Source of the DNA: Kordiimonas pumila
GTDB lineage: Bacteria; Pseudomonadota; Alphaproteobacteria; Sphingomonadales; Kordiimonadaceae
DNA length: 64,000 bases
Reading direction: 5' to 3'
Assembly: GCF_015240255.1 (NCBI RefSeq)
Contig: NZ_CP061205.1
Location: forward strand, 3,768,501-3,832,500
Position 1 is the first letter of the stretch. Each line of letters begins with the position of its first letter. This document shows positions 1 to 64,000 of this stretch, one piece after another. The position numbers and the translations under genes are program-made. Below the pieces are notes generated by a model. That model did no database searches and was not told the DNA's origin. It saw only the letters and a program-made list of their open reading frames with translations.

Positions 1-1
1 G

Positions 2-274
2 CCTAGCGGGGATACTGAATGCAAACTAACCGCCGCCATTCAAAAGGCCCATATGGATACATTGTTGGCAATGGATTGTCCTGTCCTCCTTATTACAGAT
101 TATGACCGCAGGGAGACAACAGGCGGCACCCTAAAAACAATCCCGACTGTAGCGCCCCACTTACTGCCGGGAAACCCTGACCAAAGCTGGATATGGGACA
201 TTGCTCCCTTGGGCGAAACTGGCCCAAATCAAATTGTTCAACTTAAAGTTGGTAGCTGGTACATAGAAAAATAA
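2..274 (+). CDS. 3' end of an unidentified protein (partial)
   Basis: The reading frame is open from the first bases of the window to a TAA at 272-274, so this is the C-terminal 90 residues of a gene that starts upstream. A Met codon at 53 lies inside the frame, but nothing marks it as the real start. The residues contain no motif I recognise; the end is neutral and soluble-looking (last residues GSWYIEK). It lies 71 bases upstream of gloB on the same strand. Function unknown. Confidence 0.5.
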   Translation, partial: PSGDTECKLTAAIQKAHMDTLLAMDCPVLLITDYDRRETTGGTLKTIPTVAPHLLPGNPDQSWIWDIAPLGETGPNQIVQLKVGSWYIEK

Positions 275-345
275 GTTCTGACTGGCAGACCACATGAATA
301 GCCCTTATAATAGCGCCGAAACCTGTTTACACAGAAGGTGCCTTT

Positions 346-1110
346 GTGCTCGAAATTGTTCAAATTCCTGTTTTACACGACAATTATCTGTATTTGCTGC
401 ATGCTCATGAAAGTGGTGAAACAGCTATTGTTGACCCTGCGGTTGAAGACCCTGTTGTAGCAGAGCTTGAAAAACGCAGCTGGAACCTGACCCACATTTT
501 AAATACACACCACCACAATGATCACACAGGTGCCAATTTAGCCCTTAAAGGCCGCTATGATGCAACGGTAATTGGCTCTGCAAATGATCAGGCCCGCATA
601 CCGGGTATCGATATTGCTGTGGGTGAAGGCGACCAAATCACCTTAGGTGACAATATGGCTTCCGTGTATTTCGTGCCCGGCCATACAAGGGGTCACATCG
701 CGTATTTTTTTGCCTCTAACAAAGCGCTTTTTTGCGGTGATACAATGTTTTCAATGGGTTGTGGCCGCCTGTTTGAGGGCAGCCCTGACCAGATGTGGCA
801 ATCACTTTCAAAATTAATGTCCCTACCGGATGACACCCGCATTTACTGTGCACACGAATATACCCAGTCAAACGGCACCTTTGCTCTTTCTGTTGAACCA
901 GAGAACAAAGCACTACAAAGCCGGATGGCTGAAGTCATACGCCTTCGAGATGCCGGCAAACCAACGGTGCCTTCTATTCTCGCGCTTGAAAAAGAAACCA
1001 ACCCCTTTTTGCGGCCAATGAGCGAAGAAATACAAGAAAATGTGGGGCTGATCGGCGCACCTTTGCCCGCTGTTTTTGCCGAAGTCCGACGACGTAAGGA
1101 TAGTTTTTAA
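346..1110 (+). CDS. gloB: Hydroxyacylglutathione hydrolase (glyoxalase II)
   Basis: Hydrolyses S-D-lactoylglutathione to D-lactate and glutathione, the second step of methylglyoxal detoxification in the cytoplasm. It is a metallo-beta-lactamase fold enzyme: THHHNDH at residues 54-60 supplies His55, His57, Asp59 and His60, and the other metal ligands are visible as His113 (PGHTRGH), Asp132 (CGDTMF) and His170 (CAHEYT). The C-terminal HAGH substrate domain follows, with NPFLR near residue 220. Length (254 residues) is normal. The start is GTG at 346; no ATG lies close upstream in frame. Every metal ligand is present, so it should be active. Confidence 0.95.
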   Translation: MLEIVQIPVLHDNYLYLLHAHESGETAIVDPAVEDPVVAELEKRSWNLTHILNTHHHNDHTGANLALKGRYDATVIGSANDQARIPGIDIAVGEGDQITLGDNMASVYFVPGHTRGHIAYFFASNKALFCGDTMFSMGCGRLFEGSPDQMWQSLSKLMSLPDDTRIYCAHEYTQSNGTFALSVEPENKALQSRMAEVIRLRDAGKPTVPSILALEKETNPFLRPMSEEIQENVGLIGAPLPAVFAEVRRRKDSF

Positions 1111-1170
1111 CAAGCCCCTCCCCATTAATTTATGGTTTTGAGTGCCTCGAACAACAAAAGGTACCGTTAA

Positions 1171-3261
1171 ATGAAGACCCTTATACTAGCAGGAGCCCTC
1201 ATGGCAGCGACAGTTACTGTAACCGCACAGGATGACCCCTACCTCTGGCTTGAAGATGTTGAGGGCGAAAGAGCCATCGAGTGGGTTGAAGCCCATAACA
1301 AAAAATCGCTTGAACGCCTTACTACAGACAGCCGTTTTGAATCCATACAACAAGGCTTACTTCAGGACTACAATGCCAGCGATAAAATTGCCTATGGCAA
1401 ATTACTGGGCGGTGCTGTTCATAATTTCTGGCAAGATGAAACCCATGTGCGCGGTTTGTGGCGGCGGGCTAGTTGGCGCTCCTATACCGCTAGTGAACCC
1501 AAATGGGTTGAAATCTTGGATATTGACAAACTAGCCGCCGATGAGGGTGAAAATTGGGTGTATAAAGAGCGCCAATGCCTACCACCTGATTTTGGCCTAT
1601 GCCTTATCTCGCTATCACGCGGCGGCGGCGATGCTGTTGTTATGCGCGAATTCGATGCCGTTTTAAAACAATTTGTCGCTGGCGGCTTTGTAACAGAAGA
1701 AGCAAAACAAGGCTCTGTATGGATTGATAAGAACACGCTTTTAATCAGTACAGATTTTGGCATAAATACCATGACAGATAGCGGCTATCCAAACGAAGTA
1801 CGCGTTTGGAAACGCGGTTATCCGCTCGCATCTGCCCGCACTGTGCATACGGGTGACCTCACCGACGTTGGCAGCTTTCCGTTCGCAAGCCACCGCCCAG
1901 AAGGCAGTGTTATTGGTGTTGTGCGTGCACCTGATTTCTTCACAGAAATTGTCTATGTTCTAAAAGGGGACAAGGACGAAGAAGAAATGCGCGAGCTTTA
2001 CCTACCTCGCACCATAAGTTTTAAAGGCATTTTCCATCACAATGCCATCCTAACCATGCGAGAAAGCTGGCGCCTTAAATCCGGTAAAACTATACCTGCA
2101 GGCAGCCTTATCTCTGTTAATATTGAAGATGCAATTGACGGCATTCCTGAAAATAGCCTCAGGGTGGTGTTCACCCCTGATACAACGAGCGCCATTGATG
2201 ATGTGGCCATAGGTCAAAATCGCATATTCATTAACCTTTTGGACACTGTCACTGGCCAAATGTTAACCGCAACAGAAAGTGCCGATGGGTGGGATATAAC
2301 GCCAACAGACACCCCCGAAAATGGAAGCATTAGCCTTATCAGTGCCGACGAATGGTCTGATGCGGCCCTCATCAACTTTGAAAGCTTCCTGCAGCCATCA
2401 ACCCTTTATGCCATTTATCGTGGCAGCGAACCTGCAACAATACAAGCCCTGCCTGACAGGTTTGACGCTACCGGCATGATTGCCGAGCAAGAGTTTGCCG
2501 TCAGCAAAGATGGCACCCGGATACCGTACTTTATCATCCGCACGGAAGGTGCCCCAATGGATGGTACAACACCCACCATTCTTTATGGATATGGTGGTTT
2601 TGAAGTATCCTTGCCACCCATCTACTTGAACGGCCCATCAAAAGCTTGGCTTGAAGCAGGGGGTGCTTATGTGATTGCCAACATCCGTGGCGGCGGCGAG
2701 TTTGGCCCAGCATGGCATCAAGCCGCGCTAAAAGAAAATCGCCAGCATGCCTTTGATGATTTTATTGCTGTGGCCGAACATTTGGTAGAAACAGGCCTCA
2801 CCTCGAAACAGCATTTAGGTATTAGGGGCGGCTCGAACGGTGGCTTGCTGATGGGGGCTATGCTCACCCAGCGCCCAGACCTGTTTAAAGCAGTTATCTG
2901 CGCGGTGCCTCTGCTTGATATGATGCGCTATCACACCCTGCTAGCTGGCGCCTCGTGGATGGGCGAATACGGCAATCCTGATGTGCCAGAGGAGCGCGAC
3001 TATATTCTGAAATATTCGCCGTACCAGAACCTGAAAACAGATACCGAATACCCGGAAGTGTTCTTCTACACTTCCACAAAAGATGACCGTGTACACCCCG
3101 GTCATGCCCGCAAAATGGCCGCTAAAATGGAAGATATGGGCAAGCCTGTGCTTTATTATGAAAATACCGAAGGGGGCCACAGCGCCGCCGCCAACCTGCA
3201 ACAGCGCGCCTTCACTGATGCCTTGCAGGTGGTTTACGCTCTACAGAAACTGAAGGATTAA
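1171..3261 (+). CDS. Prolyl oligopeptidase family serine peptidase (S9A), exported
   Basis: A 696-residue peptidase with an N-terminal seven-bladed propeller and a C-terminal alpha/beta hydrolase domain. The first 19 residues form a Sec signal peptide ending near VTAQ, so it should act in the periplasm. DPYLWLEDVEG near the mature start is typical of S9A. The nucleophile is Ser555 in GGSNGG, the acid is in DDRVHP (Asp638/639), and His670 lies in EGGHSAAA. These enzymes cleave short proline-containing peptides, and some S9A members prefer other residues. The ATG at 1171 is preceded by AAAGG. An M20 peptidase follows on the same strand, which suggests a peptide-scavenging role; that is an inference from position. 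Confidence 0.93.
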   Translation: MKTLILAGALMAATVTVTAQDDPYLWLEDVEGERAIEWVEAHNKKSLERLTTDSRFESIQQGLLQDYNASDKIAYGKLLGGAVHNFWQDETHVRGLWRRASWRSYTASEPKWVEILDIDKLAADEGENWVYKERQCLPPDFGLCLISLSRGGGDAVVMREFDAVLKQFVAGGFVTEEAKQGSVWIDKNTLLISTDFGINTMTDSGYPNEVRVWKRGYPLASARTVHTGDLTDVGSFPFASHRPEGSVIGVVRAPDFFTEIVYVLKGDKDEEEMRELYLPRTISFKGIFHHNAILTMRESWRLKSGKTIPAGSLISVNIEDAIDGIPENSLRVVFTPDTTSAIDDVAIGQNRIFINLLDTVTGQMLTATESADGWDITPTDTPENGSISLISADEWSDAALINFESFLQPSTLYAIYRGSEPATIQALPDRFDATGMIAEQEFAVSKDGTRIPYFIIRTEGAPMDGTTPTILYGYGGFEVSLPPIYLNGPSKAWLEAGGAYVIANIRGGGEFGPAWHQAALKENRQHAFDDFIAVAEHLVETGLTSKQHLGIRGGSNGGLLMGAMLTQRPDLFKAVICAVPLLDMMRYHTLLAGASWMGEYGNPDVPEERDYILKYSPYQNLKTDTEYPEVFFYTSTKDDRVHPGHARKMAAKMEDMGKPVLYYENTEGGHSAAANLQQRAFTDALQVVYALQKLKD

Positions 3262-3391
3262 AAAAGAACGGTTTCAGGACCATTGACGGCTGCTTTAAAA
3301 TCACCTGTTTCAATATAATGACAGTCTGTTAGGGTGCTGTTCATCTGTACAGTATTTTCTATATAATATAATCGAAACGAGGACCTGATAC

Positions 3392-4795
3392 ATGTTCAAA
3401 AAACTGCTGGCTGGCGCCGCCGTAAGTGCCCTTTTGACCCATAGTTTATTTGCAGCACCAACGGGAAAAGATATTCCTTTTGCAGCAGAAGCGCGTGAAA
3501 TTTATAAAACCGCTGTTGAAACCCACACAGCGAAAGGCCACGGTAAAGTGCCTGACCTTGCAAACTATCTGGCCGGTAAATTCAAGGCAGCAGGCTTTCC
3601 AGAGGAAGATATTCATGTAAAGCCTGTTGGAGAAACAGCCGTGCTGATTGTGCGGTATCGGGGTGATGGCTCGTCTGGCAAAAAGCCTATTAGTATCAGT
3701 GCCCATATGGATGTGGTTGAAGCCCTCGCATCAGACTGGGTCAATGACCCTTTCAAGCTGATTGAAAAAGATGGCTTTTTCTTTGGCCGTGGCACCCTTG
3801 ACGACAAACTTGGCATTACCGCCGTTACAACTGCCTTTCTGCGCATGAAAACAGAAGGTTTTGTCCCAAGTCGCGACCTGATTATTGCTTTTTCAGGTGA
3901 TGAAGAAACCGGCATGATATCCACCAAAGCCCTGGTGCATGAATTTCGTGATCTAACCGACAGCGAATTTGTTCTGAACGCTGATGTTGGCGGCGGCCTG
4001 CTTCCCGAGGAAGGTGGCCCTCCAGCAAGCTTCGGCCTACAAGCCGCAGAAAAAACCTATGTTACTTTTGAAGCGACCGTACGTAACCCCGGCGGACATA
4101 GCAGCAGACCCACTGGCACAAATGCCATATATGACTTGGCAACAGCCCTCAAGAAGCTTGAAGCCTATAATTTTACAGTAAACTATAACGACCTGACGTT
4201 AAAATATTTTTCCAGCACCGCCAAAAAAACACCGGGCGATCTTGGCAAGGCCATGGCAAAGTTTGCAACAGACCCTACAGATGAATGGGCGATTAAAACC
4301 CTCAGGAAAGACCCAAGTTTTGTAGGCACTGTTGGCACAACTTGTGTTGCCACCATGCTGCAGGGTGGTCACGCAGAAAACGCTCTGCCACAATCTGCAA
4401 CAGCAACGATTAATTGCCGCATTTTCCCAGGTGAAGGTGTTGCTAAAACACTTGCAACCTTGAAAACCGTTATGGCAAACGAGGAAATTGAATTTGTCAC
4501 ACTGGGTGACCCAACAGAGACCGATGCCTCACCGCTCAGAGACGATGTTCTAGCCGCCCTCAGAAAAGCTGTAGATACAACATACCCAGGGCTAGAGATT
4601 GTACCTTCCATGTCCTCTGGTGGTACAGACGGTATGCATTTCCGTGCAGCAGGCATTCCCAGTTACGGAGTTCATAGTGTTTACATAAAATCCAGTGATG
4701 CTTTTGCCCACGGCCTGAATGAGAGGCTGCCAGTTAAAACATTCTACGATAGCTTGACACACTGGTACGTGCTGCTCACTGAAATATCGAAATAA
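3392..4795 (+). CDS. M20/M25/M40 family metallopeptidase, exported
   Basis: A 467-residue zinc peptidase of the M20 family with a signal peptide (cleavage near residues 20-22, LFAAP). Family motifs are present: SAHMD with His105 and Asp107, GRGTLDDK with the bridging Asp138, and SGDEE with the Glu171/Glu172 pair that supplies the catalytic base and a ligand. A dimerisation domain with NPGGHSS lies near residues 234-240, and the last metal ligand is probably the His in FAHGLNER. The exact substrate (dipeptides, acylated amino acids or another amide) cannot be read from sequence. SD-like GAGGA precedes the ATG. It sits downstream of the S9 peptidase with a 130-base gap, so it may have its own promoter. 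Confidence 0.9.
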   Translation: MFKKLLAGAAVSALLTHSLFAAPTGKDIPFAAEAREIYKTAVETHTAKGHGKVPDLANYLAGKFKAAGFPEEDIHVKPVGETAVLIVRYRGDGSSGKKPISISAHMDVVEALASDWVNDPFKLIEKDGFFFGRGTLDDKLGITAVTTAFLRMKTEGFVPSRDLIIAFSGDEETGMISTKALVHEFRDLTDSEFVLNADVGGGLLPEEGGPPASFGLQAAEKTYVTFEATVRNPGGHSSRPTGTNAIYDLATALKKLEAYNFTVNYNDLTLKYFSSTAKKTPGDLGKAMAKFATDPTDEWAIKTLRKDPSFVGTVGTTCVATMLQGGHAENALPQSATATINCRIFPGEGVAKTLATLKTVMANEEIEFVTLGDPTETDASPLRDDVLAALRKAVDTTYPGLEIVPSMSSGGTDGMHFRAAGIPSYGVHSVYIKSSDAFAHGLNERLPVKTFYDSLTHWYVLLTEISK

Positions 4796-4817
4796 GACCA
4801 AAAGCGAGAACAAATAA

Positions 4818-4839
4818 AGAGGGGGCTTTTGCCCCCTTT
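4818..4839. terminator. Bidirectional rho-independent terminator
   Basis: GGGGGC (4821-4826), a TTTT loop and GCCCCC (4831-4836), flanked by A-rich and T-rich sequence on the two sides. It lies between the converging M20 peptidase and ung genes and overlaps the last codons of ung, so it can serve both strands. Confidence 0.85.
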
Positions 4840-5536
4840 ATATTTTCAGACCAGAAATTTCAGGCAATTGCCAATTGATGGCGGTTTTACCGTGTGCCTC
4901 TAAATACGCATTTGCCTTTGAAAAGGGCTTGCTACCAAAAAAACCGCGGTATGAGGAAAGTGGCGATGGGTGCGGCGACGTAATAACCAAATGCCGCTTG
5001 CGGTCAATCTTAGCGCCCTTCTTTTGGGCATAGCTACCCCACAGAATAAATACTAAATGGTCATGCCGTTCGTTCAGTTCTGCGATTATCGCATCGGTGA
5101 AAGTTTCCCAGCCACGACCCTGATGTGAAGCGGCCTTATGCGCTTCTACAGTCAAGACTGAATTCAAAAGTAACACGCCTTCCTGTGCCCACGGTGTAAG
5201 GCAGCCATGCGCTGGCTGGGTTATGCCAAGGTCTTCTTTCATTTCTTTATAAATATTCACAAGCGATGGAGGCGGCTGTACACCCGGTTGAACAGAAAAA
5301 CAAAGGCCGTGTGCCTGACCGGGGCCATGGTATGGGTCCTGGCCTAATATCACAACTTTCACATTTTCAAGCGGGGTGGTATCTAGCGCCGCAAAATATT
5401 CAGCCCCTTTCGGGAAAATAGTTTTTCCCGCCCCCAGTTCAGCTTTCAAAAACGCCCGCAACTTCTGCATATAGTCTTTTGCAAACTGTGGTGCGAGTGC
5501 CGCTTTCCAGCTTTCTTCCAGTTTTATGTCAGCCAT
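4838..5536 (-). CDS. ung: Uracil-DNA glycosylase
   Basis: Removes uracil from DNA to start base-excision repair. This is family 1 UDG (232 residues): [13 protein letters not shown] contains catalytic Asp67, and [10 protein letters not shown] carries the second active-site residue, His189, and the minor-groove loop. Phe80 and downstream residues of the uracil pocket (GLCFSV) are present. The ATG is at 5534-5536 on the minus strand. It stands alone, converges on the M20 peptidase gene, and shares its terminator. Confidence 0.96.
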
Positions 5537-5986
5537 GCAAATGTCCTATATGGTATAAACTGTGCCGCAGCCTAAAAGCCCTAATCGCCTATGTCTATAT
5601 TCTTTTACAAAAGTATTTTTCAGTTGCACCTAACCTTAGCGCTCCATACAAATGCTTAGTTTTTCTTATTTTTATATAGTTTAGCCTGTTTTTCCTAACC
5701 TTGCATAATGACACAAACAATAATTCTAATATTTTATAAATAATAGTATTTAGTTTTAATTTAAATTATAATATTAAATATTTATTGCATTCATTATGAG
5801 TTTAAAAGCTTTAAAAGAAAAAATATTTTTATACATAGATAAGTTCTTATCGCTTGTTTTCAGTGCACAGCTCACTTATTTAAGGTATTGTCCATTAGCT
5901 CCGCTTTTCTGAAAATGGCCAAATCAGAGATTTTACGTGCGGCACATGGATACAGCGAAAGCTGGCTTAGGTAACAGGAGATTGTC
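5537..5986. promoter_or_regulatory. AT-rich divergent intergenic region upstream of the cys operon
   Basis: A 450-base region without a convincing gene separates ung from cysG. Positions 5690-5830 are strikingly A+T rich. A perfect 14-bp palindrome, GATAAGTTCTTATC, lies at 5838-5851, about 135 bases before cysG, and is the best operator candidate. AGGAGA just upstream of 5987 is the cysG ribosome binding site. No riboswitch fold is evident. Confidence 0.45.
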
Positions 5987-7390
5987 ATGGCAAACATTCC
6001 CGTTTTTTTAACGGCAGATAAACAGCACATCCTTATTGTGGGTGCGGCCCCTGCTGCTATGGCAAAAGTTGGCCTTTTTCTGGAAACTGGCGCCCGTATT
6101 TCGCTGGTAGCACCCGGTGCAATTTTGGCTGCGGAAGAAGCTGGCCTGTTTGCTGAGAACCTTCTGCTACACGACCGGCCTTTTTCAGAAGATGACCTGT
6201 CCGGCAAAACACTAGTTTATATCGCCAGTGACGACGAGCTAACCGAAGAACGGGTTGTACGCCTTGCTCAGGCCCGTAAGCTGCCAGTTAATGTGGTTGA
6301 TAAGCCTTTGAAAAGCACCTTTATCACACCGGCACAGTTTGTACGCGGCCCGCTTCAGGTTGCTTTTTCTTCAGGGGGTGTCGCGCCTGTATTTGTACGG
6401 CGCCTTAGAAGCCATTTGGAGCGCATGACACCGCCGTCGCTTGGTGTTTTGGCAGAAGCCGCTGGCCGTGTACGCAGCAAAATTAAAGATATTATTCCAG
6501 ACAGCACCCGTCGTCGTCTGTTTTGGGACCGGCTTTATGATAACGCAGGTAGTTATGCAGACTTACCTATTGAAGCCGTTGAAAATCACATTCTGGTTGC
6601 CGCCAAAAACCACCGCGTGGGTGCGACTAGCGGGCAAGTACAGCTGGTAGGCGCAGGGCCGGGCGACCCGGACTTACTCACCATCAAGGCACACCGCGCC
6701 CTCCAGCAGGCAGATGTTATTATATATGACAGGCTAGTGAGCCGCGATGTTATTACCCTTGCCCGCCGCGATGCCGAACTTGTTTTTGTGGGCAAAAAAG
6801 AAGGCAACCACGGCATTGGCCAAGACGGCATTAATGACCTGATGATAACTGCGGCCCTTGCAGGCAAGCGTGTTGTGCGCCTTAAAGGCGGCGATCCACT
6901 TTTATTCGCTCGCGCCGGTGAAGAACTGGCTGCCCTTCGTGCGCACGATATTCACACAGAAATCATTCCTGGCATTAGTGCCTATCAAGGTATTGCTGCA
7001 CGCGCACAAATACCTATGACAGACCGGGAATATTCAAGCTCGCTCACTCTTGTAACCGGGCACTTGAAAGATGGAGCCTTTAAAGACTGGGCGCGGCTAT
7101 CGGGCGAAGGCCAAACTCTTGCTGTTTACATGGGTGTTAAAAGTGCCCCTAAAATTTCAGTGGGCCTCATGGAACACGGCGTAAACGGTGAAACACCTGT
7201 TGCTGTCGTTGAAAATGGGACCCGCGCCAATGAACGTCGTTTTTATGGCACCCTTGAAACACTGCCAACGCTTGTTGCGGAAAATGCAGTGCAAAGCCCT
7301 GCATTGCTGTTAATCGGCGATGTTGTCAAAAACGCTATTGATCTTAATAAGCCACAGATTGAGCACCTGTTGCACGCAGCAGGCGCATAA
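5987..7390 (+). CDS. cysG: Siroheme synthase (precorrin-2 dehydrogenase/ferrochelatase + uroporphyrinogen-III methyltransferase)
   Basis: Makes siroheme, the cofactor of the sulfite reductase encoded two genes downstream. Residues 1-210 form the NAD-dependent dehydrogenase/chelatase half, and residues from about 217 the SAM-dependent methyltransferase half (VGAGPGDPDLLT, and RLKGGDPLLFARAGEE). Length of 467 residues matches the fused CysG family. Oddity: the nucleotide-binding glycine motif, usually GGGxVAxxK, reads GAAPAAMAK (residues 19-27), so two of three glycines are replaced; the dehydrogenase may bind NAD weakly or not at all. The methyltransferase half looks intact. First gene of a tight five-gene operon. 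Confidence 0.94.
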   Translation: MANIPVFLTADKQHILIVGAAPAAMAKVGLFLETGARISLVAPGAILAAEEAGLFAENLLLHDRPFSEDDLSGKTLVYIASDDELTEERVVRLAQARKLPVNVVDKPLKSTFITPAQFVRGPLQVAFSSGGVAPVFVRRLRSHLERMTPPSLGVLAEAAGRVRSKIKDIIPDSTRRRLFWDRLYDNAGSYADLPIEAVENHILVAAKNHRVGATSGQVQLVGAGPGDPDLLTIKAHRALQQADVIIYDRLVSRDVITLARRDAELVFVGKKEGNHGIGQDGINDLMITAALAGKRVVRLKGGDPLLFARAGEELAALRAHDIHTEIIPGISAYQGIAARAQIPMTDREYSSSLTLVTGHLKDGAFKDWARLSGEGQTLAVYMGVKSAPKISVGLMEHGVNGETPVAVVENGTRANERRFYGTLETLPTLVAENAVQSPALLLIGDVVKNAIDLNKPQIEHLLHAAGA

Positions 7391-7406
7391 AGGAGTATCG
7401 CGTACC

Positions 7407-7730
7407 ATGGCTAAAAAAATAACAGGGCCACAGATGATTATTGCCAACCGTCTTGATGACGGCCGTGCGGTGTTTTTCACCCGCAACGGTGGCTGGAGCC
7501 CTGAAACAGACGAAGCTGCTTATGCAGACGATGATGGCATTGAGGCCCTTCTCGCAGAAGCAACCAAAAGTGCAGACAAAAATATTGTTCTAAGTGTGGA
7601 AGCTATTGGCGCAGTTTTAAACGGCGACAAAGCGTACCCCGCACACATTAAACACGCGATGCAAGCGAAAGGTCCTAGCGTACGTGCTGACCTTGGCTAT
7701 CAGGTATCACTCGACTGGGAGGCAAACTAA
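7407..7730 (+). CDS. DUF2849 domain-containing protein of the sulfite-reduction operon
   Basis: A 107-residue soluble protein (starts MAKKITGPQM, ends DWEAN). Proteins of the DUF2849 family are found almost only between cysG and cysI in alphaproteobacteria; their biochemical role is not established, with an accessory role in sulfite reductase assembly or electron supply being an inference from context. The ATG at 7407 follows AGGAG at 7391-7395; a longer frame begins at 7320 but would overlap cysG heavily. Its TAA overlaps the A of the cysI ATG (7730), indicating translational coupling. Confidence 0.85.
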   Translation: MAKKITGPQMIIANRLDDGRAVFFTRNGGWSPETDEAAYADDDGIEALLAEATKSADKNIVLSVEAIGAVLNGDKAYPAHIKHAMQAKGPSVRADLGYQVSLDWEAN

Positions 7731-9385
7731 TGTACGCCTACGATAAATTTGATCATAAACTTGTGGAAGCACGAGTTGCTGAATTTCGCGATCAGGTAGA
7801 GCGCCGTGTTAAAGGCGAACTTACAGAAGAAGAGTTTCGCCCACTACGCCTTATGAACGGCCTTTACCTACAACTACACGCCTATATGCTGCGGGTTGCG
7901 GTACCTTATGGCACGCTTTCTGCCAATCAAGTGCGCAAGCTTGCCCATATTGCACGCAAGTATGATAAAGGTTATGGCCACTTCACAACGCGCCAAAACA
8001 TACAATATAACTGGCCAAAGCTTTCTGAAACACCAGACATACTTACAGAGCTTGCTGAAGTTGAGATGCATGCCATCCAGACATCCGGTAACTGTATCCG
8101 AAACGTGACAACGGACCAGTTCGCGGGTGCCGCAGCCGACGAAGTTGCTGATCCGCGTCCCTATGCTGAACTTCTTCGGCAGTGGTCTACTTTTCATCCG
8201 GAATTTTCATTCCTACCACGCAAGTTCAAAATTGCCATCACCGGTGCGCCCACTGACCGCGCTGCCGTGAAGTGGCATGATATTGGCCTTATCCTGAAAA
8301 AGAACGACAAAGGCGAGGTTGGCTTTGAAGTGCTGGTTGGCGGCGGCATGGGCCGTACGCCCGTGATTGGCAAAACCATTCGTGACTTCCTCCCTGAAGC
8401 TGATCTTCTATCCTATATGGAAGCAATTCTGCGCGTTTATAACGAACAGGGCCGACGCGACAATAAATACAAAGCCCGTATCAAAATTCTGGTTGAAGCT
8501 TTGGGAGCAGAAGAATACGCCCGCCAGACAGAAGCCGAGTGGGAACGCATCAAAGATATACCTATTGATGTACCCGCAGAAGAAATTGCCCGTATTCGTG
8601 CTTTCTTTGCACCGCCCCCCTTGCCTGTTTTGCCTGACGAGGTGGATGGTGTCACTAGCCTTGCCAAGAACAACTTTATTTTCGCTTCGTGGGTGAAAAA
8701 TAATACACATCCACACAAAGTGCCGGGGCATGTGGCTATTACAATCAGTTTGAAGCCACATGGTGGTATCCCGGGTGATGCAACCGCCGAGCAAATGGAG
8801 TTGGTGGCAAGCCTCGCTGACGAATATAGCCAAAGTGAAATCCGCGTGAGCCATGAGCAAAATCTTATTCTGCCCCACGTTGCTAAAAAGGACTTACCAG
8901 CCCTCTGGACCGATCTTGACGAAGCAGGCCTGGGCACAGCCAATGTTGGACTCCTGACCGACATTATCGCATGCCCAGGTCTGGACTACTGTGCGCTTGC
9001 TAATGCGCGCTCTATTCCAATCGCTCAAAACATTACTAACCGCTTTGATGATATGAAGCGCATTCAGAATATTGGGCCGCTTAAAATCAAGATTTCAGGC
9101 TGTATTAATGCCTGCGGTCACCACCATGCGGGCCATATCGGCATATTGGGCGTAGATAAAAAAGGCGAAGAATCCTACCAGCTTCTGCTGGGCGGCTCTG
9201 GTGCAGAAGATGCCTCAAAGGCGACTATTTTAGGGCCAGGTTTTGACGAATTTGGCATTGTAGATGCCCTTGAAACAGTCGTTGCAGTTTATCTGGGCGA
9301 GCGCGAGGAAGGCGAAACTTTCCTTGAGACATATCGCCGTACCGGCCCACAAATATTTAAGGAGGCGGTTTATGGTGCTGCTTAG
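7730..9385 (+). CDS. cysI: Sulfite reductase hemoprotein subunit
   Basis: Reduces sulfite to sulfide with six electrons in assimilatory sulfur metabolism. It carries the nitrite/sulfite reductase repeats and the [4Fe-4S]-siroheme ligands: Cys415 and Cys421 in CPGLDYC, and Cys458 and Cys462 in CINAC. At 551 residues it is of the size of alphaproteobacterial ferredoxin- or flavoprotein-linked enzymes. No cysJ flavoprotein partner lies in the operon, so electrons must come from a reductase encoded elsewhere. It could in principle be an assimilatory nitrite reductase, but the cysG/cysH context favours sulfite. Confidence 0.93.
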   Translation: MYAYDKFDHKLVEARVAEFRDQVERRVKGELTEEEFRPLRLMNGLYLQLHAYMLRVAVPYGTLSANQVRKLAHIARKYDKGYGHFTTRQNIQYNWPKLSETPDILTELAEVEMHAIQTSGNCIRNVTTDQFAGAAADEVADPRPYAELLRQWSTFHPEFSFLPRKFKIAITGAPTDRAAVKWHDIGLILKKNDKGEVGFEVLVGGGMGRTPVIGKTIRDFLPEADLLSYMEAILRVYNEQGRRDNKYKARIKILVEALGAEEYARQTEAEWERIKDIPIDVPAEEIARIRAFFAPPPLPVLPDEVDGVTSLAKNNFIFASWVKNNTHPHKVPGHVAITISLKPHGGIPGDATAEQMELVASLADEYSQSEIRVSHEQNLILPHVAKKDLPALWTDLDEAGLGTANVGLLTDIIACPGLDYCALANARSIPIAQNITNRFDDMKRIQNIGPLKIKISGCINACGHHHAGHIGILGVDKKGEESYQLLLGGSGAEDASKATILGPGFDEFGIVDALETVVAVYLGEREEGETFLETYRRTGPQIFKEAVYGAA

Positions 9386-9881
9386 TCTCAACAAAAAAAC
9401 ACCAGGTAACTGGACACTGGTTAGCGACGTTGAAACAATCCCTGCAACAGGTGCTATTGCCGTGCCCGTTGCAGCTCTCACAGCTGACAACAACAGCCTC
9501 CTGAACCGTGAGGGTGGAATTGGTGTGATTGTATCAACCGACACCTCTTACACAGAGCTAGCCCCTCTGGTAGAGAAAGCTGCATTTTTTGCTGTTACTT
9601 TCCCGGGGTTTGGCGATGGTCGAGGTTTTTCTCTCGCTGTACGGCTTAGAAAAGATCTCGGCTTCAAAGGTGAAATTCGAGCTGTTGGCCCTGTCATACC
9701 TGATCAGGCAATGCATCTGATGCGCGCAGGCTTTGATTCTGTTGAAGTAACAGACGCGAGAAAAGATGCTTTTGAAAAAGCCCTGCATCGCTACCAGGAT
9801 TTCTACCAAGCTGATTTTATCGGCACCAATAGCGTTGCCCATGTGCGCCACGGAGCACCCGCTGAAAGGAAAACTTCATGA
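9372..9881 (+). CDS. DUF934 domain-containing protein of the sulfate-assimilation operon
   Basis: A 169-residue protein with the DUF934 signature (FPGFGDGRGFS near residue 77, then a conserved region ending in a Tyr-Gln-rich helix). DUF934 proteins sit between cysI and cysH in many proteobacteria and are presumed accessory to sulfite reductase; no catalytic residues are known to me. The ATG at 9372 is preceded by GGAGG at 9361-9365 and overlaps the cysI end by 14 bases; an upstream in-frame Met at 9264 would lie deep inside cysI and is rejected. The stop overlaps the cysH start. Confidence 0.87.
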   Translation: MVLLSLNKKTPGNWTLVSDVETIPATGAIAVPVAALTADNNSLLNREGGIGVIVSTDTSYTELAPLVEKAAFFAVTFPGFGDGRGFSLAVRLRKDLGFKGEIRAVGPVIPDQAMHLMRAGFDSVEVTDARKDAFEKALHRYQDFYQADFIGTNSVAHVRHGAPAERKTS

Positions 9882-10630
9882 CAGTGCAAACTGCACTAAA
9901 AGAAGGCGACTATTTTGATGCATTGGAGGCAGCCAACTATCTGGATAGCCGCTACGCCAATGCATTGCCTTCAGAAGTTATAGCTGGGGCGCTCAAGTAT
10001 TTTGGGCCCAAAATGGCGATTGTATCATCTTTTGGAGCGGAATCTGCTGTGCTTCTCCACATCGCAGCCAGTGTGTCAAAAGATATTCCCATCCTGTTTC
10101 TTGATACGGGTAAACTCTTTGGGGAAACCAAACGCTACCGCGACACTCTTATTCAGGAAATGGGCCTGACAGATGTGCGGTCTATTTCCCCTGACAAGGA
10201 AGACTTGCAGACAAATGACCCGAAAGGAAACCTCTGGAATTCAACGCCAAATCAGTGCTGTTATATTCGGAAGGTAAAGCCACTTGATAATGTTCTTTCC
10301 GGGTTTCAGGCATGGGCCTCTGGCCGCAAGCGTTTTCAGGGCGGGGTACGTTCATTACTACCACACTTCGAAGCCGGTGATGGCCGCGTAAAAGTGAACC
10401 CTCTTGCCTTTTGGAACAAAGACGACATTGCAGAGTATATCGACAAGCATAACCTGCCTCGCCACCCGCTTGTAGCTGAAGGTTTTGCTTCAATTGGTTG
10501 TATGCCTTGTACTGACCGCGTTGAAGAAGGTGAAAATGAAAGGGCTGGCCGCTGGCGCGGGCAAGCTAAAACAGAATGTGGAATTCATCTTTCCTTAGCT
10601 GAAAATACACGGATTTTGTCACATAAATGA
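9878..10630 (+). CDS. cysH: Phosphoadenylyl/adenylyl-sulfate reductase, iron-sulfur type
   Basis: Reduces activated sulfate to sulfite using thioredoxin or glutaredoxin. The PP-loop motif SSFGAESAVLL is at residues 50-60, and the catalytic cysteine is Cys234 in ECGIH. Cys127-Cys128 and Cys208/Cys211 (GCMPC) form the Cys-Cys...Cys-x2-Cys set that binds a [4Fe-4S] cluster. That set marks the APS reductase type rather than the cluster-free PAPS reductase of Escherichia coli, so the pathway probably works directly from APS. Its ATG overlaps the DUF934 stop (ATGA). It is the last gene of the operon. Confidence 0.93.
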   Translation: MTVQTALKEGDYFDALEAANYLDSRYANALPSEVIAGALKYFGPKMAIVSSFGAESAVLLHIAASVSKDIPILFLDTGKLFGETKRYRDTLIQEMGLTDVRSISPDKEDLQTNDPKGNLWNSTPNQCCYIRKVKPLDNVLSGFQAWASGRKRFQGGVRSLLPHFEAGDGRVKVNPLAFWNKDDIAEYIDKHNLPRHPLVAEGFASIGCMPCTDRVEEGENERAGRWRGQAKTECGIHLSLAENTRILSHK

Positions 10631-10635
10631 CACGG

Positions 10636-10657
10636 GCATATGGTCGTATCCATATGC
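10636..10657. promoter_or_regulatory. Inverted repeat between cysH and the LysR gene
   Basis: GCATATG (10636-10642), eight bases, then CATATGC (10651-10657): perfect 7-bp arms. It begins five bases after the cysH stop and lies 142 bases before the LysR start. No T-tract follows, so a protein-binding site is as likely as a terminator. Confidence 0.4.
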
Positions 10658-10798
10658 AGCTACTAAACAATTCGTGATCAAGAGCTTTAAGCACTTGGCA
10701 TTGGTGAAATCGACACCATATAACTAGTGGTAAGATTTTCTTATCCATCTTTAGGGGGTGGATTTGAAATTGGCTTAACCTGCCATACAGGAGATAGT

Positions 10799-11767
10799 AT
10801 GAAACGGTCCTTGCTTCCTTTGAACGCGCTGCGTGCTTTTGATGCCGCCGCGCGTCACATGAGCTTTAAAATGGCAGCAGATGATCTGGCTGTAACGCCC
10901 GCCGCTATTAGCCAGCAGATCAGATCACTGGAAGACTTTCTGGGTGTCGAGCTTTTTCGTCGAACGAACAGATCCCTTATTCTCACAGAGGCTGCCCAGC
11001 TTTCACTAGCCCCGCTTAAAGATGCGTTCGAGCATATGGAAGCCGCCGTTGATATTTTGACAGACTCCAAAAAGTCAAATGTTCTGAAAGTCAGTGTTTC
11101 GCCGTCTTTTGCGAGCAAGTGGTTGGTGCCCAAGCTAGCGAGCTTTTACGAAATGCGGCCAGACGCTATTGTTAAAATTGATGCCACCATGCACCTAACA
11201 GACTTTAAAGCGTCTGATACAGATATTGCCATTCGTTATGGCCAAGGAAAGTACCCCGGCCTGTTTGTGGAAGAAATTCTAAAAGAAACGATTTTCCCGG
11301 TTTGCTCGCCAGACCTCCTGAAAGATTGCTCTATTGGCACAACTGCATGCAGTGTGCTGCGCCACACACTTATTCATGATGATAGCTCAATAGAGGACGC
11401 AAGCGCCCCCAATTGGGCCATGTGGCTAAAGGCTGCGGGGGTTGAAGCTCCGGACGGTATGCCTGCCCTGCATTTTAACAGTAATGCGCTTGCAATCGAG
11501 GCCGCTGTTGCAGGCAGGGGGATTGCCCTCGCACGGTCCGCTATTGCCGAAGAAGATATGAAAGCGGGCCGGTTGATAAAACCATTTGGTGAAGCCGTTC
11601 CTGTAGACTTTGCCCATTATATCGTGTGCCCTGAAGATAAACTTAAAAATGAACGCGTTATAGAGTTTATCGAATGGATGCGCAGAGAAACAGCGCCAGA
11701 GCAGTCAACAGAACATGATTTTCTGCCTGCAAAAAGCCATACCCCCTTGCACGTTGTCTCTGCTTAA
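10799..11767 (+). CDS. LysR-type transcriptional regulator, GcvA-like
   Basis: A 322-residue LysR regulator. The winged helix-turn-helix is at residues 5-65 (LPLNALRAFDAAARH; TPAAISQQIRSLE; FRRTNRSLILT), and the periplasmic-binding-protein-like effector domain follows. The opening PLNALRAFDAAARH is typical of the GcvA/AmpR-like group. The chosen ATG at 10799 follows CAGGAGA; an upstream frame beginning at 10727 adds non-conserved residues. It sits after the cys operon, but nothing in the sequence shows that it regulates those genes. Confidence 0.9.
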   Translation: MKRSLLPLNALRAFDAAARHMSFKMAADDLAVTPAAISQQIRSLEDFLGVELFRRTNRSLILTEAAQLSLAPLKDAFEHMEAAVDILTDSKKSNVLKVSVSPSFASKWLVPKLASFYEMRPDAIVKIDATMHLTDFKASDTDIAIRYGQGKYPGLFVEEILKETIFPVCSPDLLKDCSIGTTACSVLRHTLIHDDSSIEDASAPNWAMWLKAAGVEAPDGMPALHFNSNALAIEAAVAGRGIALARSAIAEEDMKAGRLIKPFGEAVPVDFAHYIVCPEDKLKNERVIEFIEWMRRETAPEQSTEHDFLPAKSHTPLHVVSA

Positions 11768-11937
11768 GAACGCAAGTGCAGGTTTGGCAATAGACACTTT
11801 TTTCAAGAATCCGTGGTTAAAGCATATAAATACACGGTGTAATCAGGCAGAATGATACTGTTGAATAAACAAGAGTGAATTCCCATAAAAATACGCTATA
11901 CTGCCGTGGTTTGGTTAGCAGTATGGAGTAAGGATAC

Positions 11938-12663
11938 GTGCCGTTGCACCTGTATAGAGTTTTGTTGTGCCTGATAGCCGCTGTGTATTTGCAAACTGGC
12001 AATAGAGTGTTTGCCAAAGCCGACAACACCTGCCTGACCATTAGTACGTCACCCGACAAATTTGCTTTTGAGCAACAACTGCAGAATAGAATAGAAGCGA
12101 TTTACAAGCAGGCAGGCCTCTGTGTGAACTGGATAAACCTTCCTCCCATGCGAGCAAACCGGCTTTTGCTTGACGGCACCATAGACGGGAACCTTATTAG
12201 GCCAGAAGAGCTTGTAAAGAGAACCAACCCAAGCTGGTTTTACCTACCGACGCCTCTTTTTGAAGCAGAACCAACCATGATCATTGCTTCAAAACTTAAG
12301 TATGATTGTACCAACAAAAGCCTTAAAGGCATAAAGCTTGGTTATCCTTACGGCAAAGGCTGGGTGGACCGAAACATTAAGAAATACGGCCCAGAACTAC
12401 TGCCTCTCACAAACCTACATGAAGTCAATGAACTGATTACCCGTCATAGAATTGATGCCTTTATTTTTGATAAGGCCCATGTGCTGGCGATAAAAGAAGA
12501 AATAGACAAAACTGGCTTTGAAACCAACATATGCTATTGGCCAAAGGTAAAAATTTACCATGTCATGCACACACGTCACATTGATAAAAAAGATCTATTA
12601 GACAGTATTTTGGCTAATATGTCGCCCGCACCACAAAATGACTTTATAAAAAACGCCCGCTAA
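11938..12663 (+). CDS. Periplasmic solute-binding-like protein (SBP_bac_3 type)
   Basis: A 241-residue protein with a hydrophobic N-terminal signal segment (residues 4-26) and a fold resembling bacterial extracellular solute-binding proteins family 3: a paired-lobe pattern with RANRLLLDGTIDG near residue 68 and a hinge near GIKLGYPYGKGW (139-150). No permease or ATPase gene is adjacent, so it may be a sensory or orphan binding protein. Start GTG at 11938, preceded by AAGGA. A TATACT -10-like box lies at about 11891 in the upstream region. Confidence 0.6.
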   Translation: MPLHLYRVLLCLIAAVYLQTGNRVFAKADNTCLTISTSPDKFAFEQQLQNRIEAIYKQAGLCVNWINLPPMRANRLLLDGTIDGNLIRPEELVKRTNPSWFYLPTPLFEAEPTMIIASKLKYDCTNKSLKGIKLGYPYGKGWVDRNIKKYGPELLPLTNLHEVNELITRHRIDAFIFDKAHVLAIKEEIDKTGFETNICYWPKVKIYHVMHTRHIDKKDLLDSILANMSPAPQNDFIKNAR

Positions 12664-12749
12664 GGCCGTATTAAGTCATAAAATGGTAATATCCCGTTTG
12701 CCCTACCGGCTTTCCCGCCCTATCTAATTAAAAACAACAAATATACCGA

Positions 12750-13682
12750 GTGGACAAAAACCGAATGCTGGAAGCACCCATCACCTATGACAAATGGGGT
12801 CAGTGCGGGAAATATTTTGAATGGAAAAACCACAATGTTTTTTTCCAGCGCGGCGGTAATGGTCAGAGCCTATTACTATTGCACGGCTTCCCTACCTGTA
12901 GTTGGGACTGGAGCTGGTTATCACCACACCTGATAAAACGCTTTTATATGGTACAGCCAGACCTGCTCGATTATGGACGCAGCCTAAATGCAAGCGGAAC
13001 ACCTTGCAGCATTATGGATCAGGCAGATATGATAGAAGCCCTGATGAAACAACGCGGCATCAAGGCTACACATATTTTAGCCCACGATGTAGGTGACAGC
13101 GTGGCTCAAGAACTGATCGCCCGGCACAACGAAAGCACCCTTTCGTTTCGGATTTTAAGCTGTGTTCTCTTAAACGGTGGCGTTATTCCATCCCTGCACA
13201 AAGCCCGGGCCGTGCAACATTTACTTGCTGGGCCTTTTGGCAAGTGGGTGCCCAGGCTCATTACCAAAGACCGGTTTCTGAAAGCCTTTGCCGATGTCTT
13301 TTCAAAGCACACCCGCCCCAAAGGCCCTGTTCTTAACGCATTCTGGCCTGCAATTTTAGGAGCAAATGGCAAAGCTTCCCTCCCACGCCGCATACAATAT
13401 ATGGCTGAGCGTAAGAAACAGGCTAACAGGTGGACAGCTGCTTTGAAGAATGCGCATTTGCCACTTATGTATGTATGTGGCATGGCAGATCCGGTATCAG
13501 GTGCTCATATGGCAGATGGCTTTGAGATGCTGGTGCCCAAAGCAAGACTGGTTCGTCTGCCGGGCATTGGGCACTACCCTCAATGCGAAGCGCCAGAAAC
13601 AGTCGCGGAAATTATGCATCAATTTCATGACTGTATTGTTGAAAAACAAAACAGGCAAAAAGTAGCGCAGCCCACATATTGA
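12750..13682 (+). CDS. Alpha/beta hydrolase, epoxide hydrolase/haloalkane dehalogenase-like
   Basis: A 310-residue alpha/beta hydrolase. HGFPTCSWDWSWL contains the oxyanion-hole HGFP motif. The nucleophile elbow reads AHDVGDS, so the nucleophile is Asp113, not serine; this is the pattern of epoxide hydrolases and haloalkane dehalogenases. The catalytic His is likely in GIGHYPQCEAPE near residue 270. A cap domain lies between residues 140 and 230. The substrate is unknown. The listed start is GTG at 12750; ATG at 12765 is an alternative, and neither has a good ribosome binding site. Confidence 0.82.
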   Translation: MDKNRMLEAPITYDKWGQCGKYFEWKNHNVFFQRGGNGQSLLLLHGFPTCSWDWSWLSPHLIKRFYMVQPDLLDYGRSLNASGTPCSIMDQADMIEALMKQRGIKATHILAHDVGDSVAQELIARHNESTLSFRILSCVLLNGGVIPSLHKARAVQHLLAGPFGKWVPRLITKDRFLKAFADVFSKHTRPKGPVLNAFWPAILGANGKASLPRRIQYMAERKKQANRWTAALKNAHLPLMYVCGMADPVSGAHMADGFEMLVPKARLVRLPGIGHYPQCEAPETVAEIMHQFHDCIVEKQNRQKVAQPTY

Positions 13683-13757
13683 TCTCAGATTAGAGGCTTG
13701 CTTAATATTCATACGCGATTAAAGTGTCCGGCCTCGTATCAAAAAAGCGACACGAAA

Positions 13758-14966
13758 ATGCACACAGTACCCCCAACCAAAGCTGCCGCTATTCTGGCCT
13801 GCACTCTTATTGTAGCAGGTACTGTTCTGTTGCTTTCGGCTATTGATCTGGTTTTACCTTCTGTACCTGATATGCCAGAAATATTTGGTACCACCATCGC
13901 CCATAGCCAGCTTGTAATCGCGGCCTTTGTAGGTGGCTCAACCATTGGTATGTTAATATACGGTAGCCTTGCCGCTCATTATGGCCGCCGAAGGTTATTC
14001 ATCGCCTCTCTGGCAACCTACATCGTTTTTACCGTCTTAGCTATTTTCAGCCCTGATATATGGTCACTTGTGGTTCTTCGCTTTTTGCAGGGAGCTGCTG
14101 CATCTGGTACTGCAGCCCTTGCGCCCGGTCTCATTCGCAGCCTGTTTTCTGAACTAGGAGCTATGAAAGCTCTAAGTGCCATGGGCAGCATTGAGGCCTT
14201 GGTGCCTGGCCTTGCGCCCCTTGCTGGCGCATGGCTGCATGTGCATTATGGCTGGACCGCATCCTTCACCGTTACGGCAGCCCTTGTTACTTTTATTTGC
14301 CTTATTATTGTTATCCGCCCGCGCCTCATACCCAGTATTGGTACCAGCCACAATAAAGCGGCTGGGGGCTATCTGAAGCTTTTAAAAAGCCCAACGTACC
14401 TTAGATATGCTATGGGCCATGCCTGTGTACTTGGTGGTTTGCTATGCTTCGTTTTTTCTGCCCCTGCTATTATTATTGAAACAATGAACGGTGAAATTCA
14501 CGACTTTATCTATATGCAAATGACCGGTGTTACATGCTTTATCATCACAGCAAATATTTCTGGCAATTTAGTAAAACGGTATGGGGTTGAACCTATTATT
14601 ATGGCGGGTACTCTCATAGCCTGCATGGGGGTCCTTGTACTGCTTTTCTACAGCTTGATCGGGCCCAACAAGCCAGAGCATCTGCTCTTTATGTTTTGGA
14701 TTTTAAACACTGGCCTTGGCCTACGCGGCGGCCCTGGGTTTGTGCAAGCGCTTTCTGCTTCAAACGGTGATGACGACAGGGCATCCGCTATTCTTCTAGT
14801 AGCTGTTACAGGCTTTGCTGCCATCGCCACAGCACTTGTTGCCCCTTTCATTCAATACGGCCTTATTGCCCTTAGCATAACAACTTGCATTATTGTATTG
14901 CCCTCAGTATTTCTCATGCTGTTTATCAAACCGCTTGGTTATACCGCCCCTACACTCGGAGAGTAA
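13758..14966 (+). CDS. MFS transporter, Bcr/CflA-type drug exporter
   Basis: About 402 residues with roughly 12 hydrophobic segments. The opening segments (LSAIDLVLPSVPDMPEIF) and the loop YGSLAAHYGRRRLF, the MFS motif between segments 2 and 3, match the Bcr/CflA family of drug:H+ antiporters. The ATG at 13758 is preferred because the protein then begins just before the first membrane helix; a TTG at 13698 would add 20 residues. The aminotransferase gene starts 3 bases after the stop, so the two are co-transcribed. The cargo is unknown; an amino-acid-related compound is a guess from that neighbour. Confidence 0.8.
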   Translation: MHTVPPTKAAAILACTLIVAGTVLLLSAIDLVLPSVPDMPEIFGTTIAHSQLVIAAFVGGSTIGMLIYGSLAAHYGRRRLFIASLATYIVFTVLAIFSPDIWSLVVLRFLQGAAASGTAALAPGLIRSLFSELGAMKALSAMGSIEALVPGLAPLAGAWLHVHYGWTASFTVTAALVTFICLIIVIRPRLIPSIGTSHNKAAGGYLKLLKSPTYLRYAMGHACVLGGLLCFVFSAPAIIIETMNGEIHDFIYMQMTGVTCFIITANISGNLVKRYGVEPIIMAGTLIACMGVLVLLFYSLIGPNKPEHLLFMFWILNTGLGLRGGPGFVQALSASNGDDDRASAILLVAVTGFAAIATALVAPFIQYGLIALSITTCIIVLPSVFLMLFIKPLGYTAPTLGE

Positions 14967-14969
14967 TTT

Positions 14970-15824
14970 ATGTCCCGCATCGCTTACGTTAATGGTGCCT
15001 ACCTTCCAATGGATACTGCCTTTATTCATATTGAAGACCGGGCAAACCAGTTTGCCGATGCCGTGTATGAAGTAGTAACAGTTTATAATGGTCGCTTCAT
15101 TGATATGGACGCCCATATTGACAGGCTAGAGCGCTCCCTTAATGAGCTACATATACAAATGCCGATGGCACGCTCTGCCATGATGGTCGTGCTCGCTGAA
15201 ACGGCCCGCAAAAATCGGGCAACAAATGCTATCCTTTATATTCAGGTGTCTCGCGGTATTGTAAAACGGGATCACGCTTTCCCTGTTGCTGCAAGGCCTT
15301 GCTTAACGGTTACCTGCCGACGCTTTGATTTTGCCGCCGTTAAAGCACGTGCTGAAAAAGGAATAAAAACCATTACTACTCCCGACATTCGCTGGGGTAG
15401 ATGCGACATAAAATCTACATCCTTGCTACCAAACGTACTGGCAAAACAGGCTGCTAAAGAACAAGGAGCTGCTGAGGCAATCATGCTTGATGAAGCTGGC
15501 AATATTACAGAAGGTAGCAGCACCAATGTGTGGATGGTAACAAAAGACGGCGTGCTGGTAACACGCTCCATTGACGATAATATCTTGCCCGGCATTACCC
15601 GCGCAGCAGTGATGACAATCGCCCGTGACTTTCAAATCAAGATTGAAGAACGTGCTTTCAGTCTTGCTGAAGCTCAAAATGCTGCAGAAATGTTCTTAAC
15701 CAGCAGCACAAACTGTGCCATGCCTATTATTATGGTAGATACTAAAAAAATTGGCGACGGCAAACCCGGCAGCACTACAAAGCGTATTGTAGACGCCTAT
15801 TGGTCCATGATGGAGAAGGCGTGA
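14970..15824 (+). CDS. dat: D-amino-acid transaminase (class IV, PLP)
   Basis: A 284-residue class IV aminotransferase. Lys148 in CDIKSTSLLPNVLAK is the PLP lysine, and EGSSTNVWMV is the conserved cofactor loop. The sequence RWGRCDIKS and overall size match D-alanine aminotransferase (EC 2.6.1.21), which converts D-alanine and 2-oxoglutarate to pyruvate and D-glutamate, feeding peptidoglycan synthesis. Branched-chain aminotransferase is less likely. It lies 3 bases after the MFS gene and is probably translated from the same mRNA. Confidence 0.88.
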   Translation: MSRIAYVNGAYLPMDTAFIHIEDRANQFADAVYEVVTVYNGRFIDMDAHIDRLERSLNELHIQMPMARSAMMVVLAETARKNRATNAILYIQVSRGIVKRDHAFPVAARPCLTVTCRRFDFAAVKARAEKGIKTITTPDIRWGRCDIKSTSLLPNVLAKQAAKEQGAAEAIMLDEAGNITEGSSTNVWMVTKDGVLVTRSIDDNILPGITRAAVMTIARDFQIKIEERAFSLAEAQNAAEMFLTSSTNCAMPIIMVDTKKIGDGKPGSTTKRIVDAYWSMMEKA

Positions 15825-15877
15825 CCGGTGCGATCATCAAGGCCTGATTGTTCGGTTACAGCAAATTAGAGAAGGTT

Positions 15878-17191
15878 TTACTCTTTTGTGTCGCTAGCGT
15901 CTAAAGACTTGGCCGCCAGAATACTTCTTTTCAGCTCCACCACCATATGTGGGTATGGGAATTCAATTCCATGTTCATGAAACTTATCCCATATACGCAG
16001 CATAACCGCACTTGCTATGTTTGAAACCCCGTTTTGCGGGTCTTCAATCCACATCCTGAGTTCCAGATCAACCCCGTTTTCGCCAAAGTTTTTCAACAGT
16101 GTTCTGGGCTCAGGCACTTTCAGCACTCGGTCTTCTTCAAGCCCCGCTTCATTCATAAGGTCCATGGCTTTTTTGATGTCAGATTCATAAGAAACCTGCA
16201 CGGGTATTTTTCGGCGAACCAAGCTATGGGTATGTGACCAGTTAACAACTGGCTGGGTGATCATGTCTTCGTTTGGGATCAAGAACTCGGTACCATCACG
16301 GGTGATCACACTTGTGTAGCGAGCAGCAAGCCGGTTAATAGTGCCATAAGTACCCTGTGTTTCAATAACATCGCCCGGCTTAATAGACCTGTCCATCAAC
16401 AGAATTATGCCAGATATAAAGTTACCAACAACCTTTTGCAGACCAAAACCGATACCAACACCAAGAGCACCACCAAAGACTGCAAGCGCCGTTAAGTTTA
16501 TACCTGTTGCATTAAGCGAGATTAGAAATGCGATAGAGACCAGAAGTATCTTACCAATCTTGGTCATTAATTCCTTAGCGGAAGGCGGCACGCTTTTCAT
16601 GGACTTTACCTGCCGCTCCAAAAGCGCAGACAGTGCAAACGCTGCCCATATCAAGAAAGCAAAGGTAACAAGCCCTGTAATAACCGACAAAGCACTAATC
16701 TGAATCTCACCAAGCGACAGTTTAGCGCCGTCAAGCACTGTCATAATGGGGTCAAGCAAGCCCATAATATTAAGAGCCGCAACCGACCACGCACCGTAAG
16801 CAATAAGGCGTGCCAGTTCGCGGTTTGCAATAACGCCGACAACAAGCCTGATAACAAGCCATGCCGTATAAAGGTTGGCAGCAATCGTTAACAGGTAGGT
16901 ATGGATAAACGGCGATAGCACGAGAACCGCAGTCCACATTAGCATAATCGCGATTGCCGCTGAAATGATGGGGTGCAAAAAGCGCCTATCAGCCTTCTGA
17001 ACAAGCTCATGACTGCCAAAAGCCTTCATGATACTGCGATGCAAAAAGCTACTGGTAAAATTCGATACCAAAATGATGCTAATAATAACAGCAAGCTCAA
17101 TAAGTCGGGCCGTTTCCAGAAAATTAGTCTGGAGCAAAACCCAGGTATCAAGAAAAAATGCCTGTAATTTATGGATCAATTCAGCTTTCAT
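15878..17191 (-). CDS. Mechanosensitive ion channel, MscS family
   Basis: A 437-residue membrane protein with about five hydrophobic segments before the MscS core. The pore helix region reads FGGALGVGIGFGLQKVVGNF, with the glycine/alanine packing typical of MscS TM3, followed by the beta domain (DRSIKPGDVIETQGTYG) and a C-terminal alpha/beta domain. It releases solutes on osmotic downshock. The extra N-terminal segments resemble the medium-length MscS homologues. The ATG is at 17189-17191. It sits 9 bases downstream of tadA on the same strand, so the two may be co-transcribed. Confidence 0.9.
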   Translation of the reverse strand: MKAELIHKLQAFFLDTWVLLQTNFLETARLIELAVIISIILVSNFTSSFLHRSIMKAFGSHELVQKADRRFLHPIISAAIAIMLMWTAVLVLSPFIHTYLLTIAANLYTAWLVIRLVVGVIANRELARLIAYGAWSVAALNIMGLLDPIMTVLDGAKLSLGEIQISALSVITGLVTFAFLIWAAFALSALLERQVKSMKSVPPSAKELMTKIGKILLVSIAFLISLNATGINLTALAVFGGALGVGIGFGLQKVVGNFISGIILLMDRSIKPGDVIETQGTYGTINRLAARYTSVITRDGTEFLIPNEDMITQPVVNWSHTHSLVRRKIPVQVSYESDIKKAMDLMNEAGLEEDRVLKVPEPRTLLKNFGENGVDLELRMWIEDPQNGVSNIASAVMLRIWDKFHEHGIEFPYPHMVVELKRSILAAKSLDASDTKE

Positions 17192-17200
17192 AACGCAACT

Positions 17201-17653
17201 CTAGCGGCGTTTTTTAAAAAAGTCTCTAAGCAATTGTGCTGATTCCATTTCCAGAATGCCGCCGTAAATTTCAGGCCTGTGATGGGTTGTAGGCTGACTG
17301 AAAATTCTGGCTCCTACCGTTATGCCACCGCCTTTTGCGTCATCCGCACCGTAATAAAGCCGGGCGATACGGGCAAAGGCTATCGCCTGCGCACACATGG
17401 CGCAGGGTTCCAGCGTTACATACATGTTACAGCCTACAAGGCGTTCTGACCCCAGTTTTTCGCACGCTGCGCGAATGGCAGTAAGCTCTGCGTGCCCTGT
17501 TGGGTCATGCGCTGCAATCACATTATTCCCAGCGGAAGCAAGCACACGGCCATCAGGCCCCGTTACAACTGCACCAATAGGCACTTCACCACGCACAGCA
17601 GCCGCCCGTGCTTCATCAAGCGCCAATCGCATATGTGGAAACTGGTCAATCAT
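17201..17653 (-). CDS. tadA: tRNA-specific adenosine deaminase (A34 to inosine)
   Basis: A 150-residue nucleoside deaminase of the cytidine-deaminase fold that converts A34 of tRNA-Arg to inosine. The zinc ligand and proton shuttle are in GHAELTA (His54, Glu56) and the other ligands in PCAMC (Cys84, Cys87). The C-terminal basic helix LLRDFFKKRR is typical. The start is set at the ATG at 17651-17653; the frame stays open to 18049 but that stretch overlaps the divergent pseudouridine synthase gene and looks like noise. Confidence 0.92.
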   Translation of the reverse strand: MIDQFPHMRLALDEARAAAVRGEVPIGAVVTGPDGRVLASAGNNVIAAHDPTGHAELTAIRAACEKLGSERLVGCNMYVTLEPCAMCAQAIAFARIARLYYGADDAKGGGITVGARIFSQPTTHHRPEIYGGILEMESAQLLRDFFKKRR

Positions 17654-17723
17654 GACAAAAGGGGTATGGCGTCTTTTGTTATACGTCAACTTATTCCCGT
17701 TGCAGCGCCGCAAATAGAAGCTT

Positions 17724-18740
17724 ATGGTGCGCCCCATGACAGATAATGAAAAAGACATCAACCCAGATGAACAGGCTGGGGAACGCATCGCAAAGGCTCT
17801 TGCCCGCGCTGGCATTGCTTCGCGCCGTGAAGTTGAGCGCATGATTGCAGACGGCCGGGTTTCAGTTGACGGTAAAAAGCTTGATACACCCGCATTTCTA
17901 GTGACCACCCTTGACGGTATCAAGGTCGACGGCGAAGCCATCACGCAGGTATCCGAGACCAAATTATGGCGCATGCACAAGCGCCGCGGTACGCTAACAA
18001 CGCACCGTGACCCAGAAGGGCGGCCAACGGTTTTTGAAAAGTTACCCACTCATATGGGCCGTGTTATCTCCGTTGGCCGGTTAGACATGAACACCGAAGG
18101 CCTCTTGCTTCTTACCAATGACGGCGAGCTTGCCCGCTGGCTTGAACTGCCTAAAAACGAGGTTATCCGTCGGTACCGGGTGCGGGTTCATGGCCGTGTT
18201 GATGAACGTATTCTTGCCAGCTTAAAAAATGGTTTGACCATTGAGGGCACACACTATGGTTCAATTGAAGCATCGCTTGAGCGCCAGCAGGAAGGCGCAA
18301 ATGCTTGGGTTACTGTTGCGATTCGCGAAGGTAAAAACCGCGAGGTTCGCCGAGTTATGGAACATTTAGGCCTAGCTGTTAACCGGCTGATCCGCACCCA
18401 TTACGGTCCGTTTTCACTTGGCACCCTAACAGATGGCACAGTGGCACAGGTGGGCGAAAAACAATTACACGAAGTGCTAAGTGATTATTTTTCAACAGAA
18501 AAACAAAGCGTCGTTGCGCCCAAAATTCGGCACACGCCAGAAAAGTGGGCCAAAGCAAAACCAAAGGCCACCAAACCCGGCGACATTCGCCGCCGCAAAG
18601 CAAAAAACGGTGACTTTACGTCTGATCGCCCCGGCAAAAACACGAGCCGTCCCGGAGCAAGCGATCGCGGACGCGGGCCAAAACCATCAGGCAACACACT
18701 GACGCTTAGGCCTAACCGTGGCTCACCCAAAGGCCGGTAA
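17724..18740 (+). CDS. rluB: rRNA pseudouridine synthase (RluB/RsuA family)
   Basis: Isomerises uridine in 23S rRNA. An S4 RNA-binding domain is at residues 18-70 (GERIAKALARAGIASRRE), followed by the RsuA-type catalytic domain with GRLDMNTEGLLLLTNDGE, in which Asp121 is the catalytic residue. NREVRRVMEHLGL is also family-specific. After residue 250 comes a Lys/Arg/Pro/Gly-rich tail typical of alphaproteobacterial RluB. The ATG at 17724 or the one at 17736 can serve as the start. RsmD follows 17 bases later, so two ribosome-modification genes form an operon. Confidence 0.9.
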   Translation: MVRPMTDNEKDINPDEQAGERIAKALARAGIASRREVERMIADGRVSVDGKKLDTPAFLVTTLDGIKVDGEAITQVSETKLWRMHKRRGTLTTHRDPEGRPTVFEKLPTHMGRVISVGRLDMNTEGLLLLTNDGELARWLELPKNEVIRRYRVRVHGRVDERILASLKNGLTIEGTHYGSIEASLERQQEGANAWVTVAIREGKNREVRRVMEHLGLAVNRLIRTHYGPFSLGTLTDGTVAQVGEKQLHEVLSDYFSTEKQSVVAPKIRHTPEKWAKAKPKATKPGDIRRRKAKNGDFTSDRPGKNTSRPGASDRGRGPKPSGNTLTLRPNRGSPKGR

Positions 18741-18757
18741 CCTATAGGCAAAACGTT

Positions 18758-19312
18758 ATGACACGCATTATCGCAGGTACGCTTAAAGGCCGAAATCTTG
18801 TTGTGCCCGCAGGCCGCGACGTTCGCCCCACAACAGACCGTATGCGAGAACGTATTTTCTCCATGCTGCTCCATGGTCGCTACCCCGACATGAAAGGTGC
18901 CAACGTGCTAGATCTTTATGCTGGCACAGGCGCGCTTGGGCTTGAGGCTCTATCACGCGGCGCGGCGCGGGCAGTATTTGTGGAAAATGCACGTGCCTCT
19001 ATTGCTGCAATAAAAGAAAATATCAAAACCTTGCGCGTTGAAGACGAAACTGAAGTTCGCGCTCTGAATGCCAGCCTTCTGCCTACCTCCCAAATGCCAT
19101 TTGATATTATTTTCATGGACCCACCTTATAATATGGGTCTGGTCGAACCTACCCTTACTGCACTAATAGAAGGCCAATGGCTTTCGGAAAATGGGGTTAT
19201 TGTCTGCGAATTGTCTGTTGATGATAACAGTGTTATCCCTGCAGGTCTTGATATTATGGATGATCGCAAGCAGGGCCAACAGCGCATTCTGTTTCTGCAA
19301 AAAAGTATTTAA
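18758..19312 (+). CDS. rsmD: 16S rRNA (guanine966-N2)-methyltransferase
   Basis: A 184-residue SAM-dependent methyltransferase acting on G966 of 16S rRNA. The N-terminal MTRIIAGTLKGRNL and PTTDRMRERIF are signature sequences of RsmD. The SAM-binding motif is LDLYAGTGALG (51-61), and the catalytic motif is DPPYNMG (121-127). It is the second gene of an operon with the rluB-type gene and is followed by a strong terminator. Confidence 0.95.
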   Translation: MTRIIAGTLKGRNLVVPAGRDVRPTTDRMRERIFSMLLHGRYPDMKGANVLDLYAGTGALGLEALSRGAARAVFVENARASIAAIKENIKTLRVEDETEVRALNASLLPTSQMPFDIIFMDPPYNMGLVEPTLTALIEGQWLSENGVIVCELSVDDNSVIPAGLDIMDDRKQGQQRILFLQKSI

Positions 19313-19317
19313 CACCG

Positions 19318-19338
19318 AAGGGGCGAGCGGCCCCTTTT
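19318..19338 (+). terminator. Rho-independent terminator after rsmD
   Basis: AAGGGGC (19318-19324), a GAGCG loop, and GCCCCTT (19330-19336), followed by TT. It starts five bases after the rsmD stop. The next 265 bases to the patatin gene hold no gene I can see. Confidence 0.85.
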
Positions 19339-19603
19339 CGTAACAGATACAGGTCAGACGATAAAAGTGTAAGAGTTTCATCTGATCCCGGTTTCAGGTT
19401 TAGTTGTCTTATCCCCCACGAACGCCTGAAACTGACCATCTGTTACTAACTGTGTTTATCCTAGTATGGGGTGTGTGGCTATGCTGCGCACCCCGCTCCC
19501 TTTTGCACATTCCTGTTGGTTTTCAGAGCCTTTGCTAAAAATGCTTTGGCCCTGTCCATAAAAGTTGTAACACTATAGTGAAACCTTATGATAAGCAGAC
19601 CTT

Positions 19604-21985
19604 ATGCGCGAACAGGAACTTAGGCTAGCTCTCGTTTGTTACGGCGGTGCATCACTCGCTGTTTACATGAACGGCATTGCCCACGAAATACTGAAGCTTG
19701 TTCGGGCGTCCCGCGCTTACCAAAGCCAGGAAGGTGACCGCGAAACCTTTGAAAAAGCAGCCCCGCGCCGCCCATATAATACCGATACAGAAAGCCTGTA
19801 TTTTGAGCTGTTTCGTGGCCTTGGCAAAAAAATAGATTTGCGCGTTGTTGTTGATGTGGTGTCTGGCACATCCGCTGGCGGTATTAATGGTATTTTTCTG
19901 GCCCGCGCCTTGGCCCATGACCTAGACTTTGATCCCTTGCGCAATATGTGGATGGAGCTGGGCGATATTGAACAGCTGATGGAAGCCGATACCCTCGCTG
20001 ACCGCACCAGCAAATTTTACATGTACCCCTTTATCTGGCTATTTGGAGACCGAGTATACGACGAAGAAAACCCCGATGCGGAAAGCAAACAAAAGCTATC
20101 ACGCTTTCTGCGTTCGCGCTGGTTCAAGCCACCCTTTTCAGGTACCCGCATGCTGGACTGGATGCTAACAGCCTGCACCAACATGGGCAAACCAGAAGCG
20201 GGTAAAAGCCTGCTACCGCCCGGCCACCGGCTAGACTTGTTCGTTAGCCTGACCAACTTTTTTGGGCAGGAACGGCAACTAAAACTGCATGACCCAGCCA
20301 GTATTATTGAACGCCAGCACAAGGTGTCGCTCAATTTCACCTATCTGGACGCAGAAGGCCAAGGTACTATCAGTGAATTCGGGGATGATAATATCCCTGC
20401 CCTTGGTTTTGCAGCGCGGGCAACGTCTTCATTTCCCGGTGCTTTTCCGCCAATCCGATTTATGGACCTTGAAGAACACCTGAAAAAAACCGGCATGAAA
20501 TGGCCAGCTAGACACAAGTTTCTACATAAAAACTTCCCCCACTATGCTGGCGAGCCAGACCGCCTTGCCGCTATGTCTTTTATCGACGGCGGCGTGACCA
20601 ACAACAAACCTTTCAAAAAAGCTTTGGAGGCAGTTTACAACCGCGCAGCCCACCGCGAGGTAGACCGCCGCGTTATTTATGTAGACCCAAGCCCGGATGA
20701 CCCGGCAGAGCGGCTCAACACCATTCCAAAAGCGATACCCGGTTTTTTTCGTACCATTCTGTCTTCGCTTGCGGAAATACCACGCAGTGAACCCATATAC
20801 GGCGATCTGCGCGGCATTGAAGAAACCAACAAAAAATCCCGAAGGCTGGAAAGCGTCTTCCATACCGTTGAAGCAGACGTGCATGTCCTTGTCGATGAAA
20901 TGCTAACACTTGATAATAGCTTGAAAATTGAAACAGCCATGCTGGCAAGCTGGCGCGAACGGGCACACCGGCTGGCACAGGAAAAAGCCGGCTTTTCGTA
21001 CGGAACGTACCTGCAAAACAAAGTTCAGCAACTGCTGGAAAAACTGGCGGGCTTGATCGTTGGCATTGCCCAACGTGAAGGTAAAACACTGGATGAAGAC
21101 CATGTTCTTACCCTTGTAACAAGCTGGGCATACAGCGAAAATATATTACAGGCTATAACTGGAAAAAGCCTGAATGACATGCAAATATACATAGGCTTTC
21201 TGCGCCAGTTTGATGTGGATTTCAGAGTACGCCGCCTGCGCTTTACCGTCAAAAAGCTGAATTCCTATTTACAGCGTGTACCGGGCGGGGCACCGGGTGC
21301 TTTCTACAAGGTTACAAAAAAGCAAATATACAAAAGCCTGGAAGCCTTTCGGGTGTGTTGGCGGCCAGAGTTTTTTCAAGAAACAGTCGCAGACGTATGG
21401 CCTGACAAAGAAAAGCTTGATCTCGATATTATTAAAAGTCTGATGGGTACCTTTTCAACCAAAATGGAGCTGGAGGATCTGGACTTTGTTTGCGACGAGT
21501 TCTTTGCCCTAACACTTTCAAGCTTACTTGACGAAGACCTGAAACTTACTGTTTTCCGCGCCTATGTTGGCTATCCGTTTTACGACATTTTAACCCAGCC
21601 CATGGCCGCACATGCTGACCTTTTAGAGGTAGATGAAATTCGTGTAGACCGCATTAGCCCTGTAGACTGCGGCCACCTGCACGAAAGTGATAAAGCGCCC
21701 TTGATGGGTACAGGCCTCTTTAACTTTGGGGCCTTTTTTAGCCGTAAAGCACGGGAAAATGATTATCTCTGGGGCCGTATTCATGCCTCAAATCGACTAG
21801 TTGATTTTGTACTGGATAGCGCAGGGGCAGATAATGTGCCTAAAGGCTTTAACAAGGACCAGTTCAAGTGCCGCCTGATTAACAGCATTCTGGATAATGA
21901 AGAGCGCTATACCCGCTACAGTGCCGATCTGATTGAGCGCCTACGCGAGAAATTTAAAGTGATTAAAGATCCAGAGGTATCTTAA
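19604..21985 (+). CDS. Patatin-related phospholipase-like protein (DUF3376 type)
   Basis: A 793-residue protein with an N-terminal patatin domain. The oxyanion-hole region is YGGASLAVYMNG (residues 13-24), the nucleophile is Ser90 in GTSAGG, and the catalytic Asp328 lies in FIDGGVTNN. The dyad is complete, so lipid acyl hydrolase activity is expected. The long C-terminal part (after about 400), predicted mostly helical, matches the bacterial patatin-related family that carries DUF3376. No signal peptide is visible, so it is likely cytoplasmic or membrane-peripheral. Its biological role is not known to me. It is monocistronic. Confidence 0.88.
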   Translation: MREQELRLALVCYGGASLAVYMNGIAHEILKLVRASRAYQSQEGDRETFEKAAPRRPYNTDTESLYFELFRGLGKKIDLRVVVDVVSGTSAGGINGIFLARALAHDLDFDPLRNMWMELGDIEQLMEADTLADRTSKFYMYPFIWLFGDRVYDEENPDAESKQKLSRFLRSRWFKPPFSGTRMLDWMLTACTNMGKPEAGKSLLPPGHRLDLFVSLTNFFGQERQLKLHDPASIIERQHKVSLNFTYLDAEGQGTISEFGDDNIPALGFAARATSSFPGAFPPIRFMDLEEHLKKTGMKWPARHKFLHKNFPHYAGEPDRLAAMSFIDGGVTNNKPFKKALEAVYNRAAHREVDRRVIYVDPSPDDPAERLNTIPKAIPGFFRTILSSLAEIPRSEPIYGDLRGIEETNKKSRRLESVFHTVEADVHVLVDEMLTLDNSLKIETAMLASWRERAHRLAQEKAGFSYGTYLQNKVQQLLEKLAGLIVGIAQREGKTLDEDHVLTLVTSWAYSENILQAITGKSLNDMQIYIGFLRQFDVDFRVRRLRFTVKKLNSYLQRVPGGAPGAFYKVTKKQIYKSLEAFRVCWRPEFFQETVADVWPDKEKLDLDIIKSLMGTFSTKMELEDLDFVCDEFFALTLSSLLDEDLKLTVFRAYVGYPFYDILTQPMAAHADLLEVDEIRVDRISPVDCGHLHESDKAPLMGTGLFNFGAFFSRKARENDYLWGRIHASNRLVDFVLDSAGADNVPKGFNKDQFKCRLINSILDNEERYTRYSADLIERLREKFKVIKDPEVS

Positions 21986-22146
21986 ATACCAAACCATTTT
22001 CTTGCTGAACATAGGTACATAGCTCCACTAGAAATGAATATTAATGACTCATTTTAATTATGTTATAATATTGCATTTAAAATAAAGACCCTGCTACAAG
22101 CTTTCCCATATTGTTATGACAACAACGACAAATATGAGGATTAATA

Positions 22147-22851
22147 ATGACTAACAAACAGCCAGCCCACACATTTTTTGATGAAAACCAAGCAGCAACA
22201 TACGATCAAAAGTTTGAAAAACTACGGCCTATCAACAGTGTTCTGCACCTTCTTTCAGAACTGGTGCTGGCAAATTTACCAACCGATGCACACATCCTAT
22301 GCGTAGGTGCGGGCACCGGCGCTGAAATACAAACACTCGCAAAATCGTTTCCGGGGTGGCGCTTCACTGCTGTTGAGCCTTCACCGCACATGATGGCCGT
22401 ATGCCAGAAAAAAGCTATTGAAACAGGCATTAGCGAACGCTGTACTTTTCATGAAGGCTATCTGGATAGCTTGCCTACGACTCAGCAGCCTTTTGATGCC
22501 GCTACCAGCATATTGGTGTCGCAGTTTATTATGGACGACAAAGACAGAGTCGCTTTTTTTGCTCATATCAATAGCCGCCTTAAAAAAGGTGGGCTCTTGA
22601 TTAGCGCAGACATTTCAGCAAACCTCGCCAGCACGCATTTTGCCAGCCTGAAAAACGTGTGGATGCAAATGATGCGCTACAGTGGCATGCCAGAAGAAAA
22701 CGTACAAAATATGATCAAGCCTTTCGGTGTCAATGTTTCTGTACAGGCACCAGAAAAAGTGGCCGCACTCATAAAAGCAGGCGGCTTTAATGACCCGATT
22801 TTATTTTGCCAGACGTTACTGATCCACAGTTGGTATGCGGTAAAACCCTAA
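22147..22851 (+). CDS. Class I SAM-dependent methyltransferase
   Basis: A 234-residue methyltransferase. Motif I is LCVGAGTGAEIQTLA (residues 57-71), followed by an acidic residue at the end of strand 2 (FTAVEPSPHMM). The substrate is unknown. The ATG is preceded by GAGG, and an extended -10 box, TGTTATAAT, is at 22061-22069. The stop codon and the last codon lie in an 8-base stretch that is repeated next to the mutL stop (see the mutL remnant), which suggests that this gene once lay directly beside mutL. Confidence 0.85.
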   Translation: MTNKQPAHTFFDENQAATYDQKFEKLRPINSVLHLLSELVLANLPTDAHILCVGAGTGAEIQTLAKSFPGWRFTAVEPSPHMMAVCQKKAIETGISERCTFHEGYLDSLPTTQQPFDAATSILVSQFIMDDKDRVAFFAHINSRLKKGGLLISADISANLASTHFASLKNVWMQMMRYSGMPEENVQNMIKPFGVNVSVQAPEKVAALIKAGGFNDPILFCQTLLIHSWYAVKP

Positions 22852-22940
22852 CGCGTCTCTAAAAGGCATTCGATATCAGGAGAGCTTAAACTCTATATAA
22901 GGGGGTGGCCAGCGGCGCTACACTGGCTTGTGTCCAGGCT
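22848..22940 (-). pseudogene. Decayed copy of the mutL 3' end
   Basis: On the minus strand this stretch aligns with the final ~30 codons of the intact mutL at 24269-24360. AAAACCCTAACGC (22842-22854) is identical to 24263-24275, TTCGATATC follows at exactly the same distance (27 bases after the start of the first block), and ACACTGGC recurs at 22920 and 24338. Read in frame with one base inserted, it gives KLS-DIECLLETR-stop against [12 protein letters not shown]-stop of MutL. It has an internal stop and a frameshift, so it is a fossil. Alignment fades beyond about 22940. Confidence 0.72.
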
Positions 22941-23053
22941 TCTCTTCTGTACAAAAGCGCCTCCTTAATACCCCATTTCACTTTCTTAATAACAGCTTGA
23001 TCCTTGACAAGAACAACACTAGAACATTCATGTAAAAATTAGGGAGGCTGTTT

Positions 23054-24250
23054 ATGCCCATGCTCCGTGCGGCTTTTATTTTGGGTCTTTTGTCTGCTGT
23101 CGGCCCGTTTGCGATTGATATGTACCTTCCTGCCATGCCAGAGATCTCTCGAGATCTGAATGCGGATGTCGCGACTGTTCAATTAACGCTCACCATCTAT
23201 TTTGTATTTTTTGGTATTGCACAATTATTCTATGGACCTTGGGCGGACCAAGCAGGGCGCAAGAAGCCTCTGTATTTTGGTATAGCAACCTTTATTCTCG
23301 CGTCTATTGGCTGTGCTGTTGCCCCAACAATTGAATGGCTTATTGTGTTTCGTGCAGGGCAAGGCCTTGGAGGAGCCGTTTTAATGGTGGTGCCTCGAGC
23401 AGTCATTCGCGATATGCACACAGGCCCGGAAGCCACCAAGCTGATGGCAATGATCATGCTTGTGATCTCTGTCTCCCCCATGCTTGCTCCGCTTGCTGGG
23501 AGTGGCCTTATTGCCTTTGGTGGCTGGCGAGAAATCTTTTGGGTACTCTGTATTGCTGCCGTCCTAAGCCTTGTTCTTACAAACAAAGCTTTACCAGAAA
23601 CACTGGCCCCGACTGACCGCGTGCGCGTGAATGTTAAAAACCTGTGGCATGGAGGGCTAAGCCTGTTCCGCGATCCAATTTTTATGGGCCTCACGCTTAT
23701 GGGAGGGTTTGGTTTTGCTAGCTTCATGATTTTCATTGCAAGTGCTGCCTTTGTTTACTCAGGGCAATTCGGACTAAGCCCGACAGAATTCAGCATAGCC
23801 TTTGCGATTAACGCCATTGGATTTTTTGCGGCCTCACAGCTAGCTGGCCCCCTGAGTGAGCGGCACGGGACAAGCAAGGTCATTATGTGGGGTGCTATCG
23901 GGTTTGCAGGGTTTTCGGCTGCATTACTCTATATCACAGTGGCTGGGTGGACCGATCTGCCAATACTGGTCGCAGGTTTGTTTTGCGCATTTGCATGCCT
24001 TGGCCTCATTATACCTACAACCATGGTGATGGCGCTCGACCCTCACGGCGACATTGCGGGACTTGCCTCCTCTCTCGGTGGGGCCCTTCAAATGCTTACA
24101 GGTGGCATCATGGTTGTCATAACAGGGCTGTTTTTTGATGGCACCGCTACACCGATGGTCGCTGCAATCACCCTGTGTGCCACACTGTCTTTGCTCATTG
24201 CACTCCCTACACTCAGAGCCATAAGGCCAACACGACAGGGAACAGTTTAA
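23054..24250 (+). CDS. MFS multidrug efflux transporter, Bcr/CflA family
   Basis: A 398-residue 12-helix exporter. AIDMYLPAMPEI in the first helix and YGPWADQAGRKKPLYFG between helices 2 and 3 are Bcr/CflA signatures; the family exports bicyclomycin, chloramphenicol and related compounds by proton antiport. A strong AGGGAGG ribosome binding site precedes the ATG, and TTGACA at 23004 may be its -35 box. The gene lies exactly between the decayed mutL remnant and the intact mutL 3' end, which points to acquisition by recombination at that site. Confidence 0.88.
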   Translation: MPMLRAAFILGLLSAVGPFAIDMYLPAMPEISRDLNADVATVQLTLTIYFVFFGIAQLFYGPWADQAGRKKPLYFGIATFILASIGCAVAPTIEWLIVFRAGQGLGGAVLMVVPRAVIRDMHTGPEATKLMAMIMLVISVSPMLAPLAGSGLIAFGGWREIFWVLCIAAVLSLVLTNKALPETLAPTDRVRVNVKNLWHGGLSLFRDPIFMGLTLMGGFGFASFMIFIASAAFVYSGQFGLSPTEFSIAFAINAIGFFAASQLAGPLSERHGTSKVIMWGAIGFAGFSAALLYITVAGWTDLPILVAGLFCAFACLGLIIPTTMVMALDPHGDIAGLASSLGGALQMLTGGIMVVITGLFFDGTATPMVAAITLCATLSLLIALPTLRAIRPTRQGTV

Positions 24251-24268
24251 CTAAAGCAAATGAAAACC

Positions 24269-26173
24269 CTAACGCCTGCCAAACAGGCGTTCGATATCGG
24301 AAAGTTTTAGTTCCACATAGGTTGGGCGGCCGTGATTACACTGGCCGGAGTGCGGGGTAGCTTCCATCTCGCGCAGCAGTGCGTTCATTTCGTCCACCGT
24401 TAGGCGGCGGCCTGCACGCACACTGCCGTGGCAGGCCATGGTCCCTGCTACTTCCTCAAGTTTTTCCTTCAGTGACAAAGCTTCATCAAGCTCTGTAAGC
24501 TCGTCTGCCAAATCCCGCACCAGCCCTTTTACGTCAAGCTTGCCGAGCATGGCAGGTACATCGCGCACCACAACAGCGCCCTCACCGAATGCTTCAATCG
24601 TGAGGCCTAGGCTCGCCAGCTCACCCGCGCGGGCAAGCAATCGTTCCATCGGGCCGTCTTCCAGTTCCACTACCTCAGGCAGTAGCAGCGCCTGTTTGGT
24701 GATACCTGTCTCCGCAAGCTGTTTTTTCATACGTTCATACACAAGGCGTTCATGGGCCGCGTGCTGGTCTACAATCACGATACCGTCTGCGGTTTGGCTC
24801 ACGATATAGGTGGCATGCACCTGCCCGCGCGCGGTACCAAGCGGGAAATGCTGGTCTGGTTGCGGCGCGGCCTGGTATTGTGGCTGTTCCCCGGGCATAC
24901 CATATGGGGCCTGCCCGCCCTCTTCAACGGCGCGGGCGCTGGGGGCCGCAATATCCCCCGCAGCGTCAAACTGCATCTGGGTTTCCTGCGGCGCATAAAC
25001 CTGATCAAACGCCTGCCTAAAGCCCGCAGGCAGGCTCGCGCGTTCCGGCATTCTTTGCCACGGCAGTGCTGGCCCTGCGCCTTCTGCCCGCATGGCACCA
25101 AGGGCTGCGCCCGCTACTGTCGTTGATGCCCGGTGACCTGCCCCCATCAAAGCATGCCTGAGGGCCGAGACAATAAGCCCACGCACCAGCCCTGCATCTT
25201 TAAAGCGCACTTCGGCCTTTGCAGGGTGCACGTTCACATCGACAAACTCTGATGGCACATCAAGGAACAGTGCCAGCACAGGGTGCCTGTCACGCGCGAG
25301 ATAATCTTGGTAAGCACCACGTACGGCACCCACCAGCAAACGGTCTTTTACAGGCCGGCCATTCACAAACAGATACTGGTGCTGTGCATTACCCCGGCTG
25401 TAGGTTGGCAGGCCCGCAAAACCTGTCAGGCGCAGGCCCTCGCGCTCGGCATCAATTTCAATGGCGTTATCATGGAACTCGCGCCCCAAAATAGCGGCTA
25501 AACGCTCTAGTCGGGCGTCACCTGCAAGGTCGCCTACGGGCGGCGCGCGGAACGTGGTGCGGTCCCCGTCTGATAGCGTGAACGCAATATTTGGGTGCGC
25601 CATTGCAAGGCGTTTCAGCACGTCACCCGCCTGCGCATATTCAGTACGGGCAGTTTTCATAAACTTCAGCCGCGCTGGTGTCGCATAAAACAGATCGCGC
25701 ACTTCAATACGCGTACCGCCTGAATGCGCCGCAGGTTCAACCCCGTGTTTATGGCCTGCTTCCACGCGCACGGCCCAGCCTTCATCTGCGCCCTTCGGGC
25801 GGGATACAACAGCAAGCCGTGCCACAGCGCCGATAGAGGCCAGCGCCTCTCCCCTAAAACCAAGGGAGGCAATGTTCACAAGGTCTTCATCCTTCAGCTT
25901 TGATGTAGCATGCCGTTCCACCGCAAGTGAAATTTCATCTGCATCCATGCCGCAGCCATCATCTGACACCTGAATAAGACCGCGTCCGCCATCCTTTAAC
26001 ACCACATCAATACGGGTAGCGCCCGCATCAACAGAGTTTTCAACCAGCTCCTTTACAGCGCTGGCTGGGCGCTCCACCACTTCGCCTGCCGCGATACGGT
26101 TTATCGTGCGCTCAGAAAGCAGGCGAATACGGCCTGCGATGGTGGGTAAAGCATGTCGGTTCTGGCTGGTCAT
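24269..26173 (-). CDS. mutL: DNA mismatch repair protein MutL (endonuclease type)
   Basis: A 634-residue MutL. The GHKL ATPase motifs are near the N-terminus: [26 protein letters not shown] and [11 protein letters not shown] proline/alanine/glutamine-rich linker occupies roughly residues 345-440. The C-terminal domain has [12 protein letters not shown], matching the DQHA-x2-E-x4-E endonuclease motif, plus ACHGSVRAG and CNHGRP metal-site motifs. It should therefore nick DNA itself, as in bacteria without MutH. The start chosen is ATG 26171-26173; an upstream Met at 26236 adds 21 unconserved residues. Confidence 0.95.
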
Positions 26174-26249
26174 GGCGCTGACACTATCAGGCTTTATAGC
26201 CGGATGAAAGTGATCAGAGCGGTGCTTTCGAAACATTTTTAAAATATTA

Positions 26250-26261
26250 AACCTTTTGGTT
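26250..26261. promoter_or_regulatory. Palindromic operator 1 of the ArsR-SRPBCC operon
   Basis: AACC-TTTT-GGTT, embedded in TAAACC...GGTTGA. It overlaps the first two bases of the -35 box TTGACT. An identical-arm copy lies exactly 40 bases downstream. Confidence 0.65.
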
Positions 26262-26288
26262 GACTATTGGTATTTCACACCCCATACT
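26260..26288 (+). promoter_or_regulatory. Promoter of the ArsR-SRPBCC operon
   Basis: TTGACT (26260-26265), 17 bases, and CATACT (26283-26288). The predicted transcription start falls at about 26295-26296, on the ATG itself, so the mRNA may be leaderless; no ribosome binding site is visible before the ATG. Confidence 0.5.
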
Positions 26289-26289
26289 A

Positions 26290-26301
26290 AACCACATGGT
26301 T
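26290..26301. promoter_or_regulatory. Palindromic operator 2 of the ArsR-SRPBCC operon
   Basis: AACC-ACAT-GGTT, with the same TAAACC...GGTTGA context as operator 1. The ArsR start codon (26296-26298) lies inside it. A repressor bound here would cover the predicted transcription and translation start. Confidence 0.65.
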
Positions 26302-26661
26302 GAATATGTGGCACAGAATTTAGATGTAGTTTTTCATGCCCTGTCGGATAGCACCCGGCGCGGCATGCTGGGGCAACTTGCAAGCGCAGACCAGACAGTT
26401 AGCGAGCTTGCTGCCCCGTATGCAATGTCGCTGGCTGCTGCTTCAAAACACATTAAAAAGCTTGAAGCTGCGGGTCTTGTGAAACGTGAGGTTATTGGCC
26501 GCACCCATATTTGCCGGTTGAATGCAGAAGCTATGCGCGAAGCAGAAGCATGGATTAAGCGCTACGCGAAATTCTGGGCTACGCGACTTGATACACTAGA
26601 AGCACTGCTAGGCGCAGAAGACCAAGCCCAGATTGAGCTAACCAGCACAGCAAAAGGATAA
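26296..26661 (+). CDS. ArsR-family transcriptional regulator (metal-independent type)
   Basis: A 121-residue winged-helix repressor: VFHALSDSTRRGMLGQLA, then ASADQTVSELA and SLAAASKHIKKLEAAGLVKRE (the recognition helix), then a beta wing with IGRTHICRLN. It lacks the cysteine-rich CxC metal motif of classical ArsR. Such regulators paired with an SRPBCC/AHSA1 protein are common and usually repress their own operon. ATG 26296 is chosen; an upstream frame from 26260 would start inside the promoter. The SRPBCC gene begins 4 bases after the stop. Confidence 0.9.
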   Translation: MVEYVAQNLDVVFHALSDSTRRGMLGQLASADQTVSELAAPYAMSLAAASKHIKKLEAAGLVKREVIGRTHICRLNAEAMREAEAWIKRYAKFWATRLDTLEALLGAEDQAQIELTSTAKG

Positions 26662-26665
26662 AAAA

Positions 26666-27211
26666 ATGGACGATTTCGCAACGCTTATTGAAAGCAATAC
26701 ACTGCGTATGGTGCGCCTGGTTCCCGGGCCTATTGAGCGTGTGTGGGATTATCTCACTATCGGTGAAAAACGTGCCGAATGGCTGGCTGGTGGTGACATG
26801 GCCCAAGAAAGCGGTGGCACAGTTGAACTGGTTTTTACCCACAAGAACTTAACCCCTTTTGACGATGATCTACCTGAAAATCAGCACGACATAGATTGCT
26901 CTGACGAGCACCGGATGCACGGCACAGTACTGGTATACGACAAACCAAATCGCCTAACATATACATGGGAAAGCCCGGACGATAGCGCATCAAAGGTAAC
27001 GTTTGAACTTCGGGAGGAAGAAAACGGCATGGTACGACTTGTTCTTACCCACCAGAACCTTACAGGTATGGATGAAATTACCAGCGTGTCTGCTGGCTGG
27101 CATACACATGTTGCTATTCTTTCTGCAAAGCTTGCAGGAGAAACACCGCCGCCGTTCTGGCAAACATACTATGACTTGCGGGCAGAATATATCAACCGCA
27201 TGTATGGTTGA
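26666..27211 (+). CDS. SRPBCC (AHSA1-like) ligand-binding protein
   Basis: A 181-residue protein of the START/SRPBCC superfamily; the AHSA1-type core appears as RMVRLVPGPIERVWDYLT near residues 13-30, HGTVLVYDKPNRLTYTW in the middle, and GWHTHVAILSAKLAG near the C-terminus. These proteins bind a hydrophobic small molecule in a helix-grip cavity. It forms a two-gene operon with the ArsR regulator, so it may act on, or bind, the compound that relieves repression. The ligand is unknown. A ribosome binding site lies in AAAGGATAAAAAA. Confidence 0.88.
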   Translation: MDDFATLIESNTLRMVRLVPGPIERVWDYLTIGEKRAEWLAGGDMAQESGGTVELVFTHKNLTPFDDDLPENQHDIDCSDEHRMHGTVLVYDKPNRLTYTWESPDDSASKVTFELREEENGMVRLVLTHQNLTGMDEITSVSAGWHTHVAILSAKLAGETPPPFWQTYYDLRAEYINRMYG

Positions 27212-27223
27212 TATACGCGCATA

Positions 27224-27251
27224 AAAAAGCCGCCTCAACAGGGCGGCTTTT
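27224..27251. terminator. Bidirectional terminator between SRPBCC and DUF3035 genes
   Basis: AAAAAGCCGCC (27224-27234) pairs with GGGCGGCTTTT, a perfect GC-rich stem with A-tract and T-tract on the two sides. It lies between convergent genes. Confidence 0.88.
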
Positions 27252-27271
27252 AACATTTACTATAATGCAGT

Positions 27272-27706
27272 TTATTTCACAGCCGTGCTTGAAACCCGCT
27301 TTATTTCGATATTATCCGGCTTGTATGTGCGCTCGTCTGCCGCCAGAATATCAGCGAGTAGCAGAGTTTTCTTCACAACATCTGCGTCTTTATCCGCCAC
27401 ATTAGAGCGGATATCAGGGTCAGACGCTGCCATACGCCGCAGCAAATCAAGCTCGCTTTTGCTTTTCGGCGCTTCACGGGTGATTTTTGCATTCGGGAAC
27501 AAGGCGTCATACGCTTGCTGACCGGGGTCAATTTCCTGAGCGCGAGGTTCGCCAGGACGCGGCGGTACCAGATCAGCCTCTGGCGGAATAACAAGCGGCG
27601 CGCGGTTTACCACCTCAAATTCATCAGGCACATTACCCTTGCCGCCACCACATGCAGCAAGTGCAAAACTAGCCACCAGTAAAACCACTATAGACCTGAG
27701 TGTCAT
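27272..27706 (-). CDS. DUF3035 lipoprotein, probable BamF-like subunit
   Basis: A 144-residue lipoprotein: signal peptide with lipobox FALAAC, so Cys19 would be lipidated. The mature part begins GGGKGNVPDEFEVVNRAPLV and matches DUF3035, the family that contains the alphaproteobacterial BamF lipoprotein of the outer-membrane beta-barrel assembly machine. The proline-rich segment PPEADLVPPRPGEPRAQE is typical. It follows ileS-lspA on the same strand, the usual alphaproteobacterial order. The family match is clear; the BamF role in this organism is inferred. Confidence 0.8.
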   Translation of the reverse strand: MTLRSIVVLLVASFALAACGGGKGNVPDEFEVVNRAPLVIPPEADLVPPRPGEPRAQEIDPGQQAYDALFPNAKITREAPKSKSELDLLRRMAASDPDIRSNVADKDADVVKKTLLLADILAADERTYKPDNIEIKRVSSTAVK

Positions 27707-27769
27707 TCACCCTTCTCCTTCAGACGGGCCGCAAACACATGCGCCCCTCATTCAATACTTTCGGCAATA

Positions 27770-28276
27770 TTAGGGGTTTTCATTTCCCTTTAAGGCTTTT
27801 TTAGGGCCTTTACGCGCCTGCCGCAAGCTATCAATCAACAATAACACCACACCGATGGTAATTGCGCTGTCTGCCACGTTAAAAACATAAAAACTATAGC
27901 CCCCCGCATGCAGGTGGACAAAGTCTATAACCGCGCCGTGAACAAACCTGTCAATCAGGTTGCCAATGGCGCCGCCCAGTATAATAGCAATAGCCCAGCC
28001 TTCAAATTTACTATCTGTGCTTTTCAACCACCACACAAGCCACAGGCTGATGCCAGAGGTTAGAATAACAATACCCCACCAGCCAAGGCTATCCCCAAGT
28101 GGCAACCCCATGGAAATGCCGTAGTTTTCGACAAAGGTGAAGTTCAGAAATGGCAACAGCGGAATGCTCCCAACCTCAGGAAGGTTAAGCCCTTCAAGGA
28201 TCCACCATTTGGAAAGCTGATCAGCCAGCACAAGCAAAGCGGCAATCAGCAATCCTTTCTTCAAGTATGGCCCCAT
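27770..28276 (-). CDS. lspA: Lipoprotein signal peptidase (signal peptidase II)
   Basis: A 168-residue inner-membrane aspartyl protease with four hydrophobic segments that cleaves the signal peptide of diacylglyceryl-modified prolipoproteins. The catalytic aspartates are Asp109 in GNLIDR and Asp136 in FNVADS. VENYGISMG matches the conserved VxNxGxxFG region, here with Met in place of Phe. It lies 12 bases downstream of ileS and 63 bases upstream of a lipoprotein gene that is one of its likely substrates. Confidence 0.95.
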   Translation of the reverse strand: MGPYLKKGLLIAALLVLADQLSKWWILEGLNLPEVGSIPLLPFLNFTFVENYGISMGLPLGDSLGWWGIVILTSGISLWLVWWLKSTDSKFEGWAIAIILGGAIGNLIDRFVHGAVIDFVHLHAGGYSFYVFNVADSAITIGVVLLLIDSLRQARKGPKKALKGNENP

Positions 28277-28288
28277 ACGCCTTATACC

Positions 28289-31108
28289 CTATTCCGCCGC
28301 AGCATCAGCTGCCGTAACCACGCTGTCGCAGCGGTTACAAAGCTCGCCGTGCGCGGTTACTTCTGGGCTAATAACCCAGCAGCGTTCGCATTTGTCGCCC
28401 TCTGCCACCACATACAAAACGGCGACCGTTTTTTCTTGTGCCGCGTCATGCACAAGTTTCGCCCCTGATGTGATGAAAATCTCTTTTGCATCAAGCCCAT
28501 TGAAAGCATCAAGATTTTTCTGATCCTTGAGTTTTACAGTGACTGACGCTTGCAAGCCAGACCCCACAACCTTATCGCGGCGCGCACCTTCCAGAACACC
28601 ATTCACTTCTTCTTTTACATCAAGAACCGTTGCCCATTTGGCGGCGAGTGCTGTATCAAGCCAGTTTACTGGTGTTTCCGGCCATACTTGCCTGTGTACA
28701 CTCTCTATCTCACTGCCATACCGCGATTGCCACGCCTCTTCCGCTGTGAATGACAGCACGGGCGCAAACCACAACACAAGCCGGTTAAAGACAGCGTCAA
28801 GCACTGTCCGGGCTGCACGGCGGCGAATATCAGCTTCACTATCGCAGTAAAAAGCATCTCTGCGGATATCAAAGAAGATCGCAGAAAGCTCGTAATTACA
28901 GAAATCAAACAGCTCGCGGAAAATCGGATTAAAATCATACTTTGCCGTATGACCCCGCACCATTGTATCAAGCTCTGAAAGGCGGTGCAGTACCCAGCGC
29001 TCCAGTTCTGGCATTTCAGCAAAAGGCAGCTTTTCGGCTTCCGTGAAACCTGCAAGGTTCCCTAGCATATAGCGGATCGTGTTACGGATCTTCCGGTAGG
29101 CATCTGCCTGCCCTTTCATGATCTCATCGCCGATACGTACATCGCTGTGATAATCGACAGCCACCACCCACAAGCGAAGGATATCAGCTCCGTATTGCTG
29201 AATAATAGTTTGCGGCGCTACCGTGTTACCAAGCGACTTCGACATTTTCCGGCCTTCGCCGTCCATCGTGAATCCGTGGGTTAATACGCCCTTATAGGGC
29301 GCACGGCCCCGTGTGCCACAGCTTTCAAGCAAGCTGGACTGGAACCAGCCCCGGTGCTGGTCAGACCCTTCAAGATACAAATCAGCGGGACTTGGCAGCC
29401 CCCGACCTTCAAGCACAAAAGCGTGGGTTGAACCACTATCGAACCAAACGTCAAGAATGTCCTGCACTTGCTCATAATCGTCGGCACTGTAATCACTACC
29501 CAGCAAGTCCTGTGCAGGTGTTATGTACCAGGCATCAGCGCCTTTTTCTTCAACTGCCGCTACAATGCGGGCGTTTACACCTGCATCCTGCAACAGTTCG
29601 CCGCTGTCTTTGTGCACAAACACGGTGATAGGCACACCCCATGCACGCTGGCGTGAAATAACCCAGTCAGGCCGGTCTGCAACCATGGCCCTAATGCGAT
29701 TTTTGCCGGCTGCCGGGTACCAGTTTGTATCCTCGATTGCCTGTAAGGCAGTGGTGCGTAGGCCGGTTTTCTCCATGGAGATAAACCACTGCGGCGTATT
29801 CCTGAAAATAAGCGGTGCCTTTGAGCGCCAACTATGGGGGTAACTGTGTGTAAGCTTACCCTTACCTTTCAGCGCACCAGCTCCTTCAAGCAGTTCGCAC
29901 ACATGGTCCGCAACTTTATAAACATGCTCACCTGTCACCAGGGTAACATGCGGGTAATAACAGCCTGATTCGTCCACCGTGTAAGGCACCGGAATGCCAA
30001 ATTTCACATGGGCAACCTGATAATCATCATCGCCGTGGCCGGGGGCCGTGTGCACAAAGCCCGTACCTGCCTCAATTGTTACATGGTCACCCGGTAGCAT
30101 CGGCACATCAAAATCATAGTAGCTATCTGCACCCGCGTGACCGCGCCAAGGGTGAGATAGAATACTACCTTCAAAAACTGCGCCCTTAACATGCGACACT
30201 AGCTCGTGCGCTTTAATGCCAGCCCGGCTCGCGAACGCACCAACCAAAGCTTCTGCTGCCCAAAACTCTTCACCGACAGCGGCCAACGCACCTTCTGAAA
30301 CAGCCGTTACCTTAACGCGTACGTAATCAATATCAGGCCCGAAACAAACTGCACGGTTCGCAGGGATAGTCCACGGGGTTGTGGTCCAGATAACAACTTT
30401 TGCACCTGCAAGCGATGGGTCTGTTGCGCTTACAAGGGGGAAGGCAACATCAATTTGCACACTTGTGTGGTCGTGATACTCAACCTCTGCTTCTGCGAGC
30501 GCTGTTTTTTCAACCGGTGACCACATAACAGGCTTTGAGCCACGATAGAGCGCCCCTGATGTAGAAAACTTCAACAGTTCGCCAACAATAGTGGCTTCAG
30601 CCTTAAAGTTCATGGTGGTGTAGGGGTTTGCCCAGTCGCCAAAAACGCCAAGGCGTTTGAATTCTTCTTTTTGAACTTCAATCCATTCCGCAGCAAAATC
30701 GCGACATTCCTGGCGGAATTCCACCGGGTCTACATCATCCTTGTTTTTCTTTTTCTTGCGGTATTTTTCTTCGATCTTCCATTCGATCGGCAAGCCGTGA
30801 CAATCCCAGCCGGGTATATAAATAGCATCTTTACCCTGCATCTGCTGCGATTTTACAATCACATCTTTCAGCACCTTGTTCATGGCGTGACCAATGTGAA
30901 TGTTGCCGTTCGCATATGGAGGGCCATCGTGCAGAATAAATTTCTCGCGACCATCGCTATCACCGCGCAGCGTGCTGTATATCTTATCCTGTTCCCACTT
31001 TTTCAGAAACTCTGGCTCACGCTGCGGCAAGCCTGCACGCATGGGAAACTCTGTTACTGGTAAAAAGACTGTATCGCGGTAGTCGCGTTTTGTTTCGTTG
31101 TCTGACAT
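28289..31108 (-). CDS. ileS: Isoleucyl-tRNA synthetase
   Basis: A 939-residue class I tRNA synthetase. The HIGH-type motif is in YANGNIHIGHAMNK and the KMSKS motif in GRKMSKSLGN; the editing domain contains TTPWTIPANRAV. The C-terminus has a Cys-x2-Cys...Cys-x2-Cys zinc finger (CERCW, then CNRC) as in the bacterial long form. The start is ATG at 31106-31108, giving MSDNETKRDY; the 21 extra residues upstream in frame are rejected because they are not conserved and lie in the leader. lspA follows directly. Confidence 0.96.
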   Translation of the reverse strand: MSDNETKRDYRDTVFLPVTEFPMRAGLPQREPEFLKKWEQDKIYSTLRGDSDGREKFILHDGPPYANGNIHIGHAMNKVLKDVIVKSQQMQGKDAIYIPGWDCHGLPIEWKIEEKYRKKKKNKDDVDPVEFRQECRDFAAEWIEVQKEEFKRLGVFGDWANPYTTMNFKAEATIVGELLKFSTSGALYRGSKPVMWSPVEKTALAEAEVEYHDHTSVQIDVAFPLVSATDPSLAGAKVVIWTTTPWTIPANRAVCFGPDIDYVRVKVTAVSEGALAAVGEEFWAAEALVGAFASRAGIKAHELVSHVKGAVFEGSILSHPWRGHAGADSYYDFDVPMLPGDHVTIEAGTGFVHTAPGHGDDDYQVAHVKFGIPVPYTVDESGCYYPHVTLVTGEHVYKVADHVCELLEGAGALKGKGKLTHSYPHSWRSKAPLIFRNTPQWFISMEKTGLRTTALQAIEDTNWYPAAGKNRIRAMVADRPDWVISRQRAWGVPITVFVHKDSGELLQDAGVNARIVAAVEEKGADAWYITPAQDLLGSDYSADDYEQVQDILDVWFDSGSTHAFVLEGRGLPSPADLYLEGSDQHRGWFQSSLLESCGTRGRAPYKGVLTHGFTMDGEGRKMSKSLGNTVAPQTIIQQYGADILRLWVVAVDYHSDVRIGDEIMKGQADAYRKIRNTIRYMLGNLAGFTEAEKLPFAEMPELERWVLHRLSELDTMVRGHTAKYDFNPIFRELFDFCNYELSAIFFDIRRDAFYCDSEADIRRRAARTVLDAVFNRLVLWFAPVLSFTAEEAWQSRYGSEIESVHRQVWPETPVNWLDTALAAKWATVLDVKEEVNGVLEGARRDKVVGSGLQASVTVKLKDQKNLDAFNGLDAKEIFITSGAKLVHDAAQEKTVAVLYVVAEGDKCERCWVISPEVTAHGELCNRCDSVVTAADAAAE

Positions 31109-31349
31109 ATTATGTGGTTCACTTCTTGCGGTTTGGGCATACATTTGCTGTATCCCGCCCCTATATTCCAACTGGTTACAATAAACTAAAAACCCCGGTC
31201 GCTACATCAGAGCGCCGGGCCAGTAATTCGAACAATGCAGGCAACACTATGCCGTCTTTTTCTACAGGAACTTTGCATGCCGCTCTTTTAACAGGGGCTT
31301 TCGCAGGTGTCGAGCATGGAATCGCGCTTTTGCCGTAACAAACAGGCGC

Positions 31350-31883
31350 CTAAATACCCTTAAACAGCTTTTTCTGTGCCTCAACAGACAAAACACCTGT
31401 TTGTTGCTGTCGGCGCTCCAGCCCTTTTTTCAGGATATTCTGTTTGCGCCTGCACGGTCCGCTATACCCACTTACCCGGATAAAGGGCGTCGGATTATCG
31501 AGAATATCCTGAACGTTCTTCAAAATACTGTCTGTCGTAAAGGGCATGATAATAATTCGGTTAATACCAGCATCCCGCGCCTCTTGAACCCGTGCCCGAT
31601 CAGGCATCTTCATGGCAAGAATAAGCGGCGCAACAGAAGTGGGGCTACTGACCATGCGGATAAACCTGCAAAAATCAAGACCACCAAGATCAGAGAATGT
31701 ATCTTCCACCAGCACAAGATTAAACACCGTTTGGTGCATGGCCTCCAATACATCGCCTTTAGTAGCAGCTACCTTGACAACCGGCGCACCCATTTTCTTG
31801 AAAACATCGCGCGCACCTTCAGCAGCCTGGCCATTTTCCAAGGCAATTAAGACTCGCAAATCATTTGCTGTACCCAGACCCAA
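31350..31883 (-). CDS. Degenerate receiver (pseudo-receiver) domain protein
   Basis: A 177-residue protein with the alternating fold of a CheY-like receiver (VLIALENGQ; FNLVLVEDTFSDLGGLDF; LILAMKMPDRARV; NRIIIMPFT) followed by about 45 basic residues. Key phosphorylation residues are missing: the N-terminal acidic pair is replaced by Ala-Leu-Glu, the switch lysine (normally KPF) is Met in MPF, and the phospho-Asp site reads Glu-Asp. Phosphorylation by a kinase is therefore unlikely. The start is TTG with GGGGG upstream; no ATG fits before residue 31. The upstream region has nested palindromes. Role unknown. Confidence 0.7.
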   Translation of the reverse strand: MGLGTANDLRVLIALENGQAAEGARDVFKKMGAPVVKVAATKGDVLEAMHQTVFNLVLVEDTFSDLGGLDFCRFIRMVSSPTSVAPLILAMKMPDRARVQEARDAGINRIIIMPFTTDSILKNVQDILDNPTPFIRVSGYSGPCRRKQNILKKGLERRQQQTGVLSVEAQKKLFKGI

Positions 31884-31902
31884 CAGTTCACCCCCGCAAT
31901 CA

Positions 31903-31951
31903 GTTTGGTTAGTTCTAGCTAAACCAAACCCTAATAGGGATTAGTTTAGCT
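31903..31951. repeat. Nested palindromes upstream of the pseudo-receiver gene
   Basis: Three overlapping inverted repeats: GTTTGGTT (31903-31910) with AACCAAAC (31922-31929); AGCTAAAC (31917-31924) with GTTTAGCT (31944-31951); and CCCTAATAGGG (31929-31939). They can fold as alternative hairpins or bind dimeric regulators. They lie 20-68 bases upstream of the TTG start, inside the likely promoter or leader. Confidence 0.6.
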
Positions 31952-31998
31952 GTAAATAAACTTTCGCCTAGACTGTATTTTACTACTAAAAAAGCCGT

Positions 31999-32727
31999 TC
32001 ATAGGATCTGATTATTTCTCTTTTGCTTACGTTTCCTTGAAACAAGATTAAGCGTTTCAACACTAAGTGAAAATGCCATCGCAAAATAGATATAGCCTTT
32101 TGGCACATGGATACCGAGCCCTTCTGCCACAAGGAATATGCCAATCAGCATAATGAAAGACAGCGCCAAAATTTTAAGAGTTGGGAAACGCTCGATAAAG
32201 GATGAGATATAACCCGATGAGAAAATCATTACCACCATGGCAACTGTCATGGCGGCTATAATAACAGGTATGGAAGTGGTTAGACCAACTGCCGTCATAA
32301 CACTGTCGAATGAAAAGATAATGTCGATGAAAACAACCTGTGCAATAACAGACGCCATGCCGCCTGTTTTGGCAGTATAATGTTCAACCGCATCACCCGT
32401 CACCTCGTCGTGAATACTGTTAGTGCCTTTATACAGCAAGAAACCACCCCCAAAAAGCAACAGAATATCCTTGCCTGAAAGCGCATGATCAAACACTGCG
32501 AACAGTGGATTTTCCAGTGAAATGATCCACGCAACACCCAGAAGCAGAAGTATGCGCATAACAAGCGCTAGCGAAAGGCCAATAATTCTAGCTTTTTGGC
32601 GCTGCGCATCTGGCAAATGCCCAACAAGCAGAGCCACGAACACCACATTGTCGATTCCTAAAATGATCTCAAGTGATGCAAGCGTTAGAAAACTAACCCA
32701 AAGGTGATAATCCAGCAAAATATCCAC
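31999..32727 (-). CDS. TerC family integral membrane protein
   Basis: A 242-residue membrane protein with about seven hydrophobic segments. GIDNVVFVALLVGHLP and DIIFSFDSVMTAVGLT carry the paired Asp-containing motifs (IDN and FSFDS) of the TerC family, which includes proposed manganese exporters that work with secreted metalloenzymes. Despite the name, tellurite resistance cannot be assumed. GTG start at 32725-32727, preceded by AAGGATACC. ribF lies upstream on the same strand with a 75-base gap. Confidence 0.9.
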   Translation of the reverse strand: MDILLDYHLWVSFLTLASLEIILGIDNVVFVALLVGHLPDAQRQKARIIGLSLALVMRILLLLGVAWIISLENPLFAVFDHALSGKDILLLFGGGFLLYKGTNSIHDEVTGDAVEHYTAKTGGMASVIAQVVFIDIIFSFDSVMTAVGLTTSIPVIIAAMTVAMVVMIFSSGYISSFIERFPTLKILALSFIMLIGIFLVAEGLGIHVPKGYIYFAMAFSLSVETLNLVSRKRKQKRNNQIL

Positions 32728-32802
32728 GGAGAGGTATCCTTGTTAATCAAGCAGTCATATTTTAGCAGGCTGAGCTAAATCAGCAAAGGATAGATTTATA
32801 TA

Positions 32803-33834
32803 TTAGCTGGTAGAGCACACATGAGGCTCAGGAAAAGCCTCAAGATATTTATCAAGCGTTGGCAGCATAAGCCGCGCCCGGTCATTTTCAGATTCAGCAA
32901 GCACAACACGCGCTATTTTACTATCAAGCTGAATTTGGCTTTTCAAAGCCTCTAAACCATCAAATTTTTTCTCAGGCCGCAAAAAGGCCACCAGTTCAAC
33001 CCGTAAATGCCGTTCGTACAGATCGCCCTTAAAGTCAAAAAGATGCACTTCAAGCATGACATCGCGTTTATCAAAGGTGGGCCGATTACCAATATTGGCA
33101 ACGCCGCAGAACACATCTGTGCTACCTTCGATACAAACCCTGACAGCATAGACGCCCCTTTTAGGCTCCAAACTTTCACCAAGCTCCACATTAGCGGTAG
33201 GGAATCCAATGGTACGACCACGTTGATCACCGTGCGTTACGCGGCCGTTAATTGTCCACCAATGACCCAAGAGGCCAGCAGCCTTACGCGCTTCACCGTT
33301 TTGAAGTGCCCTACGCACAACAGTTGAACTGTAAGCTTCGCCGGCATAGCCTTCAAGACCAACAGAAACCGCACGGATAACAGAAAGGCCAAACCCTTCC
33401 ATTTCACCCATCCACGCCAGTACATCAATCCCGCCGCCACGGCCTTTACCAAAACGGTAATCATACCCAACAAAAACATGATTGGCATTGAGCCCTTCAC
33501 GCAAAATATCGGTTACAAAAGCCTGCGCTGACATGCCTGCCAACTCTTTATCAAAAGGCAGTACAAGTAATTGATCCACACCAAAATGTTCTAGCAGTTG
33601 CACACGCTCCCGAAAGGGTGTCAGGCGGAAAGACGGCACATCTGGCCTGAAAAAGCTAACCGGGTGCGGTTCAGTTACCACAACAACAAGCGGCACATCC
33701 AATAGCCTCGCTATTCTCCCAGCTTCCCCGATCACGACCTGATGCCCTCGGTGAAAACCATCAAAATTCCCTAGCGCCACAACACTGCCGCGCTTATTAT
33801 CGGGTACTTCCGTGATGTGTCGCAGTAACTGCAT
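32803..33834 (-). CDS. ribF: Bifunctional riboflavin kinase / FMN adenylyltransferase
   Basis: A 343-residue enzyme that phosphorylates riboflavin to FMN and adenylates FMN to FAD. The N-terminal adenylyltransferase domain has GNFDGFHRGHQ near residue 25 and the nucleotidyltransferase ending VGYDYRFGKGRGG; the C-terminal kinase domain has GRTIGFPTANV and NIGNRPTF. ATG 33832-33834 follows AGAGAG. The open frame continues 69 codons upstream, but those residues are unlike the family and are rejected. Confidence 0.94.
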   Translation of the reverse strand: MQLLRHITEVPDNKRGSVVALGNFDGFHRGHQVVIGEAGRIARLLDVPLVVVVTEPHPVSFFRPDVPSFRLTPFRERVQLLEHFGVDQLLVLPFDKELAGMSAQAFVTDILREGLNANHVFVGYDYRFGKGRGGGIDVLAWMGEMEGFGLSVIRAVSVGLEGYAGEAYSSTVVRRALQNGEARKAAGLLGHWWTINGRVTHGDQRGRTIGFPTANVELGESLEPKRGVYAVRVCIEGSTDVFCGVANIGNRPTFDKRDVMLEVHLFDFKGDLYERHLRVELVAFLRPEKKFDGLEALKSQIQLDSKIARVVLAESENDRARLMLPTLDKYLEAFPEPHVCSTS

Positions 33835-34251
33835 TCTCTCTCCAGCGTGCCTGCTCGGCACTAAGACTGTGTTATCGGCAGCGGGCATACACCATTGCCT
33901 CGCTATCGACCACCTTTTTGTCACTATCACACGACCAGAAGGTGCTAACACGCCCTTTTTGACAATAGCAACACGCCGCGCTGCGCCTGTGACCTCACAA
34001 AAAACAATAAATCTGCACAAGCTTTCCGTAAGGGCGCACAAAAAATCATATAATTAGTACGCTAACATGATCTTTTTTATACAATTTTTCATCATGAGTG
34101 TGCATAATGGTCATGTAAAGAATTGCAACTATGCTTTCTTTGGGTTAACCAATTCTTTATGATGTTAGGGCTAGTGTCCTATTACTAAGGGAAGTTCGGG
34201 TACTGTTTTAGCAGTGCCTTTGGTGCGAAATTATTTGACTAAGGAATTATC
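33835..34251. other. Divergent intergenic region between ribF and cheY
   Basis: A 417-base gap between divergent genes. I see no RFN (FMN) riboswitch and no convincing small gene. The half nearer cheY (34040-34250) is A+T rich and should hold the cheY-cheZ promoter; AAGGAATT before 34252 is the cheY ribosome binding site. Confidence 0.4.
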
Positions 34252-34638
34252 ATGGCCGTTGATCTGGGTATGCCGATACTGATCGTCGACGACTACAAAA
34301 CAATGTTACGAATCGTCCGTAACCTTTTAAAACAGCTTGGTTTCAATAATGTTGATGAAGCCACTGACGGTGCCATGGCACTTGAAAAAGCCAGATCACG
34401 CCAATACGGCCTGATCATTTCTGACTGGAACATGGAACCCATGACTGGCTATGAACTCCTGAAAGAAGTTCGTGCCGATAACCAGCTGAAAAATACGCCT
34501 TTCATTATGGTAACCGCTGAATCAAAAACAGATAACGTTATTGCTGCAAAAAAAGCAGGGGTAAATAACTATATCGTTAAACCATTTAATGCAGCCACGC
34601 TCAAAACAAAGCTTGTTGCGGTTTTGGGTGAGTTCTAA
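34252..34638 (+). CDS. cheY: Chemotaxis response regulator CheY
   Basis: A 128-residue single-domain response regulator. The acidic pair is in IVDDY, the phospho-acceptor is Asp58 in ISDWNMEPMTG, the switch Thr is in MVTAES, and Lys110 lies in YIVKPF. SDWNM is characteristic of CheY rather than of output regulators. Phospho-CheY binds FliM and changes flagellar rotation. It overlaps the CheZ-like gene by one base (TAATG), so the pair is translationally coupled, and the neighbour is its phosphatase. Confidence 0.93.
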   Translation: MAVDLGMPILIVDDYKTMLRIVRNLLKQLGFNNVDEATDGAMALEKARSRQYGLIISDWNMEPMTGYELLKEVRADNQLKNTPFIMVTAESKTDNVIAAKKAGVNNYIVKPFNAATLKTKLVAVLGEF

Positions 34639-35654
34639 TGCCCCAAGATGCACTTCCAAAACAGATCCAGCTTCTCGTTGACAATTTACGGAAGCAGAAC
34701 ACTGCCTCGCTCTCTTTAATAGACGTGGCGTCTGTAACCGAAGTGCTTATTGGTACTATGCAGGTTTTTTTCCGGTCAATCGACACATCAATTTACCATG
34801 AATGCCGGGAACTGAGTGATTATATTCACAATGCCCGCAAGGAAATTGCCGCGCTGCAACCCGGTGATCTGGAAAGTAACCGCATTCCTCGCGCAGGACT
34901 AGAGCTTGACGCAATTGTCCAGCAAACCGAGGAAGCCACCAATACCATTATGGAAGCAGCCGAAGAGATTATGGCAGCCGACACAAGCGACCCTGAAGCC
35001 TATCAGGCAAAAACGCAGGACGCCGTTATGCGTATTTTTGAGGCGTGTTCGTTTCAGGATATTACCGGACAGCGTATTTCAAAAGTGGTTGAAACATTAT
35101 CCCACATTGAAAAGCGGGTATTGGAACTGCGCGACCTTCTTGGTGTTACAGAAGACGACATTGAAGAGGCAAAATCACAGCAGGAAGAAAAAGACGAAGA
35201 CAAAGCCCTGCTTTCTGGCCCAGCTTTGCATGGTGAAGGCATTAACCAGACTGAAGTTGATGCCTTGATGAATGCTGATGTACCACCCGCAGCAAAGGCT
35301 CCTCAGCCTACCCAACCTGCTGCTGCACCACCTCCTGCTACACCTGTCGCCCAGGAAGAACCTAAGCTCGCACCAGCACCAGAAAAACCAAAAGCGGTTA
35401 ATCCTAAAATGCTGGACTCCATGTTCGAGGAAGACTTTGACCCTGTCGCAGACCTTGCCGCAAAAGCGGAACAGGAAGCCGAGGCATCAAAAGAACCGGA
35501 AGCAAACAAAGCTCCTAAACCTGAACCAGAAGCTCCGGCAAAAGCCGAAGATGCGCCTGATACAGAAAAGAAAAAAGACAAAAAAGACGAAGAAATTAAC
35601 CTGCCCGCAGGTGAAGAAGTTAGTCAGGACGATATCGACGCCTTGTTTGGTTAG
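34638..35654 (+). CDS. cheZ: CheZ-family CheY-P phosphatase with an extended C-terminal tail
   Basis: A 338-residue protein. Residues 1-175 form the helical CheZ core, with the signature SFQDITGQRI containing Asp141 and Gln145; Gln is the residue that activates water to dephosphorylate CheY-P. Residues 215-320 are Pro/Ala/Glu/Lys-rich and probably disordered. Two short peptides resembling the FliM N-terminal CheY-binding motif flank this tail: INQTEVDALMN (202-212) and VSQDDIDALFG (328-338, the last residues). CheZ proteins normally carry one CheY-P-binding peptide at the C-terminus. Confidence 0.88.
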   Translation: MPQDALPKQIQLLVDNLRKQNTASLSLIDVASVTEVLIGTMQVFFRSIDTSIYHECRELSDYIHNARKEIAALQPGDLESNRIPRAGLELDAIVQQTEEATNTIMEAAEEIMAADTSDPEAYQAKTQDAVMRIFEACSFQDITGQRISKVVETLSHIEKRVLELRDLLGVTEDDIEEAKSQQEEKDEDKALLSGPALHGEGINQTEVDALMNADVPPAAKAPQPTQPAAAPPPATPVAQEEPKLAPAPEKPKAVNPKMLDSMFEEDFDPVADLAAKAEQEAEASKEPEANKAPKPEPEAPAKAEDAPDTEKKKDKKDEEINLPAGEEVSQDDIDALFG

Positions 35655-35673
35655 CGTTTTTTGTACGTAACAC

Positions 35674-36561
35674 TTACCAGCAAAGCTGATTCATGACTGC
35701 ATGCGGAACAGCCTTTTTGGCCCCAAACAGCGCTTGAAATTCTTCCACCGCAACTTGACCATTAACAGATTTTTCTAGAAGTTTTGGATATTCCGCACGG
35801 TGAATACCGCCGGCAATAAAAAGCCCGTCATACCCAGCCGCATAAGCACCCGCCATATCAGTTTGAAGGCTGTCGCCAATCATCAGGATTCGATTTCCCG
35901 GCGTACTCTCAGGCAGGCCCACTTCCTTAATGCACGACTTTAAAGCATAGGCTGTGGGTTTACCAAACCATCGCACCTCGCCGCCCATGGTTGTATAGAG
36001 ATCAGCTACCGCGCCTGCGCACTGAAACAGGCGCTCACCCACATGGACCACCCTATCAGGGTTGGCACATAGGAATGGCACTTTACGCTGGGCCGCATTT
36101 GCAAGCCAGCCTCTGTGGTCTTCAACCCGGCCAAAATCAAGATCTGTTGCAAAAATAACATCTGCCTCTGCAGGTGTTTTTACCTCTGTAACAGGCAAGT
36201 CAGCAATGGTATTTCTATCTGTTTCCGGCCCCAAGTGATAAAGGTGTTTACCAACAAAACTGCGTCTTACTTCATCGCGCGCCAGACCACCTGATGTCAC
36301 AACATAATCTGTTAGGCTGTGGGGCACCCCCATTTCCAGCAAATGGCTACGCACATAGGTACGCGGCCTTGGGGCATTGGAAAGAAACACAGTTTGAATA
36401 CCTGCATTTCTAGCAGATTCAATTGCGTGAACGGCAGCAGCAAATGGGCTGATACCATTATGCATTACCCCCCAAAGGTCACAGATGATCAAATCCAGAT
36501 CCTCGGTCATCTCCTGAAGGCCCTTGATAAGAGCTACTGTTTGGCCGCCTCTGTTTGGCAT
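35674..36561 (-). CDS. HAD-superfamily class IIA hydrolase (NagD/PGP-like)
   Basis: A 295-residue phosphatase. HAD motif I is ICDLWGVMHNG, with the nucleophile Asp followed at +2 by Trp instead of the usual Asp; motif II is in FLSNAPRP; motif III/IV lie in KPTAYAL and MIGDSLQTDMAGA. DxWG in motif I is a known variant of one class IIA subfamily found in alphaproteobacteria. Substrate unknown. It begins 8 bases after the TipF-like gene on the same strand, so they are co-transcribed. Confidence 0.85.
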   Translation of the reverse strand: MPNRGGQTVALIKGLQEMTEDLDLIICDLWGVMHNGISPFAAAVHAIESARNAGIQTVFLSNAPRPRTYVRSHLLEMGVPHSLTDYVVTSGGLARDEVRRSFVGKHLYHLGPETDRNTIADLPVTEVKTPAEADVIFATDLDFGRVEDHRGWLANAAQRKVPFLCANPDRVVHVGERLFQCAGAVADLYTTMGGEVRWFGKPTAYALKSCIKEVGLPESTPGNRILMIGDSLQTDMAGAYAAGYDGLFIAGGIHRAEYPKLLEKSVNGQVAVEEFQALFGAKKAVPHAVMNQLCW

Positions 36562-36569
36562 GAAATACC

Positions 36570-38027
36570 CTATAATTCCCGGTTTAATTCGCTGGCTTCG
36601 GCAGGTTCCCCGAATAAATAACCCTGCGCAAATTCAATGTGCCCTTCAAGGGCCTGCAACACTTTGTCTTCCGTTTCAATACGGCTGGCAATAAGCTGCA
36701 TTCCCTTCCTTCGCAGTGATGCCTTAAAAGCATCTGCATCCCCTTCATCAGGATGTGCGGTTGCCAGATCATTAATATCTGCCTTTATAAACTGAAACCG
36801 GCGTTCTTCAAGTGCAGCAAAATCCTGCTCGAAACTCGTAACCGAATCCATTGAAAACCCAAAGCCTTTACGGGCCAAGGTTTGCAGGCGATCCAGCACA
36901 CTTCCATCGAGAAGATTATAATCTTCCTGCGACACTTCAAAAATGAGCCGCCGGGAGAACTCCTCATTCGCAGTCATGAAATCAATAAACTGTGGGAAAA
37001 ACTCTTCATCCGCCATGGAATACCGCGACATATTACAGAAAAACCGCAAATCAGGCCGGCGTTTTCCCATGCGACGCACCAATTGAATCAGCCTAAATAG
37101 CAGCAGGTTATCAATCGTACCTATCAAGCCTTTGCTTTCTGCCACCTTCATATATTGCCTAGGCAATATAATGCGGCCTTCTTCATCACGCATGCGCGAA
37201 AAACATTCGAAGTGCACGGTTCGCCGCGATGGCAAACTAACAATTGGCTGCATATAAAGATCAACCCGGTTTTCAGAAAGTGAGCTTCTAACCACCGAAA
37301 GTAATTGATCTTCACGTTTAATAATTCTGATAGGGGCTTTTTTCTTAACAGGTAGGCCCCGCCGTGTTGCAGACCTGCCCGCAGGGCCGGTAGGTGCAGA
37401 ATCTCCGGCTTCTGAAACAACATCATCGGCTTCTGGCTTTTTGCCCGCTCGCACAACCAGCGCCACTTCTTCAGGCGTAAGATCCAGCTCTTCAATTTCG
37501 GCAGCGGTCAAGGCATCATCTGATACATCGTCATCATCAGCTTGCTTAGCAAGTAACGCTGTATCAGTTTCGACCCCAGAGTCATTTTTTGCATCAATGC
37601 TTAAGCTCATCGCCTCTTCTTCTGTCGGCAGAGGCATATCTGACGGCACAAGACCGCCTTTAAGTTCGAGTTCTTTTTTGGTTACTTGCGATAGAAGGGT
37701 TTGCAAAACCTTAAGCTCTGAGACAAGAAGTTCGCTTTTTTCCTCACCTTCGCGGCCCCGGTTTTCAAGCTCGCGTCTTGTTCGCTCCAAATCCTTACGT
37801 AAAATTGTGGCTGAATCCTCAAGCTTAGCAATACGCTGCTGCGCATCAGCCAAGCTGCGACCATTTACCAGCACATTCTGAACTTGCCATGCGCCGAAAA
37901 AAACCGCCATGCCTAAAAAGGTGGCCATATCACTATCAAAACCAAGTAGTCGCGGCGGAATAATAACCACCGCTGCCCCCAAGATAGCATAAGAAAGTAA
38001 CAAGAGAATCTGCGTTACTGGTGCCAT
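36570..38027 (-). CDS. TipF-like membrane protein with degenerate EAL domain
   Basis: A 485-residue protein with two N-terminal hydrophobic segments (residues about 6-25 and 36-52), a coiled coil (60-110), an acidic/Ala-rich linker, and a C-terminal EAL-type domain (from about 240). The catalytic EAL triplet reads ECF, and the usual DDFGTG reads MDSVTS, so phosphodiesterase activity is unlikely; QPIVSL, a retained Asn (FFCNMS) and a final QGYLFGEP survive. The layout is that of TipF, a c-di-GMP receptor that controls flagellum assembly in Caulobacter. Assignment as TipF is inferred from layout and from cheY-cheZ nearby. A GTG at 38033 is an alternative start. Confidence 0.72.
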   Translation of the reverse strand: MAPVTQILLLLSYAILGAAVVIIPPRLLGFDSDMATFLGMAVFFGAWQVQNVLVNGRSLADAQQRIAKLEDSATILRKDLERTRRELENRGREGEEKSELLVSELKVLQTLLSQVTKKELELKGGLVPSDMPLPTEEEAMSLSIDAKNDSGVETDTALLAKQADDDDVSDDALTAAEIEELDLTPEEVALVVRAGKKPEADDVVSEAGDSAPTGPAGRSATRRGLPVKKKAPIRIIKREDQLLSVVRSSLSENRVDLYMQPIVSLPSRRTVHFECFSRMRDEEGRIILPRQYMKVAESKGLIGTIDNLLLFRLIQLVRRMGKRRPDLRFFCNMSRYSMADEEFFPQFIDFMTANEEFSRRLIFEVSQEDYNLLDGSVLDRLQTLARKGFGFSMDSVTSFEQDFAALEERRFQFIKADINDLATAHPDEGDADAFKASLRRKGMQLIASRIETEDKVLQALEGHIEFAQGYLFGEPAEASELNREL

Positions 38028-38191
38028 AAACACGATATCCTGTTTTTGCCTATCGATAAGTGTTTTCGCATGCTGGCATACTCTACCTTTTTCGTTAAGA
38101 AATTTATTTCCATAAAGTCACACTTAACAAGGCGGTTAAAGAGTGGCATCATGCTGCGAAACTTCTTGCTACCATAAATGGGGATGTAGCT

Positions 38192-38914
38192 GTGAAAAAA
38201 ATTCTGATCGTACTTTTGTTGGTTATACTGGCTGGCGGCGTGTTTCTTTATACTAAACTTGATAGTATTATTAAAACAGGCATTGAAACTGAAGGCCCTA
38301 AAACGCTGAATGTAAGCGTTGATTTAGATGGCATTAGCCTTTCTCCCTTCTCTGGTAAAATTAATGTTAAAGGCCTTGAACTAGGGCAACCAAACGGTTT
38401 TGGCGAAGGTGCAATCGCCAGCATTGGGTCTTTTGACATGAAAGTGGAGCCCAGGACCCTAATGTCAAACCATATCATTATTGATTCGATCAATATAGGC
38501 CAACCCGTATTTGATGTACGGATGCAAGGCAGTAAATCGAATATAAAAGCGCTGCAAGACGGGCTAGATTTACCTGCTACCGAACCAACAGCACCAGAAG
38601 ATGAAATTACCCTAACAATTCGCAGCCTCGTCGTATCGAACCCGCGTATCCTTGCATCGTCAGATGGTGCTCTCAAACTAGATGAGGATATAAAGCTGGC
38701 CGATTTCAAGTTAACCAACCTCGGCACTGATGAAAAAGGCCTGGCCCCACGCGAAATTGCACGCCATGTTATGGATACCTTACAACCCCAGATTACAAAG
38801 GCACTGATAGCCGCAGGCGCATCTGGAAAAGTAAAAGACCTGGCTGACGGTGCCAAAGATAAACTTGAAAAGGGTCTGGGTGGTTTACTCGATAAACTAA
38901 AAAAAGATAAATAG
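38192..38914 (+). CDS. AsmA-like membrane-anchored protein
   Basis: A 240-residue protein with an N-terminal signal anchor (ILIVLLLVILAGGVFLYT) and a periplasmic part in which beta strands resemble AsmA/DUF748-like repeats (LDGISLSPFSGKINVKGLEL; HIIIDSINIGQPVFDV). AsmA-type proteins bridge or support the cell envelope and lipid transport. The last 40 residues are helical and lysine-rich. The start is GTG with GGGGA seven bases upstream. Only the general family resemblance is claimed. Confidence 0.6.
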   Translation: MKKILIVLLLVILAGGVFLYTKLDSIIKTGIETEGPKTLNVSVDLDGISLSPFSGKINVKGLELGQPNGFGEGAIASIGSFDMKVEPRTLMSNHIIIDSINIGQPVFDVRMQGSKSNIKALQDGLDLPATEPTAPEDEITLTIRSLVVSNPRILASSDGALKLDEDIKLADFKLTNLGTDEKGLAPREIARHVMDTLQPQITKALIAAGASGKVKDLADGAKDKLEKGLGGLLDKLKKDK

Positions 38915-39006
38915 GCCCTAGTACTAAAATGCGATTGATTTACAGACCAATAAGTCCAATATATCTCACTTGCTAATTATTTACCCTTTGAAGGAAGGCT
39001 TTCATC

Positions 39007-39306
39007 ATGACACTGGAAAAGATCACCGAGGAAATGCGTAATCGCATTGGGGCACATTCACCCCTTTCAGCAATTATCAAGTTTAACTTTGGTGATGAAG
39101 GCGTGGTACGCATCGACGGGAAAGCCTCTCCAACGGTGGTTGATAATGCTGACACAGAAGCCGATTGCACAATCACTGTTACCAAAGACAATTTCCTCCA
39201 AATTGTTGAAGGTGACCTGAACCCCCAAATGGCCTTTATGACAGGTAAGCTGCGAGTGGAAGGTGACATGAGTCTTGCAATGCAGCTTGGGTCTATTCTT
39301 GGGTAA
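39007..39306 (+). CDS. SCP2 sterol-binding domain protein
   Basis: A 99-residue stand-alone SCP2 domain: ITVTKDNFLQIVEGDLNPQMAFMTGKLRVEGD is the diagnostic run (shown in part: GDLNPQMAFMTGKLRVEGD). SCP2 proteins bind hydrophobic ligands such as acyl-CoAs or sterols. It is 93 bases after the AsmA-like gene and 26 bases before the DUF1499 gene, and an AAGGAAGG ribosome binding site precedes its ATG. An acyl-CoA-related role would fit the acyl-CoA dehydrogenase 2.5 kb away, but that is weak evidence. Confidence 0.9.
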   Translation: MTLEKITEEMRNRIGAHSPLSAIIKFNFGDEGVVRIDGKASPTVVDNADTEADCTITVTKDNFLQIVEGDLNPQMAFMTGKLRVEGDMSLAMQLGSILG

Positions 39307-39332
39307 ATGCACAAAAGCTCGACAAGGCGCAT

Positions 39333-39845
39333 ATGCTGAATAAGTTTCGCAACCTAACAGTTGGGCTAAGCCTGATCATTCTGGTCGGACTGCTTGGCAT
39401 GTATCTTTATGTTCAGGCTGGAAAAGGCGAAGCTATTTTTGGCAGTACCTCGGGTTCACTTGAACCTACAGATTTTGAGAGCCTTGTCTATCCATCTGCT
39501 GTGCCAGCATATCTTATATGCCCCGAGAGCCTTTGCCGCAACGCGGTTACTGATACAGCCACCCCTACATTCAATATGGATACCGCAGCGCTTAGGCAAA
39601 AAGTCGTAGACTATGCCGACAGCATGCCAACCATCAAAACCCACAGCTTTAATATTCAGTCAAACCAGTTTGATTTTTTAGAACGCCTGCCGGGGGAGCA
39701 TTTTCCTTCTGTTGTTTCCGTGCGGATTCTGGAAGATACCCCCTACACAAGCCAGATTGCCATATATAGCTACAAGCCCGTCGGCGATGGCTCAGACAAC
39801 GACCACCGGGATCTGGTCGAACGCTGGATTAACAACCTCCAATAA
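39333..39845 (+). CDS. DUF1499 domain-containing protein
   Basis: A 170-residue protein with one N-terminal membrane segment (VGLSLIILVGLLGMYLYV) and a soluble domain that matches DUF1499 (LPGEHFPSVVSVRILEDTP and SYKPVGDGSDN). The family has no assigned biochemical function. Its ATG lies 26 bases after the SCP2 stop, consistent with one transcript from 38192 or 39007. Confidence 0.78.
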   Translation: MLNKFRNLTVGLSLIILVGLLGMYLYVQAGKGEAIFGSTSGSLEPTDFESLVYPSAVPAYLICPESLCRNAVTDTATPTFNMDTAALRQKVVDYADSMPTIKTHSFNIQSNQFDFLERLPGEHFPSVVSVRILEDTPYTSQIAIYSYKPVGDGSDNDHRDLVERWINNLQ

Positions 39846-39850
39846 ATGGA

Positions 39851-40294
39851 TTAAACTTTCAGGTCTGATTCGCCCTGTATCTCGCCCTTTGTTGCTGCGG
39901 TGTTGTCGTCAGAAACCGTTAAAGACTGATTATTCAGAATTGTTTCCCGCACGTTTGCCTGTACCGATGCATAATTAGCATGTGCTAACCCAATGCGGTC
40001 TGGGGCAACAAAATTTGCGCCTGCTTCCTGCGTTCTTGTTTCAGCAAGTAATAACAAAGAGCTGGTCGACAATAACGTATTGCCATTTTTTTTATCTACT
40101 GGCTTTTCCGTAGGCGCTGCTGTCGTTGGTTTGGGGATATAAAAGTTGCGCTGGATACCGGCAACATCACTAACCGCACGGGCAAGGGTATTCACACCTC
40201 CAATAGAAGATGTGGCTGATCGCTCTACACGTGCACCACCTGTCACAGCCTGTGACTGAGCGGCAATTGCAGCCTCTGCCATATTGGCACCCAT
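39851..40294 (-). CDS. Hypothetical protein, low-complexity
   Basis: A 147-residue open frame on the opposite strand from its neighbours, ending 5 bases after the DUF1499 stop. Ala/Thr/Ser/Asn-rich, with a central proline/lysine stretch (IPKPTTAAPTEKPVDKK) and no hydrophobic helix. I recognise no family. The codon use is similar to neighbours and the start has GGGTAA upstream, which supports a real gene, but there is no independent check. Confidence 0.5.
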   Translation of the reverse strand: MGANMAEAAIAAQSQAVTGGARVERSATSSIGGVNTLARAVSDVAGIQRNFYIPKPTTAAPTEKPVDKKNGNTLLSTSSLLLLAETRTQEAGANFVAPDRIGLAHANYASVQANVRETILNNQSLTVSDDNTAATKGEIQGESDLKV

Positions 40295-40499
40295 TTTTGT
40301 TACCCATGCTTATTTTAGCCTAAAACAGGCTCTTTTGGCAATATGAAGGTTGATTCCCCCCTAGCGTGTACGAAAGGCATGTGCTATCGCTCGCTCTTTA
40401 GCGGCTTTGTCTTTGACTGTGACAGTTAGAGTTATGTCACAAATGGAGGGGGGCAAACACCGCATCGGTGATTTGAGTAAAGAAAAGCGATTTAGAATT

Positions 40500-41228
40500 A
40501 TGGACCAGAATACGCTCGCCATTTATATTCATGAACTGCGCAATCAGTGCATTCATGCTCAGGCTTCATTTAATCTTTTTAACCAAGCAATCCAAAGCCA
40601 GCAAGGTCAGGCCATACTGTATAGCGGCCAGATGATTCTCGTACCTGCAAGCCAGATTTCTTCGCTGTTATGGCCAACACGCGCTAGAGCGCGAGGCCGA
40701 GGCGAAGCCCTGCGGAAAGTTCTGCAACTCGGCGACAAGCACCCCCTGAATGATCGTCGCCTCTCCGAGATATGGGAACGTGCTGACGAAAAAACCGAAG
40801 AATGGATCAACGCAACACGCGGTAAACAGGTTGCCTTTGACTTTATAGGTGACCCTGCAAAACTGGGGGATGGCACCACAACAAGTGACTGTGTATACCG
40901 TGGTTTCAACCCAGAATCACATGTATATACGTACCGGGGGGTTGGCTTTAATCTGCCCGCTGTTGCAAAGGCTATTTCAGATGTAGGTAACAGGGTAAAC
41001 GCAGTTTACCGCCAGATGTTCCCTGAACAGGCCAAAGCTGAAGACGAAGCCCGCAAAAAAGCAATGGAGGCACAGCAGGCCGCTGCATCAAAGACCACTG
41101 CTCCCGCTTCACCAGCTGCAACCGGGGCTGCACCTGAAGCGCCTGCTGCTCCCAAGAAAGCAGCTAAAAAGCCAGCAGCCAAAAAACCGGCGGCGAAGAA
41201 AAAAGCGGCAACTGACGACAAAAAATAG
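40500..41228 (+). CDS. Hypothetical protein with a histone H1-like Lys/Ala/Pro tail
   Basis: A 242-residue protein of unknown family. Residues 1-185 form a soluble helical domain with conserved-looking segments (IYIHELRNQCIHAQASFNLF; SLLWPTRARARGRGEAL). After a helical Ala/Glu/Lys-rich stretch, the last 40 residues are repeats of KKAAKKPAAKKPAAKKK, as in bacterial histone H1-like tails, which bind DNA or RNA non-specifically. Met at 40500 is the preferred start; Met codons at 40434 and 40443 in the same frame are possible and would add about 20 residues. Function unknown. Confidence 0.65.
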   Translation: MDQNTLAIYIHELRNQCIHAQASFNLFNQAIQSQQGQAILYSGQMILVPASQISSLLWPTRARARGRGEALRKVLQLGDKHPLNDRRLSEIWERADEKTEEWINATRGKQVAFDFIGDPAKLGDGTTTSDCVYRGFNPESHVYTYRGVGFNLPAVAKAISDVGNRVNAVYRQMFPEQAKAEDEARKKAMEAQQAAASKTTAPASPAATGAAPEAPAAPKKAAKKPAAKKPAAKKKAATDDKK

Positions 41229-41336
41229 CCTGATTTAAATGCTTAAATGGCAGGAACAAATCTGATGCCTGCCACTTATATGCCCTTTTTCATACTTGAA
41301 AATATGGCAAGCATTCATCAAAGGAACTTTACGACC

Positions 41337-41684
41337 ATGAAAAAAACCTGTTTGGTACTAATAACAAGTGCTTTCATCTCCTGGGGGGCTGCCGCTGCAG
41401 AAGATTGCGGCGAACCGCCAGTGAATTACCCTACTATCCCAAACGGTGAAACATCCGATGCCGAGCAGATCAGGATTGCACGTGATGCTGTTGTTGCCTA
41501 CTCAGACACGGTTGATGCATATATTGCCTGTATGGATCAGCGCGGCCAGCTTTTGCTACCTTACATGAGTAAAGACCAGAGACTGCGCTGGGATGAAGAC
41601 CTTGCAAACCTGCATAATAAACGCCGTGACATGCAAACAGAAATGAACATGGCTATCCGCTCCTACCGCAAAACAAACAATTAA
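41337..41684 (+). CDS. Small exported hypothetical protein
   Basis: A 115-residue protein with a clear signal peptide (MKKTCLVLITSAFISWGAAAAED, cleavage likely after the AAAA). The mature part has two cysteines (in EDCGEPP and IACMDQ) that could form one disulfide, and an amphipathic helical C-terminus. The start at 41337 is chosen because it gives the signal peptide; the frame opens earlier at 41247. I know no family for it. Confidence 0.65.
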   Translation: MKKTCLVLITSAFISWGAAAAEDCGEPPVNYPTIPNGETSDAEQIRIARDAVVAYSDTVDAYIACMDQRGQLLLPYMSKDQRLRWDEDLANLHNKRRDMQTEMNMAIRSYRKTNN

Positions 41685-41802
41685 GGCATGCCTAGATAAC
41701 TGCCCTAAAATTGTTTCACCCATTTTCTTGGTTGACGAGACGCAAAGCTGCGCCATTTCATACCTATAAGAAATCGGGGAACAAAACGGGGATTATCAGA
41801 TC

Positions 41803-42942
41803 ATGCTTGCACGCCGCGCCATTTATGAGGAAGAGCACCATATTTTCAGGGATTCTGTTAGAAAGTTTTTTCTGACAGAAGCGGCGCCGAATCATGCAGA
41901 CTGGAGTAAAGCCGGTCAGGTTCCTCGCAGTTTCTGGAATAAGCTTGGTGCAACAGGAATGCTGTGCCCACAATTATCCGAAGAATACGGCGGTGCAGGC
42001 GGTGATTACCGTTTAAACTGCATTATAAATGAAGAACAGGCCTATAACCGGGGCGGCGGCGCAGCTATCGCCGTTCATTCAGACATAGTTGCTCCCTATT
42101 TGCTCCATTATGGGTCTGACGATCTTAAAGAGCGTATCCTAAGCAGAATGGCGAGTGGCGAAATGGTCGGGGCTATTGCCATGACAGAGCCCGGCACAGG
42201 TAGTGACCTTCAGGGCATGAAGACAACAGCAAAACTAGACGGTAACCATTATGTTGTTAAGGGCTCCAAGACCTTCATATCTAACGGCCAAAACTGCGAT
42301 TTTGTTATCGTTGCCTGTAAAACAGACGCGGCAGCTGGTGCCCACGGTGTTAGCCTTATAATCGTTGAGGCAGATAGAGAAGGCTTTCGCCGCGGCCGAA
42401 ACCTCGATAAAATTGGTCAACACTCCTCTGATACATCCGAGCTGTTTTTTGATGAAGTACGTGTACCGGCAACAAACCTTATCGGACATGAAGGCGCCGG
42501 CTTTATGTACCTAATGCAGCAACTACCGCAAGAGCGACTGTCAATTGGCGTTATTGCCATGGCAAGTGCACAGCGTGCCTTTGATATTACGCTCGATTAT
42601 GTGAAAGAGCGTGAAGCGTTTGGCAAGCCTATCCTACATTTTCAAAACACACGGTTTAAAATGGCGGAAATGAAAACAGAGCTTGAGGTAGGCTGGGCTT
42701 TCATTGATCAGTGCATTAGCCGCCACCTTAAAGGCGAGCTTGATGCCGTGGGCGGCGCCATGTCAAAGCTTTGGACCACAGAAATGCAAGGTCGTATTGC
42801 CGACACCTGCCTGCAACTGCATGGTGGTTACGGCTTTATGGCAGAATATGAAATTGCTCATCACTTTACAGACGCCCGTGTACAGCGCATATACGGCGGC
42901 ACTTCTGAAATCATGAAAGAACTGATCGGCAGATCTCTATAA
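41803..42942 (+). CDS. Acyl-CoA dehydrogenase, long-chain (LCAD)-like
   Basis: A 379-residue flavoprotein that oxidises acyl-CoA to the 2-enoyl-CoA and passes electrons to ETF. AMTEPGTGSDLQGMKTTA is the FAD/acyl-CoA motif. Where short-chain enzymes have YEGT with the catalytic Glu near the C-terminus, this has YGGTSEIM, so the base must be elsewhere; Glu244 in LPQERLSIG occupies the position used in LCAD and isovaleryl-CoA dehydrogenase. The region around it is close to LCAD. The substrate is probably long or branched acyl-CoA. Confidence 0.88.
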   Translation: MLARRAIYEEEHHIFRDSVRKFFLTEAAPNHADWSKAGQVPRSFWNKLGATGMLCPQLSEEYGGAGGDYRLNCIINEEQAYNRGGGAAIAVHSDIVAPYLLHYGSDDLKERILSRMASGEMVGAIAMTEPGTGSDLQGMKTTAKLDGNHYVVKGSKTFISNGQNCDFVIVACKTDAAAGAHGVSLIIVEADREGFRRGRNLDKIGQHSSDTSELFFDEVRVPATNLIGHEGAGFMYLMQQLPQERLSIGVIAMASAQRAFDITLDYVKEREAFGKPILHFQNTRFKMAEMKTELEVGWAFIDQCISRHLKGELDAVGGAMSKLWTTEMQGRIADTCLQLHGGYGFMAEYEIAHHFTDARVQRIYGGTSEIMKELIGRSL

Positions 42943-43056
42943 ACCTGTTGATTCACATATTTTTTACGGTTACTGCCTGATGATACTGGACGGCGGCATA
43001 AACAGTTTTTATGATCGCCGCACAAAACAGGGCTAACCGCAAAAGAGGCAAAAAAC

Positions 43057-43236
43057 ATGGCACGTCAAAAAGTTACCCTTAAAGCAAGCTTGCCACATGG
43101 CACCTTTTACTGGGTTACAGAAGTTGATGCGCGCAGCGAAGAAGAAGCTGTTGTTGCTGCCGAGAACCTGTTTCTAGCCGAAATGGACCGAATTGATGAA
43201 TGGGCTTTTTCTGACTTTGAAGTAGAACGAGCTTAA
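43057..43236 (+). CDS. Small hypothetical protein (59 aa)
   Basis: ATG at 43057 with AAAAGAGG upstream, running to TAA at 43234-43236. The product begins MARQKVTLKASLPHGTFYWV, continues TEVDARSEEEAVVAAENLF, and ends FEVERA. It has a beta-beta-alpha-like pattern, net acidic, with no membrane segment. Codon use looks like that of neighbours. It ends 3 bases before the convergent SRPBCC gene stop. I recognise no family. Confidence 0.6.
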   Translation: MARQKVTLKASLPHGTFYWVTEVDARSEEEAVVAAENLFLAEMDRIDEWAFSDFEVERA

Positions 43237-43239
43237 GTT

Positions 43240-43833
43240 TTACGGAGCAGTCTTCTGTTCCGTAAGGTTACATTCTGATTTTACAGTCCAACGATCCAGT
43301 GCATCAAGCGAACCAATAACACGCTTGTCCTGATCATCTTTACTCAGGAAAAACCAGAACCGGTCTTTATAAGTTACCGGGAATATTGTTTCTTCTATTT
43401 CCACGCGGGTCTGACAGGGACCCGCAGGTACCAGATCAATTCTTAGCCAGCGCTTATCCATATCAGATTCCTGATATGACGCAAAAACACGACCAGGGAG
43501 GCTCTCTGTAACTTTTTCCAGTGAGTGCCAGCGCTTTGTGCCGCGCTTCCAAAATAGGAGCCGCGTTGTCCCTTTCTGCCCTGCATCCCCGGAAAGCACC
43601 CCTGTATCAATCAGTTCTGTTGTCCAACGATCCCGGTTATCATCACTTATAATCCAAGGCCAAAGGGTTGCAGCTTCCACCGAAATCAGTTTTTCATGCT
43701 TTATATGAAAGGCCCCATCATAAACCAACGCAGCGTGCACCACCATGGCCACAGCAATCGAACACAATAAGCCTACCACTGATTTATGATATAAATTCCA
43801 GTCTCTGAACCTGTCCTTTGGCCGATGAGCCAC
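43240..43833 (-). CDS. Membrane-anchored SRPBCC-like protein
   Basis: A 197-residue protein with one N-terminal hydrophobic segment (SVVGLLCSIAVAMVVHAALV) followed by a domain with the SRPBCC pattern (VSVEAATLWPWIISDDNRDRW-like start, then RIDLVPAGPCQTRVEIEE). SRPBCC proteins bind hydrophobic ligands; a membrane-tethered one facing the periplasm is uncommon. GTG start with AAGGAG seven bases upstream. Role unknown. Confidence 0.65.
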   Translation of the reverse strand: MAHRPKDRFRDWNLYHKSVVGLLCSIAVAMVVHAALVYDGAFHIKHEKLISVEAATLWPWIISDDNRDRWTTELIDTGVLSGDAGQKGTTRLLFWKRGTKRWHSLEKVTESLPGRVFASYQESDMDKRWLRIDLVPAGPCQTRVEIEETIFPVTYKDRFWFFLSKDDQDKRVIGSLDALDRWTVKSECNLTEQKTAP

Positions 43834-43938
43834 TGTGACGCTCCTTACAATATACTTGACCTACCCTTGAAGTTTATTCACCCTCAAACCACTTACAGTT
43901 GGGTAAGCTAAGGGTATCCATAACAGGGGGATTTGAAA

Positions 43939-44328
43939 ATGGCTATTACACTTATTGCCGCAAGCTTTATTGGGCTACTTCTTATTTATCTTTCTTATAA
44001 TGTATCAAAAGTACGCGGGAAAACCAAAACCAGTGTTGGCGACGGCGGCCATCCTGAACTGCAGAATGCCATTCGTGCACAAGGCAACTTGGTGGAATAT
44101 GCGCCAATGGCACTGTTACTGTTGTGGCTGCTTGAATACCATAATGTTAGCCAGTATCTTGTGCTTCTACTCGCTATTGCACTTGTAGCCGGACGCTATA
44201 TGCACGGCCTAACATTTGGCAAGTTTGAAGGGCGTAATCCTTACCGCTTTGTTGGCACACTCTTGACATGGCTCGTGATCGTGATCGCTAGCATTGCTGG
44301 GCTTTTAAAAGGCTATCACATTATGTAA
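43939..44328 (+). CDS. MAPEG family membrane protein
   Basis: A 129-residue protein with four hydrophobic segments. ELQNAIRAQGNLVEYAPMAL is the conserved MAPEG helix region with the Arg, Asn, and Glu residues of glutathione S-transferase-like members. MAPEG enzymes conjugate or reduce hydrophobic compounds with glutathione in the membrane. The ATG at 43939 follows GGGGGAT at a good distance; TTG at 43933 is too close to that site. A terminator follows. Confidence 0.9.
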   Translation: MAITLIAASFIGLLLIYLSYNVSKVRGKTKTSVGDGGHPELQNAIRAQGNLVEYAPMALLLLWLLEYHNVSQYLVLLLAIALVAGRYMHGLTFGKFEGRNPYRFVGTLLTWLVIVIASIAGLLKGYHIM

Positions 44329-44353
44329 CCCCTTTGGGTTACCGCAGCATATG

Positions 44354-44379
44354 AAAGGCGGCTTGGTGTCGCCTTTTTT
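44354..44379 (+). terminator. Rho-independent terminator after the MAPEG gene
   Basis: AAAGGCG (44354-44360), 9-base loop, CGCCTTTTTT (44370-44379). A second hairpin, GTAACCC-CTTT-GGGTTAC, at 44325-44342 spans the MAPEG stop codon. Confidence 0.82.
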
Positions 44380-44502
44380 GGTCTTTAAAAGCAAAAGCCT
44401 TGGTTGACGCAAGCGCACTGCCATATCATAAGAGCCTTCGCATTATAACCGAAAGCCAGAATCCTGTATTTTGGGGAACCTCAGAGCGGACTTTGACCCA
44501 TA

Positions 44503-46356
44503 ATGACTGACCTCCGTACAGCCCCGTTTGTTCTTCTTGACGATAGCCGTGCTGACCACAAAGCTGGCGCTTCATGGTTCTACCACAGCCCTGAAAAAAT
44601 AATTACAGCAACCAGCTTTGATGAAATAGATGAGGCACTAGCGGAAATTGACACCGCCACCAAAGAGGGCCTCTTTGTTGCAGGCTGGATTTCCTATGAA
44701 GTGGCACACGCTTTTGAAAAAAAGCTCGCGGTAGCCATAACCCGGCAGGCTGAGGAGCCTCTTATCTGGATGATAGCCACCAGAAACCGGGAAAAATTAA
44801 GCCCCCGCGCAGTAAGAGAGTTATTGCACACATCAAACCACGGTAATCAGCATTTTCATAAACTGGCCCTCAAAGAACCTGCCAATAATGAAACCAGCTA
44901 CAAGGCCGCCCTTAAAGCTGTACAAAATTTTATAACCGCAGGCGATGTTTACCAGATCAACCATACCTTCCCTCTGCAGGCCACACTAACGGGCGACCCT
45001 CTCGCTTTATATGCACAGTTAAGGGCTATACAGCCCGTTGGGTATAGCGCTTATATCGATACAGGCACTTATCAGGTACTTTCCCTTTCACCAGAGCTTT
45101 TTGTTGAAAAACGCGGCGACACCCTTACATCACGGCCCATGAAAGGCACCGCAGCAAGGGGCCGGACAGAGCATGAAGACCGGGAGACGCAGGCATTTCT
45201 GAAGCAGGACCTTAAATCACGCGCCGAAAACCTGATGATTGTTGATCTGATCAGAAATGATATGGGCCGGATCAGTATGCCAGCCAGTGTGCGCGTAGAA
45301 ACGCTCTTTTCAACTGAACAGTATGCCACCCTCCACCAAATGACATCAACCGTTACAGCCACGGCGAAAGAAAAACTATCACCGTCTGAGTTGCTGAGGG
45401 CCATGTTCCCGTGCGGGTCCGTAACTGGCGCCCCTAAAATTCGGGCAATGGAAATTATCCAATCGCTCGAGACCAACGCGCGGGGCGTATACTGCGGTGC
45501 CATTGGTCATTTTTCAAAGTCAGAATCACATCCAAACAAAGATCACTGGTCGTTAAGTGTTCCTATTCGCACTTTCATCCTGAAAAATGGCAAAGGCCGA
45601 CTTGGAATAGGAAGTGGTATCGTTGCGGACAGCAATGCCGATGAAGAATATGCTGAATGCCTCTTAAAAGCTGCCTTCACTAAAACACAGACAACAAACT
45701 TTTGCCTGATAGAAACCATGAAGCTTGAAAATGGAACTATCGCCTTTGAAGAGAATCACCTTGATCGGCTTGCCTCAAGTGCCACCTATTTTGATTTCAA
45801 GTATAACAGACATGAAATTCAGCAAGCCCTGATCGACCATCTCGCTATTTTAGAGGGGCACCCTATATACCGAATCAGGCTACTATTAGACAAATATGGT
45901 CATGCATCTGTCACCAGCGCCAAGATGCCGGTGGTAGAAACAGCTCATACACCTAAAGAATTGACTATTTGCTTATCCGCAACACCTGTTGATTCTCGCA
46001 ATATCTTCCTTTTCCATAAAACGACAAACAGAAAGCTCTATGATTCAGCATTTGCACAGGCGTGTGCAGCTGGTTATTGCGACATTTTATTTTCAAACGA
46101 ATCAGGGCACCTTACAGAAGGTGCTATAAGCAGCCTTTTCCTGGTAAAGGATGGAACCTGGTACACCCCTCCCCTTGCGTGCGGCCTTTTACCCGGAATA
46201 ATGCGCGCACATATGCTTGCGGCCAATCCTGACATCCAGATAAAGGCCTTAACAAGGGATGATCTTTTTGCAGCGGACACAGTCTATATAGCTAATGCGT
46301 TAAGAGGTTTACGGTCAGTGACGCCTATTTCGAAAGAAATTAGCATTACTTTTTAA
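44503..46356 (+). CDS. pabB: Aminodeoxychorismate synthase component I fused to aminodeoxychorismate lyase (PabB-PabC)
   Basis: A 617-residue fusion for p-aminobenzoate synthesis in the folate pathway. Residues 1-395 are PabB: GDVYQINHTFPL, SPELFVEK, RPMKGTAARG (the Lys that forms the covalent intermediate), LIRNDMGRIS and PCGSVTGAPKIRAMEI. The Lys in PMKGT separates it from anthranilate synthase (PIAGT). Residues from about 400 are a class IV PLP lyase: HKTTNRK contains the PLP lysine and TEGAISSLFLV the cofactor loop. No PabA glutaminase gene is adjacent. Both halves look intact. Confidence 0.92.
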   Translation: MTDLRTAPFVLLDDSRADHKAGASWFYHSPEKIITATSFDEIDEALAEIDTATKEGLFVAGWISYEVAHAFEKKLAVAITRQAEEPLIWMIATRNREKLSPRAVRELLHTSNHGNQHFHKLALKEPANNETSYKAALKAVQNFITAGDVYQINHTFPLQATLTGDPLALYAQLRAIQPVGYSAYIDTGTYQVLSLSPELFVEKRGDTLTSRPMKGTAARGRTEHEDRETQAFLKQDLKSRAENLMIVDLIRNDMGRISMPASVRVETLFSTEQYATLHQMTSTVTATAKEKLSPSELLRAMFPCGSVTGAPKIRAMEIIQSLETNARGVYCGAIGHFSKSESHPNKDHWSLSVPIRTFILKNGKGRLGIGSGIVADSNADEEYAECLLKAAFTKTQTTNFCLIETMKLENGTIAFEENHLDRLASSATYFDFKYNRHEIQQALIDHLAILEGHPIYRIRLLLDKYGHASVTSAKMPVVETAHTPKELTICLSATPVDSRNIFLFHKTTNRKLYDSAFAQACAAGYCDILFSNESGHLTEGAISSLFLVKDGTWYTPPLACGLLPGIMRAHMLAANPDIQIKALTRDDLFAADTVYIANALRGLRSVTPISKEISITF

Positions 46357-46542
46357 ATAAGCACCCCTTTAAACTCACTTGATTTTTCAATGATTTACCT
46401 TGTTTTCACACCCCACCGTGCAAATAAAGCTCATAGTGCCATAACTTTGCCACCTTATTAACGTGTCCTTTAGAAGTTATGGATATTATACCCCCGCTCG
46501 GGTGAGAAATATTTGTTTCTAGTTTAATTTGGAGTGCACCTA

Positions 46543-46749
46543 ATGCCTTCTACTCAAAGATCAAGCTCTGTATTATTTCAGACTGATAGTGATCACAGTA
46601 CTATATCTGAAGATAACAGAGCTTTAGCCCTAAAACTATCTGGCCACCTTGGCTTGGAAGGGGCTCTTTCTGTTAGTTCTAAAAATCAGTGGCACGGTGT
46701 TGTAGCTGCGCTGCGTGAATTGCAGCAAAAACGACGCAGTCGTCAATAA
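46543..46749 (+). CDS. Small hypothetical protein (68 aa)
   Basis: ATG at 46543, eight bases after GGAG. The product begins MPSTQRSSSVLFQTD and is Ser/Leu-rich with a basic end (LRELQQKRRSRQ). A GTG at 46534 in the same frame is an alternative. No hydrophobic helix, no recognised motif. It lies between pabB and the TonB cluster, with 595 bases of non-coding sequence after it. Function unknown. Confidence 0.5.
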   Translation: MPSTQRSSSVLFQTDSDHSTISEDNRALALKLSGHLGLEGALSVSSKNQWHGVVAALRELQQKRRSRQ

Positions 46750-47344
46750 TCACTCTTTTGGCCATGAATCGTTTCTGGTCACCCTAAAAATTAACCATGT
46801 TTTGAAACTTTCATGCACAAAAAGCTTCCATTAAATGATAATTATTATATTATAACATTATATTTTGGCGGTAAATCGTTAAAAAAATGGCCTGTCAACG
46901 AAATAAGATAAGAATTTTTAAAATTTTTACTTGGAATCGGAGAAGATTCTTGGATGATAGGCCACAAGTCGGACACAAGCCTCTGGCGGACGCTATTACT
47001 ATCTAGCGTTTGATAGAACGATAGACTGCTCGATGCGATCCCAGGTGTGGCATCAGAGCAGCAAGAGGTGGCAGTGTTAAACTGCTTTGTGAACGGCACA
47101 ATTGGGAGAGGTACGGGAAAGCCTTTAAAAACAGATGGAATGCTCGACTGACCAAGAATACGGTCAGCCGTGTTATTTTACTGAATATTCCCAATTTTGA
47201 AGGGTAAAGACTTAGTGTCTCAAAAAGGACATTAATCTTTGCGAAGTTTAATCTGCCATCATGGCGCCGCTGGTTTTTCTGACACTGTCAGGTATCCGGC
47301 AATTAAGGCAAAGTTTTGGCTAATAAAACCCAAATGGGCAGAAA
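46750..47344. other. 595-base non-coding region upstream of the TonB operon
   Basis: No frame of convincing codon use spans this region; the longest open frame on either strand is short and lacks a ribosome binding site. It contains hairpin-forming pieces, for example GAATC...GATTC (46934-46949), and the 13-base palindrome CTGACACTGTCAG (47279-47291), which sits 53 bases before the DUF3450 start and is a good operator candidate. The length suggests a long leader or an unidentified RNA. I see no known riboswitch motif. Confidence 0.4.
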
Positions 47345-48121
47345 ATGGATAAGGCTAAAGTGAAACGGATAGCTGTCTCTACGGTCGCGGTTGCCTCAAT
47401 CCTTCTAGGAGCTACTGCTGCAAATGCACAGGATGCTCGTCTGAAGTCGATTGTAGACGAGGTGAACCAAGCCAACAAAATCGCACAAGCATCACAGCAA
47501 CAAATTGACAAAACTGTCGATGCTACAAGCAAATTGTTTACACAATACAAAAGCACGCTGAAGACCATCGCTGGTCTTGAGGCATACAATGCACAGCAGA
47601 ACCGCGTGATTGTGAAGCAAAAACAAGAAATCGAGAAAATCAAAAATTCTATTGGCCAAATTGACGAAATCAAACGTCAGGTTGTTCCATTGATGCAAGA
47701 GATGATCGAAAATCTGGATGAGTTCGTTAAACTTGACGTACCGTTCCAGTCAGAAGAACGCGCAGCCCGCATTGAAAACCTGCGCGATGCGATGGATAAC
47801 CCGAACGTTAGCGATCCAGAGCGTTTCCGTGTTATACTTGAAGCTTACAAAGCTGAAGTTCAGTATGGTCGCACTATCAATGCTTACGAAGACCAACTGC
47901 CAGATGGCCGTGTTGTTAACTTCGTACGTATTGGCCGTGTTGGCTTCTACTACCAGAAAAAAGATGGTTCAGAAACAGCCGCTTGGAACCCTGAAAAAGG
48001 GTCTTGGGAAGTTCTTGACGGTGAATTCACCGCACCTATCAAGCAGTTGATCAAAATCGCCCAGCGCCGTACACAGCAGGATATTGTTGTACTGCCGATA
48101 GAAGCGCCAGAGGGGAAATAG
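47345..48121 (+). CDS. DUF3450 protein of the TonB energising operon
   Basis: A 258-residue exported protein: signal peptide (VASILLGATAANAQD), a coiled coil (residues 30-115), and a C-terminal domain with GRVVNFVRIGRVGFYYQKKD and WNPEKGSWEVL, the DUF3450 signature. DUF3450 genes usually open TonB operons that also hold a long ExbB (TtpC-type). Its exact role is unknown; a periplasmic link to the cell wall or receptors is an inference. The long ExbB starts 4 bases after its stop. Confidence 0.9.
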   Translation: MDKAKVKRIAVSTVAVASILLGATAANAQDARLKSIVDEVNQANKIAQASQQQIDKTVDATSKLFTQYKSTLKTIAGLEAYNAQQNRVIVKQKQEIEKIKNSIGQIDEIKRQVVPLMQEMIENLDEFVKLDVPFQSEERAARIENLRDAMDNPNVSDPERFRVILEAYKAEVQYGRTINAYEDQLPDGRVVNFVRIGRVGFYYQKKDGSETAAWNPEKGSWEVLDGEFTAPIKQLIKIAQRRTQQDIVVLPIEAPEGK

Positions 48122-48125
48122 AACC

Positions 48126-49490
48126 ATGAAAAAGATTTTAACCTCAGTAGCTATTATTGCTCTTGGCCTGACCGGTTCAGCTCAAGCACAAGATGCTGAT
48201 ATGCAAAGCCTTCTGAACAAAGTACGTAATGGTACGGTTTCAGAATCAGCTGCGCACAAACAACGCGAACAGGAATTCCTGAAAGCAAAACAAGATCAGC
48301 AGTCACTGCTCACTAAAGCTGAAGCCAAACAGGCTGAGCTCGAGCGTGAAAGTGCGCGTCTTGAAGAAGCACGCCGTCAAAACGAAGCTGAAATTACTCG
48401 CCAGCTTGAAGTACAGCGTGAACGTCTTGGCCAGCTCAGCGAGCTGTTCGGTGTTCTCCAGCAAGCTGCCGGTGATGCACGGTCTACAATTTCAACATCG
48501 CACATCACACTCGACAATCCTGGCCGTATGGCTGAGATTGATACGCTTGTTGAAAAAGCCTCAGAATCATCTGATCTGCCAACGCTGAATGAAATTCGTG
48601 CATGGCCAGCACAGATGATGCTTGAAATGGTTGGTTCCGGCCAAGTTAAGACTTTCTCTGCGGATGTTCGCCTGAATGACGGCAACACCCAAACAATGGA
48701 TGTTACCCGTGTTGGTGACTTTGTTATTGTTGGTGACGGCAAATACCTTCAGATGAACTCTAAAGGCGAAATCTCTGAGCTTCAGCGTCAGCCTTCTTCA
48801 CGCTTTACAAGCACTGTTTCAGCGTTTGAAAATGCGACAACTGGTCTTCATGCCCTTGGTATTGACCCAACACGTGGTCAGCTTCTGAACCTCGAAGTTG
48901 AAAAACCAACTATTATGGAACGCCTTGATCAAGGTGGCCTGATTGGTTACCTGACACTGGCACTTGGTGCAATCGGTGTTGTTCTTGCTGTATTCCAGTG
49001 GTTCTATCTGGCACTTGTTACCGGCAAAGTGAAAAAGCAGATTCGTTCTGATGTTGCAAACACCAACAACCCACTTGGTCGTGTTCTTGCTGTTTATGAA
49101 AACAACAAGTCTGTTGATGTTGAAACACTTGAACTGAAACTTGATGAAGCGATTCTTAAGGAAACTCCTGCTCTTGAGCGGTTCCTGACGCTGATCAAGT
49201 TGATTTCTGCTGTTGCGCCACTGTTTGGTCTCCTTGGTACTGTTACAGGTATGATCGAAACCTTCCAAGCCATTACACTGTTCGGTACCGGTGACCCAAG
49301 CCAGATGGCTGGTGGTATTTCTGCTGCCTTGATGACAACAGTGGAAGGTCTTGTTGTGGCTATTCCTACGCTCTTGCTACACAGCTTTGTGTCAGGTTCT
49401 TCAAAGGGCGTTATCCACGTTCTCGAAGAACAATCTGCTGGCATCGTTGCAGTGCATGCAGAGAAAGAGCACGCGAATGCTAGCGCTTAA
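48126..49490 (+). CDS. Long MotA/TolQ/ExbB-family proton channel protein (TtpC-like)
   Basis: A 454-residue protein in which a signal peptide and a coiled-coil periplasmic region (residues 22-270) precede an ExbB-like core with three membrane segments. The core contains LISAVAPLFGLLGTVTGMIETF and GGISAALMTTVEGLVVAIPTLLL, the two conserved ExbB/TolQ helices. This matches TtpC of Vibrio TonB2 systems, which connects the TonB complex to the outer membrane. It starts 4 bases after the DUF3450 stop, and its 3' end overlaps the next gene by 14 bases. Confidence 0.9.
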   Translation: MKKILTSVAIIALGLTGSAQAQDADMQSLLNKVRNGTVSESAAHKQREQEFLKAKQDQQSLLTKAEAKQAELERESARLEEARRQNEAEITRQLEVQRERLGQLSELFGVLQQAAGDARSTISTSHITLDNPGRMAEIDTLVEKASESSDLPTLNEIRAWPAQMMLEMVGSGQVKTFSADVRLNDGNTQTMDVTRVGDFVIVGDGKYLQMNSKGEISELQRQPSSRFTSTVSAFENATTGLHALGIDPTRGQLLNLEVEKPTIMERLDQGGLIGYLTLALGAIGVVLAVFQWFYLALVTGKVKKQIRSDVANTNNPLGRVLAVYENNKSVDVETLELKLDEAILKETPALERFLTLIKLISAVAPLFGLLGTVTGMIETFQAITLFGTGDPSQMAGGISAALMTTVEGLVVAIPTLLLHSFVSGSSKGVIHVLEEQSAGIVAVHAEKEHANASA

Positions 49491-50004
49491 TGAAGCATTT
49501 GACGCGATCCGGGCATTTATGGAGCGGGGCGGCGACGTCCTGTTCCTGATCCTCGCGGTCACGTTCATTATGTGGGTACTCATTGTTGAACGCCTGTGGT
49601 TTTTGTCGCTTGAATATAAAAAGCAAAAAAACCGGGTAATCGATGCTTGGGAAGCTCGCAGCGAGCGGAGATCATGGTATGCACACAAAATTCGTGCTGC
49701 GATGGTTTCAGAGGCTAACCACAACCTGTTTCAGGGTGTGAACCTCATCAAGACGCTTGTTGCGCTTTGTCCACTTGTGGGCCTTCTCGGTACTGTTACA
49801 GGTATGATCGAAGTGTTTGACGTAATGGGATCACAAGGCAGTTCAAACGCACGTGCCATGGCGGCAGGTGTGTCAAAAGCAACAATCCCGACAATGGCGG
49901 GTATGGTTGCTGCACTGTCAGGCGTATTCCTGTCTACCTACATTGAACGTCGTGCAAAAACGGAATCGGAACGGCTTGAAGACAGCCTGACCATGGACCA
50001 CTAG
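49477..50004 (+). CDS. exbB: ExbB (short MotA/TolQ/ExbB proton channel)
   Basis: A 175-residue proton-channel subunit with three membrane segments: VLFLILAVTFIMWVLIV, then LVALCPLVGLLGTVTGMIEVF, then KATIPTMAGMVAALSGVFL. The conserved Thr-Gly/Thr residues of the channel are present. It uses the proton gradient with ExbD to energise TonB. The start at 49477 lies inside the end of the previous gene, which is the usual coupling for this operon type; an open frame extends back to 49351 but is a shadow of the long ExbB gene. Confidence 0.9.
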   Translation: MLALNEAFDAIRAFMERGGDVLFLILAVTFIMWVLIVERLWFLSLEYKKQKNRVIDAWEARSERRSWYAHKIRAAMVSEANHNLFQGVNLIKTLVALCPLVGLLGTVTGMIEVFDVMGSQGSSNARAMAAGVSKATIPTMAGMVAALSGVFLSTYIERRAKTESERLEDSLTMDH

Positions 50005-50023
50005 ACCAATTGGAGCATAACTA

Positions 50024-50443
50024 ATGCGTAAGTTCTCAAAGGGAGAGGAAGAAGCAGAAGTTAACATGACCCCGATGCTTGACATCGTGTTTATCATGTT
50101 GATCTTCTTCATCGTGACTGCCTCTTTCGTGAAAGAATCTGGTCTGGAGATCAATAAGCCGGAAGATCAGAATACACAAAATGATCCTCCGCCACCGGAT
50201 GATGAAAAGCGCGCAATAGCTTTCATTATTGATGATGCAAATCGAATCACACACGACTTTGTTCGTGTAGATGTTTCTTCGATTTCTTCCATCATCAAAA
50301 AAGAAAGCGTTGAGCGCCCAAAAGCACCGGTCGTGATTCAGGCCTCTGAGGGCTCACACCTTGGTCTTGCAATACGTATCTATGATGCAGCAAAGGCCAC
50401 CGGCGTGAGTGATGACCAGATCATCATGACCCCGAAGAAATAA
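50024..50443 (+). CDS. exbD: ExbD/TolR biopolymer transport protein 1
   Basis: A 139-residue protein with one N-terminal membrane segment after VNMTPMLDIVFIMLIFFIVT; Asp20 in the membrane segment is the proton-carrying residue. The periplasmic part ends in the ExbD-type domain (PVVIQASEGSHLGLAIRIYDAAK). It is one of three ExbD paralogues in the window, all with Asp20. It follows exbB by 19 bases. Confidence 0.92.
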   Translation: MRKFSKGEEEAEVNMTPMLDIVFIMLIFFIVTASFVKESGLEINKPEDQNTQNDPPPPDDEKRAIAFIIDDANRITHDFVRVDVSSISSIIKKESVERPKAPVVIQASEGSHLGLAIRIYDAAKATGVSDDQIIMTPKK

Positions 50444-50451
50444 ACATCGCT

Positions 50452-50470
50452 GGCGGGGGTATCCCCCGCC
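50452..50470 (+). terminator. Strong hairpin between the two exbD genes
   Basis: GGCGGGGG (50452-50459), TAT loop, CCCCCGCC (50463-50470). Eight GC-rich pairs, but only TTT follows. Within an operon, it is more likely an mRNA stabiliser or partial terminator that lowers expression of the downstream exbD-tonB genes. Confidence 0.6.
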
Positions 50471-50515
50471 TTTCAGGGCGAAGCACCTAATTATAGGGGC
50501 GAATTGGAGAAAACA

Positions 50516-50914
50516 ATGCGTAACCACGCTCAACAAGAAGAAGATACCGAAATCAACATGACCCCGATGCTCGACATCGTGTTCATTATGTTGATCTTCT
50601 TCATTGTTACCGCGGTCTTCGTAAAAGAGGCTGGGGTTACTGTTATCAAGCCAGAAGCCGAAACTGCTTTACAGCAAAGTCAGGTTAGTATTCTGGTTGC
50701 CGTCACGTCTGAAGATAAAATTCATATCAACCAGCAAGAAGTCAAACTTGATGCACTGCGTGCAAATGTTGAAAAACTACACGCAGAAAACCCGAAAGGG
50801 ACTGTTGCAATTCAAGCTGATGAAGAATCAAAATCTGGTCTGGTCATGAAAGTATATGACGCCATTCGTGACGCTGGTGTTGAAACAATTGCTATAGCTA
50901 CGGAGAGAAAGTAA
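50516..50914 (+). CDS. exbD: ExbD/TolR biopolymer transport protein 2
   Basis: A 132-residue ExbD paralogue: INMTPMLDIVFIMLIFF with Asp20, and a periplasmic domain ending GVETIAIATERK. Compared with ExbD 1, the transmembrane segment is nearly identical and the periplasmic part diverges. The ATG at 50516 is preceded by GGAGAAAAC; TTG at 50504 is an alternative. The TonB gene begins on the last base of its stop. Confidence 0.92.
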   Translation: MRNHAQQEEDTEINMTPMLDIVFIMLIFFIVTAVFVKEAGVTVIKPEAETALQQSQVSILVAVTSEDKIHINQQEVKLDALRANVEKLHAENPKGTVAIQADEESKSGLVMKVYDAIRDAGVETIAIATERK

Positions 50915-51531
50915 TGATTGCTCGAGTAGCCACCTCACTTGTTGCAGCGACAGGCATTACCTTTGGCCTGTTTTTCGTAATGAATTTACTTGTTGCGGGT
51001 GACGGTGAAGTTAACATCGATGAAGATAAAAAGTTCAGAATGATTGATGTCGTTCAGGACATTGAAGACCAGCCGCCTCAGCGCATGGAGCGGCAAGTAG
51101 AAAAACCGCCAGAGGTAGAAGCGCCTCCGCCGGAAATTGATACCCCGCAAGTGGACTTGCAAGGCCCTGACAAACTGAACCTTTCCATTGGCCGCGCCAA
51201 TGCTGGTTCTGGTGTTGAACTGGGTTCTATTGACCTTGGTCCAAGTTCAGACGGTGACTATTTGCCGCTTGTACGGGTTCAACCACAGTATCCACGTCGT
51301 GCAAACGAGCGCGGTATTGAAGGATATGTTATTGTGGAATTAACAGTGGCTGAAGATGGCTCTGTTCCACCTGATAGCATTCTAATTATCGAGGCTGACC
51401 CAAAAGGCTATTTTGAGCGCGAGTCTATCAAGGCTGCTCAAAAGTTTAAATACAAGCCTAAGGTCGTCAATGGAAAAGGCCAGAAAGTGACCGGCGTGCG
51501 CTATAAATTCACGTTCGATCTGGCTGAATAA
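50914..51531 (+). CDS. tonB: Energy transducer TonB, first copy
   Basis: A 205-residue TonB with one N-terminal membrane segment (LVAATGITFGLFFVMNLLVA), a short Pro/Glu-rich spacer (PPEVEAPPPEIDTPQ), and a TonB C-terminal domain (LPLVRVQPQYPRRANERGIE; ending VRYKFTFDLAE). The spacer is shorter than that of E. coli TonB, as in TonB2 systems that rely on a TtpC-like partner. The SxxxH pattern of TonB1-type membrane segments is absent. It is translationally coupled to exbD 2. Confidence 0.93.
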   Translation: MIARVATSLVAATGITFGLFFVMNLLVAGDGEVNIDEDKKFRMIDVVQDIEDQPPQRMERQVEKPPEVEAPPPEIDTPQVDLQGPDKLNLSIGRANAGSGVELGSIDLGPSSDGDYLPLVRVQPQYPRRANERGIEGYVIVELTVAEDGSVPPDSILIIEADPKGYFERESIKAAQKFKYKPKVVNGKGQKVTGVRYKFTFDLAE

Positions 51532-51550
51532 CTAGGGGCAGGAGAAAGTC

Positions 51551-52900
51551 ATGAACTTTATCAAGACCATAAAATCCTTGCCAATGGCATTGGCCGCAGT
51601 AGCAATAGTTACTGCGACTTCTCTAACGGTATCTGGCGGTTCTGCTGTTTATGCTCAGGAAGAGCAAGCGTCACAGCAAGAAACCCGCAAAGTACCGGCC
51701 ATGAGCCTGGATATTCATAAAAAGGTACAAAAGGCCCAGGAAGCACTGGACCTTGATGATGTTGTAACTGCTGAAGCCCTTCTTCAGGAAGCTTTGGAAA
51801 AACGCAATATCAATGATTACGAACGTGCTGTTGTATGGCAAATAAAAGCCATGATCTCATACGGCAAGGAAGACACTCAGGGCACTATTCATGCCTATGA
51901 GCAAATCCTAAAATACAAAGACAGTATTCCTGTTGCGCTTGAACTGAACATTATTTACGGGCTGGCCCAGCTGTACTTCACTGAAGAACAGTATGACAAA
52001 GCCCTTAAATATGTTGGTATCTGGGAAAAACAGGTTGATCCTTCTATCATTAGCGTTAGCAATCAGGTGTTCATTGCACAGCTGCATTACACACTCGGCG
52101 ACTATAAAAAGTCGCTGGACTATCTTTATGCTGCTATCAATACAGCAAAATCACTTGATACTGTTGAAGTGAAGGAAAACTGGTATCAGCTCGCACTTTC
52201 AGCACACTGGGAACTTAACCAGTATGATAAAGTGCGTGATGTACTTGAGACACTGCTTATTAACTGGCCAAAACCACTATACTGGATTCAGCTGGCAGGT
52301 GTTTATCAGGAACTTGGGGAAGACAAAACCTCTTACTCAATAACTGAAGCTGCCTATAAGCAAGGTTTCCTTGATGATAAGGAAATACAACTTCTCCAGA
52401 TGGCTCAGATTCAGATGGCCCGTGAAGCACCTATTAAATGCGCTTGGGTTCTGGAAAAAGCCTTCAAGGAAAAGCGTGTTGAACAGAATGCCAAAAACCT
52501 TCGTACCCTTGGTCAGTGTTATATGCAGGCCAATGACTACAAAAAGGCGATTGCACCTCTGACCAAATCTGCATCTCTTGATGCGGATGCAGCCCTGTGG
52601 CTTCAAATTGGTCAGGTTCAAATGCAGCTTGATAATATGAAAGGGGCGGTTGACGCTTTTGACAGTGCTATTGAAGGCTTTAAAAAAGACAAAGCCAAAG
52701 AAGCAAAAGAAAAGCTCTTTACCACCACTATGATGCGCGGTCAGGCTCTTACCGAACTAAAGCGGTATGATGATGCCCGTGACGCTTTTGCCGATGCTTC
52801 TAAGTTAGCCGATGACCGCCGTGACAAGAAAACAATCACGCAGTGGAAATCTTATCTTAAAGCCGAAGAAGAGCGCGAAAAAATGCTAACGGGTAGATAA
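51551..52900 (+). CDS. TPR-repeat protein of the TonB operon
   Basis: A 449-residue exported protein with a signal peptide (residues 1-36, ending near YAQEE) and at least five tetratricopeptide-like helix pairs (EQYDKALKYVGIWEKQ; GDYKKSLDYLYAAINTA; QYDKVRDVLETLL; NDYKKAIAPLTKSASL; KGAVDAFDSAIEGF). It belongs to the TPR proteins that end DUF3450-ExbB-ExbD-TonB operons and is presumed to bring TonB receptors or partners together in the periplasm. Residues KVPAMSLDIHKKVQ after the signal peptide recur in the chimera at 54206. A terminator follows. Confidence 0.88.
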   Translation: MNFIKTIKSLPMALAAVAIVTATSLTVSGGSAVYAQEEQASQQETRKVPAMSLDIHKKVQKAQEALDLDDVVTAEALLQEALEKRNINDYERAVVWQIKAMISYGKEDTQGTIHAYEQILKYKDSIPVALELNIIYGLAQLYFTEEQYDKALKYVGIWEKQVDPSIISVSNQVFIAQLHYTLGDYKKSLDYLYAAINTAKSLDTVEVKENWYQLALSAHWELNQYDKVRDVLETLLINWPKPLYWIQLAGVYQELGEDKTSYSITEAAYKQGFLDDKEIQLLQMAQIQMAREAPIKCAWVLEKAFKEKRVEQNAKNLRTLGQCYMQANDYKKAIAPLTKSASLDADAALWLQIGQVQMQLDNMKGAVDAFDSAIEGFKKDKAKEAKEKLFTTTMMRGQALTELKRYDDARDAFADASKLADDRRDKKTITQWKSYLKAEEEREKMLTGR

Positions 52901-52923
52901 AACCTGTTGCCTTATCAAAACAG

Positions 52924-52954
52924 AAAACGGCGCCAACCACGGCGCCGTTTTTTT
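52924..52954 (+). terminator. Rho-independent terminator of the first TonB operon
   Basis: AAAACGGCGCC (52924-52934), AACCAC, GGCGCCGTTTT (52941-52951), then TTT. Perfect 11-bp stem with a T-tract. Confidence 0.93.
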
Positions 52955-53057
52955 ATGGCTACAGAGCATAATCGCTAAAACATATAAACACGCCCCAAGG
53001 TTTGCTACTTTTTCCTTCAGTGCGCCATAGGCCTCCTTATAAGAGCTTTCCGTTATG

Positions 53058-53092
53058 TTACATTATAACTTTATTAATCTTTAGTAATGTAA
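53058..53092. promoter_or_regulatory. Inverted repeat in the promoter of the second TonB set
   Basis: TTACATTA (53058-53065), 19 bases, and TAATGTAA (53085-53092), in an A+T-rich stretch. GTTATGTTA occurs twice as a direct repeat (53052-53060 and 53097-53105). Together they make a likely regulated promoter for the 53127-55381 set. Confidence 0.5.
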
Positions 53093-53126
53093 TATTGTTA
53101 TGTTATCACATTAATGGAGGGGAACC

Positions 53127-53732
53127 ATGACATTTACACGCTATATGCCTATAACCGGTATTGCCGCAGGCACCACATTCGCCCTGTTTGGCCTGATGCA
53201 AATGCTGGCAGCAAATGATGATGGTTTTATGGATACACCCGTAAAACCGTTTGTATTTATAGACTTTATAATTGATCAGGAGCCACCTATAGACCCAAAC
53301 GTAATAGACCGTATCGTTGAACCGCCTGTGATCGCGGACCCGCCTAAAGGGGAACCGCTACCAAAGGGAACAGATAACAAGGTTACGCCACTACCCCCAC
53401 TTACTCTGCCCGAACCACCTGTCATCAAAGAATCTTTCGACCCCGGTTTGGCAGACGGCGCAAAAATTCCGATAGTCAGAGTTAATCCCGCATATCCGCC
53501 GCGCGCAGCAAAACAAGGCATTAGTGGATGGGTCGTGCTTGAATTTGATGTTGACCCTATGGGCATGGTTCAAAATACCACAGTGATCGATGCTGAGCCT
53601 AAAACCATGTTCAACAACTCTGCCCTAAAGGCTATAGCCAAATTTCGCTATAAACCCACAGTAGTCAACGGTGTGCCGGTTTGGTCACACGGTAACCGCT
53701 ACCGCATGGTTTATACTATGGCCGGTGAATAG
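53127..53732 (+). CDS. Energy transducer TonB, second copy
   Basis: A 201-residue TonB: membrane segment at residues 8-29 (GIAAGTTFALFGLMQML), a Pro-rich periplasmic spacer (EPPVIADPPKGEPLPKG), and a TonB C-terminal domain (IPIVRVNPAYPPRAAKQGIS; ending NRYRMVYTMAGE). The last strand differs from TonB 1, so receptor preference may differ. The ATG follows GGAGGGG. ExbD 3 starts 9 bases after the stop. Confidence 0.92.
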   Translation: MTFTRYMPITGIAAGTTFALFGLMQMLAANDDGFMDTPVKPFVFIDFIIDQEPPIDPNVIDRIVEPPVIADPPKGEPLPKGTDNKVTPLPPLTLPEPPVIKESFDPGLADGAKIPIVRVNPAYPPRAAKQGISGWVVLEFDVDPMGMVQNTTVIDAEPKTMFNNSALKAIAKFRYKPTVVNGVPVWSHGNRYRMVYTMAGE

Positions 53733-53741
53733 GAGGGGCAG

Positions 53742-54140
53742 ATGAGATACAGAACCACAACAGTCGGCGAGGCAAAACCCGACATGACCCCTATGCTGGA
53801 TATTGTGTTTATTATGCTGATCTTTTTTATTGTCACAGCACAATATGTGTCAGAGCATGGGCTTCATATCAACCACCCTGAACCCATGATCTCTGAACCT
53901 TCCAACAGCCCAAACCAGCCTCTTATATTTCAAGTATCAGATAGCAATAGCTTCATACACCAAACGCGCCCTATTGATATTTGGTCAGTTGAGGCCCTCA
54001 TGAAGCAGAAACATACAGAAAAACCAGACCTGCCAGTAGTACTACTGCCCAGTGAAAACAGCCATATAGGCATGCTGATACGCCTTGTAGATGGCGCTAA
54101 AAAAGCAGGCTACACAACAGAGCGGATTGTTGTGAAATAG
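53742..54140 (+). CDS. ExbD/TolR biopolymer transport protein 3
   Basis: A 132-residue ExbD with MTPMLDIVFIMLIFFIVTAQ and the proton-carrying Asp20. The residue before MTP is Asp, where ExbD 1 and 2 have Asn (NMTP to DMTP). The set has no exbB, so this ExbD must pair with the ExbB from the first operon or with one encoded elsewhere. GGAGGGGC precedes the ATG. Confidence 0.9.
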   Translation: MRYRTTTVGEAKPDMTPMLDIVFIMLIFFIVTAQYVSEHGLHINHPEPMISEPSNSPNQPLIFQVSDSNSFIHQTRPIDIWSVEALMKQKHTEKPDLPVVLLPSENSHIGMLIRLVDGAKKAGYTTERIVVK

Positions 54141-54205
54141 ACTTTAGGCTTGCCCCCTAATCACAGGCTTGTATTCTGCTAGCAAATAATTAGGGGGTAC
54201 AGTTA

Positions 54206-55381
54206 ATGGCACTAAAAAACATCCGGGCAGTGGTCAACAAAGCCGCCTTTGCTGTAATGGTGGTTTTAGGAACGGCAATAGCGAGCACAACACCAGCTTT
54301 TGCCCAAGCACAAGAGGCTCGCAGAGTTCCTGCAATGAGCCTTGAAGTGCATAAAAAAACGCAGGAAGTGCAAGAGCTTGTTGATATCAAAGACTATGAA
54401 GCGGCCAAAAGCCTTGCGGATACTGTAATTACAGATCCAGCCACCAACAATTATGAAAAAGCTGTGCTTTGGCAAATGAAGGCCGCCATTGCCTTTACCC
54501 TGAATGATAAACCTGCAACTATTGATGCTTACCTTCACATTCTGGAATACCGGGACAACATTCCACCTAATATTGAAACGCAAATTCTATATGCCGTGTC
54601 TCAGCTTTACTTCACAGAAGCAAACTATGATGCCGCACTCACATACTATGAAGCATGGCAAAAAACTATTCCCGGTCCTGTAGCAGCCGCTAACATGCGA
54701 TACCTTGCGCAGGTATATTATGCCTTAAAAAACTACAGAGCGACCATTGACGCGGCTGAAAAGGCCCTTCCCGGTCACGAAAAGACCACGGCTCACGGTA
54801 ATATCACCAATCTATATTCTATGATCATCTCATCGTACCACGAATTAGGGGATACAGAAAATACCCGCAGCGCCTTGGCCCGTGTCATCGACAAGGGCTA
54901 CAATACCCCGTATTGCAAGCTCTATGCAGCCTTGCTTTACCAAAATACAGCTAGTATTGAGCAGGCAGAACTTAATACCCAGAACAGCTTTCAGGCCTGC
55001 GCTGACTTTAAAGCTGATGCAGACCTGCCAGACACTAGCTTCAGAGAGGTTGCAACAGCACGTGCCCCGATAAAAATAACACGCAAGCAAAACCTCAATA
55101 CCGAAAACTACTTGCCGGTAGTGCCAACACAGCCACAATATCCCTCTGCAGCTGTAGAGCAAAAAATTAATGGCCATGTTATAGTCAGCATGACCGTGCT
55201 GGCTGATGGCACTATAGACCCGGCGTCTATTAAAATAATCGAATCTGTACCCGAAGGTGTGTTTGATGAGGTTAGCGTCAAAGCAGCTTCCGGTTTCCGC
55301 TATGCACCCAAGGTGATGGACGGAAAAGCGCAAGATATTAAAAACGTGCGCTATAAATTCACTTTCAATATCGCCGAATAG
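54206..55381 (+). CDS. Secreted TPR-TonB C-terminal domain chimera
   Basis: A 391-residue protein with a signal peptide (AFAVMVVLGTAIASTTPAFAQ), then a TPR region homologous to the TPR protein at 51551 (RVPAMSLEVHKKTQE against KVPAMSLDIHKKVQK; YAVSQLYFTEANYDAALTYY against the corresponding segment), then a TonB C-terminal domain from about residue 300. Its last residues, VRYKFTFNIAE, nearly match TonB 1 (VRYKFTFDLAE). It has no other membrane segment, so the TonB domain appears to be carried by a soluble or signal-anchored periplasmic protein. It looks like a fusion of genes 51551 and 50914. Confidence 0.9.
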   Translation: MALKNIRAVVNKAAFAVMVVLGTAIASTTPAFAQAQEARRVPAMSLEVHKKTQEVQELVDIKDYEAAKSLADTVITDPATNNYEKAVLWQMKAAIAFTLNDKPATIDAYLHILEYRDNIPPNIETQILYAVSQLYFTEANYDAALTYYEAWQKTIPGPVAAANMRYLAQVYYALKNYRATIDAAEKALPGHEKTTAHGNITNLYSMIISSYHELGDTENTRSALARVIDKGYNTPYCKLYAALLYQNTASIEQAELNTQNSFQACADFKADADLPDTSFREVATARAPIKITRKQNLNTENYLPVVPTQPQYPSAAVEQKINGHVIVSMTVLADGTIDPASIKIIESVPEGVFDEVSVKAASGFRYAPKVMDGKAQDIKNVRYKFTFNIAE

Positions 55382-55431
55382 AAAAAGGGCCGCCTAAGGC
55401 AACCCTTCCCACTGCAGATTATAAAGGATGC

Positions 55432-56766
55432 TTACTGTTTCAAAGCACCATACACATAGTCACGCATCTCTTCCCGCAGGGTATAAATGCCAAACGGTAG
55501 AACATTCACCAGCATAACCGCGACAATATCTTCCTCTGGATCAACCCAGAAAATAGTATTAGCCATACCGCTCCAGTAATATTCACCTTTTCGGCCTGGG
55601 CTTTTTAAAATATCGGTGTCTTTCACAACAGCAAAATCAAGCCCAAAGCCAACTGCACCCTTACCTGAAATACCATTCAACTCTCCCGGCAATTGATCCT
55701 GGGTCATCATGGCAACTGTTTCAGGCTTTAAAAGGCGAGCGCCATCCAACGTGCCACCATTCGCCATCATCTGGGCAAACCGTAAATAGTCACGCGCGGT
55801 TGAAAGCAAACCACCACCGCCAGATAGTACCAACGGTGTTTTAGTGAAATCCCAATAAAATTCGCCGCGGTACGGTACCAGCTTTTTGTCCTGATCAAGT
55901 GCGTATATTTCCACAAACCTATCAATTTGGTCGCTGCGAACAGAAAAGCCCGTATCTTTCATATCAAGTGGCTTGAAAATGCGTTCTTTAAAAAACACAT
56001 CAAGAGTTTGCCCAGAAAGAACCTCAATAAGCCTGCCTTGTACATCAACCCCAAGAGAGTAAACCCACGCATCACCGGGTTGATATAAAAGCGGCATTCC
56101 GCCAAGTTTATTGGTCAAGCTGGCTAGATCAGGCTTTTCTGTCCCCGTGCTTTCTTCCTCACCTTCTGCAAACAAACCGGTAGTTATGCCCGTATCGCGG
56201 TACATCATATCAACCGGGGTATCACTAAATACACCGTAACTAAGGCCACCTGTATGGCGGAGTAAATCACGGATGGTCGTGGCACGGCGTGCAGGCACAG
56301 TTTCAATGTTACCCTCTTCCGTAAGCCCCGAAAAAACCCGCTGGTTTTTAAAGGAAGGCAAATACTTTGATACTGGATCATCCAGTTTAAATTTGCCTTC
56401 TTCATACAGCATCATCAAGGCCACACCCGTGATTGGCTTTGTCATGGAATAAATACGAAACAGACTATCTGGCTGCATCGGTTCATTCCCTGATATGTCT
56501 TCCATACCATACGTATTGGCATGCACAACCTGTCCTTTACGTGCAACAATACTGGTATATCCAGAAAATTTGCCGCTATCTACATAGCCATTAAAATGAG
56601 CATCCATTTTATCAAGGGTCGCTTTATCAAAACCAGCCTGTGCAGCACCTGTCTGCGGCAACTCAGCGGCGCTTGCGGATACCGCAATAAACAGCCAAAC
56701 ACATAAAACGCTTATATATCTATACAAAGAATATCTCCCATAACCGCTGCAGCTACACTGGATCAT
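55432..56766 (-). CDS. Serine hydrolase, class C beta-lactamase/esterase family
   Basis: A 444-residue exported protein (hydrophobic segment at residues 17-33). SMTK contains Ser107 and Lys110 (SxxK); the Tyr of the second motif is in VYSLGVD (Tyr236), and LLRHTGGLSYG is a family marker. Such proteins are esterases, D-amino-acid peptidases or lactamases; EstB-like esterase is the closest general description. Beta-lactam resistance cannot be claimed. It stands alone, converging on the TonB set. Confidence 0.88.
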   Translation of the reverse strand: MIQCSCSGYGRYSLYRYISVLCVWLFIAVSASAAELPQTGAAQAGFDKATLDKMDAHFNGYVDSGKFSGYTSIVARKGQVVHANTYGMEDISGNEPMQPDSLFRIYSMTKPITGVALMMLYEEGKFKLDDPVSKYLPSFKNQRVFSGLTEEGNIETVPARRATTIRDLLRHTGGLSYGVFSDTPVDMMYRDTGITTGLFAEGEEESTGTEKPDLASLTNKLGGMPLLYQPGDAWVYSLGVDVQGRLIEVLSGQTLDVFFKERIFKPLDMKDTGFSVRSDQIDRFVEIYALDQDKKLVPYRGEFYWDFTKTPLVLSGGGGLLSTARDYLRFAQMMANGGTLDGARLLKPETVAMMTQDQLPGELNGISGKGAVGFGLDFAVVKDTDILKSPGRKGEYYWSGMANTIFWVDPEEDIVAVMLVNVLPFGIYTLREEMRDYVYGALKQ

Positions 56767-56847
56767 ATCGGCTTAAACCAACACAAGCCTGCAAAGTATA
56801 ATAATAGTATGTATCTAAGATGAACCAGTTCTTACACAGAAACTATG

Positions 56848-58365
56848 TTAGATAACCTTCGTTTCAAGAGCAGAGGAGACCGGAAAATAAATTGAAATGG
56901 TCGTGCCCTGTCCTACTTTACTATTGATATTTATAGCGCCGTCATAATCACGCACGATACCTGCAACCTCTGTAAGGCCAAGGCCTGTTCCTTCCCCTAC
57001 GCCTTTTGTAGTAAAAAACGGATCCAGAATACGCCCCATTATATTTTTAGGAATGCCACACCCCGTATCTGTTACAGAAAGCACTGCATACATTTCATGT
57101 CGGATGGCATAATAACGCGGTTTTGCGATATCATCTGCACGCTTCTGCTCCAACGTTATAGAAATAAGCCCCGGCCCCTGCGCAATGGCAGCAACAGCGT
57201 TTGAGACAAGATTCAGCAATATCTGGCTTAACTGAATGGCATTACCTAGCATGTACCCAGACGCACCTTGAATAGAAACCTCGGTTTTCAGCGAAGAAGG
57301 AATGATCATTTTTGTTAGCTTCCAAGCTTCCTGAACTACAACTGCCATATCCAGTACTTCTTCACGTTCTGTATTATCACGTGAAAAGTGCAGAATTTGC
57401 TCAATCATCTGTTTGATCTTCATACAGGCATCCATAGATGCCCGAATAGCTGTCACAGCCTCCTCTAGGTCCGTTCCAGCTTCAACATCATCTGCGGCTT
57501 CCTCAAGGTTAAGGAAAATAGGAAACAACAGATTGTTAATATCATGTGCGACCCCACCTGCAAGCCGCCCTAGCGATTCTATCCGCTGGGTCTCCTGAAT
57601 ACGGCGCTCCGTTTCCAGCCTTTCTGTAATGTCCCTTGCAACGGATATAAAATAAGAAATTTCATCTTTGCTGTCACGCATCGGAAATAAAACGCAGTCC
57701 ATTTGAACCAAAGCACCCACAGAATTTGTAACCCCAACTATCCCGTGCCAGCGACCTTTGCTAACTGCAATCTCCCAAACATCTTCCGGTTTCATATCGC
57801 CCGGAAATTGTGTATGCACCAGATCATACAAATTTTTCCCCAAGAGTTTGGCTTTTGGAATATGCAATATGTGTTCAAGCGCTTTATTGCATTCCATAAC
57901 CCTAAAATCCGGGTCCGCCACGAGAATAGCATCATGCATCTGATTAATAATTTCAGCTTGTCGCACAAGCCGCTCTTCTGTTTTTCGGCGCTCTGATATA
58001 TCACGCCAGTTGGCAATAAAAACCTCTTCTCCGTCAGATAATTTTGTATACCCAACCATAACATCAACAGGCAAAAGGTTACCCGTTGCCTGCAAAATGG
58101 TAAATTCAAATGCCTCTTCCTGCTGAGATGTAGATCGCAAAAACAAGCGTGTCAGAATATTTTCTTTATCTTCTGTATCCGGGATCAGGTCGATAAGGTT
58201 TTGGCGTTCAATGTCCAAACTATCAACACCAAATATTTTACCAAGAGCGTTATTGGCGAGAATCACTTTACCTGAACGCGAATAGGCAAGAATACCTTCT
58301 GCAGCGTGCTGTGTTACAGCCCCTAAAAATTCGTGGTATTTGGTGGTAGCGCTATATTGTACCAT
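56848..58365 (-). CDS. PAS-domain sensor histidine kinase
   Basis: A 505-residue soluble kinase with two PAS domains (about 15-125 and 130-255) separated by PAC-like residues (VFIANWRDISERR; ISYFISVARDITER), then a dimerisation domain with His274 in GVAHDINN, then a HATPase domain with NLVSNAVAAI, DTGCGIPK and GEGTGLGLTEV. The kinase core resembles NtrB-type and hybrid kinases. No receiver is attached. Upstream ATG and GTG codons at 58371 and 58374 are also possible starts; 58365 is best placed behind GGAG. No membrane segment. Confidence 0.9.
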   Translation of the reverse strand: MVQYSATTKYHEFLGAVTQHAAEGILAYSRSGKVILANNALGKIFGVDSLDIERQNLIDLIPDTEDKENILTRLFLRSTSQQEEAFEFTILQATGNLLPVDVMVGYTKLSDGEEVFIANWRDISERRKTEERLVRQAEIINQMHDAILVADPDFRVMECNKALEHILHIPKAKLLGKNLYDLVHTQFPGDMKPEDVWEIAVSKGRWHGIVGVTNSVGALVQMDCVLFPMRDSKDEISYFISVARDITERLETERRIQETQRIESLGRLAGGVAHDINNLLFPIFLNLEEAADDVEAGTDLEEAVTAIRASMDACMKIKQMIEQILHFSRDNTEREEVLDMAVVVQEAWKLTKMIIPSSLKTEVSIQGASGYMLGNAIQLSQILLNLVSNAVAAIAQGPGLISITLEQKRADDIAKPRYYAIRHEMYAVLSVTDTGCGIPKNIMGRILDPFFTTKGVGEGTGLGLTEVAGIVRDYDGAININSKVGQGTTISIYFPVSSALETKVI

Positions 58366-58523
58366 CCTCATCACTCCACATTAGATTACCCCTCAATGAT
58401 AGACTACAACTTTCAGGTTTATGATTTGTAAATACCCTCGCCAAATCCTGTGAACTTCCCATTAACTAGTATATGGCATGATTAAATAACTGATTCTGGG
58501 TGGGGTCAGTAAGGATACTGAAA

Positions 58524-60062
58524 ATGCAATCAATACGGGTAAAAACAGAGTCCATTCAAAAATACCAGCAGCTTTATGGCGCGCCTGACCCTGTGCTTGC
58601 TGTCCACTTCATGATTGGCAACCAACGTGCTGCCAGAGAACATTTCAAAGACAAATGGCCAGAGCTTGTACCTATACTTGAAGTACACATTGGCCGGATT
58701 TTAAAAAGCAAACTTGGAGCTAATGACATTCTGATACGCCGTGAGGCACTCAGTTACTATATCATATGTACGGACCGTGATCTGATTGAAATGACAAATT
58801 TCTGCAAACGTATCGCGGCTCATGTTTTTGAAAAAATATTCAGCAATGATATTCACTTACAAAAACTTCAAATAAGTTTATCGGCCTTATCTGTTGATAT
58901 GGCAAATGTAACGAATGATAGTGCTCTAAAGAAAGCGCTCTTTACTCTTGAAGACAGCGAAGGACAGAGCACGATAGTATCTCGGGATAATTATGCCGCA
59001 TGCAAACCCGAGCAAATTGATCATAGCTTAGTACGTCAAATAGCCGCTTTACGCGGTACATGTGACCAGTTTTTTTCAGCCATATCAAAAGTGCCAGATA
59101 CTGATGAAACCTTAAAAGAGTATCATAGTGAATTACGACGCGTCCGACGTGCAGCAAATATTATAAGCCGAGGCATCTCAAGTCTCCTTAAAGATACCGA
59201 TGACATTGAAGCCACAGACGATAGTGAAAATGCCACAGACACACCAACCACAACAACCAGCGTGCCTGCAGAAGAATCCGTAAAGCAAACTGAAGCCGAG
59301 AGTATTCGTCTGGATGTGGAAAAACAAATCGCGCCAGACGCAGAGGTTGCTTATTTCCCAGTATGGAATGTCCCAAAACAGCTTATTGATATTTATCGTT
59401 GCAGCATTATCCGGCATTTGCCGTCTGGCATTGTTGAGGTTAACACTGGCTCCGAAACCCAACATGGATCTTTTGTTGTCGATAACTTGATTGTTCGGAA
59501 AGTTTTAGCTGATTTACCAGAGTTTACCGGACCAGATGCGGACTGCATGCTCTATATGCCCTTACACGCAAACACCATTCTTTCCGATCAGCATTTTGCC
59601 CAAATTACCAGCAAACTCAAGCCCCTTACTCTAGTTGAACGCAAACAGCTTTTGATCGGGATACACGGCATAACCGAAAATACATCTGCTGAAACCATAC
59701 AAAAACTAACAATCGCAGTGAAACCATATTGCCGCACCATAAATTTCAGAATTACTGGCAACAAAAGCCTTTCATCTGTGATTAAAAAAGCAGGTGGTTC
59801 AGCCATTGGCCTACATGTAGATGACGTGTTGACTACAAGTGCCAATATTACAGAAAACATTACCCAGCTAGCAACTGAGGCCGATAGTGTCCACATACTG
59901 TCGTTTACCGAAGGGGTTCACTCTGTCGCGTTGGCCGCCACGGCCATAGGCGCTGGAATAAGTTATATCAGTGGTGAAGCAATCGCCAGCCCGCTTGAAT
60001 TACCTTGGGGTGCCCTTGAGTTTAAGGTGGAGAGCCTCTATTCCCGTGTTATATCTGACTAA
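58524..60062 (+). CDS. Large hypothetical protein with a possible degenerate EAL-like C-terminus
   Basis: A 512-residue protein of no family I recognise. Residues 1-240 are helical; residues 240-285 are an acidic Thr-rich linker; residues 290-512 look like an alpha/beta fold. Pieces of the C-terminal half (LLIGIHGITENTSAETIQKL; SVIKKAGGSAIGLHVDDV; GISYISGEAIASPLELPWG) fall in the order of an EAL domain (strand, DDFG loop, QGYxxxxP) but no catalytic residue is retained, so the link is weak. The ATG at 58524 follows AAGGATACTG; GTG at 58500 is an alternative. It lies among signalling genes. Confidence 0.6.
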   Translation: MQSIRVKTESIQKYQQLYGAPDPVLAVHFMIGNQRAAREHFKDKWPELVPILEVHIGRILKSKLGANDILIRREALSYYIICTDRDLIEMTNFCKRIAAHVFEKIFSNDIHLQKLQISLSALSVDMANVTNDSALKKALFTLEDSEGQSTIVSRDNYAACKPEQIDHSLVRQIAALRGTCDQFFSAISKVPDTDETLKEYHSELRRVRRAANIISRGISSLLKDTDDIEATDDSENATDTPTTTTSVPAEESVKQTEAESIRLDVEKQIAPDAEVAYFPVWNVPKQLIDIYRCSIIRHLPSGIVEVNTGSETQHGSFVVDNLIVRKVLADLPEFTGPDADCMLYMPLHANTILSDQHFAQITSKLKPLTLVERKQLLIGIHGITENTSAETIQKLTIAVKPYCRTINFRITGNKSLSSVIKKAGGSAIGLHVDDVLTTSANITENITQLATEADSVHILSFTEGVHSVALAATAIGAGISYISGEAIASPLELPWGALEFKVESLYSRVISD

Positions 60063-60063
60063 T

Positions 60064-60091
60064 AAAAAAGCAGGTTACCAAAGGTACCTGC
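60064..60091 (-). terminator. Terminator of the response regulator gene
   Basis: GCAGGTTACC (60070-60079), AAA, GGTACCTGC (60083-60091), with one bulged base, next to AAAAAA on the plus strand, i.e. a T-tract on the minus strand after the stem. It is 35 bases past the stop of the response regulator gene at 60126. Confidence 0.75.
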
Positions 60092-60125
60092 ATTACGTCA
60101 CTTTAACAAAGCTTCTTAAATTAAG

Positions 60126-60494
60126 TCACCCTCTCAAACACCCATTCAGGGCATTTAGAAACTCGGTTTTTGTAACAGGTTTATAAACAATTTCATCTGC
60201 ACCTAAATTTTTGGCAACTTTCAAAAAATCCGTATTTCCTACACGACCCCCACCCGACATGGCAATGATGCGTGTTTTAGGGGATTTTTCCTTAACAGTG
60301 CGGATCACTTCAATACCCTCAACTTCAGGCATAATTATATCTGTGATAACAACCTCAAAAGGCATCTTGTCCACCGCATTAAGGCCCTCACGACCATTAA
60401 TCGCAATTGTAACGCTGTGGCCCATTTTCTCTAGAATCCGTTTCAAAGAATCACGGATCATTCCATCGTCTTCTATTAGGCAGATATTAGCCAT
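60126..60494 (-). CDS. Single-domain response regulator
   Basis: A 122-residue receiver: acidic pair in LIEDD, phospho-acceptor Asp52 in ITDIIMPEVEG, switch region IIAMSGGG, and Lys105 in YKPVTK. Asp-Ile-Ile-Met-Pro and AMSGGG are common in regulators that follow PAS-type kinases. There is no output domain. It lies between the two histidine kinase genes, either of which may phosphorylate it. ATG at 60492-60494 with AGGAAA upstream. Confidence 0.9.
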   Translation of the reverse strand: MANICLIEDDGMIRDSLKRILEKMGHSVTIAINGREGLNAVDKMPFEVVITDIIMPEVEGIEVIRTVKEKSPKTRIIAMSGGGRVGNTDFLKVAKNLGADEIVYKPVTKTEFLNALNGCLRG

Positions 60495-60750
60495 TACATT
60501 TCCTAACCTGTTTTGCTGACACAAAACTATATGATGCTAATGCCTCACCTCTTACAGAGCGTACCATCTATTGTTTAAGATTTAGTATATACCACCTGAT
60601 TGAAACAGGCTTGCTACCATAAAAATTAGCTTATAGGCTGTATGCGAGGGAAGACTTACAATTTTTTATTGTACCAGTGTGTAGGTTGTAATTTAGATTC
60701 TCTTTACAGAGGTCCATCAGATAGTCCGTGTATTGAAAGCCTTATTATTT

Positions 60751-61959
60751 ATGCTTACTCTGCATACGTTTGCTGCTTCGCATAAAGAGACAAGCAAAGC
60801 TCTTGCTGCAATAGCACAGAAAATAAATGTTGCCCCCATAAACGGCAGCTTTGTATTCGCTTTTTATGGCTGTCATCATCACGGTGACCATATACATACA
60901 TTCATACAAAAGGCATGGCCCACTGTGCCATTTGTGGGTGGCACATCAAACACTGGCCTCATATGCTCGGGCGAACTACTGGATGAATATTCAATAGGCT
61001 TTCTTGTCATTGAAGACCCTGATGGCTGCTACGGCGCGGCATCCTGTAATCTGGAAGGTGATATTGCAGTAAATGCCAAGGCTACTCTTCTGAAAGCGCT
61101 TGAAAATGCAGGGTGTGACGGCGAGCTTCCAAGGCTTGTATGGGTGTACGGTGCACCCGGCAGCGAGGAAGATGTGATTACCAGCCTCAGGTCCATCATC
61201 GGTGACCACTGCCCTATCATGGGGGGGAGTTCTGCTGACAATACTGTCGAAGGATACTGGCAACAATTAGGCCCTGCAGGCATTACCCAAAAGGGTCTGG
61301 CCATTGGTGTGTTGTTCCCCTCTGGGGAAGTGGGGATTTCTTTTCAGGGTGGCTATCAGCCCACAGGAATTTCAGGAACAGTTACTAAAACTGCGGCAAA
61401 GAAACCCCATACAACAGCAAGCCGAAAGATACTGGAAATAGATAACAAGCCAGCGGCAGAGGTTTATAATAATTGGGCTGGTGGTATATTTGATAGCGCC
61501 CTTCAAACCGGCGGCGGCATTCTACAAACTGCATCATTGTACCCGATCGCGGTGAAAACTGGGGAAATCATGGGTATCCCTCAATATCTACTTATTCACC
61601 CAGATGCTATTTCTAAGGCAGGGGCACTCCATACGTTTGCTGAAATTACGGAAGGCACTGTCGTCCATTTCATGGAAGGCAACCCCGACCTCCTTATTGA
61701 GCGCGCTGGCAATGTTGTGAGGGAGGCGATCTCCCAGTTACCAGAAAGCAATAGCGGCCTTGCTGGCGGGATTGTGACTTACTGTGCTGGATGCAAAATC
61801 GCTGTGGATAGTAAAATGCCAAGCGTTGCCAATAACATTGCCGATAATTTTGCAGGCCTTCCCCATATTGGTTGCTTCACCTTCGGGGAACAGGGGCAAT
61901 TTGCAGGATGTAATGTGCATGGGAACCTTATGATTTCCGCCATTATATTTAGTGGTTAA
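60751..61959 (+). CDS. FIST domain signal transduction protein
   Basis: A 402-residue protein composed of a FIST N-terminal domain (VPFVGGTSNTGLICSGELLDEYSIGFLV-type, shown in part: GGTSNTGLICSGE) and a FIST C-terminal domain (NPDLLIERAGNVVREAIS; TYCAGCKIAVDSKM; CFTFGEQGQFAG). FIST domains bind small ligands, possibly amino acids or nitric oxide in characterised cases, and signal with kinases. The histidine kinase downstream overlaps or abuts it. A TTG at 60733 is an alternative start. No membrane segment. Confidence 0.85.
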   Translation: MLTLHTFAASHKETSKALAAIAQKINVAPINGSFVFAFYGCHHHGDHIHTFIQKAWPTVPFVGGTSNTGLICSGELLDEYSIGFLVIEDPDGCYGAASCNLEGDIAVNAKATLLKALENAGCDGELPRLVWVYGAPGSEEDVITSLRSIIGDHCPIMGGSSADNTVEGYWQQLGPAGITQKGLAIGVLFPSGEVGISFQGGYQPTGISGTVTKTAAKKPHTTASRKILEIDNKPAAEVYNNWAGGIFDSALQTGGGILQTASLYPIAVKTGEIMGIPQYLLIHPDAISKAGALHTFAEITEGTVVHFMEGNPDLLIERAGNVVREAISQLPESNSGLAGGIVTYCAGCKIAVDSKMPSVANNIADNFAGLPHIGCFTFGEQGQFAGCNVHGNLMISAIIFSG

Positions 61960-61969
61960 GGATATGCCC

Positions 61970-63304
61970 ATGCCTGAAACAGAAAAATATACAGAAGAGC
62001 TTCTTGAAGCCCTGTCCATTCTCAAACGTGAAAATGAAAAACTGACCCAGCAAATAGCCCAAAGCGAGCAACTAATGCTTGGGCTTGAAACTTTACTATC
62101 TATTGAAGATGACCAAAACCCGTTTGATAGTGTTTTTAAATCCTTACGCCACGTTTTTAGCTTTGATCAAGCCATGGTGCTGGTAGCAACCCATGGTGGT
62201 ACATTAATATGCACCATTGCTGACCCCTCAACTCTTGTAGGCACAGAATTTCAAAACGGCCCTTTTTTCAAAAAGATAATGGCTGGCAAGGTTTCCTCGG
62301 TCTTTTCCCATGCAGGCCTAAAAGAGTGGATAGAGGCACCAAACCTTACCTTATCGCTTGAAAAGCCCGCCCTTTATATGCCGCTAAAAGAGCAAAACAG
62401 CTATGGAATACTGGTATTACTAAGAGATACAGGCGCTGAGCTTTTTAACTGGCAAGATATAGCAACAGCAGAACGCTATGCACTACTGGCTTCCCATGCC
62501 TTTTCGATCTCATCTTCCCGTCGAGCGCTTTATGAAAGCCGGGCAAAGGTGATGGCAACGGAAGAATCAAACAAGGCTAAAAATTTGTTTCTCGCCAACA
62601 TGAGCCATGAGCTCAGAACCCCGCTTAACGCTATTATCGGCTTTTCTGATCTAGTTCGGCTCGAAACAATGGGGCCAATCGGCACACCCGTTTACAAAGA
62701 ATATATTACCGACATTCACACCAGCGGCAATCACTTGCTTGAACTGGTCAATAACATGCTGCTTGTAAATAAAATTGATTCCGACCAACACCGGGCAAAC
62801 ATGAAGACCGTTGATCTGGTACAGGAAATTCAAGCAGTTATGCGTATCCTGAAAATTGATGAACAACGCCATCAGGTAACCGCAGAAATCATAAAACCAA
62901 AGCGTGCTATTACTGTATGGGTAGACCAGCTTTTTCTGCACCAAATACTGCTTAATCTTATTAGTAATGCACTGAAATTTTCAGACCCCGGCACCGATGT
63001 CATCATTAGCATGCACGAAGAAACACAGCGAAAGCGTTGCACCCTCGTGATTACCGATACAGGCTGCGGTATTCCTGCCTCAACACTCAACAAACTGGGC
63101 GAACCTTTTGTGCAGGCAGAAACGTCTTATGTGCGCTCTTATCAAGGGACAGGCCTGGGGCTCGCCATCACCTTTCGCCTCATCCGCACTATGGGCGCTG
63201 AAATAAAGGTAGAAAGTACACTTGGAAAAGGCACATCCATCTATTTGCACCTGCCAACAGAACTACCCGCCATATTTGATACAGACAATCACGACTTTAT
63301 CTAA
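61970..63304 (+). CDS. GAF-domain sensor histidine kinase, partner of FIST
   Basis: A 444-residue soluble kinase: a coiled coil (residues 1-40), a GAF-like domain (about 40-190), a HisKA domain with His213 in NMSHELRTPLNAIIGF, and a HATPase domain with NLISNALKFSDPG, DTGCGIP and GTGLGLAI. The start at 61970 lies seven bases after AAGGA; GTG at 61952 overlaps the FIST stop. FIST-kinase pairs are a known arrangement in which FIST supplies the ligand signal. The cognate regulator may be the one at 60126. Confidence 0.9.
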   Translation: MPETEKYTEELLEALSILKRENEKLTQQIAQSEQLMLGLETLLSIEDDQNPFDSVFKSLRHVFSFDQAMVLVATHGGTLICTIADPSTLVGTEFQNGPFFKKIMAGKVSSVFSHAGLKEWIEAPNLTLSLEKPALYMPLKEQNSYGILVLLRDTGAELFNWQDIATAERYALLASHAFSISSSRRALYESRAKVMATEESNKAKNLFLANMSHELRTPLNAIIGFSDLVRLETMGPIGTPVYKEYITDIHTSGNHLLELVNNMLLVNKIDSDQHRANMKTVDLVQEIQAVMRILKIDEQRHQVTAEIIKPKRAITVWVDQLFLHQILLNLISNALKFSDPGTDVIISMHEETQRKRCTLVITDTGCGIPASTLNKLGEPFVQAETSYVRSYQGTGLGLAITFRLIRTMGAEIKVESTLGKGTSIYLHLPTELPAIFDTDNHDFI

Positions 63305-63409
63305 GATTTTGTATGGTAGCCACCGCAAAACAGTATGATCTCGCCCCTCAAGACACTTGCCGCAGCGCAAAAAAATGCATTTGCGCCCCATACTCCTTAG
63401 AGGAAAATA

Positions 63410-64000
63410 TTACGGCATATCCGGGTTTTCTTTAAGATCGTTCGCTCTTTTTATCACATAGGCCCGAATGGCTTCCAACTGCTCCGGTGTGACCTCACCG
63501 CTGAAATTAGGCATTCCACTTTCTTCGGCGGCACCGCCAAGGACAAACGCTTTAAACATGTCCGCATGCGCGATAACCGGTGAATATCGCAGGTTAGGAA
63601 CGCCGCCATTATTAACCGCGCTATCGCCGTGACACATCCAACAGTTAGTATGATATAGTACACGTCCTGCATTAACCACGCTTTCGGATGCTGTTGCAGC
63701 CGGTGGATCAAGGTCTAGTGGATCAGCCTCAACACCTTCCATTACTGCCGTACCGCCTAGTTTAAAAGTAACAACCCGGTTCACGCGTGGCGGGATACCC
63801 TTTTTAAGCGGCTCACCCATATTTATAGGCAATATTCCACCCCAGCCAACGGCAACAGAGATATACTGCGTGCCTTTTATCGAATAGCTGATCGGAGGCG
63901 CAACAACACCAGTTGATACATAATGAGACCAAAGCTTTTCACCTGTTTCAGCGCTGTAAGCTGCAATATAGCCAACACCATTACCTTGAAAAACCAATCC
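63410..64000 (-). CDS. PQQ-dependent quinohemoprotein dehydrogenase, 3' end (partial)
   Basis: The C-terminal 196 residues of a gene that begins beyond the right edge. Residues near the edge (GNGVGYIAAYSAETGEKLW) form a PQQ propeller repeat (tryptophan-docking motif). The final part is a cytochrome c domain with CWMCH heme attachment and a Met ligand probably in GMPNFSG. These periplasmic alcohol dehydrogenases pass electrons from alcohols to the respiratory chain. It converges on the histidine kinase gene; GCGCAAA...TTTGCGC (63365-63386) lies between them. Confidence 0.92.
   Translation of the reverse strand, partial: GLVFQGNGVGYIAAYSAETGEKLWSHYVSTGVVAPPISYSIKGTQYISVAVGWGGILPINMGEPLKKGIPPRVNRVVTFKLGGTAVMEGVEADPLDLDPPAATASESVVNAGRVLYHTNCWMCHGDSAVNNGGVPNLRYSPVIAHADMFKAFVLGGAAEESGMPNFSGEVTPEQLEAIRAYVIKRANDLKENPDMP

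Follow-up and report, generated by a model that had tools for sequence, protein, structure and literature searches.

A predicted secreted TtpD-like protein with a TonB C-terminal domain, encoded downstream of a Zur-like tandem operator in Kordiimonas pumila

CpoB is a periplasmic TPR partner of a TolQ/ExbB-type motor. To our knowledge, it is not understood how TtpB, TtpC and TtpD help TonB systems. Both TtpB and TtpD of Vibrio vulnificus, the latter a TPR protein, are essential for TonB2-mediated iron uptake, and in an operon of the type ttpB-ttpC-exbB-exbD-tonB-ttpD the gene for TtpB stands first and that for TtpD last (PMC6957404). CpoB and other TPR partners of the Tol system are periplasmic and work with a TolQ/ExbB-type motor (PMC12204202). 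Receptor binding by a soluble fragment of TonB (33-239) has been described (PMC11658791). In the open literature searched, whose coverage excludes most subscription journals, no publication on a fusion of TtpD with TonB was found.

We analyzed a window of 64,000 nucleotides from the genome of the marine bacterium K. pumila, in which all features described here lie on the plus strand. Operon 1 (47345-52900) comprises seven genes in the order ttpB, ttpC, exbB, exbD, exbD, tonB and a TPR gene. The DUF3450 protein TtpB (47345-48121; PF11932, E=2e-74) is followed by the long ExbB-like protein TtpC (48126-49490; PF01618, E=3e-29) and by ExbB (49477-50004; PF01618, E=1e-22), for which the start MLALNEAF was set by comparison with relatives. 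Two ExbD proteins (exbD1, 50024-50443, and exbD2, 50504-50914; both PF02472) and the membrane-anchored TonB1 (50914-51531; PF03544, membrane motif TFGLFFVMNLL) come next. The last gene (51551-52900) encodes a secreted protein which matches TPR families and resembles TtpD2 of V. vulnificus in position and type (PMC6957404). A terminator search returned a terminator-like match at 52924-52951, where the 11-bp perfect inverted repeat AAAACGGCGCC/GGCGCCGTTTT is followed by T residues, and this is the likely terminator of operon 1. In two relatives (G002 and G019; L042 and L052) ttpD is duplicated downstream of operon 1.

The region upstream of ttpB (46865-47344, approximately 490 nt) is a candidate for a new structured leader RNA of the operon, judging from its sequence. 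It contains blocks which are invariant in 13-14 genomes, and its covariation was higher than in any of the 500 shuffles (97.5% of cells are paired, with 27 double changes versus a mean of 7.8). A single copy of the block motif is present in each of 23 genomes of the Kordiimonas family and in one other genome of the order, and the leader profile was located before ttpB in 11/11 ttpB loci tested from the family. An Rfam search with the leader gave no match.

Behind operon 1 lie a second, membrane-anchored TonB, designated TonB2 (53127-53732; PF03544, E=2e-17, with the membrane motif), exbD3 (53742-54140; PF02472, E=5e-20) and, as third gene, the chimera studied here. Since the TonB2-ExbD3 pair lacks a dedicated ExbB, we infer that it probably relies on the TtpC/ExbB motor encoded by operon 1. 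In the K. pumila window the search detected no terminator separating the chimera gene from exbD3, but an intrinsic terminator is present at this place in the relatives G005 and G010. Thus, co-transcription is plausible in K. pumila and uncertain in these two relatives. In a perfect 9-bp stem, CCCCCTAAT/ATTAGGGGG (54153-54197), the ribosome-binding site of the chimera would be base-paired. The folding signal is weak (minimum free energy -26.6 kcal/mol, z -1.9), and translational control by this stem is a possibility raised by the sequence. In G005, a further TonB-like gene (L035, 9551-10177), the third at the locus, lies between ttpD and TonB2; it is strongly diverged and has a Zur-like site of its own.

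The chimera gene was verified as an open reading frame at 54206-55381 that encodes 391 residues. An antisense reading of the frame was ruled out by several stops. Residues 1-33 (54206-54304) form a predicted signal peptide, as judged from sequence and a hydropathy script: an n-region with K4, R7 and K12 is followed by a hydrophobic core of 13 residues and by TTPAFA/QAQ, with the slash marking the inferred cleavage. This is a standard Sec/SPase I pattern, from which export and cleavage at AFA/QA are predicted. Residues 46-261 (54341-54988) form the TtpD-like TPR domain, which was recognized by 32% identity to TtpD and by AlphaFold helices, although its detection by Pfam was weak. The TonB C-terminal domain comprises residues 305-391 (55118-55378); within it PF03544 (TonB_C) matched residues 309-388 with E=3e-14, which passes the gathering threshold. 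The AlphaFold model, calculated from 44 sequences, has a mean pLDDT of 85.8 and shows two confident domains, with pLDDT values above 90 for the majority of blocks in the TPR as well as in the TonB domain. They are joined by a short disordered linker (residues 283-297, pLDDT below 50). In a Foldseek search the best TonB match of the C-terminal domain was TonB from the BtuB complex (2gsk_B, TM 0.89, 1.6 A), and TonB from the FoxA complex (6i97_D) gave 0.87.

The membrane-helix motif T[F/S/A]xLFxxMxxL occurs in 40 of 43 TonB proteins of the Kordiimonas family and in none of the seven chimeras that we collected from it. The original prediction of a signal peptide, a TPR region and a TonB C-terminal domain combined with the lack of a TonB helix was borne out by Pfam, hydropathy, AlphaFold and this motif count, and the structure check which it called for returned a TonB fold at the C-terminus. 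These analyses confirm a protein composed of signal peptide, TPR domain, disordered linker and genuine TonB C-terminal fold, without a TonB-type membrane helix. The hydrophobic core of the N-terminus would be strong enough for a single helix, so that an uncleaved anchor might pair with ExbB and the chimera might be an odd but ordinary TonB. This is highly improbable in view of the AFA/QA cleavage site, the likeness to the signal region of TtpD, the missing family helix motif and the lipobox of another copy. The latter was found in the chimera of K. gwangyangensis DSM 19435 (G010; L034, 10787-11971), which contains LSAC/GG and is a predicted lipoprotein. Consequently, this chimera is probably tethered to the membrane by lipid and would stay in the envelope despite its missing TonB helix.

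Both halves of the chimera have paralogues in operon 1. The proposed homology to the TPR protein at 51551-52900 holds over 285 aligned residues (32% identity, E=5e-45), and the TonB domain aligns with TonB1 over 91 residues (55% identity, E=3e-32). The gene order known from V. vulnificus identifies the TPR protein as TtpD (PMC6957404). Therefore, the chimera is a hybrid of TtpD and TonB and not an unknown TPR protein; by sequence homology it is a TtpD paralogue with a TonB domain in place of the C-terminal part. The nearly shared tails, VRYKFTFNIAE in the chimera and VRYKFTFDLAE in TonB1, do match at 9 of 11 positions. The tail is not specially conserved in the other chimeras, and its likeness belongs to the overall identity of 55% with TonB1. 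Simple readthrough was rejected as the origin of the fusion, because the order tonB-ttpD cannot yield ttpD-tonB.

Full-length TtpD-TonB_C genes are present in 7 of 30 genomes of the Kordiimonas family. They are absent from the 268 genomes of the same order outside the family (order sample of 298 genomes), and a phylum sample of 398 genomes contained none beyond that of K. pumila. Plasmid matches from Pseudoalteromonas and others consist of two pieces, separately annotated TPR and TonB genes, and were not counted as fusions. Scans of named genomes with conserved peptides for P0001 and A1 gave nothing usable. As a check on the original prediction, it was asked whether the TPR plus TonB_C architecture always lies beside a DUF3450-TtpC-ExbB operon, which applies to only three of the seven chimeras. 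These three (K. pumila, G005 and G010) directly follow the TonB2-ExbD pair downstream of operon 1. The other four are located elsewhere, and inspection revealed no operator upstream of them. Most neighbours of the chimeras away from Ton operons have housekeeping functions (carbon-nitrogen hydrolase, dihydrolipoamide dehydrogenase, lipoyl synthase, Maf), and no functional lead emerged from them. The chimeras of G009 and G028, which belong to different genera, both lie next to a dihydrolipoamide dehydrogenase gene and group together with support in the tree. This combination of synteny and pairing indicates that the chimera gene has been retained over time. One chimera (G003; L036, 7783-9228) carries two tandem TonB_C domains.

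The mean identity among chimeras is 28% for the N-domain versus 53% for TtpD, and 39% for the TonB domain versus 85% for TonB1. Judged by these identities, both halves evolve much faster than their TtpD and TonB1 paralogues. The TonB-box-binding strand of the chimeras showed no special conservation (55% versus 50% for the rest). Because the chimera branches are long, the trees of both halves leave the number of origins unsettled; a single clade of all seven chimeras was not rejected (AU test, p=0.107). Such patchy spread and fast evolution would fit either a tuned accessory gene or a weakly constrained one. Long branches in both halves, the loss of the YP motif in the G002 chimera, the patchy distribution and the scattered loci could indicate that the hybrid gene is a duplicate whose constraint has relaxed, and that it has little function and is heading to loss. 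We consider this improbable, since all seven reading frames are intact despite great divergence, the K. pumila copy folds confidently in the AlphaFold model and synteny is kept in two lineages. Moreover, all seven chimeras have a cysteine near position 237, displaced by a few residues in G003 in the chimera/TtpD alignment, where 23 of 23 TtpDs examined have tryptophan.

The YP motif is also relevant to the question of what the TonB domain touches. It is kept in five of the seven chimeras, lost in G002 and changed to VP in G010. As this receptor-facing motif is altered in two chimeras and TtpD-type subunits are part of the complex (PMC6957404), the domain might contact TonB, ExbD or the cell wall instead of receptors and aid assembly or regulation of the TonB2 complex. 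The retention of YP in the majority and the match of the predicted fold to the receptor-bound form of TonB make such a role distinctly unlikely.

The TonB2 gene is preceded by two palindromes of the form GTTA-N5-TAAC, operator O1 (TGTTACATTATAACT, 53056-53070) and operator O2 (TGTTATGTTATCACA, 53096-53110). O2 lies 40 bp from O1 and approximately 17 nt before the TonB2 start. GTTA-N5-TAAC is the proteobacterial Zur motif used for Caulobacter (PMC4176598), and in other bacteria pairs of Zur boxes are known to overlie the -35 and -10 elements (PMC6103462). Two operators of relatives are identical over 15 bp to Caulobacter Zur sites, namely TGTTATATCATAACA (G010 and G008) to that of znuK and TGTTACTTTATAACA (G002) to that of zrpW. 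The 30 genomes of the Kordiimonas family were searched for the tandem operator with up to 2 mismatches, and its targets were assigned by position and by reading of the downstream frames (the TonB2 gene of G011 was placed by coordinates). Matches were obtained in 17 of the 30 genomes (for the relatives, loci L170-L187). All of them lie just upstream of TonB2-type genes or of three genes for small secreted TonB_C-only proteins (G002, G015 and G019), and no match at this threshold was found in these genomes away from TonB2 or secreted TonB_C genes. This restriction suggests that anchorless TonB domains are co-regulated with TonB2.

A single Zur-like palindrome, TATTATATTATAACA (46843-46857), is located upstream of operon 1. 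With up to 2 mismatches, 21 of 25 genomes have a palindrome 460-540 nt before ttpB, compared with approximately 2% of shuffled upstream regions. Genome-wide, the single motif was not enriched at 2 mismatches (91 matches versus 106 in the reversed control). At 1 mismatch 58 matches were obtained in the 30 genomes versus 24 in the control, and those distant from Ton genes mostly look like chance. The O1/O2 cassette combines the palindrome at the promoter with a Zur homologue in the genome, as a Zur regulon does at the sequence level; the best NCBIfam match of this homologue is NF008646 with 138 bits, under the cut-off of 167 bits. ZnuA was not found in the genome. Because of this and of the missing enrichment at 2 mismatches, we place Zur control at the level of the motif, where it is likely for the TonB2 cassette. 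Given its tandem Zur-type operator, the TonB2-ExbD3 cassette is probably made under zinc starvation. This link between cassette and operator goes beyond the original prediction.

The view of a soluble TonB domain as an oddity confined to the chimera gene is not supported. K. pumila encodes another five small secreted proteins of the TonB_C-only type (L001 3301-5052, L002 2159-2587, L003 2306-2779), of which three are encoded one after another, and small secreted TonB1-type domains are present in relatives. In addition, a second, unrelated family of secreted TPR-TonB_C proteins of approximately 365 residues is widespread in the order (L043-L051, L053) and absent from the K. pumila genome. At the one locus examined its neighbours are genes for a lytic transglycosylase, a MoCF protein and a sodium:alanine symporter. 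Going by sequence, secreted TonB domains as such are common in K. pumila and its order.

These proteins bear on the main rival to the reading that we prefer. The chimera could be a decoy or brake. Its soluble TonB domain would then occupy TonB boxes without energy input and thereby lower TonB-dependent uptake or block phages or bacteriocins that use TonB-dependent receptors. Receptor binding by the TonB fragment 33-239 (PMC11658791) agrees with such a role, patchy presence and fast evolution would suit a conflict or tuning function, and the secreted TonB_C-only versions under the tandem operator could act without a TPR domain. A brake induced by a starvation operator together with the very TonB it opposes would however be uneconomical, and the TtpD half would be left without a reason. 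Overall, we regard it as rather unlikely.

The reading that we tentatively prefer, while giving it somewhat less than an even chance, is that the chimera serves a TtpB/TtpC-type TonB system as an adaptor in the periplasm. It would be a form of TtpD for zinc starvation, docked on the motor that both cassettes share and gripping receptors. Starting from the observed architecture, fold, paralogy, position and operator, we infer the following course. The chimera would be exported and released by signal peptidase. Its TPR half would dock on the Ton complex in the manner of TtpD, and the extra TonB domain, given freedom by the flexible linker, would hold or recruit the TonB boxes of receptors. The protein would then pass receptors to energized TonB or keep them near without being energized itself. 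An anchorless TonB domain that transmits force, with the TtpD variant docked on ExbB/TtpC via its TPR domain and pulling or handing over receptors, has a low probability in our view. The adaptor is supported by the homology of both halves, the essentiality of TtpD2 (PMC6957404), the confident folds with a disordered linker between them, the match to receptor-bound TonB, the motif-less N-termini of all chimeras, the same place after TonB2-ExbD3 in three species and the operator sharing. It is weakened by the fast evolution, the YP changes, the presence in only 7 of 30 genomes, the four chimeras away from Ton operons and the terminators in G005 and G010, as well as by the ordinary conservation of the TonB-box-binding strand and the failure to find ZnuA. 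Taken together, the original interpretation of the chimera is partly supported, and the decoy, tether and relay roles proposed with it are possible.

That TtpD and the TonB domain for receptor binding are fused in a natural protein suggests a receptor-side function of TtpD within the complex. Should the adaptor reading be true, a TonB domain can be coupled without a membrane helix of its own. The operator evidence further suggests a swap-in Ton cassette of TonB, ExbD and a TtpD-like part for zinc scarcity, with one motor shared, and a regulated role for the small secreted TonB domains, which are usually annotated just as 'energy transducer TonB'.

Compared with known systems, the chimera resembles TtpD in being a predicted secreted TPR protein with 32% identity to the local TtpD. 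Unlike a full-length TtpD it is homologous over the first approximately 285 residues only and continues as TonB_C. Moreover, the last slot of operon 1 is occupied by the gene at 51551-52900, whereas the chimera comes after the separate TonB2-ExbD3 pair. With its C-terminal part replaced, it is not a TtpD by membership despite its TtpD parts. With TonB it shares the predicted receptor-binding-type fold at the C-terminus, the YP motif and 55% identity to TonB1. In contrast to TonB, it has a cleavable-type signal peptide instead of a membrane helix with the motor-binding motif, and the proline-rich spacer that spans the periplasm is replaced by the TPR helices 46-261 and the short disordered linker. 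Lacking anchor and spacer, it is likewise not a TonB by membership despite its TonB parts. The small secreted TonB_C-only proteins are similar in combining a signal peptide with an anchorless TonB fold, three TonB1-type members being under the tandem operator, but they have no TPR domain. The family of approximately 365 residues has the same layout of signal peptide, TPR and TonB_C; its TPR domain is however of the MalT/TPR_12 kind and not TtpD-like, and it occupies another genomic place. Finally, the CpoB-type partners of the Tol system differ from the chimera in that they carry no fused TonB or TolA domain.
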